From assembly GCA_023053545.1 (NCBI GenBank), contig JAKZAN010000005.1, positions 8,246,001 through 8,310,000 on the forward strand: a stretch of 64,000 nt of DNA. The letters run 5' to 3'. The position numbers and the translations under genes are program-made. This document shows positions 1-64,000 of this stretch, piece after piece; position 1 is the first letter of the stretch; every line of letters begins with the position of its first letter. This DNA is from Lepidurus packardi (lineage: Eukaryota > Arthropoda > Branchiopoda > Notostraca > Triopsidae). Below the pieces are notes generated by a model that worked only from the letters and a program-made list of their open reading frames with translations, was not told the DNA's origin and did not search any database.

Positions 1-130
1 TCTAGAGCGTAACATCAGCAACGCCACCAAAGTCCCCGGAAAATGTTTGGAGCCGTGTATTATCTCGTAAACATTGCAAAAGCGATAATGACAGAGCTGA
101 ATAGAACGTACTTATTCCCTTTTACTCTAG

Positions 131-1207
131 CTTTCAGTCGCTTAGCATCATACGCAAGGCAATACATGTGCAATACCAATAGCCCATATACATCACCATC
201 GTCAATTGATCCTGCTCCAGCTAACTGTAACTGCGGCATAAAAGGACCCGTAACAAGATTTCACTTGTCTTATAAGATAGTTGTAACACTGAGAAGTGCT
301 TTCCCTACTCTAGAACAGGATTATGGGTGGTCAGGTAACAGGACAAGTGGAATGGCCTTGGCAAGCATACTTGCTGATAGATAATATGTACATGTGCGGG
401 GGCAGCTTGCTAAACGAGAGATGGGTTGTTACTGCTGGTCACTGCTTTTATAAGAAAACCCGGGCCACAGCATTTCTTGGTCTTTATGATCTTGCTCAAT
501 CAGCAAATGCAAAGCATGTATATGACTGACAACAATGTGAAGAAAGAACCAAGGGTGACTTTATATTAGCCAAATTGTACTAGATTACGACCGGAACCTT
601 GGTAGTGCATGGGCAGTACAATTCGGCATCCCAAGATAACGACATTGCATTGCTTAGACTAAACCTACTTGCCCCATTGAGTACCGCCATCCAGCCTATT
701 ATTTGTCTACCGTATAAATACCGTTTGGACGATTTTGCCGGAAAACAGGCTACTGTTACAGGTAACTTATTAGGAAGAAATTAGTCTTAATGCGAGAAAA
801 TTTTATCTCCTCGTTACCTTATAGGCTGGGGAACTACAACGTCAGGTGGGTCAATTTCGTCTATTCTCAGGGAGGTTACCATGCCTGTGCTAAACAAAGC
901 ACAATGTACAACTTCCCCATATTTGCTTAGCCCGTCTTCGGTTACGAATAACATGTTTTGCATGTACAGTACGCCTGGCATGGATAGTTGTCAAGTAAGG
1001 CTTACAAACCCTGGAAAACGACCATGCAAAATGTATACTTTCTTACAGGGGGATTCCGGGGGGCCAGTAAACTTGGTAGATTCACTGCGTGTGTACCTTA
1101 TCGGAGTAGTCAGTTGGGGGATTGGCTGCGGAAGTCTCAACTATCCTGGGGTTTACACAAAAGTTAACAACTATATAAGCTGGATAGAGACAATGACGGG
1201 TATGTAA
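131..1207 (+). CDS. Trypsin-like serine protease (S1 family), 5' end incomplete
   Basis: Secreted S1 endopeptidase that would cut after Lys/Arg. Coding exons that join in frame are about 131-249, 314-517, 584-761, 825-994 and 1049-1207 (TAA). The activation site reads NR/IMGG (320-331), preceded by a Cys-containing propeptide (NCNCGIKGP). The catalytic triad is visible: TAGHC (His57), NDIALLRL (Asp102) and GDSGGPV (Ser195). DSCQ just before the Ser motif supplies the Asp189-type residue expected for trypsin specificity. The domain ends normally (YISWIETMTGM). The signal-peptide exon was not found; it may lie left of position 131 or outside the window, so the 5' limit is uncertain. Family and specificity are secure; the physiological substrate is unknown. 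Confidence 0.87.
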
Positions 1208-1275
1208 ACTAAGTCATCAAACTAAAATCATGCGAGATTTTTTTTTCAAATAATACAAAATAGGGGAAGCATTTT

Positions 1276-1406
1276 GCAATCTGTAAAGTGATCATGAAGA
1301 GACCGTAAAAGGAAACCCTTGCATCCATTACAAAGGTGATGTTGAATGGTATCAAAACGAATTTTCAAGCGAATTCATTTAAAATAAACTAAAAGTATTT
1401 AAATAA
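1276..1406. repeat. Direct repeat, copy 1 (~130 bp)
   Basis: Sequence from GCAATCTGTAAAGTGATCAT through AAATAAACTAAAAGTATTTA recurs in the same orientation at 1790-1915 with scattered substitutions. Shared blocks include AGGAAACCCTTGC and ATGGTATCAAAACG. No terminal inverted repeats or coding potential were seen. It lies between the protease and the 3' end of the first PABP gene. Confidence 0.75.
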
Positions 1407-1789
1407 CATTATTAAAATAAACCACAGTACACAGAGATTTACATATACAAAGGTAAACTTACATACTGTGGCCCAAATGTTCAAAACAACGCCCTCCAAT
1501 CACACTCAAACTCCACACGCGAAGCTAAAATATGGATTTTATGCGTAACTACAGAGTAAAATTAACTTACCTTAAAAACAGAATTCTGCCAAAAGCTAGT
1601 CACGACAGCAGCACTTCCAAATCCAACATGTTCGGCTGTGCGAGCGCGAAAGGGAAAGCGAGGCAGCTCCCCTTGCGTCTTCGAATGACGCGCGCTATTC
1701 AAATCCAATAAAACTCGTTAAATAAAATCTTTCTTTTCAAGGTTTACCTTACAGAAACAGGCATATAAAAATTAGCCTAGCATAAATTA

Positions 1790-1915
1790 GCAATCTATAA
1801 AATGATCATAAAGAGACCATAAAAGGAAACCCTTGCTCCATGCAAAAATGATGCTAAATGGTATCAAAACGGGTTTACAAGCGAGATTCCCTTAAATAAA
1901 CTGAAAGCATTTATT
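1790..1915. repeat. Direct repeat, copy 2
   Basis: Second copy of the segment at 1276-1406, about 80-85% identical by eye, with several A/G transitions. The 380 bp between the copies are unique. This could be a local duplication or two copies of a dispersed repeat. Confidence 0.75.
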
Positions 1916-2337
1916 TATTTCAGTTTTCTTTTTTTCAAAACTCGACTTGTGAAGTGATAAATTCTGCTGCTCCATAACGAATTAGTTTTCCGAAAGATCA
2001 ATCCCGTAACATGAAAAATAAGTAAGTACGAAACCAAAAATTTTTTGTCCGGCTGTAATTGTAATAACGTAACCAGTTACAAGCTTCCAGGAAACGGAAG
2101 GACTTCACCCAGTCCCACAAAAGGGAAACGAGACCAAAACAAAAAAAAAAAACACGAACGAAAAGTAATTTACGCGTGAAAACAAAAAAAAAAAACTAAG
2201 ACAAGTTTCAATTAACGTTGCTTTTTTTTTGCAATTATCAAGTTTTACTGTTTTTATGAAAGTTTTTAGCATTTTTATTTACCCAGTTTGAGAACTTCCA
2301 AACCACCTACTCCTTGTACTCCCCTCTCAGTTGCGAT

Positions 2338-8850
<6,513 letters not shown>

Positions 8851-9388
8851 AACCGCTTATTGCTCCCATGTCTTATTTCCTTTTTGCTTCCCTTTCCTTG
8901 TGTTCTCTTGGTTGCGGGTTATATCGATCCATCTAATGATTCCATGCATTAGTTTGTCTCATTTTGAATTTCTAAAACAACAACACAAAAAAGAGAAAGT
9001 CACGATGAAAAAAAAGATTCCTACAAAGGTGGGAAAAAAGTTACAAAAACCACAACGGAAAAAAAACTAAACAAAAATATTGAATAACCCTTGACATTAT
9101 TATGCAAGGGAAAAAGCCCTATAACAGTACCATACCTCCACAAGGAAGGAAAAAAAAGAAAAAGACGAAAGCTTGACAAAAAAAACCGCGGACTACAAAC
9201 AAGAAGCTGGATAACTGAGAGGAATTTTTGCATGAATTCGCCCAAAACGGAAATCGTTTTCTTTGTTTTCTTTATTATTCTGAAATAAACATACGCATTT
9301 GCGCAGGGAAACGCTCGACTTTCTTGGTTATGATAATGATTATCAAAGAAGCAAAAGCAACGGAAGGAACAAAAAAGCAATGCAGACT
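8851..9388. terminator. 3' UTR of PABP copy 2, poly(A) signal at 9284-9289
   Basis: Untranslated interval between two convergent genes. AATAAA at 9284-9289 is the best plus-strand poly(A) signal. The Tudor gene on the other strand stops at 9389, so the two 3' UTRs probably approach or overlap. Short frames here are low-complexity A- or T-rich and not credible genes. Confidence 0.6.
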
Positions 9389-12300
9389 TTAAATCGGTCC
9401 ACTGGTAGGATTCTTTAGCTTGGCCATCTCTTCGTGAATGAAGAGATCGTCAGTCGGATCCGTAACATCCACCAAATATAATACACACACGCGGCCCTCC
9501 ATCTTTTCCAACTTGGCCGAAAATTCTCTTTGGTCAACAATCTCTTTAAAAGTGACTGCATCACGGGATGTCCAGTCCCATCCCTCTACTCCTGTAATAT
9601 TGTGTTTAGGGCACTAAAACCAACAAACTTTAACAACATACCCGCAAGCGAGCATTCTAGCCCTTGGCTCGGAAGCTGCGCAAACTGTTCTTCCAAAGGA
9701 AACAGACAATCATAGCCGATGAAACCTTCATTAGCCACATCAATGAATTCCACGCAAGCAAACTTTGGCATAATTTCTGGACTTCGGATTTTTACCCTAC
9801 ACTCAAAGGAAATAAGGGCATATTTCAAGATTTACACAAATTTGAACATTTGAATAAATGGCGCTTGTGGAATTTACCCCCACATGCTAAACAGTAAGCC
9901 AGGAACCTGCACATTGTAGAGGGGTTTCGTGGTTATATCGCGGTTAATGGCATGCTCACCACTCATGGGGTGCTGAGAAAAAACTAAAAGACCGTTTCTT
10001 TTTTGTAAACTTACAATCACAATAACTCAAACACACACTAAGCCACCTAACTCTAATGCAAAGTGTGTTGTAAAAAGTCACACGAATAGTTCTGGACTAT
10101 TAATGCCACGCATATTGTCCATTACCGGGTTCGTAATTAGCATGTTGGGGTAAGCTCCACAAGCGCACATAATGAATTAAATAAATGAAAATAATTCATT
10201 TAAATAAATGTGTAAAGTAACCTGTGAAAAGCTCCGTCATAGAAAGCTACCATATACGAGCCAGCAACCGGTTTGAGTTCCATACTCGTCCTACGGGAGT
10301 AGGTGTCATACATAGCCTTCATCATAGTCTCGAACTTGGTTCGATCAGCTAATCGTTGGACCTAGATCATCGATTATGTACGTGAATTGGCAAGTACAGC
10401 TGAGGGAATCTTACATAGAATCTCCCAGGATTGGCCGAGAATACGACGTAAACATCCACAAATTCTCCCATATCCAAAGGAGCAGCAGGCTGGATTGACA
10501 CGCCGGAAGGTGGCGTAGAGCTGCGCAAAGAGCCTACAAAAATATAGGGTGAGACGGCGTACGGAATGACGGCAATCACAAAAATAATCACCGTAAGAAG
10601 AGCGACGGTCCCCACCAGAACCGACAGGTGTGCTACGACCCGACTTCTTGGTAAACAGGTCTTCTTTCAGCTTCATTGTTGCGTTAAGGGATACACATTC
10701 ATGCTCTTTAATTTCTAACAACTCAACCAAGGGAATCCCTCCTGGAAGAGTAGCTGGAGTGTTGACCTGAATGAAAATCTCCTTATCATCCGGAACCCTG
10801 CATCGCAAATAGTCTTTGGCTTGTACGGAGAATTCCAGATCAGGTTTAGCCGGATCTGGCACTCCACTCAAACGTACCAGAATTGCCTAGGAATAAACAC
10901 GTTGTACTTTTCAAGTGACAAGTTAAAAGCGATGAACACACTTGAGCGGGCAAAGTGAGAAGCGCCGTTTCTGTTGGTGGAATTTCGCGCATGTCATCTA
11001 AGTTTACAATCTCTACATTCCCATAATCAATAAAGTGAACAGGAACCTGGGAAACAAGAGCATTTAGCTTAAGGCAGAATAAGAAAGGAATGTAATATTG
11101 GTAATATTTACAGATCCGGTTGACGTCTGATTTGCCTTCACTGTACATCGGTAGTACAACCCATCGTTTGCAAACAAGGCAAGAAACACGCGGTCTGGTT
11201 CTTCGAACAAAGCACTCGGGGAAGGCACAATTAGCTCTTCCTCTCGAGCTATAAGGAATTCAATCAAATTGCCCACAAGATGAAAGCACGTCGAGTTTAT
11301 ATTAATGTAGATATCCCCATTAGGATAAATATAGGATACGTAGCACTTCCCCATGGAATTTACCTACAAAGAGGCAGTCAATGTACAGTCTTACTCAAGT
11401 ACGGAAATCAAAGAATTACTGGTGGTAGGGAAAGTTCTGATTCCTTCTCCAATACTGCGTCTATCATCAGCTGGTTAATATACGTCAATTGTTCGTTGGA
11501 AATATCATCATCTGCAGTTGCAAACAGTTGGACTGTTACGGGGTCCCTGTAGAGAACTTTTGCAATCACATGTTTGCCCAAAACTCGGCTACAAAGCACG
11601 TCATAAGCTGCGTCGCTACTAGTGATGTTGCGAAACCCAGCCACTTGCGCTGCGCAAGCCTAAAACAAGCAAATAACCCATGTTTCTTAATTCGAGACTT
11701 CTTCAAATTTCAAGCTAAAAAATAACCTGGATCGGAAGGTTAAAGAAATCCGGACTCAGCTTTCGAATATTTTCCAGAGACACATTATCGACATCTCCTA
11801 AGTCAACCAACTCTACGATATATGAGCCATCCTCGTTTTGCTGAGAAATGATAGCGCGAAACCAGAGCGAATCCACGTAGACAGCGTAGGCCTGGCCAAT
11901 AACAACCGATTCCAGGAAGTTCGTGTCGTTAATGTAGTGGAGTTCCATATTAATGGACAACTCGTCATACAGATCCTACAGATTTCATTATTTCAAAAAA
12001 TTATCATTTATAATTTGGTAAAGGTAATTTCAGAAAGCAAATTTTATCATCTTACTTCTTCGCCCGTCTCAATTCGGAATTCCACTTTGGATGAATTCTT
12101 TACAATAGTTACGAATATATCCCATTCATCAGATTCGGGCAACTGTATATTGCGGAGAGTAGATGAATTTCCGTTGACGCCACTTTCACACAGAAAATTT
12201 TGTTTTTCATCCGAATCTGGACTCGCCAGTTCAACTGGCGAAAAGGGTACAACAGTCAGCGTAGGTGTACGCTAGAATAGTAAATAAAAAAGTATTCAAT

Positions 12301-14439
12301 AATGTGAGTACAGTGTATGTGAGCACTATCAGTTAACGAACAATTCGGATAACGAACACCTAACAGAAAACCAACAGGTTCTCTGGTTAAAAACCCGGAG
12401 GTAAAAAATGACACTTTTGAGTTCTATTGTTGCAAAACGCTCCCCAGAAAAAAGTGACAATAAGGTGTCACTCGGGTTCAAAATTGATAGTAGGATTAAA
12501 AATGAATTAGGTTAACCATTCTCATCAACTTTCGTTGATGAAAATCGTTAAAACTTGCCCTTTCCTTCACTCCATTAGCTGAAAAAAAATCCTTGTTCGA
12601 AAAATTTGACAGCGGGATACATTATACCCGTTTGTCACTAAATACGGAGAACGTGTTGCACAGAACAAACACAATAAGAAGCGACGCTGTATGTAAGATT
12701 TGTCAACACGTTCTCCGGATTATTTTTAGTAAATATCGTATTATTGTTATTACATACAAATAAACGGAGTAAGAATTTACGTAAATTTTTCTTTGGGTCT
12801 CCAGAACGAATTTATCAAATTCCCATTAAAGTCTACGGGTAAACCGATGTTCGTTTAACGAACATTGCTTTTAATGGATTGCGTTCTTTAACCGATCACC
12901 CTATGTATATACAATAAAATAGCATGAAATAAATAAATAAAATAAGTACAAATATAAATAAACATAGTATTCAATAATATTCTGCTGACAAGCACGTTTT
13001 AAGAATGGCTTTACCTTTTTATGTACATTAAGGATAAAATCCTTATCTACACTCTCGACCATCAAAATGTTAAGATCTAGGTCTTGCACCCAATTTTGGG
13101 TTAGCCGTTCGCTAAAATTCTGGCGGTACAACGATTCGACATTGGTTGCCCACATGCCCGCGGGGTGTCCACTCAGTAGCTAGCAAGGAAGTTCAATTAC
13201 TTAACAAAGCCTTTCACACAAGATGGTGCGACAACTTACTTGAAGAACCCTCATCGTAACTTCAGCCGGATCTCGCGTTTCTGGCGAAGATGTTTCTAAA
13301 TCGGATGGTTTCTTGAGTTCGTCATAAGCTTTACTATAAGCTATGTTCAAGGCAACCTGTTTGCTTTTCGTTTCGGATGGATAGCTCGAAAAGGACAGGC
13401 CTTCTCCAATCTGGGGAAAGGAAGACAAATTGAGAATGAGTAACACGAAATGCTGAATACATCCCAGATTCTTACTTCGACTTTCGCTACGATTTGGTTA
13501 TAATCTTTCCCAGTAGTTATAAATTTCTCCACCGGTGGAGGTAGACCTTTTAAATTTGCCAGATGTTGGACGCTCTCTTTCAGCGATTCCTGCTTAGGCT
13601 GGTGCTTGACTACGGAAGGTGGGGGTCGCACAGGAGTAGGAATAAGAGGCTCCTGAGCTGCTCTAGGGAGTCGCAAAGTATTCGGTTGCATAGCACGAAT
13701 CACTGCGGTGTTCGGAACAGTGCGCTGTAACCCAGTGCTAGTTAACCTAACATACGGTTGGTCTGATTGGAAAAAGGGCTGTGGTGCGGAATACTGAGAA
13801 AGATTTATTCCAGTTGCTTCGCACGGGTTCCTAGGTCGCTGAGTAAAGACTTGATGCATTAATGGTACTGCTCGTTGTACATGACGTTCGACTGGCCTAT
13901 ACGGTGACTTCATCCATGGAGACGGTATCTACAAAAACTTGTTTGACATGTCTAGAAGACCGAACTTCTACAATAATTGCGAACCTGTCTTGTCTGCATT
14001 CTTCGACCACTCCCCCTTTTCTTAAGTGAAGTTTTTTGCCCTCCCACTAGCTTTTGGATGTGCCCACTGTCTTTCGTTGCCACAGGTCCGCAAAAGTAGG
14101 TGTTCGAATTCCTATTTTTGACCATGCTCACCGTATCACTTATTGACAGCAAGAAGTCTTCCAGGCAACGAGCGTTAAATTGCTTAAAAGGGATGGGTCT
14201 TCCACACTCTTTCGAGAATGAATCTGAAAAGCAAAGTTTTAATTTCCTACTGCACTTATATAGATGGAGAATAAGATTAATCTAGTTCTGGAAAACGAAA
14301 AGTACTTACTGTTAAGCTCTTGAACGGTAACCATGTTTTTACTAGCCGTGGCAACCAAACAAGCCCGAATTTCACGCTTAAGCACATCCAATTCATGGTT
14401 GGTTTCATGACCAGGCATGGCTGGCCTAGACAGAGCCAT
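9389..14439 (-). CDS. LOTUS and Tudor domain protein, TDRD7-like (1043 aa)
   Basis: Germ-granule scaffold: in this family LOTUS domains bind RNA or Vasa-type helicases and Tudor domains bind dimethyl-arginine of Piwi proteins. Fifteen exons, all phases closing: 14439-14310, 14223-13985, 13928-13476, 13410-13240, 13179-13015, 12271-12056, 11975-11727, 11659-11420, 11363-11112, 11046-10942, 10886-10592, 10533-10415, 10361-10222, 9796-9642, 9591-9389. Domains: LOTUS 1 about 17-85 (CGRPIPFKQFNARCLEDFL); a dsRNA-binding-like stretch about 255-320; LOTUS 2 about 325-386 (GMWATNVESLYRQNF); Tudor 1 about 470-541; Tudor 2 about 622-740 (VHFIDYGNVEIVNLDDM); Tudor 3 about 880-976 (VEFIDVANEGFI). The end (LYLVDVTDPTDDLFIHEEM) resembles TDRD5/7 C-termini. 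The donor after exon 2 (GTTCGC) is weak. TDRD5 is the alternative name. Confidence 0.87.
9877..10150. mobile_element. TA-flanked MITE-like element in a Tudor-gene intron
   Basis: 274 bp with inverted ends: left CCCCCACATGCTAA, right complement CCCCAACATGCTAA (13 of 14 match), with weaker similarity further in. Both ends abut TA (9875-9876 and 10151-10152), as expected for Tc1/mariner-type insertion. It occupies most of the 425-bp intron between the two exons of Tudor 3. No transposase. No second copy was seen in the window. Confidence 0.5.
12318..12905. repeat. Transposon-like repeat in a Tudor-gene intron
   Basis: The 743-bp intron 12272-13014 is far longer than its neighbours. Near its ends are inverted sequences ATC(A/G)GTTAA(C/A)GAAC (12327 region and complement of the 12880 region), with GTTCGTTTAACGAAC nearby. 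A 15-bp inverted repeat (ACGGAGAACGTGTTG, about 12644, and CAACACGTTCTCCG, about 12698) forms a hairpin. It suggests a decayed Tc1/mariner- or pogo-type MITE. Exact limits and target duplication are unclear. Confidence 0.35.
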
Positions 14440-15198
14440 GACAGCCAAGGAAACTCCTGCCCTTGATTTCGCGAAACTAAAATTAGTTAAGTATATCAGT
14501 ACGTGTGATTTAAATAGCCAAACGTCCCTCCTCATCTTATACCATAAACAAAGAATATAACCCAAAGTTTGTATGCATCCTGCCCCGCTTTAACGAATGT
14601 CGAAAGTGCACACCAAAACATATGCAACTTTAACCTTGTCTGATATCTTGTACTTCTTTTAATGGAAAAACACGACCACTGACTTTTTAAAAAAGGCATG
14701 CTCAGTCCAAGTTATGCAATAATAGCAAAAAAACAACAAAATGGAAAGCAAAAACATGGAAAAAAAATACCTGTAGATTTGTTTTCAATGTCTTTTCGCC
14801 TCCTCACCCTTTGCACGTGGATGTGACGGTGCAATGTGGAACGCGGAAACATACGTTTCAAGGCCACCTAACGGAATAGACAGGTCACCTCCAATGTAAA
14901 CATGCTGCGGAAATAAATCTAGGACGGTTTTGGCGCCAATTCAAGAAAACATACCGCTGTTCGGTAGCACCACAGTACAAAGGTCACGTACTGTACTTTC
15001 TCATTCGAAGGCAAGGAAGATTATTATTTGAAAAAGAAATAAAGAGGCGTTTCTGTTAATAAATAAATTCACTCCTAAATAAAAGAATTAATCAAAATAT
15101 AATAGAAACCCAAGTGCAAAAACAAAAATTCAATAAAAAGGACGCACATTCCAAGATTGTATTCGGAACGCAATTTTCTTTTTACAAGAGGCAGGTGT
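14440..15198. other. Interval between Tudor gene and RPS8
   Basis: Must contain the Tudor gene's minus-strand promoter and the RPS8 3' flank. No coding frame, RNA gene or repeat that I can support. Confidence 0.4.
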
Positions 15199-16572
<1,374 letters not shown>

Positions 16573-16794
16573 TCTCGCTCTTCAGCTGAAGGGAAAAGAC
16601 AACAACAGAGCTACCAATCTCCGATTTCCGTTTCTTGCTTCAGCACTTACCACAGAGCGTTTTAGGGATAGTGTGGCTACCGTAACGTCACTGAGCGGGG
16701 AAAGTTTGAAACAGTTTGTGCTTGCTACTTCTGCGATTTTTTGAGGATTTTTGTAGATCTTGGACAGAGGAATTATTTTATCTTACCTGAACAA
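16573..16794. promoter_or_regulatory. Shared divergent promoter RPS8 / RBM18
   Basis: 222 bp separate the two start codons, so both promoters lie here. On the minus strand CTTTTCCCTTC (16598-16588) is a likely TOP transcription start for RPS8. No TATA box is obvious. Confidence 0.6.
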
Positions 16795-17682
16795 ATGACT
16801 TCCAAAGCTGAAGTAATAACTTGCATCTTTACTAAATTCTACTAAAACTGTAATATTTAGAGTCATACCAGTGGGAAAACGTCAATTCGTAGAGAGGCTG
16901 ATTCTAAAGATACAACAACACAAACTGATTCACAGAAACAGAAGCAAATACAGGATTTGGATCTCGAAGCCGAATTAGCTTACGCTGGGCAGCTAAATGA
17001 CAAAAGACTATGGATTGGGAATCTCGACCCACGTGTTACAGAGTAAGTAAATTGTATTTGCTGATATTGTCTCCTTTATTAACTTATTTTTGTCTTTTTT
17101 TCTTAACTGGTTTGAACTCATCAAACTATTCCGGGTCTACGGCGCCATTCAAAAACTGGACTTCCTTTTCCATAAAACTGGGCCTCTAGCCAACTTACCA
17201 AGAGGTTATGCATTCTTAACTTTTGAAGACAGAAGCAGTCCGATCAAAGCTCGACAAGCATTAGACGGGAAGAAACTGTATTCAAGACCCATGCTAGTCA
17301 AAGCAGCTAACAGAGTTTGCAAGGTACTTAGCTTAAAACAGCAATGTTCCATAAAAAAAAAACGTTGATTGTCTTTTAGGAAGATTTAATTGATGATAAA
17401 GGGAAAGTTGACATACCGGCTCTTCGAGGCGCCAAAACAGCTGCTGATAAGTCTCAAGCAAGTATAGACAGCAAAATCTATGCCATTGAAGCCAAGCTGA
17501 AATCGCTTGATCAGCAGAGACAATTGGGGGACGCGGGCTCAACAAGAGCGCTTGGCATATCTCCCCTATCGCGTTTGGCTGTCTGCGCTACTCAACCAAA
17601 GCCTACAACGTTTAAAAATCGTTCTCATTCCTCACAAGGACCCCGTAGAGGCTCTTACAACAAACCTTACTCCAAGCATTAA
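16795..17682 (+). CDS. RBM18: RNA-binding protein 18 (single RRM), 238 aa
   Basis: Single-RRM protein of unknown molecular role, conserved in animals. Exons 16795-16812, 16861-17042, 17110-17323, 17380-17682. The RRM (about 55-140) starts RLWIGNLDPRVTE, continues FDFLFHKTG-like (LDFLFHKTGPLANLPRGYAF) and has RNP1 RGYAFLTF. The C-terminal helix SIDSKIYAIEAKLKSL matches the family's KIKAIEAKLK. Human RBM18 is 190 aa; this one has a longer N-terminus. Intron 2 (17043-17109) appears to end in TG rather than AG, and no AG gives the conserved frame. AATAAA at 17741-17746 is the likely poly(A) signal. The first exon is short and less certain. Confidence 0.88.
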
Positions 17683-17969
17683 ATACATTGCTTCTCCTTT
17701 AAATGTGCTCGTCCCTTTGATAGAAAAACCGTATTTATTGAATAAACGCTAATTATGTAATTTGAACAATATGAGAGATTCTCACTTGTCACATGAACTG
17801 GGTAAATGATATACAAGACCATCCATGTTTTCCCATGGACAACAAGCAATTTAAAGTCACTTGAATCAAACCAACAGTGACGAATTAATCAACATTTGTC
17901 TACAAAGGAACGGGATACTTGTTGAATAGTAAAAAGGCCTGAACGCTTGCCGATGACTTGTTTTGCAGA

Positions 17970-19615
17970 TTAAAAGTTTTTCTCTTTATCAATGAAACGT
18001 TTCCAAAGCTGCAAATAATGAGATCGTTCGGCAGCTTGGAGTTGCTGAAGCTCCATCTCATACAATAGCCCGCGTAGTTTCGCAGTCCATTTGGCGAAAG
18101 CACGCAACAAGCATTCCAAAATGCGAACAGGAGCTTTAATAAATAAAAATTAAAAACCGGAAGTTATGCACCGCAAAATAACACTTACTTTCTGCTTTGC
18201 TCATCTTCAAGTAGCGATTCAATTTTTGCAAAACGCACTCCCAAATTCTCAAATCTTCTACAAACGCAGACGCCAGATTACTTTCTTTCAGACGACGGGA
18301 GAAATCCATCAACTACGAGATTATATCATAATTGGTAAACTTTAATAAAGTATTTTCTTAATAAATTAACTTGTTACCTTTTCATACTCAATATGGGCTT
18401 CAACGACTAACGCATGTAAATTAATCTGAAAAGGGACACGTACATTCGAATCGTGTACCCTTCCTTGGCGTTCACACGACAGGTCTCGCAGCTGCTCGCC
18501 ACAGACATGAAGTAGCCGAACTACATTGGTTTTACACCTGGGAATGTAGCAATGTACGTTGCAAATCAGGATTTCTAGAAACAGCAAAAAGAGCATTACC
18601 TTGCAGAATCTTTTTCTTGATCTACATCACGAAGCTGTTTCTCGTGGACAGACTGCGCGAGATCAGCATCGCATGGGTAGAGACGGACTTCATCATAGTA
18701 ATCTTTGGCCTGGCTGTCGGCGAAAAACATGGGCGGGGTCCCATTCTTGAGTTCTACGGGAGAACTGCATTGCAAAGCTACAGGTGGTGTTCCTCCATTG
18801 CGATGCAAGAGTCGCGGATCCATGCGGTTATGGAAGGTTGGGGGAGGGAGACGATAATGTGAAGGCGGGGCATTATTCGGAGTAATCAGAAAGCGAGTGG
18901 CTTCTAATTGCTGGGCAATTACTTCGACTGGAATGTGAGCGAGGTCGTCCAGGGTTTGACCTGGAAACAACTTGCCAAGCTTGGCAAGCAGCAAATGACT
19001 ATCATAAGCCTGGTCCAAAGAAGTGCTGCGAGGATCGCTGGAACTCGCAGATTCAAGTGAGATATCTAAAGAGGATTGGGGTAGATATGTCCAACAAGTT
19101 CTACCAGCTTGGGGCAAATGAGGCGCTTGATTCGGGCGAGGACCAAACAACTTGGGCTCGTTCGAGTAAAGCTGAGATTTTTCCTGGCGATAAGGCACGT
19201 TTGGTACGGAAAAGCTATGCGCTGCGTCTTGAGATGTGTTTAAATTATCGTAACGTGAGTAATGAGAGTTCCCGTTGAAATATTGCGATTGAAGGTACAT
19301 TGACGAATGTGGCTGATTCGAGTTGTGCGCGCATGGACTAGGAACATACGCCTGAATCTCGCGAGTATTCTGGGTATTTAGTTGCATATTTTGGCCATTT
19401 TGCGCTTGGGATTGGGGTTTCCAAATGTCGTCGCTACTTAGTGCTGGTAAGGAAGTTTTAGTTTGAGCATGGGGGTTACTCCAGTCCCATTGTGCAGGTA
19501 GAGGTGGTTTGAAAGCGAAAGGGTTGTTGGCACTTTCCTCGTCGAAAAGGCTTGTCACCAGGTCATTTACAAGTGGGTTGCTCGAAGCCGGTAGCCCAAC
19601 TTTAGAGAATGCCAT
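17970..19615 (-). CDS. MEIOC-like (meiosis-specific coiled-coil) protein, 487 aa
   Basis: Four exons in sense order, 19615-18600, 18537-18378, 18312-18189 and 18133-17970, close to 487 aa. Residues 1-230 are Ser/Asn/Gln-rich and probably disordered. From about 230 a structured helical region follows (LLLAKLGKLFPGQTLDDLAHIPVEVIAQQL), and the C-terminus is helical (LMDFSRRLKESNLASAFVEDL; ECLLRAFAKWTAKLRGLLYEM). The pattern of this C-terminal half resembles MEIOC, whose vertebrate member works with YTHDC2 to stabilise the meiotic programme. The match is by pattern from memory, not alignment, so the name is tentative. It is head to head with the ALDH gene. Confidence 0.5.
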
Positions 19616-20289
19616 TTTACGGTGAATGACAATGAAGAGCGAAACCACACAAATACTTAAGGATTGACAAGAAAGGAAAAGGCCTGGAAGTGATAACTGA
19701 AAAGACAGTATAATATAAACTGGTATAAGATATTAGCTTTTACTATATGCGGAATTCTGTTATTCTTACCTATCTAAAGCCACTTCTACACTACGAGGCA
19801 AGATGATGAGAATTCACGCCATTTTCCGAAGCCGATGTACAAAGAAAGAGAAAGAGGAACGGCGGCACCCCGGCACGTGTCGTTTTGCAAAAAACGCCGA
19901 TGTCGCCACACGTCTGCATTTTTTATCTTTTGAATTACAGGGAAGCGGCAACATTTTGGCGCCAAACATAAGTTTGTCGCAATCCAAGTTTTGCAATATT
20001 AGCCCCATTCTTTCGCTTCGAAAAGCAGATTTATGAGGAAAAATTTTATCTACTACAGTTTTAGAGGCTAATGCCTAGGTATGATTAGGAATTAAACGAA
20101 AATTGCCCTTCAGGCAATCGACCTTGAATATTTATTCCAGTGACCTTTAGAAACTACGTATGTGGCAAACCTGTCTCCAAGGCCCCTAACAACAAGCTTT
20201 CGATTTTAACCATCCGAAAAAAGACATGTTGTTCATTCCATACCTCAAATCCAAACTGTACTGTACGCGCACTCCGTGGTCCAGATACC
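19616..20289. promoter_or_regulatory. Divergent promoter interval, MEIOC-like / ALDH8A1
   Basis: 674 bp between opposite start codons. A frame without stops runs from an acceptor-like TTCCAG at 20139 into the ALDH start, so a leader exon or N-terminal extension is possible. Nothing else recognised. Confidence 0.4.
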
Positions 20290-22126
20290 ATGAAGTTCAT
20301 TCAGGAGAACGGGCCTTTTTTTGTAGAGAACTTCATAAACGGCGAGCTCGTTAAACCCATTAACGGTGAGTATTTACCGAGTTTTAATCCTTCCACTGGT
20401 CAAGTTTGGGCGCAAATTCCGGACAGTGATGGCTCAGATGTAGAAAGAGCGGTAGAAGCTGCAAAAAATGCGTTTCCCATGTAAGTTTTAAGAAATTAAA
20501 AAAAATAACAGAGATAGAGAAAAACGGAGTAGGGAATTGTGTGAATTTTCTGTTTCCCTTACAGGTGGTCCAGCACATCATCCACCGAACGAGCCCGTTT
20601 GATGCAAAAAATTGCGGATCTCATCGAAGAGAATCTAGAAGAACTCGCCGTAGCGGAATCCAAAGATCAAGGCAAACCTGTTGGCTTAGCTAAACGAATG
20701 GACATTCCTAGAGCATCGCTAAACTTCCGCGCCTTTGCTGAAACAATTACACATCAGCTAAACACGTGAATTAATATCATCATTGATGATGAAAAATAAA
20801 AAAATAATAAAATTTAAAATGTAGGTCCAACTACATACCAGAAGCCCAAATTATAAATTATACAGTGCGCCATCCTGTTGGTGTGGCAGCATTGATAAGC
20901 CCATGGAACTTGCCGCTGTAAAAATTCTTTATTCCTCGAAATTTCAAATTTGCTTTATGTTGAGTTTTACGTAGTTATTTGCTAACTTTCAAGATCGCTC
21001 CGGCCATTGCATCTGGTAACACGGTCGTCTGCAAACCGTCCGAAATGACGTCAGTCACTGCATGGATACTATGCAAATTGATTCAGGAAGCTGGACTACC
21101 GGCTGGGGTTGTTAATATGGTTTTTGGTACCGGTTCGCAGGCAGGGACAGCTCTGATAAATCATCGCGACGTTAGTGTGATTTCCTTCACGGGTAGCACA
21201 GCTGTTGGCAGGCATATCGCTCAAGTTGCAGCCAAGTCGATGAAGAAAGTCTCTTTAGAGGTATACTTTCATTGCGATTTCGGTTTATATTGCCATTTCA
21301 ATCAATCCGCTTGTAGTTGGGTGGTAAGAATGCCGGCATAGTTTTCGAAGACGCGGATTTAGCCAAGTGTATGCCAACGTTGATGTCTTCTTGTTTCTTG
21401 AACCAAGGCGAAGTTTGTTTGTGCACTTCTAGGCTCTTCGTACAGCGCTCCATTTATGATGATTTTTTAACGCAATTTATTAACGAAGCTAGGTAATGTT
21501 ATTAAAATTGATTGCACATTACATTATTAACGTTTCCAACGAAGGAACTTGAAAGTGGGTCCTCCAAGCGAAGATGTTTTCACTGGAGCTTTAATTAGCG
21601 AAGCTCATCTGTTGAAAGTGCGAAGGTATGTGGAGTACGCCAAAGAAGACGGTGGTCGAATCCTGTGTGGAGAAACTGCAGAAAAACTGGAGTTACCAGC
21701 GGAGTGCGAGAACGTAAGAGTAGCTACTAAATTTTGAAACTTTTGGGACACTATTTCATTGTTTAGGGATACTTTTTACGCCCTACTGTGATTGTGAACG
21801 TAAAAGACGACTCGCGCTGCATGCAGGAAGAAATTTTTGGACCTGTCGTCTGCATTGTACCTTTTGATACCGAAAAAGAGGTCATTCAGCGCGCAAATGG
21901 AGTCCCTTACGGTTTATGTGCAGCCGTATGGGGTAAAGACGGATCCCGAAATCAACGTGTTGCTCTTGATTTGCGCGTGGGTACTGTCTGGATTAATTGT
22001 TGGCTGGTACGATCGCTAGATATGCCCTTTGGGGGAGTAAAACAGAGTGGAATGGGGCGTGAAGGAACTCTTCACTCGCTCGATTTATACACGGAAGAAA
22101 AAACGGTTTGTACCAAAATCGATTGA
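20290..22126 (+). CDS. ALDH8A1: 2-aminomuconic semialdehyde dehydrogenase (ALDH8A1), 491 aa
   Basis: NAD-dependent oxidation of 2-aminomuconate semialdehyde in the kynurenine branch of tryptophan breakdown; cytosolic. Seven exons: 20290-20480, 20565-20765, 20825-20917, 20975-21260, 21317-21492, 21545-21713, 21767-22126, closing at 491 aa (human 487). Hallmarks are LISPWNLPLYLLTFKIAPA, FTGSTAVG (cofactor binding), VSLELGGKN with catalytic Glu about 257, and NQGEVCLCTSR with catalytic Cys about 291. NQGE-CLCTSR and the C-terminal NCWL segment are typical of ALDH8 rather than ALDH2/9. The ATG chosen gives the usual length, though the frame is open back to 20140. It converges on the Schlafen-domain gene, stops 154 bp apart. 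Confidence 0.94.
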
Positions 22127-22280
22127 ATTTGTTTTACCATTGATCATACAAATCCTACGTAAGACCTCGAGATTATTCACTTTAAAAACTTGCTTAAGTA
22201 GGAGATGAGATTGTCAAGAATAACGAAAGAAAAATTTGGAAAGATTCGTTCGTAATAAGAATTGTTCGTAATATGCAAAA

Positions 22281-24277
22281 TCACTGATTCAACAATTGCT
22301 CCATTGCGTAAATACATTTCTGGTAGCTTTCTGCTTCATTTTGAGCTATGCGATCTCTCACCATATTTCTAGTCATGATTTCAGTGTTAAATCCACGCCT
22401 CACGTAAGGAAATCTATTTAGTCTTCCATCTGACGTCATATAAACTGAACCCTAGAGAAAAAAAGAATAGGAAACGTCGCGGAATCCTTGATATTTTACC
22501 GTTCTTTTAGGAACTCGAATTTCGGCAATATAGAGTTGACCACTTGCTGCTACTTCGCGACCAACCACAAATGTTACGGGAGTGAAATGAACACTGAAGG
22601 CCGATACCAGAGGAAGCGGCGAAATTGTGGTAAGAACGCGATGGAAACCCATACGAAACTCGTCTCTTTGATCCTTATTAATACGCATTCCGTCCACGAA
22701 GACGCCGTGTTCTTCGCGGAAACCAAACCAAATGCTTCCGCCTTGATTGCTGTTCAGCATTCCACAAATAACCTTGAAAGAAGGCTTTAAAGACAGATTA
22801 CACGATAGAGAGTAAACGGGATTTTACCTTGGCCACTCCAGTGGAAGTAATCTCATCTAGTTTCGCAGCAGTTCTAAAGTCGTTCAACTGGTCCGACTTC
22901 AGGAGTAGTTTTGACCCGCGTTTATAAGATTCAGGACGACAAATTTCTTCGACGGCTGAGAAAGGTCGCAGAACTCTGGAAGGGTCATGGGGAGAATTTG
23001 GAACGTAGGTGTCTATGGAATTACGACTGCCATCTGTATTCTTCTGCTGTAACTGAAACGCAGCTTTTGGAGGACTCGATGAAATTGGATTGGAATGGCG
23101 ACGGTTTAGAGACAAGGAAGATGTATGGTCTAACTTGCCTTCTGCTTGAGACTCGTTGTTTCTCGCTACTGACGCTCCTTGGGTTGGCTGCTGCTGAGCA
23201 AGGCTGGCGACTCTGATTTTTGAAACCATAGATGCGATTTTGCTGGAATAGTCTGCATTATTTTTCTCTAAGGATGCCATATCTGAAAAATAAAAGGAGA
23301 AGTAATATTTGGTTAACATCAAATCGAGACGACCGCTCACCTTTGAAAAATTGGTTTTCATCAATGACAAGCAGAGAACAAGATTTCTGGACTGCAAACT
23401 CTATCATATCCAAAGCAATTAAAATGCATTCGCCGGACATTTCCCTTGGCAATGTTGTATTTGCTTCGATGTTTAAGAATCCTAAAACAGAGAAAAAGCT
23501 TGTATGTATATCACAACTTACTAATTTGCTTACTATAGCTCGTTTCAATTAACCTATGAAGAAACGCCTCATCCAATGCGCCGGGCAAACGGTAAATAAT
23601 TTGTATGGAATACAATGCTTCATGGCGTAATTTAGAGCTTTTGTGCTGAAAGAAAAACAGCTTTAAACGAGGAATGTGACAAATATATTACATACCACAG
23701 TGTAAGGTAACAGTGCTTTCATAAATCCTTTTTGGGCTACTTGTAGGGCGTAAATGTTGGACTTGTTCATAATCCGCTTCAGAACGAAGCACGCTGCTTG
23801 CAATGAATCATCATCGGGTAGCGGGTGCAAGCCTATGAAGATTTTGTTATTTAAATTGACTTGCCGAAGCAAAGTTCTTAAGATTAATATAATTCACAAT
23901 AAAAGTAACGTACGTAGAAACTTGTAGATTGATTGGCAGAGCCTGGAAAAATGACCTTCGCTTTCTAACAAGGTGGGCAAATGATTTGCGTCTTTTTCTA
24001 AAACTACGGAGCTTATTTTGAAAGACAACCCAAGCAACCTCGCTGTATAAACATTCGGCAAGTGGTCGAGAAAAGTGTCAACGTGATTTCTCAGGTAAGA
24101 CGCGAATACTTCCTTAAATTCTTGGTTTAAAGAGATTTCGGAGTTCACCAGCTCCAGAACTTCCTTTAATGCACATATATCGGCAGAAAAATTTTCTGGT
24201 ACTTTTCTCAGAGTACTAGAATTAGAAGTACCAATGTTGCCGCCTTCGATTTCTTTACGCTCAGTTTCGTAATTCAT
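22281..24277 (-). CDS. Helical-repeat protein with C-terminal Schlafen-type AlbA_2 domain, 550 aa
   Basis: Seven exons in sense order: 24277-23914, 23832-23696, 23645-23534, 23481-23341, 23282-22828, 22772-22500, 22451-22281. All phases close. Residues about 1-250 are alpha-helical with an ARM/HEAT look (SLQAACFVLKRIMNKS; LRHEALYSIQIIYRLPGALDEAFL). A Ser/Asn/Gln-rich linker follows (about 265-370). From about 385 an AlbA_2-like fold appears: VICGMLNSNQGGSIWFGFREEHGVFVDG, then a strand-rich end (GQLYIAEIRVPKRTGSVYM) and IMTRNMVRDRI. In Schlafen-like proteins this domain binds or cuts RNA; whether the acidic catalytic residues remain is unclear. Function is not established by sequence. The domain call is moderately secure, the N-terminal class less so. 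Confidence 0.65.
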
Positions 24278-25449
24278 TGTGTTCTGTTACAATACAGTTA
24301 GAGTGGATGGTAAGGTTTGCTTTCTTTATTTGCACTAATTATCGCGGTATTTTCGGATTGGTGTGACTATTTCTCGATAGTGGATGGTTAATTTGGGTTA
24401 GAAACTTATTTCCGAGAAAACACAGATTACAAATTAAATTACAAAAGGCTTGCAAACTGTAAATAAACAAGCGACAGCCAGCATGGTAATAGTAACGTAA
24501 ACAAAAAGTGTCTCTGTAAATGACGAAACGTGAAGCGGAACGTGCTAACTGCAACGTAAAGCCATTCTATGCGTTATATGCATGAAAACGATACACATAG
24601 AGAAACTCGGATAACATAGTTAAAAATTAATAGGTTTTGTTTAGAAAGACAGAAAATTAGTAGGCCATACAAGACGCATGTTCTGCCTACTTTAATTTTG
24701 TAGACGAATTGAAGACGACAAAGAAAGAAATTTTCCCAAATTAATAACGCATGCTTCATTACAGTCTTGAGTTCAACTCCGGAATTTTCACTAAAGACAT
24801 ACAATATGACGCATGCCGTACGTAAACGGATCCTAGAGAGATTTGAAGGTGTTACACAAGACTTGATCTCAGGTAAGAAAGCTACGTTGACGTGAGAATT
24901 TCCGCGAAACCAAAGTTCAAACACTTGCAATTAAGAAGAATATGTCTCACCACTCAAGGTCGTCTTATATTTAACGCAGTTCAGCAAAGGTCACTTACCC
25001 TTACCAAGAATTGTGAGGACGAGTTCATGCAACAGAAACCCTTCTGGCTTCGCATACTTACGACCGCAGTATATTAGCGAAGCAAACTTGTATCGCATGG
25101 CCTTGACCTAAGCATCTTCTTTTATGAAGGGTCAAGCTATTCGCTAACACCCTTCCGAAATGCAAAATTCGTTCGTAATTCCTCATTTCGCATCTGACTG
25201 CGTCTCGAGATAAACTCAACTCTCCAGTGCCAGTTGGGACATCCGAATATATTTGTGTTATTGAGTGTTTGAACTCTTAACCATTAGTGTTACAAAAAAT
25301 CAAAAGGCAGATTTGAATTCCTGCTGTTTTTTAAGCTTATTTTGACTAAAATCCGTTACATTTGCTAGCCACGTTTAAGCGTATTTAACTAAGACGTAAA
25401 ATTAACCAACATAAGTAAACTTGAAGCCTTAACATTTTGTTAATACAAA
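24278..25449. other. Divergent interval upstream of the zinc-finger gene
   Basis: 1.17 kb between opposite start codons. It presumably holds both promoters and leaders. No open frame, repeat or RNA gene that I can support. Confidence 0.4.
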
Positions 25450-26868
25450 ATGATCCTGCGAAGTGACCCTTGGGACATGGCTTTAAACCTCCGCAAACAC
25501 GAGACCAACGATCTAAGAATTCACACAATGGGCGTGGCATGGAATTTGAGTCTGAAGACTGATACTTCCCACCTATCTTCGCAACTAACGTCTTCAACGC
25601 TTAATGATTCCCCACTCTCATCTAGATCGGAAGAAGCCGAAGATCTTAGCATCCCTACAGTCACTAATCCAGCAATTCGGTATGATTCGGAAAGCGAAGA
25701 TTACACATATCCCCAAACGTCTCCCCGTTCTACGGACTGGTCGCAAAGTGATGAATATGACTGCCAAGAAACCCCCGAAGACTTGTCAAGCACTACAAGG
25801 CCCGATTGCCAAGAAAACTACAGCATGGACAGTGTTGTTGAAGAGCTTTCGCCCAAACCGAGGAAGAGAAGAAAACAATCAAACCCTGTCCGCATAACTA
25901 ATGTCGAAGAAATATCCTCAATTACAGGCATAAGCGAAAAATCCCGGAGCCAATCATGCTTATCTGCTACTCCTTTGGAAGCTTTGAATTTGACCTTAAA
26001 CCAGCATGACTTTGACCCATACTCCTACGAAAATTCACCCTCTTCGCCTTGTAATACCAGCCGCTCCCCCTCTGCGGTTTGTTCCCATTGCAAGTCTGCT
26101 GTCCCCTTAACAGACTTCACAAAGCACTTGCTAGAAAACCATGCGGCTTCCTTCACGCAGTCTTTGTTTGGAAAAGCAGCGGAAGATCCTCTCCTTCCTT
26201 CTTCGAATTCAAATTTCCCTGGCTCTTTAACTCCAGTTATGTCTCCTTCTCCCGTAGTTCACTCTATTACTCCTGGCAATGGCAGTAATTACGAAGCCTA
26301 CTGCTATCTCTGTGACAAGGAGTTCTGCAACAAGCATGTTCTAAAGAAACGTAAAGTGAAGAAAAATTGGACCGGCAAAAATCCTTCTGATTCTTACTCT
26401 GCATTGAACCTCTCAATCCAAAACGCATTACCTTCCTCGATTGTACAACGTACTTCTTCAAGTATATTGTCCCCTCTCCTTAGTAATACGACGGCTCTAT
26501 CCGCATTGCCTACAGGTTTTCTTGATCTAATTCAACCTGAGGTTGATGGCGGAGGAAAGGGCGGGTATACCGGCGAAGTTGAGCAGATGCAGCGTCGATT
26601 TTCTTTGCCTACGCGAAGCTATTGTGAAATTTGCCAAAAGGAGCTATGCAACAAATATTTTATGAAAAAGCATATGCTGAAAATGCACGGGATTGACCTC
26701 GGAAGCCAATCACAGTTGGTAGGAGTGACATGCGACATTTGTAACAAGGAAGTCTGTTCGAAATACTTCCTGAAAGCCCACAAGCAAAAATCGCACGGTG
26801 TTTACGAAGAACAAGTTGAACCATTGGCACTAACAACAGAAAAGCTCACTACAACTGAAAAGGAGTAA
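25450..26868 (+). CDS. C2H2 zinc-finger protein, single exon, 472 aa
   Basis: Likely nuclear DNA- or protein-binding factor, not assigned to a named family. One uninterrupted exon. An acidic Ser/Thr-rich N-terminus (about 1-210) contains basic KPRKRRKQ (about 137-144). Four finger-like units follow: C-x2-C..H-x4-H near 212 (CSHCKSAVPLTDFTKHLLENH); a degenerate unit near 285 (CYLCDKEFCNKHVLKKRKVKKN); and two close copies near the end (CEICQKELCNKYFMKKHMLKMH and CDICNKEVCSKYFLKAHKQKSH). The last three share the unusual C-x2-C-x4-C spacing and a KYF core. The second unit has R and N where its relatives have the two zinc-binding His. AATAAA at 27179-27184 may end the transcript. Confidence 0.85.
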   Translation: MILRSDPWDMALNLRKHETNDLRIHTMGVAWNLSLKTDTSHLSSQLTSSTLNDSPLSSRSEEAEDLSIPTVTNPAIRYDSESEDYTYPQTSPRSTDWSQSDEYDCQETPEDLSSTTRPDCQENYSMDSVVEELSPKPRKRRKQSNPVRITNVEEISSITGISEKSRSQSCLSATPLEALNLTLNQHDFDPYSYENSPSSPCNTSRSPSAVCSHCKSAVPLTDFTKHLLENHAASFTQSLFGKAAEDPLLPSSNSNFPGSLTPVMSPSPVVHSITPGNGSNYEAYCYLCDKEFCNKHVLKKRKVKKNWTGKNPSDSYSALNLSIQNALPSSIVQRTSSSILSPLLSNTTALSALPTGFLDLIQPEVDGGGKGGYTGEVEQMQRRFSLPTRSYCEICQKELCNKYFMKKHMLKMHGIDLGSQSQLVGVTCDICNKEVCSKYFLKAHKQKSHGVYEEQVEPLALTTEKLTTTEKE

Positions 26869-27450
26869 AAAGTTTTCGAAAACCGTTTCAAATGTCGTTC
26901 AAAATTATTTCTACGTCGTTCAATCCGACTGATTTAAAATATCTACGTAGTCTACTCATAATTTATACTGGAATGCTTGTGTGGAAACTTTCGCCTCTAT
27001 ACTGATAATTATTGTATTACATTTGTAACATTTAGTACATCGTAAAGGTCTCCTTTCACTCTTTTTTTCAAATAATGTGTTGAAGATTATGCCAAACGAC
27101 GCAGAAATGTTCTGCAACATCGATATATCTTTTAATGTCGGTTTTTCTGTGTACACAGCCAACGATTTTGTAAGCATTAAATAAACCATGGCCGCTATAA
27201 TTTCTATTTTATTATCTCATTGTTGTTCCCTTTCCGTGTTCATAACCTATCATTCCTCCGTGATTTCTCCTAATTCTTGAGTGAGAAAAAGACTGCCGCA
27301 GAACGGCGAACCACGAATAGCTGTTTCTAACATCAAAACTAATCCCTCCCTTTCAAGGTGTTGACACCGCCCATTTAAAAAATTTCCTTCATCATTGTTT
27401 TTGCCTTCGAGTGTTAATTTGTGCTGCATTTCATCCTAGTAATTGCAAAT
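26869..27450. other. Interval, zinc-finger gene to PSMB7
   Basis: 3' UTR of the zinc-finger gene up to a possible AATAAA (27179-27184), then the PSMB7 promoter. No gene or repeat seen. Confidence 0.4.
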
Positions 27451-28595
27451 ATGACATCAGTTTTAATTCCTGATGTTCCTTCAAAAGGATTCTCTTTTGA
27501 TAACTGCAGAAGGTAGTTGTTTTTGCAGTCAGTAAACTACAAGCTATACCTATTCGAACTAATCCTTGCCGTTTGTTAATTTTTCAGGAATGCTTTCTTA
27601 GTTGAAAAGGGATTTCCAGTTCCCAAAGCTACCAAAACCGGCACAACCATTGCTGGCATTATTTTCAAGGATGGAGTGATCTTGGGTGCCGATACCAGGG
27701 CTACCGAAGGTTCCATTGTAGCTGAAAAGGAATGCGAGAAAATCCACTACTTAGCCGCAAACATGCGGTACCCTTCCTTTGTCCTCTTATAGAACTTCAA
27801 AGTATTAAATCTCATTTTTACCAGTTGCTGTGGTGCTGGAACTGCTGCGGATACCCAGAAGGTCACCGAGATGATATCTTCCAAACTAGAGCTTCATCGC
27901 TTAAATACTGGGCGAGTTGTGCCTGTAGCTACTGCAAATAGGCTGTTGAAACAAATGCTTTTCCGGTATCAAGGCAATATCGGCGCCGCCCTAATTGTGG
28001 GTGGTGTTGATAATTCGGGGCCTCATCTGTATGAGATTCATCCTCATGGTTCTACATCTAAGCTTCCCTATTGCACCATGGGATCTGGTTCGTTAGCTGC
28101 TATGGCTGTGTTTGAAGCCGGCTGGAAACCCGACATGGAAGTAAACGATCTTTCTTCTTTAATCTATTTCATTTTTACCTAATCTATTACATTGCCTATT
28201 CCCTTTTAGCTGGAAGAGGCAAAAAAGCTAGTGCGCGATGCTGTCGCAGCCGGTATATTTAACGATCTGGGGTCTGGAAGCAATGTCGACTTGTACGTCA
28301 TTACGCGAGAGAAGACTGAGCAATTCCGTCCCTATGACCGAGCCAACTTGAAAGGCGTCAGGTAAATAATTACTAATTAGTGAAATTAATAAGAGCTAAT
28401 TTAGTTAAGCTATTAATTAGTTAAGCTAAAAATGGTTACTTTGAAATATCCTCTTTTAGGCAACTGAACTACAGTTACAAGCCTGGTACGACCGCCGTTT
28501 TGAGCACCAAAACAGTTCCAATTGAGATTGAAGCAACAGAAGTGCGTTTGTTAACCTCTGAAGAGAAAATGGAAACCAGCGACGGCACTTCGTAG
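27451..28595 (+). CDS. PSMB7: 20S proteasome subunit beta-2 (PSMB7), 281 aa
   Basis: Catalytic beta-2 subunit giving trypsin-like activity in the 20S core. Exons 27451-27512, 27588-27767, 27825-28140, 28210-28361 and 28460-28595 close at 281 aa (human 277). The propeptide ends KTG/TTIAG, making Thr40 the mature N-terminal nucleophile. Other marks are GADTRATEG (Asp17/Arg19 equivalents), [26 protein letters not shown] and the C-terminal tail [16 protein letters not shown] that wraps beta-3. Poly(A) signal AATAAA at 28639-28644. Confidence 0.96.
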
Positions 28596-28638
28596 AAAGC
28601 TAAAAGTGTTGTATGTTCGCTCTTTCCCTCCCATAACA

Positions 28639-28644
28639 AATAAA
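28639..28644 (+). terminator. Poly(A) signal of PSMB7
   Basis: AATAAA 44 bp after the stop codon. POMT1 on the opposite strand ends at 28794, so the two genes converge within 200 bp. Confidence 0.7.
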
Positions 28645-28793
28645 CCCTGGAAAACCCAAAATTTTGCACGTTTGGTGATTTGAACAATACATTGCACTGC
28701 GAAAGGGAAATGTAACGGGCAACACTTTTCATTTGTTCACAAAACCAGATCTTCCTTCCAAACAATCAATAATATTTTACTCGATTTTAAGGA

Positions 28794-31700
28794 TTACGTG
28801 CGATGTATGATAAAATCCCACGAATCTTTCAACTTCAATGCCATGATGGAAGCAGCATCTTGGGGCCCTGTTCCGTAGCACAAGGGTAGGTATCTTTGGA
28901 AGACGTAGACTACTAATAAAACCCATCCAACAATACCGACTGTGACCAAGGAAGACAACGCTTTGCTTTGGATAACGTTACTAGAAATGAAATAAAGATT
29001 AATACAAAAATCAAAGGTAATTTACGCGCAATTTCTTACTTGACTATATGCACTACATGATGGATGAACGCTGCTAGTAAGAGTAACTGGAAGGCTAGTG
29101 CAGGTAAATAGTGATGCAAGAATAGCGTATGATCCACGAAAAAATACGGAAGAAAATGGAAGACGTAACCAACGAATAACACTTCCCCTGCGGCTAGAAA
29201 TTGTCGCCAGGCATCTATAAGGAGTACAAGTGACCCAAACTGTACTTATAAGGTATTCAAATTTCGATTCTTTTATTACCTGAAGTGAGGTCATAACATT
29301 GCCGGCGCTGTCTCAGTAAGTAAAGGACAAAGAGTGCCACAAAACCGACAAGACCCAACGTTGCGGAATACCAAATTGCCACATTCCCCAACAAGTGCAC
29401 TTGAGCCTAAAATAATCTTATGTAACCTCTTCAAGGGAGTCAAATTTGTAAGCTTTTGCAATTACGTTGCTCTCAGTCGACACCCAATATGCAATGCCTC
29501 TCGTCAGCGTGAGCCATTCCCATGGGCTAGACGTATACATGTGGTTCTGCACATTTTCGTTGGATATTAGCAACATGCGGACTTGTAACTCGAGGAATTT
29601 TTGCCAGAAAGTCAACTGAGTGGGCTCCAAAGGAATAAAATCGTTGTTCAGCAATTCGCGATTTCGATCATCTTGATCTTCGTCTAAATAAATCAAAACG
29701 AAAGTATATTTTATTGAATTGCGTACAGTTGCGATTTTGTGTTTACTTCGGGTATATTTGTGTTCCTCCACGTTCCAGACAGTGTCCTGGTGTACTACCA
29801 TTGGATCCGTGGCCACTTCGTTCTGACTGAATGCCCATTCGGGCAAAATACGCCCAGTAAAGGCTAACGCTTGACTTGTATTCACGTGGATCAAACGAAC
29901 CTGTCAAAGAAAAATATGTATAAAATTTTTTTATAATTTAAAGGAACCATTTTTACCATTGATTCAACGGCATGCCAAATATTTCCCACTTCATTCTTGT
30001 TGATGATGTCCACTTTCCAAAGATCTTGGGCTGGCATTGAAACATTGTGATCGATATAGCAGCTCACCTCCTAAGAACAGCTGTTAAAATCTAACTTTTA
30101 ACTATAGAATATTATATACTTGTTTAGTAGGGGACACGGGTGCCGCTACATTATGCGAATTTAGATTTCTGCCAGTGATTCCGTGTACGACTTGGACTAT
30201 TTCGCCATCCTGAATCTTATCTAACGGTGCAGCCACGACCAAATCTGACCTGCATTGCAAAGAAACTCGATTAGATTTTCTTTTCGATTAGGTTTTCGTT
30301 TACCGATCAGGTCTCTTGATAATCCACCAGTTGTTGGTGTCCTTGTGACCGTAACACGTGACTTGCTGCTGATGGGAAGAACCGCGCTTGTCCGCGTATT
30401 TGATGGGATATTTATCCTGATGGGAATGAAGCCAGCAGGGTTTCCCCTCTGAATGTCTCAGCGTTATTTGAGAGCCATGCACGATTTCCAGTGGCTGTCC
30501 TCGCACGATTGAACTTAACCCTCCCTAAATTGTCACACAAAAATAAATACAAAAATAACTGCTATGTCATTTCTATGAATTTCAAATTTTCAATTGAGTT
30601 ACTTCTAGGCTGGCTTGGAAAGCACTGGACATGGCACTGTCATGCGGCCCAGCACGAGTCAGAATAGACAAGTGCACGTAAAAGACTCCCAAGTAAATAG
30701 CTAGAGGTACAGCGACGTACGTGAAGGCACGTGAGATAGTTTGCTTCACAACTTCTTTTTTGGAAAGAGTGTAGTCGCCCAGTACAGAGTTCCAGAAATC
30801 ATAGGCGATCAGAGCTGCTCCCAAGCAAAATGAATAAAACCCCACATACTTCACACTAGAAACAAATCACTAATAAAATCATGCACGTTACGCTTAAAAA
30901 AAATAAAAAATATTACCACATGGCGCAAGTCAATGAGGCTGCCGATAAAACTAACCAAGTCCACCAGGCGGTGGAAAACGGCATACGAGCTTGTTCTTGC
31001 CGGAATTTCAACACGAATAAAATTCCGCATAGCGAAAAGAGCAGTAAAATGGATTCCATGAGAGCATAATGAGATTGGGTAAGTAGTGCATTGTCTGTTT
31101 TAAAACAATGAATACGCTAAGCATTAACTTCTACATTTATTGCAGGATCTTACCGAAAAGAAAGAGGAAGCCTGCTAAACCTGCGGTCCATTGCGGGTAG
31201 CCCAATTCCAGCATTATTTGATAAGCTGTTGGGACAAGTAAACTGCCGCATAAAGCCGGCACAAACCGTAAAGCGAAAACAGGGACGGTAGCATTGTACG
31301 GGGTACCAATTCGATCAAACTTGAAGGTACCTGAACAACACACCATAAATTTACTTCGTGAATATTCGATTACCAAAATTTCAAGCTGTATATCTTACCA
31401 TCAAAACCTGCTGTGTAGGCAGCCAGGGCCACAAGCTGCTTTCCTAACGGAGGGTGGGAGTCAAAAAAGAAGGTATTTCGTGCGTATAAGCCCGCATAGC
31501 GACCGTAATGCAACTCGTCAAACCTAAATTACGACTTAGCAAAACGGCAGGGGGAAAACGGAGATAAAACTTACACTACGTTCTTTGGTTCTTCCAGGTG
31601 ATAAAATCGCGTTACTAACGCCAAGGCGAATAATGTAAGGGCCAGTAAATCAAACTTGAAATGAAGCGTTACTCCTTGTGGTTGTGGTGGTATCGTTGAA

Positions 31701-32590
31701 TAATATGTTTTCATGAAAGTTTCGTCATTGTGCACGTCTTTTTTCTCGGATGCATCCTTGGAATGTCCATGGTCCTTAAACGTATAAAGAAAGAACGTAA
31801 TTAAAATAACGTTTTCAGAAGAAACGCGATGCAAATAATGGCAAAATATGTAAATATCTTGCATTTTCCGCCGACAAAAATTGCATAAAGTAATAAATTT
31901 CAGTAAACAACGCATAGGCCATCAACCTCCCGCTCAAAGCCGGTTTCTTAGAGCCCCTTGGGCTCGCCAAGCTATTCGCAGCCAAGGTTAACAAGAATAG
32001 AAAGCCCATAAGGCAACCGGTGGTTTAGGTAAGTGAGAGTTTAGGTTGAATGGCAAGAAAAATGTAAGCTTTCTTGTACATGGCTGACTTAAGACAAAAG
32101 ATGGATCTACAAAGAAGGGATACGCATCATCCTAACCTCCACGAACATTTATTTGGCTGTACACAGAAAATCCTGACAACCACACAGGAGAAGTGTCTGA
32201 CCCCAAAAAAGGGCATGGGCAATGCCCTGTTCCCAGCTCAAGGTTGAGGTTTCACTCTTGACAGTGTCAAATTGATGTTCAATACAGGAGACACATTTTC
32301 TTCCACCGTGAACATGCGATTACAGTTAATAAAGATTTTAAAAAAGCTGGGCGAAATAGATACACATTGCGGGGTTTCCTGTCGGTTTCGTTAGAAATTC
32401 AAGTACACTAATATAGCTCTGGGTATTTTAGCGTATGAGTATCTCCCATAAAATATACAATTTTTAAGCGATTTACTTTGGTAATTTCCTCCTCCACAAG
32501 GTCCACCGTAGGCTTCTTGGGCTTTTTCTGGGTTGAAACAGACCCTGTTTTATGTGTCCGATTCCTAACTTCAGTGTCCGAAGCAACCAT
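28794..32590 (-). CDS. POMT1: Protein O-mannosyltransferase 1 (POMT1), 790 aa
   Basis: ER membrane enzyme moving mannose from dolichol-phosphate-mannose to Ser/Thr, e.g. on dystroglycan, working with POMT2. Fourteen exons in sense order: 32590-32477, 31774-31575, 31523-31399, 31330-31154, 31094-30917, 30855-30603, 30524-30304, 30249-30120, 30070-29957, 29900-29747, 29683-29466, 29406-29280, 29214-29040, 28980-28794; all phases close. The catalytic luminal motif is [10 protein letters not shown] (D107, E108) and HPPLGK follows. MIR domain about 350-550 ([30 protein letters not shown]). A C-terminal multi-pass segment ends [11 protein letters not shown], matching POMT1 rather than POMT2. Human POMT1 is 747 aa. 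Intron 1 (31775-32476) is long and holds nothing recognised. Confidence 0.95.
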
Positions 32591-33049
32591 GTTTACGTAT
32601 CAAAAACACCTTCCTTACTGATGAGCGTGAAAAGTGAAGATGAGCACCATGCCATGCTGAAGAAGCACGCACACCTTTTTTCTTCCAACCGGTTCTATGA
32701 AACGCTACTTTAGCCAATCCCATTAAAGAACGTAGTGCGGCAGGTAACCATTCTTTCTTGCCTTCGGGAATATCCGTAAACCACACGATTGACAGGTATG
32801 TTTCCTACATTGGTCAAATTATTTACTAGTCTATGTACTTATTCCTAGACGTCTCTAGCATCGGCAATTTGCATATTCCAAGAGCCCGATGGGAAACGAA
32901 GCCTTTCGCCGCTTACCATCTAAGCTCTCCACCTTCTCCAGATTCAAATTGTGTTTGTTATTGAGTCTCGTGTTTGAATGGCTGGTGCATGATATCGGTG
33001 GACAAAGTTTAAATTCAAGATGTCCTTTCAGACTACTGGAATCCCAAAA
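32591..33049. promoter_or_regulatory. Divergent promoter interval, POMT1 / APC5
   Basis: 459 bp between opposite start codons. Small frames on the minus strand are not supported as genes. No clear motif. Confidence 0.4.
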
Positions 33050-35936
33050 ATGTCTTCGTCTGAATTCATTACTCCGTACAAAATAGCTGTCATCGCGTTC
33101 CTCAGGGAGCATTGTTTGCTTAAAATGGGAAGCCTCGCAAGTAAAATTTTAATTAAAATTTAAATTTAAATTAAAAAGAGAACTTATTTTGATCTTCCGA
33201 CATTCCGTAGCGACGGAAGATGATACTTACTGCAAAGACGCCAAGTACCAGGAAGACTTTTGTGTACTCATTCTACACTTAACTCAAGTATTTCATTAGT
33301 CCCATCTCCCGAAAGTTTATTTTTATTCGTTCAGATTAAATAATCTACTAACTTTTGTAGAGCAGAGACCTCGAAATGAGCGAATTTATGGCCTTACTCG
33401 ATTCGGGAAAATACAAAATTATGCCTAAGCATAGGACACAGTTTGAAGAGCAGCTCTTCCATTTAAGTCTACAAAGAATTTCGGGATTAATGGCCCTGGC
33501 ACACAGTATGGAAGCTCTACTTCTGGAACCTAGTCAAGGAAAACCCATGGTAGGGCGGTCCAGTATCATAGGTAGCACTACTTTACAATAAAAACGTTCG
33601 AATGTCAGCGCATTTATTTCTCAGGCTTGTTTGTTAGAAAGGTGGTGCTTTTTTTCGACGCTCTATCATTCAACCAAGTTTGTAATCTATCGCGACAGTT
33701 TGAGAATTATGTCGCTGGACATGTCAAAATAGTACAGCGGACATCGGATGACATGGAGTTGACTTGCACAGCCGAAAAACCAACCTTCGAGGTAGCCTTT
33801 GAAGGCAGAATGTCTCGTAAGCAAGCCGAACTTCTTATCGCTCAGCAAGCCGCCTTACTGCAGAACGAAGATGACGTTACTTCACCCAAAGCTTTGCACG
33901 AACAAATACAACTCCTCTTGAAAGCAAATCCGAACATCGCCGAAGCGGTTAGAGGAACAGCTCTGCGTATAAATACATTACCACATACTAATTTCCCTTA
34001 TTATTTAGCATTTTGTAAGTTACCTAAATTGCGTGCGTGTGAAAGAATATTGTGGGGCCTATAACAGCCTTTGCCATTATTTTGATCGCTCCGTTTTCGA
34101 CGCCAGATCTTCACAAATGAATAACGAAGAGCAAAGCAAGAGAATGAGCTATGCTGCTTTAAACTTGTCAGCACTTCACGCCAAATTTGGTCACAAGTAA
34201 GTGTTACATCTTTGGAATGCAGCATAATTTCACTCTTTCTTCCTAGAGAAGAAGCACTGTCCGCACTGCGAGGTGCGATTAATCTATCCCAGGAAGTAGG
34301 CGACAGTGTTTTTCTGCAATATGCACTTTCATGGCTAGCGAAGTTAAACCCACGTGACGTAATTTGCCTCTCAATATTCATATATAAATTTCACGCAATA
34401 TTCAATAATATTTTCGCGTTTTTCTAGAGCAAAATTCTGGAGCGTTCAATTGCTAAATGTGCCGAACTCAGCTTAGGATATTTGGCGTCTTTAGGGATCC
34501 AAACTTTAGCCAAAAGGTCAGCACTGCATGGTTTAGACCCTTCGTCTGTTTTCGATGTAAGCGTTGGCAAGGAATTAAAACCAACATGTTCCATATAACC
34601 AAATGTAACATGTCTTCAGGCGCTATTGAAAAGCGATATCAAGAACTGTCAACACTCCATGGCTGACTTAGCAGCATCTAATTATGCTTTAAAAGCTGCG
34701 TTATGGACCTTATATGGCCGTAGTACAATTGCCAGCCATATCTCCCAACTTTTGCTCTATTTGAATACCGAAGATCCTACAAAGGGTGGCATAAAATTCA
34801 AGGGCGAACCCCTGTGCGTAGCTTTATCGAACGTTGCCAGTCGCCTTACATTACAGGTATATTTGACAATATCTATTGCAAAACGATTTAACCATTGCTT
34901 AAAACAGGGTCAGTATCAAGAATCAGTCGCCGTTTTACGCTACGCTAAAATGCTTTTCAATGAACGTAGCACTGCAGCGCACATTTGGAAGAAAACAGAG
35001 CTTCATTTGCAGTTCTTGCAGAGTGCAGTGCAAGGTGATTGGCAAAATTGCGACGCAGTTGTTCATAGATGGGCAGGCTTAAGTCCGTTGGATAGTTTGC
35101 TGAGGTGAAACGTTTATACGAGAACACACGAATGATTTTCTCATATGAAAAGCGATCTTAACTATCAATTTACAGGGAAGCTGAGGTACTCGTCATCAAA
35201 GCTGATGCGCAAGAAGCGCAGAAGAAACTAGATAAAATCGAAATCTTTTTGGAGTCACCAGAGTATTTGGATAAGCTTACGGAAGAGCAGGTGATCTACG
35301 GGACTGTTTACTGGCATTTACTCACAGCTTCCGTCCAAGCGATTGGGGGCAATGCGGCTGTAGCCATCCGACCTCTGCAGTTTGCTTTACAGTTTTGCGA
35401 AATGCATAACATGCAGTACCTGCACGCAATAACGACCATTCAGCTCGCGTTCATTCAGGTAGTCGCTAGCTTTGAAAGAACTCCATTTGAACAGAAATTG
35501 GTATTTCAGCATGAGTTGGGATTCCATTCCAAAGCGTTCGAAATGGTGGAAAAGTGTTTGACAACGCTGTGTATTTTGGGAAGCCCTATAGATCGAAGCC
35601 GAGCACTGCACTTACAAGCAAAATGCCAAATTGCCCTGGCAACTGAGAAGCTGGATCGGCCAATCTTGCAAGAGGCTTTAGCTAAGCTGGAGAAATCACG
35701 TAAAGGATACGAACGTGTCTCAGCCGTTTACCAAACCAAAGAGTGTTGGTATATAGAGGTAGTATAAACTACGCGCATTACAAATTTGAAGATTTTCTCA
35801 CAGTTCTGTTACATAGGCGATGTTATATCATGCCCTGGGCTATTCAGAAGAACGAAACCGTTGCTCCTACCAGTTTAGGTTACTGGAAGAGCAATACTCA
35901 ATGCCCTGCACACTGTCTTCCCTGTATATTTTTTGA
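33050..35936 (+). CDS. ANAPC5: Anaphase-promoting complex subunit 5 (APC5), 738 aa
   Basis: TPR scaffold subunit of the APC/C ubiquitin ligase controlling mitotic exit. Twelve exons: 33050-33140, 33211-33287, 33361-33571, 33625-33947, 34009-34196, 34247-34358, 34428-34556, 34620-34856, 34908-35104, 35176-35458, 35510-35758, 35817-35936, closing at 738 aa (human 755). Conserved segments are FITPYKIAVIAFL at the N-terminus, SRKQAELLIAQQAALL, AHFVSYLNCVRVKEY, YAALNLSALHAKFGH, SLGYLASLGIQ, LYGRSTIA, and a C-terminal YHALGYSEERNRC. Repeated helix pairs fit TPRs. Its stop lies 39 bp from the stop of the minus-strand protease fragment. Confidence 0.95.
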
Positions 35937-35975
35937 AAGCTTGTATTCATGCGGATCGAATTAAATTAATGGCTG

Positions 35976-36915
35976 TTAAGCTTGCATAAGAATGCTGTCT
36001 TCTGCGGTAGGATAGGCTGTGATGTTCAACCCCAATCTATGAAGCAACACCGTTAATCGTGTGAAAGGGGATAAAAACTTATACTTACTGCCTGAAACCA
36101 GATGCAATTTCGGCGAGTTTTGAAGGGTGACACACAACAGCACATCTGCATTTATCTACGTCGAACAGGGAAGCTAAGTATTTCGGCCCCACTTTTTGTA
36201 GGTCAGCTATGGTAACTTCTGCAACTTTTCGCAAAAGAGTTCTGGAAAACGTAGGGATTTAGATTGAGTGTGTGGCTCCAAAATAACTAATCCTACTTTT
36301 TATAGGAATGAGGTATTTCTTTTAAATAAGCTAGCATAGATTGGATCACAATGTCACCGACACTTTTCTCTTTATCGATCAATTCGAAAATCAAGGAACT
36401 TTTTGCCGACTCAAGTACCGACTCTTCATACTGCAAATCACCATTCAGAAAACCGTCCTTAAACACGAATAAAATAGTCAGGTTTATTTCGAACTAAGAA
36501 CTGGATATGCAAGACAGGTACTTACTACAATGCGCTTGGCTTCTTTCCAAGCAGATACAACATGGGTTGATCTGTTCAGGGTGAAATAAAGCAGGCCTTC
36601 GTTTGTCCTATTATAAATGTAACTTCCATAAGCCAATCCTTGGCCACGAATCTGGCACCACAATGGGCCCTTAAATAGGAAATACAGTTTTTAATATTAG
36701 AAAACATGGCAATGTAGGCACTTATATACTTCGAGCTGGCAAATATACTGCAGGAGTACAAGCAGAGGAGGCAGATCAGGGTCTTGAAAATCCTTTATGG
36801 AATCTACAGCCTGTAATAAATAAGACGACTCCAAGCTTCCCATGGCAAGCGCTGCAGCTTTTACAGACGCTTCACTTAGGGGCAAAATTAGTTCGTGATC
36901 CTTTTTAACACCCAT
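35976..36915 (-). CDS. C-terminal part of an M16 metalloprotease (separated), 234+ aa
   Basis: Exons in sense order 36915-36730 (upstream limit uncertain), 36669-36526, 36457-36297, 36241-36089 and 36036-35976, all phases closing. The product reads like the last quarter of a large M16 (insulinase-type) protease: LAMGSLESSYLLQAVDS, PLLVLLQYICQLEGPLWCQIRGQGLAYGSYIY (typical M16 substrate-binding segment), and an end GLNITAYPTAEDSILMQA. It has no zinc-binding HxxEH. The frame is open upstream of Met 36915, and an acceptor-like AAAAG lies just upstream (about 36955). It most likely continues the protease at 40752-44451 across a 3.8-kb intron; a separate truncated paralogue is the alternative. Confidence 0.75.
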
Positions 36916-37538
36916 TATGATGTAGAAATCCACAAAAATACTCCTTTTCTTTTGTTTACAACTCTCGCAATGGAGTTGGCCCAATTGTCACTAGATGCTT
37001 AGTGAATTTTCGGTTTTCTCGATAATTCCGTTGCTTTTCATTCGAAAATTTCATTCGATAACTTAATTTCCCACCTGATTATTATTTCATAAAATACCAA
37101 TAAATGTCTTCTATAAAACACGGAATTTGATCGTACCGTTAATTTGTCGTGCTGTTAAATAGCGAATTAATTATCCGAATGCTTTAGACATGAAGAAAAA
37201 GAGAACCATAAAAATGTTAATGAAATTTTAAATAAAGTCGAATACAAAATATCGAGAATCGAAGGCAGTTACCTTGAACTTATTTGTTTCTACGCGTACG
37301 CAAACGTATTACAATAGAATAGTATAGTTACCTGGGCAACCAAGTCGGATATTGGAGTAATCAAGTCGATCGGATAGAACTCGAAAGTTCTCCACGTTCC
37401 TTGACAGCCGCAAGAGTGACCAGTAGTGACCTTCTAGTGTAAGAAACAAGTCAGCAATTGAACCTGCTCCGAAAAATCACTCGACATATAATGCAGATCT
37501 AATGTTAACGATGTATCATTAAACCTATCAGTCGAACC
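36916..37538. other. Interval before the doublecortin gene
   Basis: About 0.6 kb, either intergenic or part of a long M16 intron. It presumably includes the doublecortin gene promoter. No feature recognised. Confidence 0.4.
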
Positions 37539-39362
37539 ATGTCCGAATATGAATCGAAGTGGATCCACGTTTACCAGAATAACGATCCCCATTTTGCCGG
37601 CGTGCGGTTCATGATTAGTTCAAGTCAAATTAAGGACGAGGATGTGCTCCTGAGAGAAATAACGAAGAAAATTAAACCCCCATTCGGTGCCATAAGAAAA
37701 TTATACACACCCGTAAATGGAACGCGAATTCGCAAACTTGGCGAGATCAAAACGCATCGCAAATATGTTGCAGCCGGTTCCGAGAAATTTAAACAAGTTC
37801 CCGGAGGGTAATTTATTTTTATTACAATCTTTACTTCGGATATTTTACTTTTTTACTGTTTTTTTTTAAATAAAACTGTATAGGTATATGAGTATTGGCC
37901 AGGAGAATCGAGTCCTGCGCCCAAAGTTGGCGAAGGTAAGCAAATTGGTCAATCTTTTCGTTTATGGGTGCCTAATTCCCCGGTTTATACCCAGACGAGT
38001 ACAGCAGCAAAGCAATGTAATATTATCATCTTCCGGAACGGAAAACCCGAGGAATTTAAAACCATAAATCATACTGAGAATAGTAACGTTAATCAAATTC
38101 ACAGTATACTCAAATACTTGAATGGTGTATTTCCACTTAGGAAAGGAAGTTATGAGCAGTAAGTGTGCGTGCTAAAATTCCTCGATATTTTATCTCTTAA
38201 CAAATCCTTTGTTTCTTAGCCTATATACAGTTAATGGAAAATTGATTACCAATTCCGCTGAGTTGGAAAATGGTAATTCATACGTGGTAGTCACTAACTA
38301 TGAATGGTTTAAGAAAGCGTCATATGGACAAGAGAAACCCGTTCCAGTTGCTAAAAAGTCTTCCCTCTCTTTCAAGTAATTTTTATTACTGATAATATAC
38401 ACCATCTTATAAATGCTTGAATCAGACAATCCCCGTCATCAGTGCCGGAAGAAGCTGTTGCTGAGCACCAAATCGAATTCCTCGCCAGTTCTTTAGATCT
38501 AGTTTCCTCAAAAACGGAAGTACCAGAGATTTTTGAGGAAAGACCAAGACGATTATCGGGTTCCGCGCTAATGAAAACTCCCCAAAACGAACCAAGAAAC
38601 CATTCAGCAACCAGTGTTTTGATTGTTAAAAAAGAGGACGAAACAAAACGCACTGTGTCGCTACAAACGGAAAGACCTTTTCGACCTCACTCTTCCGTTA
38701 GCAACACTTTGAGTCTTATGCTGGACTTGCATTCTACCCAAGTAAAAAAACTCCCGGAAAAATGGGAGCCCGCTCAAGTCAACAACTGGCTTCTTCCTCC
38801 CGTACCTGATCCTGACCTGAAAGAGAAATCATCCCTGATTGGCCTATACAGAGCTAAAAAGTTAAGCACGAGCTTTCGTCGAGTTCCAAACGATGCACAT
38901 CATGTAACCGAAGAAATATCTCCCTCTATGAAAGAAAATATGGTCGTAAAGGAAACCAAGTCTTCGGAGCAAAAAAGCGAAGTGAATGCGGAAACACCGA
39001 TAGAGAAAGATAGAACCGAAACGCAGAAATTTGTTCCCGATCCCACTCAAGAAGCAGAAGCAGCTCGATTAATGGAATCTTTCCAATCATTTCTATCCTC
39101 TTCCATGACTACCCAAAAGAAATTCTTTAAGGAACCAGTATCTTATGAAAACACCTCAGCAGCAGTCCCCGATAAAAGAGTACATTTCAACATGGACGAC
39201 GACCCGAGTGGAATCTTTCGCGCTAAAACTAAGATCCCTAGCGGGGCATCGGAAGTACCGGATTCTCCTACGGTCATCGTAGATTTGCCCGTTGATCTGA
39301 AACCCACAGAAACCGTTCAAGTAAAAAATACTAAAATATCCAAAAAAAACATAAAAGCTTGA
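37539..39362 (+). CDS. Doublecortin-domain protein (DCDC2-like), 525 aa
   Basis: Microtubule-associated, probably ciliary or neuronal. Exons 37539-37807, 37884-37935, 37995-38158, 38220-38375 and 38426-39362 close at 525 aa. DCX domain 1 about 8-92: RFMISSSQIKDEDVLLREIT, PFGAIRKLYTPVNGTRI, KYVAAGSEKFKQVPGG. DCX domain 2 about 113-205: CNIIIFRNGKPEEF, HLYTVNGKLITNSAELENG, YVVVTNYEWFKK. The remaining 310 residues are one exon, charged and Ser/Pro/Glu-rich, without recognised domains. Two N-terminal DCX domains plus a disordered tail fit DCDC2. It sits between the two parts of the M16 protease. Confidence 0.85.
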
Positions 39363-39497
39363 ATGTTGGTCTTAGGAGGAAATATTGGCTAGTAGCCACA
39401 ACAACAGACGACAATAACTTACGGCCCGTCAAACCCCATCAACAATGATTCCCGTTCTAAAGGCTTAATAGTCCTTTATATTTAACTTTCGGAGTAT

Positions 39498-39498
<1 letters not shown>

Positions 39499-39546
<48 letters not shown>
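39499..39546. repeat. Homopolymer T48 (A48 on the minus strand)
   Basis: Uninterrupted run of 48 T. On the minus strand it is an A48 tract starting 33 nt after the stop of the intronless DHHC gene, as a retroposed poly(A) tail would be. It could also be a simple microsatellite; exact length may be affected by sequencing. Confidence 0.8.
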
Positions 39547-39550
<4 letters not shown>

Positions 39551-39579
39551 TATGTGCATGTTGCTTGCAGTTTTTACAA

Positions 39580-40452
39580 TCACTGATTTGAACAAAATAA
39601 ACTTATTCGACGACATGCTATATAAATGTAGCCATTTTCTATTTCATAAATGTTTCTAGTCAAACACCTCCACCAGGAATGCTCAATTCTTGGGATGGGG
39701 AAAAGAAAATGCCACAGACCAAACTTTCCGAACATAACACGGATATTCTTTCTGATACTGTTCGTAGACGGGACCGGTTTGCCGGAATGGAAGTCATGTG
39801 TGGTCTGGCCATGGTAGAGCAGAGTCATTTGGAATATAAACATGGCACCTGAACATAAGGCGACAGGCAGCATCGTATTTAGGACAAACAACGTAGATAA
39901 GGATTCGCACACTGCCGATTCGTCGCGCCAGCAATTTAGGAGAGCGATTGGCCATATTAGCTTCCAATAAGAAACGTTCTTCTCCACGCTGAGATCCTGA
40001 GCCACATGGAAAGCCCAATACAAACCGCTTATAGCCACATGGAACATCAAAGGAACGAAATATTTTTGGTTGCTCTCCCCGACACAAACTCCCAAGAAAA
40101 AACAATGATGGTCATGTCGGCTGATGCAAGCTCTGCACAAAGGACAATGATGTACAAGAGCAGAATCTGGCCAAGCAGTGTCACAGGTGGAGCAAAACTT
40201 GCCCTTGGCTTCATTAGCGTAACCCCATGCGACAGGTTTGTCAATAACTTCCCTTAACAAGTACTCGTTTGACACAGAAGCCGAGTATTTGCTTGGATAT
40301 ACCAAGATCCAAATCCAATTGAGGGAAACTTGCAACACAAATACGTAGAACCATGGGTCTTGGCAAAATATGGGAAATAAATCCTTTAGAGCGTAAATGG
40401 CGAAAGCACCATTGAAATAAGGCAAGGCTTTGAACAACTCAAAGTATTGCAT
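39580..40452 (-). CDS. DHHC palmitoyltransferase, intronless (ZDHHC24-like), 290 aa
   Basis: Membrane S-acyltransferase adding palmitate to cysteines of target proteins. One exon. The Cys-rich domain reads FCSTCDTAWPDSALVHHCPL then CRACISRHDHHCFFLGVCVG, with DHHC at residues 114-117 and Cys117 the acyl acceptor. Two hydrophobic segments precede it and two follow (IWPIALL region; LFVLNTMLPVALCSGAMFIF). Length and layout suit small DHHC enzymes of the ZDHHC24 type. In a window where nearly every gene has introns, its intronless form and adjacent A48 tract suggest a retrogene. The reading frame is whole. Confidence 0.85.
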   Translation of the reverse strand: MQYFELFKALPYFNGAFAIYALKDLFPIFCQDPWFYVFVLQVSLNWIWILVYPSKYSASVSNEYLLREVIDKPVAWGYANEAKGKFCSTCDTAWPDSALVHHCPLCRACISRHDHHCFFLGVCVGESNQKYFVPLMFHVAISGLYWAFHVAQDLSVEKNVSYWKLIWPIALLNCWRDESAVCESLSTLFVLNTMLPVALCSGAMFIFQMTLLYHGQTTHDFHSGKPVPSTNSIRKNIRVMFGKFGLWHFLFPIPRIEHSWWRCLTRNIYEIENGYIYIACRRISLFCSNQ

Positions 40453-40751
40453 GACTTCGGTTTAACTGCCAGTTTGAAAGAGAAAGAACCCATTTATGTC
40501 TCAATGCGCTCAGAGAAGAAGAGGAAACGGAGACTGAAGGAAAATATTGATCTATTTTGAGAAGACGAGACCGCCCGTATCTGAGAACGCATGCCTACAA
40601 CCTCGTCCCTATCGTCAAGCATTGAGAACTAAGATAACATACAAACGCTATCTGGAAAAAGGAAGTACTACACGCTAACGGTGTACGCTGTATTCCAGGA
40701 AAACACAGAAAGTGAAATTTAGGAAAAGATCCCTTCATTACAACATGATCC

Positions 40752-43700
40752 CTAAGCTTGCGAACCGAATACTCTAACCCACGGCGCATAAGGGTCCGAT
40801 AAACGTTCCACATGTGCTGCCATATGAACCGTTAAAACCTCATTTTTGATAATCAAGCTTCTCAGCAATTCCATACTCTCTATAACATTAGGAGCTTTTT
40901 CCGTTTCCAGCTGCTTTAGCATCTGATTTAGGAAGGCTTGCTGGCGCAATACACTGGCCGATTTATGATTGCTCTCTGTGAATCAGTCAAAATACTGTCA
41001 GTCTTTACTGAACACACTGTCGCTTTTCACGATAATCGTTACCTTTGCTGAAGAGCAACTCTCGCATTAAAGAAGAAATCATCTTTGGCCCTTTACGCTT
41101 AAACTGAGCCACATCGTTGATCATTTTGGTAGCCACAACTTTCACACGTTCTGCGGTAATCTTGGTATCGTACAACAATTCGTGCAGCCATTGGACGCCC
41201 TTTTCATATTTGTCTTCTTCCAACTACAAAATCAAAGTTAAGTTATGTAAAGCTAAGCCGCGTTCGTCTTGACGCAAGTTTAAGCCGACTTAAAAGTCTA
41301 CCCAAGACTTTGCGCTTAAAAGCGTTCGAGATAGGTAGACTTCGTCACACTTTGGGCTTATAAGCGTTTTCTTTAGTTAGTCGACTTAAACTTTGGAAGT
41401 TGACTTTTCGTTTTGGTCTCAAGTTAGGCAAGTCTATAGCGAGTACTATTGTCCCCAGACTTAAAGTTAACCCTATCCCTTGTTTATTTATCTCCTTTGT
41501 CGATATCGAACAATTCATATATTGTTTTTGTCTATTTTTTACAAGCACCGCCCCATGGGTAGAGCAAATGTAAGCTTTTGCTTATAAGCGTTCGTTTTGA
41601 CTCAAGACTTTCCAAGTCGACTTCTGCAAACTTTCAAAGTTTAGGCTAAAACGAACGCTTATAAGCGTAAGGCAAAGAAGTCTCGCTAGTCTAAGTTTAA
41701 GTCAAAGGTGCAAAACGGGTGCAGGTGAAAATGTCCCTGCCTAAAACGTCCCAGTTTTGGTTTTGCAGGTGGGTCAAAACGACCCGAAGTGTGAAATGAC
41801 TACTGCTTGAAGACGCATGTTAAAGTGAAGGTTTAGATTAGGTTTTGGTGCAAAATCCAAACTGGGACGTTTTGGGACTGAAACGTTTTCCCTGCACCCT
41901 GCAAAACGAACGCGGCTCTAGTTAGAGTCACGAATAAGGTTAATTACCTGCAGGAACAACACAGCTAATTGACAAAAGGCTCCGCAATGAAACCTTCTAG
42001 CTTCAACGCCAACGAAGGCTGCCGCTTTAACCGTATCTTCCGATAACTGCGCTACTACATGTTCATACGGAATTAAATCGGCTCCTCGTTGGATGGGTGA
42101 TTCTACCAATAACTCCATCAACAGTGGAAAGTAAAGCCGCAATTCACTGGGAACATCGGAGCTGTCCATCATCGTTAGCAACTAAAAAGTTAGAGGAATT
42201 ACATAACAGTATTTATAAAAAATATAAATTAGATTTACATAAACAAAACTCGTTTGAACAGAGTCGAGCTGGAAATTCATTGGGAGCTTTGAGATAGGGA
42301 ACTTAGGGTGATCACGCTGCTCATGAATTCCATCATCCACTTTGCAATTTTTCGCATTGCTGTAACGATCCATGTGGTGGAACTGAATAGAATCGATGCT
42401 TGGAACAGGAACGCGGCTAATTACCTCTGCAGGAGGCGGAGCCTTTAGAAAGAATATCATGAACGCTTGAAATTAACGTAAACAGGAATAACATGATACT
42501 TCATTTGCTTCCATGGCCTTTTCCAATTCCGTCGCTTTCTTTTTTAAGCCATCTGGTCCTAAAAGGCTTCGCTGCTCTTCGATGCGATTCTTTTCCTCAG
42601 CAGCCAAAGCTTCCATTTCAGCAGGTGAAGGTAACCCACGCGTAATGACAGCCGGCGCTTCCAAAAGGTATGTGGTAAGCAAATTACGCCAGAACGCTTC
42701 TGGCTCAGATTTAAGGCGCCGGAATTCTTCAACTTGATTGAAGCGCTTTCGGAACTAAAACGAAAGCATTAGTTAAGTACTCTCTTAAAAATATGAGGAG
42801 CAGTTTACATCGTCCTCTGTATGGCCAAACAAAACATCACCAATAGCCATAAACGCGACAGAGTCGTGTGGGTTGTTTTCCAAAGCACTTAGCTGCTCTA
42901 GAATCCTTCTGTGGATCACCGTATTGATCCTCTTCATGTCAAATTCCAGTTTTCGCAGTAGCTCGAACAGTTTAGGCTCAACTTCGGCCAACTTCGACAC
43001 AGGTACGTTCTCAAAGGTCAAGTAAACTGCCGTTGAGGCATTTTCCAGGAAAGAATACCCTACCTATTCAAAAGTGCACATTGTAAAATCTATTACAGCG
43101 TCACTTAAGCTTCAGCTTACTCTGCTGGCGTAAGCCTCGTCTTCCACAAAAGCTTTCTGCAACGGACTAACAGAGGTATCTGTCAAGTACTCCATTAGCA
43201 TCATCAGCCCACAGATCCTGAACAAAACCTCCAGGTGAACAAGTGATTTCTAATATTACTTTCTATAATTACTGGTAGTTTTCCTGGACGGCCAAAGGAC
43301 CCCTCCAAGCAACCCAAACCATGCCGTTCTCCTCATCTTCACAAGGATAAGGGACCAGCTGATCTACAGCTGCTTCCAATTGAGGAACTGGATTTTGCCA
43401 TGGCCTAACCCATTTTTCCACACTCCTCTGTTTGTATAATAAATGTTGAAAATCTCAATCAACCATGCAACATTAGCCAATTACTCGTGACACAATTTTA
43501 TCTTCTAAGGACTCGATAACTTTAAATATTTCATGGGCGGCTATTTGTCCGCTTACAATGAGCGTTAGATTTTCAACTCGGTAAAATTCCTGATGATATT
43601 TGCGCACCTAAAGGAGAAAAACGGTTGACAAATCTGTTCAACGGAAATTAAGTATCGCCATTTTACCTTTTCATTAGTTGTAGACTCCCTGAGGTTACTC

Positions 43701-44451
43701 AAAATGCCACCAGTTTCTGACTTGTAGCCACAATGGCCAGGATATAAAGCTTGAAGCATAGTTCGATGAACGCGAGATTCACCCGAGTTTTCTCTGCCTT
43801 GCATTTCACAGTAAACAACTCCGGCGTCTTCGCCATCGCCATTGATATGATGGACTTCCGTAGTGAAACCGCAATCCTAACCACAAATATTATATTAGTT
43901 GGAGGACGATTTTATACGGTCAGAGATCCTTACAGTTAAGGTTGGATGCAAAATATGATCCAAATAAATAGGGAGCAATGCCAAGAACCCTTCAGCCCCT
44001 GCAGTAGTCATAGTGTAACAGGTATGATCCGTATCTAAATAAACATTCTGCTTAGAAAATTTGCATAAATGGACAAGGGAATTTACCAGTCCAAGCATTT
44101 GTCCCTGAAGCAAGGCATCGGTTTGCTAAACGATCTAGCATGCCTTTGTAAGGGTAATCATCTGATCCCAAGAATATCAAATGTTCCAACGTGTGAGGTA
44201 GTCCATCATCATCAAAGGCTTCGGTTGCTATAGAAATATAATTATTATAAACCTGCTCATTTTTTTTAAAGTGACAGAAACAGGATGTAAAACATACCCA
44301 GACAAAAGTAACCATTGATTACAGGGCCTTCCACCTCGGCTAAAATTAACGTTAAGCCAGTTTTTTTCGACCTGTATTTGGTGACTGGTATGAGATCATT
44401 TACTTTGCATGAAACTAAAGACTCGTAGGTAAGTTCTTCAGTTATTGCCAT
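40752..44451 (-). CDS. M16 family zinc metalloprotease, N-terminal and middle part (777 codons)
   Basis: Large insulinase-type peptidase similar to the C. elegans C05D11.1 group (about 1000 aa). Thirteen exons in sense order: 44451-44298, 44227-44087, 44034-43934, 43876-43667, 43607-43485, 43427-43273, 43217-43121, 43063-42809, 42754-42500, 42442-42239, 42181-41948, 41223-41043, 40975-40752; phases close. The inverted zinc-binding motif HTLEH (63-67) is intact, and Glu156 (VVYCEMQG) is the likely third ligand. The second M16 half includes FVYLLTMMDSSDVPSELRLY. The frame stops at 40752 with FGSQA, about 230 residues short of the family; the missing end is recognisable at 35976-36915. Possible donors are GTATTC after WVR and GTTCGC after VRVF. 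Intron 41224-41947 contains a nested transposon pair. Confidence 0.85.
41256..41917. mobile_element. Non-autonomous DNA transposon (MITE), copy B, with nested element
   Basis: 662 bp in an M16 intron, in inverse orientation to copy A. Terminal inverted repeats are AGCCGCGTTCGT(C/T)TTG at both ends, flanked by a 3-bp duplication CTA (41253-41255 and 41918-41920). Interior similarity to copy A spans about 470 bp. Palindromic GCTTATAAGC-type cores followed by GTTCGTTTT occur near 41352, 41580 and 41651. A 183-bp element is inserted near the right end (41717-41899). No coding capacity. Confidence 0.82.
41717..41899. mobile_element. hAT-like MITE nested in copy B
   Basis: 183 bp with imperfect inverted ends of about 45 bp (left GGGTGCAGGTGAAAATGTCC, right complement GGGTGCAGGGAAAACGTTTC; both continue to AAAACGTCCCAGTTT). 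It is flanked by a perfect 8-bp duplication TGCAAAAC (41709-41716 and 41900-41907), characteristic of hAT elements. It interrupts the right terminal region of the host MITE, so it is the younger insertion. Confidence 0.82.
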
Positions 44452-44601
44452 TTTGCTGCAGCGTCCGTGTCTAACAATGCGTACTATGTACTACTCTTTT
44501 TATGCAAATTTTATAGCTGTTTAATTACCTATTTGTCTTATTATTTAACGAAGCAAACGCTCCTTAAGCCTAAACACCAGCCAGACAGAATAGCAAACAC
44601 G

Positions 44602-44866
44602 ATGTTAGCAACAAGGGATTCCCTGTGGTATTTGTTTAACAGACCGTTTCGTAGTGCATCAACATTTGCTAAACACACGGTAGACTATGGCGTGTACAGT
44701 ATATAAATGCTATTTGCACGTAGGATCTTATTACGCAATTGTTTTCGTCGTAGGTCGTACTGCATTGGATTTGGGGCGGAGGGAATCTAAAATGCTCAAA
44801 GCAGACGAGGCAAGGAAAAAATTGGACACATTCATTACTTTTGTACTAGTACACGAAGTTAAATAA
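44602..44866 (+). CDS. Small two-exon protein, 69 aa, unrecognised
   Basis: Exons 44602-44698 and 44754-44866, joined by a GTATAT donor and a CGTCGTAG acceptor, give 69 aa in frame. The N-terminus (MLATRDSLWYLFNRPFRSAS) is basic and amphipathic, like a mitochondrial targeting signal. The rest is charged and helical (RRESKMLKADEARKKLDTFI). AATAAA overlaps the stop codon. The start is 150 bp from the M16 start on the other strand, so they would share a promoter. The frame is open upstream to 44467, but that part looks non-coding. No family recognised; reality rests on splice and frame consistency. Confidence 0.42.
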
Positions 44867-46846
44867 ATGTCGCTTCTTTGGTTTATGGTTTGGTTTATAC
44901 CTGTCAAGTAAACCGTTACGTATCAGGACCTTGAATTAGCAGGTAGGAGGCCTTAAATTTAATTACCAGGGATTAACGTCCAACTAATGACCTTGAAGTC
45001 TAAAATATTTAGAAACGCAATGAACAGTAACCACGAACTCCGATGTGACAGTTTTCATCGGAAAGTCCGAACACTTTACGAAAAAGTATCAAATCGCGCG
45101 GTGAATGCGTTATATAATCTTAGGTGCCATTAGACATGAGTTTAGTTTCTTCAACATTCAAAAATACACCAAAGGCTACGGGAGGTTTTAGGTGCCGCCA
45201 GTGGGATTTACCCGAGACCATAGAGTTATTTAAGTTTTTGCCTTGGCAATAACGTAATGACGCAACACACCGAGAATAAGGAGGTACCTGTGGAACTAAC
45301 AAACTGGAACCCGTATAGTTACTCTCCGATTTGTTCTTATTGCTGTCTTTTTTTATTGTGCAGTATATACCCCACGGAATGTGTCCCATCTTATTGTTTC
45401 CATGAGTCTAACCCTTACGTATAGTACACTGATGACATCACAGTATATTCCATTTCTAGAACTTTTCATATGCTGAATAAGTTACATGGAATGATGTTTA
45501 TATACACCTTCGAGGAAAAGCATTAAGTATTTCATGTATCTAGCAACAACGAACGAGGGGCATCATAATAGACATGCTTTTATACTCGATTTTAAATTGC
45601 GCATGTGCGCGGGGAGGCACGACGATAATTTGCCAATAAACTCACTCAGCATTTAGCGAGCATTCCAGCACGTCAAGAGGCGACGAAATTGCTAATGATG
45701 TATGAGCAACACGACCTTTTTTGCTCAATTTTCGCTGATCGCTGCTGGAAATAGAAAGAGCTGGAATTTCCTTTTATCTCGTAATTCTCGATCATGATCT
45801 CAATCACGTAGACACTTGGGGGATTTACATAATAGAAAACGGTATTCAAACGTATATAAGATGGGAACGGGTGTCAAAACCTGATGCAAGAATTAGCCTC
45901 ACGGCGATCGTTGAGATAAAAAGAAAAGGTTATACGGCGTCGTAAAAGGGAAGGGGGTTCGCAACCGAACTGTATAGTCTAGGGAACGTTTGGAGCCAGA
46001 CAGTAGTTATGAAAACCCCGTGACTTTGAAAGAAGCGTAAATGAGTCTCAAAATAACTGTTTCTATAAAAGGAAGGGTGGGGAGGATACGGAAAGACATG
46101 TAGCTGTTTACCATTTGTCTTCAAGCGAGGAAGAAATATAAAAGCCATATGTCCAACGCCATAAACTACAATGGAAAAAGGCATGTGAGCTGGGATCTTT
46201 AAAAATCAAAAATAGAGGACAAAATGGAAGCGGCACGAAAGTAGAGCAACAAGCACAATAGGCGAAGGGCTTATAACCCAACAATGCTTCAAAGGTTAAT
46301 CTGCTCAGCTTACGCGACGCACTGTACGAGATCTTTTTTCCGCAGCGTCAGATTTAAGCAATTTCGCGAAGTCTCATAAAGCGAGGAAGTATTTCAACCT
46401 ACATGCCTTCTACGTAAAAACTTATACCCAATGTCATAGAACCAACAATGGACAAAGCAAGACTCAAGGGTATTCAATTCATAACTCTCACTTCTTCAAA
46501 GTCCCTGAATATCGCGATGGCTCTACCAAGCTCAGAACATCAGCCTTTTATGTGCCGAGGATACCTTGTTCTGCTTCCATATGTAATCATACGTAAGCCT
46601 CACCTTTTACCATAAGCAAGTTTAACCCTAACCAAGGCTTCTGTGTTTGGAAAACGAAAGATGTCTGATGACAAGTGAATTATGTTATACTTCCGCTAAG
46701 TGTTGAAACCAAATAAAAGGAAACTGGGAAATTCTAGTTTTTCCCCTATCGAGGTCAAAAATCTCCACTAACTTCCCCAACCCGAAATGGTGAGAAATCT
46801 TTTAGCCTCCAATTTAAACAAATGGAAACCCAGAGACTTAGGCTTG
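44867..46846. other. Non-coding interval before the TMEM205-like gene
   Basis: About 2 kb with no credible coding frame, repeat or RNA gene. Its right end holds the CRE/TATA promoter described next. Confidence 0.4.
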
Positions 46847-46889
46847 TGACGTCACACTGGCACCAGATCAAGCAAGACGCTGGTATAAA
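46847..46889 (+). promoter_or_regulatory. CRE and TATA box of the TMEM205-like gene
   Basis: A full palindromic cAMP-response element TGACGTCA (46847-46854) lies 29 bp before TATAAA (46884-46889). The ATG is at 47021, leaving room for a start near 46915 and a 5' UTR of about 100 nt. This suggests CREB/ATF-type control. TATA boxes are not evident at most other genes here. Confidence 0.6.
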
Positions 46890-47020
46890 AGACTCGATAG
46901 CGGTCGGGATACCCTCGGTTAGAAAGCACACGAGTTACTGGACTGGCAGCATCTCCCCAGCTCTCCATTAACGTGTCGGTACAAGATCTTATACCAGTGT
47001 TTTTGTTTTGATCAATCAAT

Positions 47021-48233
47021 ATGTGTCACTCAAGTAAGGTAAACTTCAACGATTCGACAATTCGGACTCTAGAGAAGCCCAGTCCCACGCTGAAACGAAG
47101 ATGTGTTTCATTAAGTGCCATGTCAGATTTGCCTGCTTGCCCTATCGTGCAAGCCATCCATCAATCTCGCACAGAATGGGAGGATGATATGCTCTCAATT
47201 GGGCCCATCAGCATCCTCGGCACCTTTAAAGATGAACACATGTGTCCTATCTGCGCCGGGGTGAGATGGGATTTGAAAGCAGAAACCAAATTCCTTAGCC
47301 GAATCGCTGATTCGGACGATGCCATGGAAAAGTATTCCGGCATTGGTAGTCTTCTTAGGTATGTATTTATTATTTGCGCTTTCGTCCAAGATTCATTGAC
47401 AATTCGTCGCTGAATATTAAGAAAAATATTTAGATTTTTTTTATTAATTCCAGAGTTCTGAAGCGCTCCAGTCAACCTGCACATTTCTTAGTATTAATTG
47501 TCGTAGCCTTGACGGCTTTCCTTTTAAATCCTCCTCAGTCGGCAATGCAATCACCTACACGACCTAATATGACGTGGAGTTTGACATACTTGGGTTCTTT
47601 CAGTATACTATTCGGGTCCCAAATTTGGATGACTTTTGTTTCTGGTAAGTAAACGCCTTTACCCACTTATTAGGTTTCACACCCAAGTTCTAAACTATTA
47701 CGCACTTGTCTTATTAGGATTGGTACTTCTTTTCATATTGCCCCGCCATACATTCGCGCGTGTTCAAAGCGCACTTTTCCCCAAGTACATGTTTCTTAGC
47801 AGCGTAATGGGATTGTTCACCCTCGCCGCTTTTGTCGAGCATCACCCCGAAGGCCTGTGGAAATCATCAGATGTCACCCAGGTATGGAATAAAAAAAAAG
47901 AATTGGACGCTTTTAATAATCACTTTTTATCAGGCTGCTTGTCTGACATTTTGTTGTTTGGCTCCACTTTTGGCTCGTTTATATATCGTGCCCAATTTAC
48001 TCAATCATATTGCTGCCAAAGTGGCTCTTGAAAGAGCAGCTGGTCACGGAGCTGAAGCTGGTCCTCGCTTGGCAAGTAAAAGCTTGGATATTCTCCGCCA
48101 GTGCATCAAGTACAAGGATGTTTGTCACTCTTTCCGTCTTTCACACATGTCCATTGCTATCATCAACATGACTGCTCTAGGATGTAATGTCTTTCATCTC
48201 CACTATTTAGCTTCAAAACTGTGCTTCAATTAA
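47021..48233 (+). CDS. TMEM205-like multi-pass membrane protein, 330 aa
   Basis: Exons 47021-47358, 47454-47644, 47718-47881 and 47934-48233 close at 330 aa. Residues about 1-115 form a soluble extension (CPICAGVRWD within it). A hydrophobic segment near 123 precedes the TMEM205 (DUF4149) domain: [36 protein letters not shown], matching the family's MQMWVTFVSG..LPRHTFGLVQSKLFP. Two more membrane segments follow (SVMGLFTLAAFVE; LTFCCLAPLLARLYI) and a last one near the C-terminus. Human TMEM205 is 189 aa, so the long N-terminus is lineage-specific. Molecular role unknown; human TMEM205 is linked to cisplatin resistance. AATAAA at 48249-48254. Confidence 0.82.
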
Positions 48234-48432
48234 ATGATGACGATGCAAAATAAAATAGCCACTTCTTTAAATACAGTCATAGTCCAGTGTATGTTGATCT
48301 TCGTAAAGAAGACAGTGTATTAATGATCAGGAGCGGATTTTTTTTCGGTTAACTATAAACTAGGAGTTGGCTTCAAGGCCCAGTGCGCGTTACCGGCAGA
48401 GGATAAAGCCGACGTAAACGTGCCCTGGGCCT

Positions 48433-49222
<790 letters not shown>

Positions 49223-51202
49223 TGTATCTTCAATCTAAAATCCACGCTTAATAAAAGAATCTATCGATGACTTATACTTTACTTGATTTTGCCTGATAAT
49301 AACCACGTTTGTCTCTCACTTCACAACAAAGGTATGCACGGAACACCGGAGAGACTCTAGAAGGGGGTTCGGTGGCCACTGGTAGATGGCGTCTCTTGTG
49401 CCACCCAAAATTAATTTTGGCTTTTTCTTTAAAATTATTTCGGACTTCTAATTCAATTCAACTAGGCGAGAAAAGTCGTAAAACAACCACATTTCCTCCC
49501 CACTAACCTTTTCTCATCTAATTAGGGTGTCATCTTCTATCCTTCAACAATCCAATAAAAAAAGCTCCCCGCCACGTTTAGTGACGCTACTACAACTACT
49601 ACGCGATGTACTCATTTGAGCCCCGTTTCTCTTTTATAAACGATTATAGCACAGGAAAAAGTTGTAGGGCTGCAATCTATACACTTTGTTCGAACGACGT
49701 TCAGATCAACAAAGAAATCAAAATATTGGAGAATGTTCGCGGAGAAAGCAAATAAATTTTTACATGCAGAAAACATCAAAGGTCAACGACAATACAAAAA
49801 TGTCGTACACGAAGGCTGCATGTAGTCTGCAAACTCTTTCGAAAAGTTGAAGCCTACAGCCGAATTCAACTCCATCTTGGTTCCTTGCTGTTCCTTGTTC
49901 TTTGGAAAGAGAGGAGCACTAGGAAAGGCATAGGATGATTATTTCCCACCAAAGCTTCTCTACCATTGGCTGTGATAGGAGAAGAGGGCTATGATGAAGT
50001 CTTGCTTGATAAATGAGGCACGCATGACCCCTTCTTTCGTCTTCCTTATAAGCTGGGTGCTCTTTGCTCTGCGTGCTTAATCAGGAATTCCACCTCCATA
50101 GACTTACGTTCGCTGGCAATACATACGTTTCGCAGGCGGGAGACCTCTTTGGAGAGCCAAAGAAGCCATTATCATTGGGCCTCACATTCACCGTAGGATT
50201 TGGGCTGAGGCTGACAGCCCACTTTGCAATGCAAAAATGCCCCCTGTGGTCAGCTGAGAACTAATATTTCTAGCAAGCTAGCTAGTCCAATCTTGGAAGA
50301 ACTCAAAACAAAACGGCTAAATCTAAATTCACTCCTTATGGACAGCAACCTCACCAAGTAACCTCACCTCGTAATTTGTAACTTATTAGTTAGTAAGCCA
50401 ACTGCGTAGCATGTCTCTGTTAACAGTCATCAAGACTTTTTCCCATTCTTTCTTTTTCCTTTTTGAGCGGCAATAACATTATGCCCACAACAAAATTCTT
50501 TTTTTTATCTCCTCATGCGAATCAAGCCAAATAGCACATGTCTTACTGGGTTTTCTAGGTTAAGCTTAGACCTTCGGTTGGTAGAAATGGGGATCCTGGG
50601 CCAGAAAAGTCTAGACTCATCTATCTTGCAGAAGGCAAAGCACCTTGAGCACGATGGAAGCAAGGAAAACGAAGCGGGTGCCGCTGTGCAGCATCGAACT
50701 CGTTAGTGATTCCCGAGGAGGCTTTTCTGAACGAGTTTCCAACAATCCATCAGGCAGGAAAGCGCCGTAACAGTAACAACACGGACCCTTTTTTCCCCGC
50801 CCTGCCCATTAGCGGATATTGAAGTCAGGCCAAAGGGCCAAATAGACTAAAGGCCATCTCTCTCCATCGAAAAATGCAGTCCTAACAGCCCTACGGGGCC
50901 ATCCAACAGAACAACGTGAGCGTCGCTTAAAAAGCCAAGCAGCTCTTGCCAATACTAACATAAATGATCTGCAGGTTGCTGACGTTCAGAGGGCAACAAA
51001 AACAACTTCCTCATGTTCCCTTATCGTCCTTTTCTAACATAATTGTTTTTTGTTGCGATGCTCTGCCTGTCCAATAATTGATATATATGTGGTTGGGCGG
51101 GGCTGCTATCCTAGAGCTGTCCAAACAAATATTTCAACGGACTCATTTTTTTAACGCGATGTTAGCCAAAGCTTATAAATGTCGGAATGGTCGGACGATG
51201 AT

Positions 51203-51240
51203 GTTTTGAGCTTTGGTCTTCCAAGACCAAAGCTCAAAAC
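51203..51240. repeat. Perfect 38-bp inverted repeat (hairpin)
   Basis: Two 18-bp arms, GTTTTGAGCTTTGGTCTT and its exact complement, separated by CC. It lies inside a 26-codon frame (ATG at 51178, MSEWSDDDVLSFGLPRPKLK onward) that could be incidental. Confidence 0.8.
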
Positions 51241-54200
51241 CTACAGAGCCAAATTATAAAGTCTTCGCGAGCTCATCCAACTGCTTGCTTGCAGCGTGAC
51301 AAGAAGCGTATGGAGTTTTCGCGTGCCATAATTGAAGAGTTACTGCTATTTCATTATGAACAAGTTTCCCCCAATGGCCAGGTGGAAAGGGTCATTTGCA
51401 CCCCTGTATCCCAAAGCTCCTCTGCTCCGTGTTATACAGGGGGATGGAAATAACGGCAACACGCAAGACCCACCGCACATATAGCAGCAACATGCTCGAA
51501 ATGAGGGAGCGACACAGAGCGAAAGAAGTAGTGAGAGAGAGAGATGGCAAAAGCATTTTTACCCTTATTACATCATACGAGGGGAACGACGCCCCATCTT
51601 CATGTTTCCCATTAACACAAGATGTGGGCAGATCGAACACAACCTTCACTCTTATTCGTCGGCGCCAACATTACGAAACATCCTCGTTCTATAGCCCATG
51701 AATGAAGGAAACACTTTCATTTGTCCCCTCGTCTAATTGTCTTTTCGTCGAGAAATTCAATTACCACGCCATAAAACGCAAAAGCAAACGACACCAGGAC
51801 CGGAGATTGAAAAACGGGCTCCAACACACATTTGCTTTCCTTTTTCTTTCTTGGCCAGGTCTAAAAAGCTTCTTGAATAAGTAAGCGATGCCTACGATGC
51901 CCTTTCTCTTGAGCGCAGGCATTTCAACAGAGAATGAACAACGAGGGATATAAGTGATGTACTGTATCGGAGGTTCAGGAGCCAACTTGCGTCAATGTGT
52001 TGGACGTGAGTAATGAGTGCACTTAACATGCTTGTCGTCTTTGCTCAGGACGCAGGCGGAACCATCTACTAGGCGTCTTCTATATATGTCAGGGCAAGAA
52101 AAGGCAACGTCTCTTCTCCTTTTCGATATGCACATTGCGGGTTTTTCTGCTTTTTTTTGGAAAGGGGGACCAAGGTATTTGCTTACAAATGGCCCTACTC
52201 CTTCCAAGAGGAAGAGAACCGGCGGAATTGAGAGTATTGATTCTAAATTCTCTTTTTTCTTTTTATCTTTTCAAAACCGTCCAGGCAGAGCGAACTAAGT
52301 TTTTTTTTATAACTGAAAGTTAGCTTAAGCTTTGGTTAGTAACTAATTCATTATGCACTGCGGTAAAGGGGTCAAAAAGAAAAAGGTGGCTTGCGTGTTT
52401 TTTTTTAATCACCTCACTTCCACGTCTCCAGCCACAAGCAGTAAACAAATCACAGGGGCAGACCCAAAACATTGCCACCGCAGAGGATATAATGGAATTG
52501 CTTATACCCGGCTTTTAATGAGCCAATCACAGGTACGGCACGCAACAATACACCGTAAGTCTTTCTCTGGTATACATATATCTGCGCCTGGCACTGTGGC
52601 AGTAGTCTTATATCCTATTCATTCACTTACTTATGGATCTAACAAACACATCGGTAGCAATAATGCCCTGCAAAAAAGAGAAAGAAATACAAAGGATTCA
52701 ATGAAAAGAAAAGGTCAACGAAAAAAAAGAAGAAGAGAATCACATCCAGGTAATTTAATCGCAAATTCGCCCCCTGAAAGCCCCTGCCGTCCTGTTAATG
52801 AAAAACCAAATTGGGTGCCGTTTTTCTATATCAAACTAGAGCTCATTACACCGCCATGGGTAACTCCATCACGGCATTGATGTCGCAGTTTGCTCCCTGG
52901 CTGACTGTTCTTTTCAAGCATGCATGGAGCTATCAAAACTGGATTTCTCATTTGGACCATCGCAAGCTCATCCGCAAGTTTGCCTGACGAGAACCTATCA
53001 AACAAAAAATAACACGGAAGAGAGTAGATTCAATTCCTTACAGAAAACGGAAGGATCAACGGATCACGTCATTCAGGCTAAGTAATAAAAAATTTAAAGT
53101 AGACTATTCACTTGCCAAAGGTTGCTGCTACTATAAGCTTGAAGGGGTTGGGGGACATCGCTGTACGAGTTCTACAACAAAAAAGTCCCTTTTTAGACTT
53201 GATAAGTTCTTGCTAGGTGGGCCCATTGTATTTTATGTACCTTCACTTCCTGTAGATTTATTTAAGGCGCTGCATATAACAGGCTTTTCCGTTAACGTTC
53301 AAAGGTATATTCTTCTAAAGGTAAAAATATAGGATGGAAGTAATGGATCCAAGCTTTAAATTTAACACCCAGGAAACGCAGATATGTAATCAAAAGTGAA
53401 CAAACGAAAGAGGAAGTAAAGCTGTAAAGTCTATATAAAAATTAATTTAAAAAGAGGCCTGTGTGAACGTCTATTTTGCCCGTAACGGCCCTATTGGCTA
53501 ACGCTGTGAGGTCTAAATGAAACTATCATTTAGCAATTTGTAAGACTACCTAAGACTAGGAGCAATGTGTACGGGGAGGTTCCGCACCTAAAGCCGTCTG
53601 GTGAAGAGCTGCAAGCGTGCCTAATGCCCCAAGATGAACGTCGGGTGCTCTGTTTTATTTTTTGGGGGTGCCTTCTTTTTCATTCCCGCCTCTCCCCAAC
53701 CATCGCAGCTCGAAAAGTAATCTGACCAAATGTGCCAGAAAAGGAGTTAACCGCAGCTGGATCACAGCCCGAGCGATAGAACAGGTTCAGCAAATATAAC
53801 TCTCTCGTTTTCTCTGTGCTAAGCAGCTGTAGCTCCAAAAAAGTGCTGTCGAAGCCCCCAAGAAAAAAAAAAGAAAAATTCATCTCGCAGTCGGTCACGT
53901 CACGCTACGCTAATGTTGTTCCGGATTTCCAGCAAGAAATAGACTGCTCAATACCCCAAGCTTCCTCTGGAAGCTCAAGATTTCGCTGCCTATGAAGACA
54001 GCAAAACGAATTCGTTTTGATTAAAGACAAAATAAAAGACTGCCGAAACTATGGGAAGGTTTAAATTTTATTAGATTATTTCCTTGGCCCTTTTCTTCTC
54101 ATTTGTATTGCAAACACAAATCTTCGGAAAAAAATAAGCCGAACGTGAATAGAAAGGATCCTCCGTGAGAAGACAAGTGTCTTAAGCTTATCAAGTTTAC

Positions 54201-54891
54201 TCCCCAGAACAAGAGGAGAAGACTGTTTCCCTAATCCATTATTCAAAGCAGGCCTCATTAAACATATGACATGCCCCCGCCGCATGTTGTCACGTTAAAG
54301 TGCCTAGAATGATGGAAGGTGGTGGGGCGCGAACGAGGGATGAGTGAAATGAAAGGGAAGTGATCCTAAAAAAGCACATTTTTGCCAGGGAAAAATGCTG
54401 GCTGTCTTTTCCTCGTCACTTTTGACATAACGTTACGGGTGGCAATTAGCATACTTCTCTAATTCATTTGATGCCGCGCACTTGGGTGCTGGTGTACGGT
54501 TGCCTCAGCTAAACGTTCTATTAAACTATTCGGAAAAGTAGAAGGTATTTATATATATTTATATAAAAGTTTTTTTAGTTGCCGTCTATTGTGTTGTGTG
54601 CTTTGGTGTGCTTCAAACCTGGGCAATGATTGGTTCTTAAGCCTGTCAGCATGGCGGCCTGAGCCGGCCCTGTTACTATAGTTAGGTTTGAACCTCCTTC
54701 TCGGTTGCGTTTTAGGACAATAGCACCCTTCTAATTACTCCTTTTAAAAAATTCAAAACTTATGTAGCAACTTGCAACAAAGAGAGGGATGCACTCACAC
54801 AAAATGAGATGGCTTGTTTCGCTTATTTTGCCGTCTCTCAACACCTCTCCCGTAGCGTAGCTAATCTGGTTTATTGAAGTCTAATTACTTC

Positions 54892-54943
54892 ATTTGCATA
54901 CCAAGACCCCCACTCCACGACATTAGGCGCGGGAAGTATAAAA
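54892..54943 (+). promoter_or_regulatory. Octamer and TATA promoter-like pair
   Basis: ATTTGCAT (54892-54899) is followed 37 bp on by TATAAAA (54937-54943), with TAATTA just upstream (54882). No coding sequence follows closely. It may be a distal engrailed or non-coding RNA promoter, or chance. Confidence 0.3.
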
Positions 54944-57468
54944 CGAGGTGGTTATATTAGAGCGTGAGTTGTCAATCCTTGGTATGCGTAACAGCGCACA
55001 TAAGACTAGCCCCAGAAAACCCAATTCGCTTTGGACCTCAATAAAACATCTAATTAAGCCCCAAACACGTGGGAGCTATCCCAACGCAACCGTTTTCATT
55101 ATACCCTATTAGCATTCATGCGCCTTTATGGGTTTTTAGTGTTCCTTGTCCTGCTATAGCCTTTCATTTGCATGCTTAGAAAAAGACCCCACCCTCTCAT
55201 TGCTTTTTTTGACCTTTTATGTTGAATTCGTTTTCGCAGCTAATGAGTTTCTTACGATAATTAAGGTACCTCGGATTAGTCCACGTCCGAGGTCAAGGCA
55301 GCAGACAGACAAAAGACCTATTGATCGCCGTGACTTACAATCTAGGTTCTCTGGCCCACAGGACCACGAAAAACTAATAAAACCGAGAGAAAATCATGTC
55401 TTAGTTGATTGTCTCCAAACAAGAGGCTTAGCCAATTTCACATCGTAGATTCATTTCTTTCAGAACCAATATGTAAACTGAACTAGGGGGGACGGTGAAG
55501 GATGAGCTCAATGAAATTGAGCACACGTGCACTCTCCTAAGTCGCCCATATGGACTTGTTCATCCGTGAAAGTCAATTAAGTAATTTAACAGGCTGACGT
55601 ATGCGTGTTAAACGCTTCAACGAGGACTTGCAGGCGTATTGAGGACCGTTGCTTATCGACTTTGTAATGCAAGCTTCTATAGCATTCAATTCCACGTTTG
55701 GTCGGACGAACTTCCAATAAACGTGAGAATTGGGCACAACCTCACATGTCGGATATTTTCGTGTGCTAACAGCTTTCGGACTGTCAGCAAATAACTTGCG
55801 AAATTTCTTTACGTCAATGTATGCATATACACCATAAAATAACGTTTAACAGCCGGTAATTCGCAGTTTTCCCAATCGGCTGTGCAAACTACACCCTGCT
55901 CTTAAAAAAGGACTGACCATTTGACCATTCTCCTTCACCGTTGAGCCAGAGTCAATAAATATTAAGCTTTTCAACAAAGTAGGTCTACACATAGTTTGTC
56001 ATGTGGACGACTCATAATGTGTATTTCTAGGATCCTTGTCCCATTGACACCAGCATATACAGAGTATAGCACCCCAAAAGTATCATCTATAAAAACTTTA
56101 ACCGATATGAGCAATCCACGTAATATCTCTACGGGACTGAGCAAAGGGCCAGTCGTACTTCGTCACACGCGATTCATTTTCTGAGCATTCAAGTTCTACG
56201 ATGGGACCCAATTTTTATAGCAGCTCTTAAATTTTCCAAGCAGTCTGATATGCTGATTGTGGTTCCGCTGGTCAAACGTGTATTGCTGTTGCCATGGCAA
56301 TTTGGGTCCTCAGTGAAGGTCGCTGTATGGCTACATGGTTTTCTTTATGAAGGAGTCAAAAGAGTGTGTCGCTTTTTAAGACGGCCCATGTACTTCCACC
56401 GGCACTTTGGGCTTTCATGATGGGGATCTCACGCCGAGGTGGTCCAGGTGCTTATGAAGAGGTAATGGCGCCGTGTCAGCAGCACGCACAAAACATGACG
56501 GCGGCTGAGCGCGAGCACGGCATGAAAGGTTCGGATTGGTAGAACACGTTCTGCCTGGGGCATAGAAAAGGAGGAGCCCCGACCACGTTTCCGTTTGCTT
56601 GAACCCGCCTTGCGGGGCGGCTCTCGGTAAATTGGAAGGCGTCAACTTTGCTCGAAAGTCGTGCTTGAGCAAAAGGGCGCACGGCACACGGCGAGGGGTT
56701 AAGAATCCCCCTCGTTGTTGTATGTCTGTTGCTTGATTGTGCGTGGCTAAGGGAAGCTCCTCTTTCTGCTAAATGTGTCCTGACAAGGACTTGTCACTAA
56801 GGTGAAGTCTGCCGGTGGTCCAGCATCGTTATCCCCACCACAGATTTGCAAATCTACGTTTGTATTAAACCATCAAGTGCTGTAAAGTGCATGTAGTGGA
56901 CTATCCTCGGAAATGGACCAGGGCACAGAAGACGGGTGAAAACACGTCTTTGAGCTTCGACCAACAATCCCCGGCATCAATTGCCGAGGCTCAGGAAGCA
57001 CTAAAACAAGAGGAAAAGAGCACCTGCCACCAGCAAGGGAGGTCCCATTTTACGCTTTGCTGTCTTATTAGAGCTCTCCCGTAGGTAAACCGGGATTATA
57101 CCCCGAATGTAGCAGTGGACCAGCTTATGATTACTATGTAAGTGCCCACATGATAGTCGTGAAAATTGGGCCTCTTCCTTCTTCTTATAGGATAACTTTT
57201 GCTTCCGGCCTGGGGCACTCTACTGCAATTCCTCCGTAGCAAATGTGCACGGTCATACTTTCATGAGCAACGATCACGGATTCGGGTTCACCAGCAGCCC
57301 ACCCTGTAGACGATGGCTTTTCCGGCCACGCTAAAACAAGGCAATTACCATCCTCGTACGGAGGTCCAGGGAATACCCCTTTTGTATTTGGAAAAAATCA
57401 AAATCTCGTCGCCCATTCACTTTCTTTGAATTCCAAACCAAAAGAATAAATTAAAATTTGAGCTCAGT

Positions 57469-58819
57469 ATGGCCAACTCGTTCTCCTCGACCGCTTCCCT
57501 AACGGAGCGATTCCTAGTTCATTCAGTGGCTCAAGTAAGCAATCCCAGTTCTGGGATTGAAGAAGTGGGCAATGACAATGGGAGCGATAACGACGACGAA
57601 GTGCTCAGCGTAGGAGGAGTGTCACTACCGCCGTCACCTCAGCCAGTTTCTGCGGTTGTTTCTGGTAACCAAACCGTGCTAGCGCACCCGCAACCAGACG
57701 AGATGAAATCGACCATAACTCCCCGTGAGCCTGCAACTGCTTCAAGCAGGGTCGAACAAAACGCAGTACTTGAATGTGACCACAAACCAAGCATTAAAGT
57801 AAGCGACTTTGAGGCGCATTTAAATACCAGACAGACGATGCGGTCTTCACCCAAAGAAGTCGCTGAGGACGAGTGTCCAAGCCAGCTCGAGGAGGGCGAC
57901 GTGGAACTTCCACGAGCCTCACCTCTATCTGCTCAAGATCCCAGCAGCAGTCCTTTCGAGCCCGACGTTGATGGCGGGGAACGCACATCACCCCAACAAT
58001 CAGCCGCCTTGAAGTTCTCTATTGACAACATCTTGAATCCTAACTTCGGTCGCTCGTTACTCCCCGTCAATACCACCACTGCTGTAACGCGTGAATTACT
58101 GCACCGGCATCCTCATCTCTACTGCCATCCGCTCATTACGGCGGCTAAAGAAATGCTCCTTGCCGTCACGGCAGCAGAAACGTTCCCGGCAAACCTTGCA
58201 CCTGCAAGTAATTACCTCGTCCGAGACAATACTCATCAGTCAACCCCGAATCACCTGCACTTCAATCCGCATCTCGCGGCCCTACAAATCAACAATAGTA
58301 ATATGAACCAACAACCCCATGTTCTTTCTTCTACGTCCGGTATGGCCGGCAAAAACAATAGTGTTAACAAGATAAGCAGCAATGCTTTTTATGCTACTTG
58401 GAGGACTATCAATACAAACAATAGGTCGGATCACGTGTCCTGTCTCACTCCTCCGTCATCTGCTGGCACAGTGATGGATCTAAGTCTTCGCAGCGCTAAC
58501 GGTTATGCAGTCAGTGGTTCCTTATCAAGTCCTTCTCGCGGAAGTGCTAGTCCCGGCGGAATCAGCACATGTAGCAGCTCCAGTTCCGGTGACAGTTTAT
58601 CCCAACACCAAAGCTCCTTCGCTGGAACGGGGACAGTCGCGAATCCACCGGCGACTTGCACGACCAAGTTGGCGGGGAATGCCGGCGCTTTGGTCAGTTC
58701 CGCGTCTGCTACGCCGACCAACAACGAATCCTCGACGGAGTCTGGAGCCGCATCTCAGCAAAACCTTCTCTGGCCGGCGTGGGTCTACTGCACCCGCTAC
58801 TCGGACCGACCTTCTTCAG
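57469..58819 (+). CDS. en: Engrailed/invected homeobox gene, exon 1 (450 codons; gene continues outside)
   Basis: Segment-polarity transcription factor, a repressor acting through Groucho. Only exon 1 is in the window. EH1 (Groucho binding) is LKFSIDNILNPNFG at residues 181-194. EH2, the Extradenticle-contact motif with WPAW, is LLWPAWVYCTRYSDRPSSG at the exon end (about 433-451). The donor G/GTAAAA (58819/58820) sits at the intron position conserved in engrailed genes. Between the motifs are Ser/Thr/Asn-rich stretches and MDLSLRSANGYAV. The homeodomain exon is not found to 64000. Whether this is engrailed or invected cannot be decided without the region just before the homeodomain. Read-through would stop at 58935 without a homeodomain. 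Confidence 0.93.
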
Positions 58820-61800
58820 GTAAAAAAATAAAAATAAAATCTCCCTTACGGTTGCTCTGTGCGGGCTCCGACTCTATCCTGAAAAGTTGTCAAAAGGCAG
58901 TACAGGGGTCCATGAGCGGCAGAAAATTTGGCTAGAATAATACAAAACATATATCGTAGAAGGTACTCTTTAAACGTAACAAGTGCTAGCTTAGATGGAA
59001 CGAAAGACAAGTGTCGAATGATAGAGGGCACGAAAAGCCTCGTATCATAAAGATCCCTCCTCCCCCTTGTGTCACAGCGTCCGTGAACTTGTCATAATAA
59101 AGTCGTGCTATCGCTAAATATGCGATATGTGGGCGGTTTCCTGTCCTGGAGTGGCTCTCGATCTTAAGGGTCAATATATTCCAGAAAGCAACAGTTTTAT
59201 GTTAGCTGGTATGCCACTATCCACTCTCTTCCGTCAGCGAGGCTCCCTCTCGAAGCGTTCCTCATAGGTATCTACAAACGAGGGGTGATATTGTTTTGTG
59301 AAAATATAGAAAAAAACAATAATACTGAGAGTATGTCATCATGTTCGAGGAGAAAAAACCTTGGGTAACCTGAGAGACAATTCGAGAGATAAATGTTTAT
59401 TAACATAAACGGGTCGGATGCAAGTAGGTTTCGCTAATAAAGTGAAGCATTCCAAGGCAATAAAATGAGGGGCGTCGCAGACAGAATACCCCGAAAGGAT
59501 TGCCTATCGTGGTATGGGACATGTGTATCCCAGACATATTGTTGTTTATTGTTGTGGTTCGCCGGCATTGTTGTTTATAGCCTGAAAAATCCTCATTGTT
59601 GCTAACTGTTTGATGAGTGCAAAATCCGTTAAACGATCCTTTGCTTGTCGCTTAATTCCGTTGAACTTTTCATGGATTCAAAGCGCCCCATTCTCGCCAC
59701 AAAGCTCTGGCTCCCGTAAAAAAGGCTGACGACGCTAGCAATGATTACTACACCACGGCCTTTGCTGCCAGGGGGTCGAGCTATAGGTTATGGGACAAAT
59801 TAACCCAGCTTAGTTTTCCCTGGAAAAAGCTTTGGCGTGCTTAATAACAGACTTGCCAGGATCCCTTTCTGGTTTTGGGAAGTGAGCGCACCCACAGCAA
59901 CCACCCACAGTTTGTAGGTATATCTACCCCCACCCTTCTCTTCCACTTTGGGTGCATATCAAATTCCTGCCCGGTTTCAAGTTTTGTACCTGAGAACCAG
60001 CGACGGGATGCACACTGGAAATAACAGGAGCACCAGAGCGACATAATAACGAAGCAGCGTCAATAATCACGACATGGTAATTAAGAATCTCTTGTTCCAG
60101 TTCGAGCACATCAACATACAAGAGACACGATTTCCCCTTCAACTCAAATTACATATTGCCACAAGGGCTTTCAGCAAAGCGCATAGACGCACACACACAA
60201 ACATACACAACACTGCAGTTCTTTTTCTTATTCTATTTTCCTTTTTTTCATCCAAAGAAAAAGGAAGATAAAGCCCGGATTTGACATGTACTCGCGAAAT
60301 GGACACAAGGTACCCACCTTTCAACGCACACGAATGTTGCATCCTCATTTTTCGGGCCGAAAAAGAAAAAGAAAAGGGACAGGAGAAAATGCCAACTATC
60401 TCCGCAAATATGCAGGCAAAATATGCACTAACTGATAGGCATGGCGAAAGATGTGACTGATGCTTTCTGAACAGGTTAAAAATACAGTTCGTAAAAATAA
60501 GAGACCACCAGGTTGAGTCAACGTCTTAAAAGTTCTCTTGCAGCAAGTAGGCGGATGGCCGGGAGATAAATGTCGGCAGTCGTGGGGACTATTGTCTGCT
60601 TCTGCAGTCCTGACATCATGATTAAACGAGGAGAGCTTCTCACCTGACACTAGTCTAGCAACTCGTTCATATCCAACGACCTAAAAGCAGCGTTGCAGTA
60701 CCTTACTCACACATTTTTCTTTTGGTGTGGTGTCCTCTGAGAAACAGGGCTTTTGTCTCTTACACTTATTCTTCTTCACGAGACAACGGGATCCGAGCAA
60801 CGGCAGCAAGAGCAGAAGCAGTTGGAAGAAACCTCACGGACTTGTCGACGACCCAACATGGGGGCTTATCACACCATCGTCATTTATTGTATTTTTTCTC
60901 TGTCTCCAGCAGTAGTTGTCTCTTCATACCTTGGCTTTTTTGCTCTTATGGGTCTTTGTGGTGTTCTTTTCATATCTCTTGGAAGCTTGGCCGATGTATA
61001 CACATACAAAAGAAAGTGCAGACGGGAAACAAGAACCTTTTTCATCACCCCAACAAAAAAAAAATAAAATAAAAAAAAAGTTTCCCGTTTTCGATTTCGC
61101 ACCTCTACACCCATACCGTGCTACCAAGCACAGGTAAAGGCTTTACCATCAACGGTCATCATTCCAACGTCTTCATCAGGCCTCTTTCTGTATACTACGT
61201 ACAGTGCAAGTAAATCTGGTACTCCAACTGAGCATTCTCCCCAAAAAGTGTTTTTGCTGCTACTTTTAAAACGCATGACCACTAGAACCGTGTTAAAACG
61301 CTAATTCTAGGCTGTAAAAAAAGAACGCAGTTCACTTGCATCGCTGGCACAGCTGTGGCTTCGCTTCCAGAACAAGTACCCATCGTTATGCTTGAAATTA
61401 CGTCGCAAAACTGATACGTCCCTTGGAATACGCACTCGCCTGATGGGTTAAAGGTAACAAACCTAGCCCCTATTATGCAGACGGCTCGCACACGTCAGGA
61501 AAAAACGGTTTAAATATACAGTTCAGTTGTAAAAGCTGCACAAGAATTCCAGTGTAAGGTATTACACGTAAATAAATTACAAAAGCTACAAGGGCCTGCA
61601 CAAAGTATAAAAGCTTCACGGTTAAAGCCAAAATGCAGCCGTCGCCTCTATAAGGGTAACATATAAGGGTCCGAGGGCCACCCGTAAGATAACGAACGTG
61701 ATGTCATTGCTATTGCACTGTACCTACAACAAAAGGTTACGCATTAGTGCGTGTTGCACTACTTTGCGTTTAATGCAAATGGCTTCTTCCTTTCCGGAAA

Positions 61801-64000
61801 CTACATCTGTCCCTCATGGGACACAAACCTTGTGTGTGACCAAAATCGTTCACAAACTTATCTAGTTTCCAACTTTTTACATTTTTCCGCTTTTTGTGTT
61901 GCAATTAATTTCGTTTCTTTCCTTTACACAATCTTAGCTGATTTTCTTTGAATTAAAAACAAAAACTTATGAAACAAAAACATGAAAAATTACGCAAACT
62001 TAAGACAAAAACTTTTTTAGTGACCAAAAAGCTTTCTTGATCAAGGGGCCCCCTTTATGCAATCTTCATCAAAGTGAGGTCTCCTCGTTTTAAAACGTGT
62101 TACTTCAATTAGTGATGACTCGCGATTAGGCAGGGCAAAAATAGGAATGAAAGGGCCCACTCCATGAAAAATTCAAGCAAAAAAAGTTACTTTCCCTGCG
62201 TTTTTCAGACTCTTCCTCCCGCGGGGATTTCTCACCTCAAGGCTTTTGTCTTGGGAAGAGGCAGTTGGGGAATCCGCATTAATCCTGGCTAGTTTGGTGA
62301 CTTCATGTCCAACGTCGACAGCTAAAAGCTTGAGCGTCTCTTTTTATTCCGCGAAAGCGTTCCAGAAAGCCACGGAGACAACAGCGCATAAAGATATCGC
62401 TAGCTAAATTGGCATGAGAAGGAGCACTTTGGAAAGGAAAGAGACTCGTTTCTTTGTCTCAACTCGAAACGTGTCCGCCAAGGAGACTTGAAACAAGACA
62501 TTTAGACGTTAGTTCTGTGCCCCTCCGCCTCGCATGCGACCCCCAAAAAGTCTTGGTCCCGCGTGACTCAATTAACAGCAGAAAACTTGCCAGCAAGGCC
62601 AAGTTTCAGTTTTCAGTTTTTGACCCCAAAGCATGTCAAAGCGAAGTAATCTCAAATTAGGGCTATTTTAAAACGAAACTAAAAACACTTGACGTTTTGG
62701 GGAGTGGACGCTACGTTTCGGAAAGTTTTCATATTAAATCGATAAGTCTTTAAATGCGGGTTCGTGCCTCTCAAAAATCTTGCGGTCAGAAAAATCCGAG
62801 AGAAAATCTCTAGCGAAAACTCCAAGGGATAAAAAGGAAGGACCCCGAACGCAGCATATTTCTCCAGAACCGCCGTTCAGTGGGCCCGCCACGATAAATG
62901 CCTGACTCAAACTCGTTTTTCGGACAACTGACATGTCGACCACCAACGTGGATGATGCTGTCGATAAGTTGCCCACACCCGAAACACGATACACTCACAC
63001 GTGCTTAGCTCCAGCCTTGTAAGACCCTTTGATTAGAGACTTTTCCTTCCTTACGTAATAAAAAGGGACTCGATACGATGTATACTCAGAGCTGCTTTCA
63101 AAATGAGGCTGGGAATCTCCAAGACTACCAGAATTTTAGCCCAAACATGCTATGATTTCATAAACCTATACTCAAACTCTTCATCACTCTTTTTTTCCTT
63201 ATTTATTATTTTCTTTTTTATTTATTATTTCCTAACATGTTGTATGGGAGGTCTCATCAAGCATTGGCAACGAGATCTTTGCATGTGCCAGGCAGTCACT
63301 CATCACAATTTACGGCTTCTTTCCTTGATGTTTGGGCTAGCCCGAGAGATTACTCCCCCAAATGAAAAAAGAAGTTAATTTCACATGGGATAATGAGTCT
63401 CTAACTCGGCCAATTATTACGTCATTTTACCTTACCAGCTTCATAGCGCGCACCGCACTCACAACAGGGTAGGTTTCAAGTCACGCATTTAGCAGCGGAA
63501 TTCGTGCAAAAAATTAAGGTGAGTTAGCCCGGTTAATTCCGATACCCCGAGGTTAAATAATTAAATAGGAGTAAACAACTGTGGTTGGCCCAAAAATTCG
63601 AAATAAAAAAGCACAGTTTAGATTGAACCTACGTGAGAACACTTCCCTACAAGCTGATAATTTTTATAATTCCAGTGTTCCATTCTGCTCCAATTGTGCA
63701 CCTGGCACCTCATTGCTTTTCACCTGTCTTTACACAGCCATCCCACATAAAATCTGATACTGTCGCTATGTTCGAATATTGCCAAACTTTTCATGCAAAG
63801 CGGAAAAACTTGCCTCTCCTAAAACGCTCAAAAGAGCCCAGTCATCTCCCACTCTCGTTCTAGTTTCAAAGAAACTGCCAACTAGCTTCCCAAAACACTT
63901 TGCGTGAAATTCGCAATGTTAGGATAACTCCGCTCCACAAGTCCACAAAGAAATTTATAAGGAATTAAAAGTGTATATGACAGACTCCCATGAGGTGATG
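58820..64000 (+). other. Engrailed intron 1 (at least 5.2 kb)
   Basis: Follows the conserved exon-1 donor. No homeobox, no repeat with clear ends and no credible gene. Short frames near 60720-61140 are open in several phases at once and do not look coding. Pyrimidine- and A-rich runs occur (60230-60250, 61047-61080, 63180-63230). Likely regulatory, by its exceptional length next to 50-100-bp introns elsewhere. Confidence 0.55.

What the first reader, a model, noticed from the sequence alone, without database searches (positions are those of the whole stretch)
35976..44451. M16 protease split by two unrelated genes
The minus-strand frame at 40752-44451 has the catalytic half and most of the second half of an M16 protease but stops about 230 residues early. 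Exactly that missing end, with matching phases, lies 3.8 kb downstream on the same strand. A doublecortin gene (+) and an intronless DHHC gene (-) lie in between. Either both genes are nested in one large intron, or the protease has been broken into two transcription units.
Basis: partly seen in the sequence, partly recalled or inferred. Interest (0 to 1): 0.7.

Follow-up and report, generated by a model that had tools for sequence, protein, structure and literature searches.

The report
Two genes nested inside a protease
An animal protease gene is interrupted between its third and fourth structural quarters by two complete unrelated genes, most likely because both sit inside one long intron that is spliced out, which is unusual for this compact gene but a known kind of arrangement.

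Summary
On the minus strand, 13 exons (44451-40752) encode the first 777 residues of an M16 zinc protease of the presequence-protease (M16C) type. Five exons (36915-35976) encode a 234-residue domain-4 tail. Both pieces are intact, have no second copy in the assembly, and are colinear with one full-length homologue (C. elegans C05D11.1, recalled from memory, not from a database). A doublecortin gene (+) and an intronless DHHC gene (-) lie between.

The best explanation is one gene with a ~3.87 kb intron holding both genes. A better phase-0 pair exists: donor 40772 (aga|GTATTC) to exon start 36900 (ttaaaaag|GATCAC). It scores near the low end of 25 training introns, and random windows do as well in 6.7% of trials: supportive, not proof. 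The main rival is a real fission into two genes. An in-frame ATG at 36915 and a stop at 40752 make this possible. No RNA evidence or related animal genome could be reached. Nested genes are well known, so this is a new member of a known kind, with modest interest unless the split proves real.

The parts
40752..44451 (-). N-part of the M16 protease, 13 exons: 44451-44298, 44227-44087, 44034-43934, 43876-43667, 43607-43485, 43427-43273, 43217-43121, 43063-42809, 42754-42500, 42442-42239, 42181-41948, 41223-41043, 40975-40752 (the last to its in-frame TAG)
   Evidence: open spliced frame, GT..AG introns of 52-70 nt plus one of 724; Pfam
35976..36915 (-). C-part (domain 4, PreP_C-like), 5 exons: 36915-36730, 36669-36526, 36457-36297, 36241-36089, 36036-35976; in the nested model its first exon begins at 36900
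36901..40772 (-). Inferred spanning intron, 3872 nt, phase 0, joining ...DPYAPWVR to DHELILPL...
   Evidence: splice scoring; not shown by RNA
37539..39362 (+). Doublecortin gene; introns 37808-37883, 38159-38219, 38376-38425
   Evidence: frames; introns, set by eye; PF03607 in the first exon; no Pfam hit in the last
39580..40452 (-). Intronless DHHC palmitoyltransferase gene, 290 aa
39499..39546 (-). 48-nt A tract (sense strand of DHHC), 33 nt after the DHHC stop

Best explanation
The two pieces are one gene, the animal's C05D11.1-type M16C protease. One intron (about 40772-36901, 3.87 kb), at the border of the exons for domains 3 and 4, has come to hold two complete genes: a doublecortin gene on the opposite strand and an intronless DHHC gene on the same strand. 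The protease pre-mRNA would run through both and be spliced in phase 0 (...DPYAPWVR|DHELILPL...) to give a protein of about 1000 residues. Shown: the open exons, the domains, the gene order, absence of a second copy and colinearity. Inferred: the spanning splice, the site of polyadenylation and the insertion history.
For: The break falls in the unaligned linker, which by my recall of the M16 fold is the domain 3/4 border. Both pieces are intact, with short introns, and no second copy was found. A phase-0 donor (40772) and phase-0 acceptor (36900) give a pair score of 8.67. 22 of 25 training introns score higher in leave-one-out, 3 of 25 the same or lower, and random windows reach it in 0.0665 of 20,000 trials. 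Intron 11 of the same gene has already been expanded to 724 nt by a repeat, with an 87%-identical copy of 470 nt at 3021-3490, so introns here tolerate insertions.
Against: Of 25 introns measured, 24 are 50-84 nt and one is 724 nt, so 3.87 kb is an outlier. The donor itself is weak: only 2 of 25 training donors score as low or lower. A chance pair this good is not rare (6.7%). The joined linker is shorter than in the recalled homologue: about 23 residues between the aligned blocks against 40. An in-frame ATG with favourable context precedes the C-part. A same-strand nested gene needs its own 3' end to be ignored by the host transcript.
Confidence: 0.68

Rival explanations
1. Real gene fission: a 777-aa protein with domains 1-3 (stop at 40752) and a separate 234-aa domain-4 protein (ATG 36915) are made from two transcription units and assemble in trans.
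For: In-frame ATG at 36915 with A at -3 and G at +4, five codons before DHEL; the N-part closes with a stop as the ninth codon after APW; the break sits at a domain border; introns in this gene are otherwise short.
Against: A usable phase-matched splice pair exists. The N-part lacks AATAAA or ATTAAA within 300 nt of its stop, although the C-part lacks them too within 210 nt, so this hardly separates the models. The fission needs several coordinated gains.
Confidence: 0.22
2. Two separate transcripts joined by trans-splicing, as reported for eri-6/eri-7 of C. elegans.
For: Same anatomy as a split gene. One gene pair elsewhere (after the PITRM1-like gene in L022) looks operon-like with an AG 9 nt before its ATG.
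Against: No SL1 match (but nothing rang in the control genomes either, so uninformative). Same strand, 3.9 kb apart: ordinary cis-splicing suffices.
Confidence: 0.04
3. Assembly error that placed the DCX-DHHC block inside the protease.
For: 344-contig assembly that also holds bacterial-looking contigs.
Against: No N in the window. No second copy of the interval or of the parts searched, in a 13.5 Mb contig. Two misjoins would be needed.
Confidence: 0.04
4. The C-part is a decaying remnant left after the gene lost its end.
For: Physical separation only.
Against: Five exons, intact frame, GTA..AG introns and a tail similar to known relatives.
Confidence: 0.02

Closest known systems
C. elegans C05D11.1 / M16C (presequence protease-like) metalloproteases
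   Same: Same domain order, HxxEH motif, similarity along both pieces
   Different: Here two unrelated genes lie between the exons for domains 3 and 4; the C. elegans sequence was recalled, not fetched, and its gene structure was not looked at
Genes nested in introns of host genes (about 6% of genes in D. melanogaster according to the abstract of PMC3786989, start of abstract seen)
   Same: Complete genes between successive exons of a host; one on the opposite strand, one intronless
   Different: Two genes in one intron, one on the same strand, in a gene most of whose other introns are 52-70 nt
eri-6/eri-7 split helicase of C. elegans (PMC3213143, listing and start of abstract only; the trans-splicing detail is recalled)
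   Same: One protein encoded in two separated pieces
   Different: From memory, eri-6/7 pieces are joined in trans; here both pieces are on one strand in order, so cis-splicing suffices

Membership tests
M16C protease (PreP / C05D11.1 type) | Inverted zinc motif HxxEH and distal glutamate | tested here: met
   HTLEH at residues 63-67 aligns to HILQH of the 2fge chain and HILEH of 6xos, and GVVYCEMQG (E156) to GVVFNEMKG of both; the zinc-ligand roles are recalled
M16C protease (PreP / C05D11.1 type) | Four M16 domains in one chain, about 1000 residues | tested here: inconclusive
   The coding matter for a full-length relative is present but in two pieces; one chain only if the inferred splice is used
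M16C protease (PreP / C05D11.1 type) | PreP-type C-terminal domain | tested here: inconclusive
   PF22516 E 5.1e-4, 20.1 bits against a cut-off of 27; C-part against own PITRM1-like paralogue E 0.054 only
Nested genes in a host intron | Host coding exons on both sides, same strand and order | tested here: met
   (rests on a recalled homologue)
Nested genes in a host intron | Phase-compatible splice sites spanning the nested genes | tested here: met
   40772/36900 phase 0; chance 0.0665; donor weak
Nested genes in a host intron | A mature transcript that joins the flanking exons | not testable with these tools
   no RNA data
Split (fissioned) gene | Independent transcript ends for each piece | not testable with these tools
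   no RNA data; ATG 36915 and TAG 40752 allow it

The most novel reading that the evidence does not exclude
The protease has truly been split at its domain 3/4 border into two genes whose products assemble in trans (or whose transcripts are trans-spliced), giving an M16C enzyme in two chains cut at an unusual place.
Probability: 0.26. Interest if true: 0.6.

Novelty: new member of a known kind. Interest (0 to 1): 0.3.

Why it matters
If nested, it is a clear case of two genes housed in one intron of a gene whose other introns are mostly under 71 nt, one of them in sense orientation, so it can be used to study how a host transcript ignores an internal poly(A) site. If split, it would test whether an M16C protease works with its fourth domain supplied in trans.

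Tried and rejected
A second compatible pair exists (donor 40782 phase 2, score 1.6; acceptor 36874, score 4.5). It is weaker and would remove WVR and DHELILPLS.

Retrocopy origin of the DHHC gene: it is intronless and followed by the only A/T run of 14 or more in the window (48 nt). But no close parent was found in the genome (30 matches: itself, then a next-ranked one of 27% identity; shorter matches reach 44% over about 50 residues or fewer). Among the 20 of 26 direct-repeat families shown none fits a target-site duplication flanking the copy. The next-ranked DHHC match (L024) also lies in one open frame, so lack of introns is not special. Left open.

A search for prokaryotic relatives (59 pattern matches, none confirmed) and relatives in viral contigs (first 223 residues: 32 pattern matches, none confirmed) found none. 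Rfam on the window gave no match. A search for SL1 RNA and nematode telomere repeats gave nothing; nothing rang in the SL1 controls, so that absence shows nothing. Poly(A) signals did not separate the models. Acceptor-like AGs just before start codons, a hint of spliced leaders, were looked for at 9 starts: an AG within 10 nt of the ATG with a positive score was among the top AGs shown at 2 of 9 (PABP-like minus-strand gene 11.1, gene after PITRM1 3.8), and at neither protease piece. Pfam on ten other open frames of the window named only trypsin, a proteasome subunit and a sub-threshold DUF. Literature searches for split M16 genes (7 papers, none with the term M16 metalloprotease) and nested genes were read as listings and starts of abstracts only. 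The listings added nothing.

Full report
Source. The window is G000:C4:8246001-8310000 of a 108.6 Mb assembly in 344 contigs. Nuclear copies of mitochondrial cox1 read with TGA as Trp; in the copy at L043, AGA stands at positions that I recall as conserved Ser and ATA at positions that I recall as conserved Met, so the organism is probably a bilaterian invertebrate (inference). The species was not identified. Some small contigs look bacterial (three cox1-like frames without stops, on C52, C214 and C43).

Observation. I rebuilt the gene by hand from the sequence and checked it by script. The N-part has 13 exons, 12 introns all GTA..AG, 777 aa. The C-part has 5 exons, 4 introns all GTA..AG, 234 aa from ATG 36915. 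Pfam names M16 and M16_C in the N-part, PreP_C (weak, under the curated cut-off) in the C-part, DHHC in the gene at 39580-40452 and DCX in the first exon of the gene at 37539-39362. Solved structures closest to the joined protein are 2fge (2.9e-21) and the mitochondrial presequence protease 6xos (6.9e-21), with best aligned stretches 12-513 and 52-494; the C-part was not reliably aligned by that search.

Colinearity. Against a C05D11.1 sequence recalled from memory, N residues 7-765 align to 8-754 (273/772 identities) and C-part residues to 795-984 (61/193). The unaligned stretch 755-794 is where the gene is interrupted. The PITRM1-like paralogue of the same genome (1025 codons in one open frame) aligns to the N-part (1.3e-21) but only marginally to the C-part (E 0.054).

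Copy number. At E up to 1, all 5 of 5 places of the C-part and 11 of 12 places of the N-part lie at this locus; the twelfth is the PITRM1-like paralogue. The 3873-bp interval matches only itself (1 of 1). DCX matches only itself (2 of 2 places, two exons). The search tool scores only its best candidates.

Splice test. 25 introns (16 protease, 3 DCX, 6 of an aldehyde dehydrogenase-like gene at 20.3-22.1 kb, named from recall, read) trained a simple weight matrix. Their borders were set by eye from open frames, not from RNA. 24 of 25 donors begin GTA; 24 lengths are 50-84 nt and one is 724. In the zone between the end of N-part homology and its stop, the best donor is 40772 (3.07; 2 of 25 training donors score as low or lower in leave-one-out). 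In the open frame before the C-part homology, the best acceptor is at 36900 (5.60; 13 of 25 score as low or lower). Both are phase 0. The pair score of 8.67 is matched or undercut by 3 of 25 real introns and reached by 6.65% of 20,000 random window pairs. The zones were set after looking at the sequence, and 16 of the 25 training introns come from this same gene, so these numbers are indicative. A first run with 19 introns gave the same choice. A stronger acceptor-like site 195 nt before ATG 36915 (7.4, 8.9) has stops after it in the C-part frame, so it cannot serve the nested model, but it could serve a separate 5' leader in the split model.

Reading. Nesting needs only insertion of DNA into an intron and ordinary splicing. 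Fission needs new ends for both halves and assembly in trans. The splice pair favours nesting; the favourable ATG at 36915, the weak donor and the outlying intron length speak for fission. I put nesting at 0.68, fission at 0.22, trans-splicing at 0.04; the novel case is the sum of the last two. A mixed case is possible: a short N-terminal isoform ending at 40752 beside the full-length one.

Known context. Nested genes are common enough to be ordinary: the abstract of PMC3786989 gives about 6% of D. melanogaster genes as intronic (start of abstract). Papers on transcriptional interference by nested genes exist (PMC3192792, PMC8467205; start of abstracts seen). The finding is therefore a new member of a known kind, of modest interest.

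Noticed in passing
39499-39546: A 48-nt A tract (sense of DHHC) 33 nt after the stop of the intronless DHHC gene, the only A/T run of 14 or more in the 64 kb window; suggests an old or parentless retrocopy, but no parent and no clear target-site duplication were found.
   Followed up: partly
41224-41947: Intron 11 of the protease is 724 nt because of a repeat; an 87%-identical inverted copy of 470 nt lies at 3021-3490, with internal inverted repeats.
   Followed up: partly
L022:2209-5286: PITRM1-like presequence protease of 1025 codons in a single open frame without introns in an animal genome (name from recall and similarity).
   Followed up: no
L022:5286-5380: Only 93 nt separate the stop of the PITRM1-like gene from an ATG that opens the next frame, with AATAAA and then tttatttcttgtag ending 9 nt before that ATG (acceptor score 3.8); looks like an operon with spliced-leader trans-splicing. 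That the next frame is a gene was not tested.
   Followed up: partly
window 3421-5198 (-) and 6396-8847 (+): Two similar RNA-binding, PABP-like genes lie head to head, a likely inverted duplication (frames; name from recall, not tested).
   Followed up: no
G000:C6:697216-698557 and other places: Many nuclear copies or fragments of mitochondrial cox1 on the large contigs, with TGA as Trp; three others on small contigs look bacterial, so the assembly seems to contain foreign DNA.
   Followed up: partly
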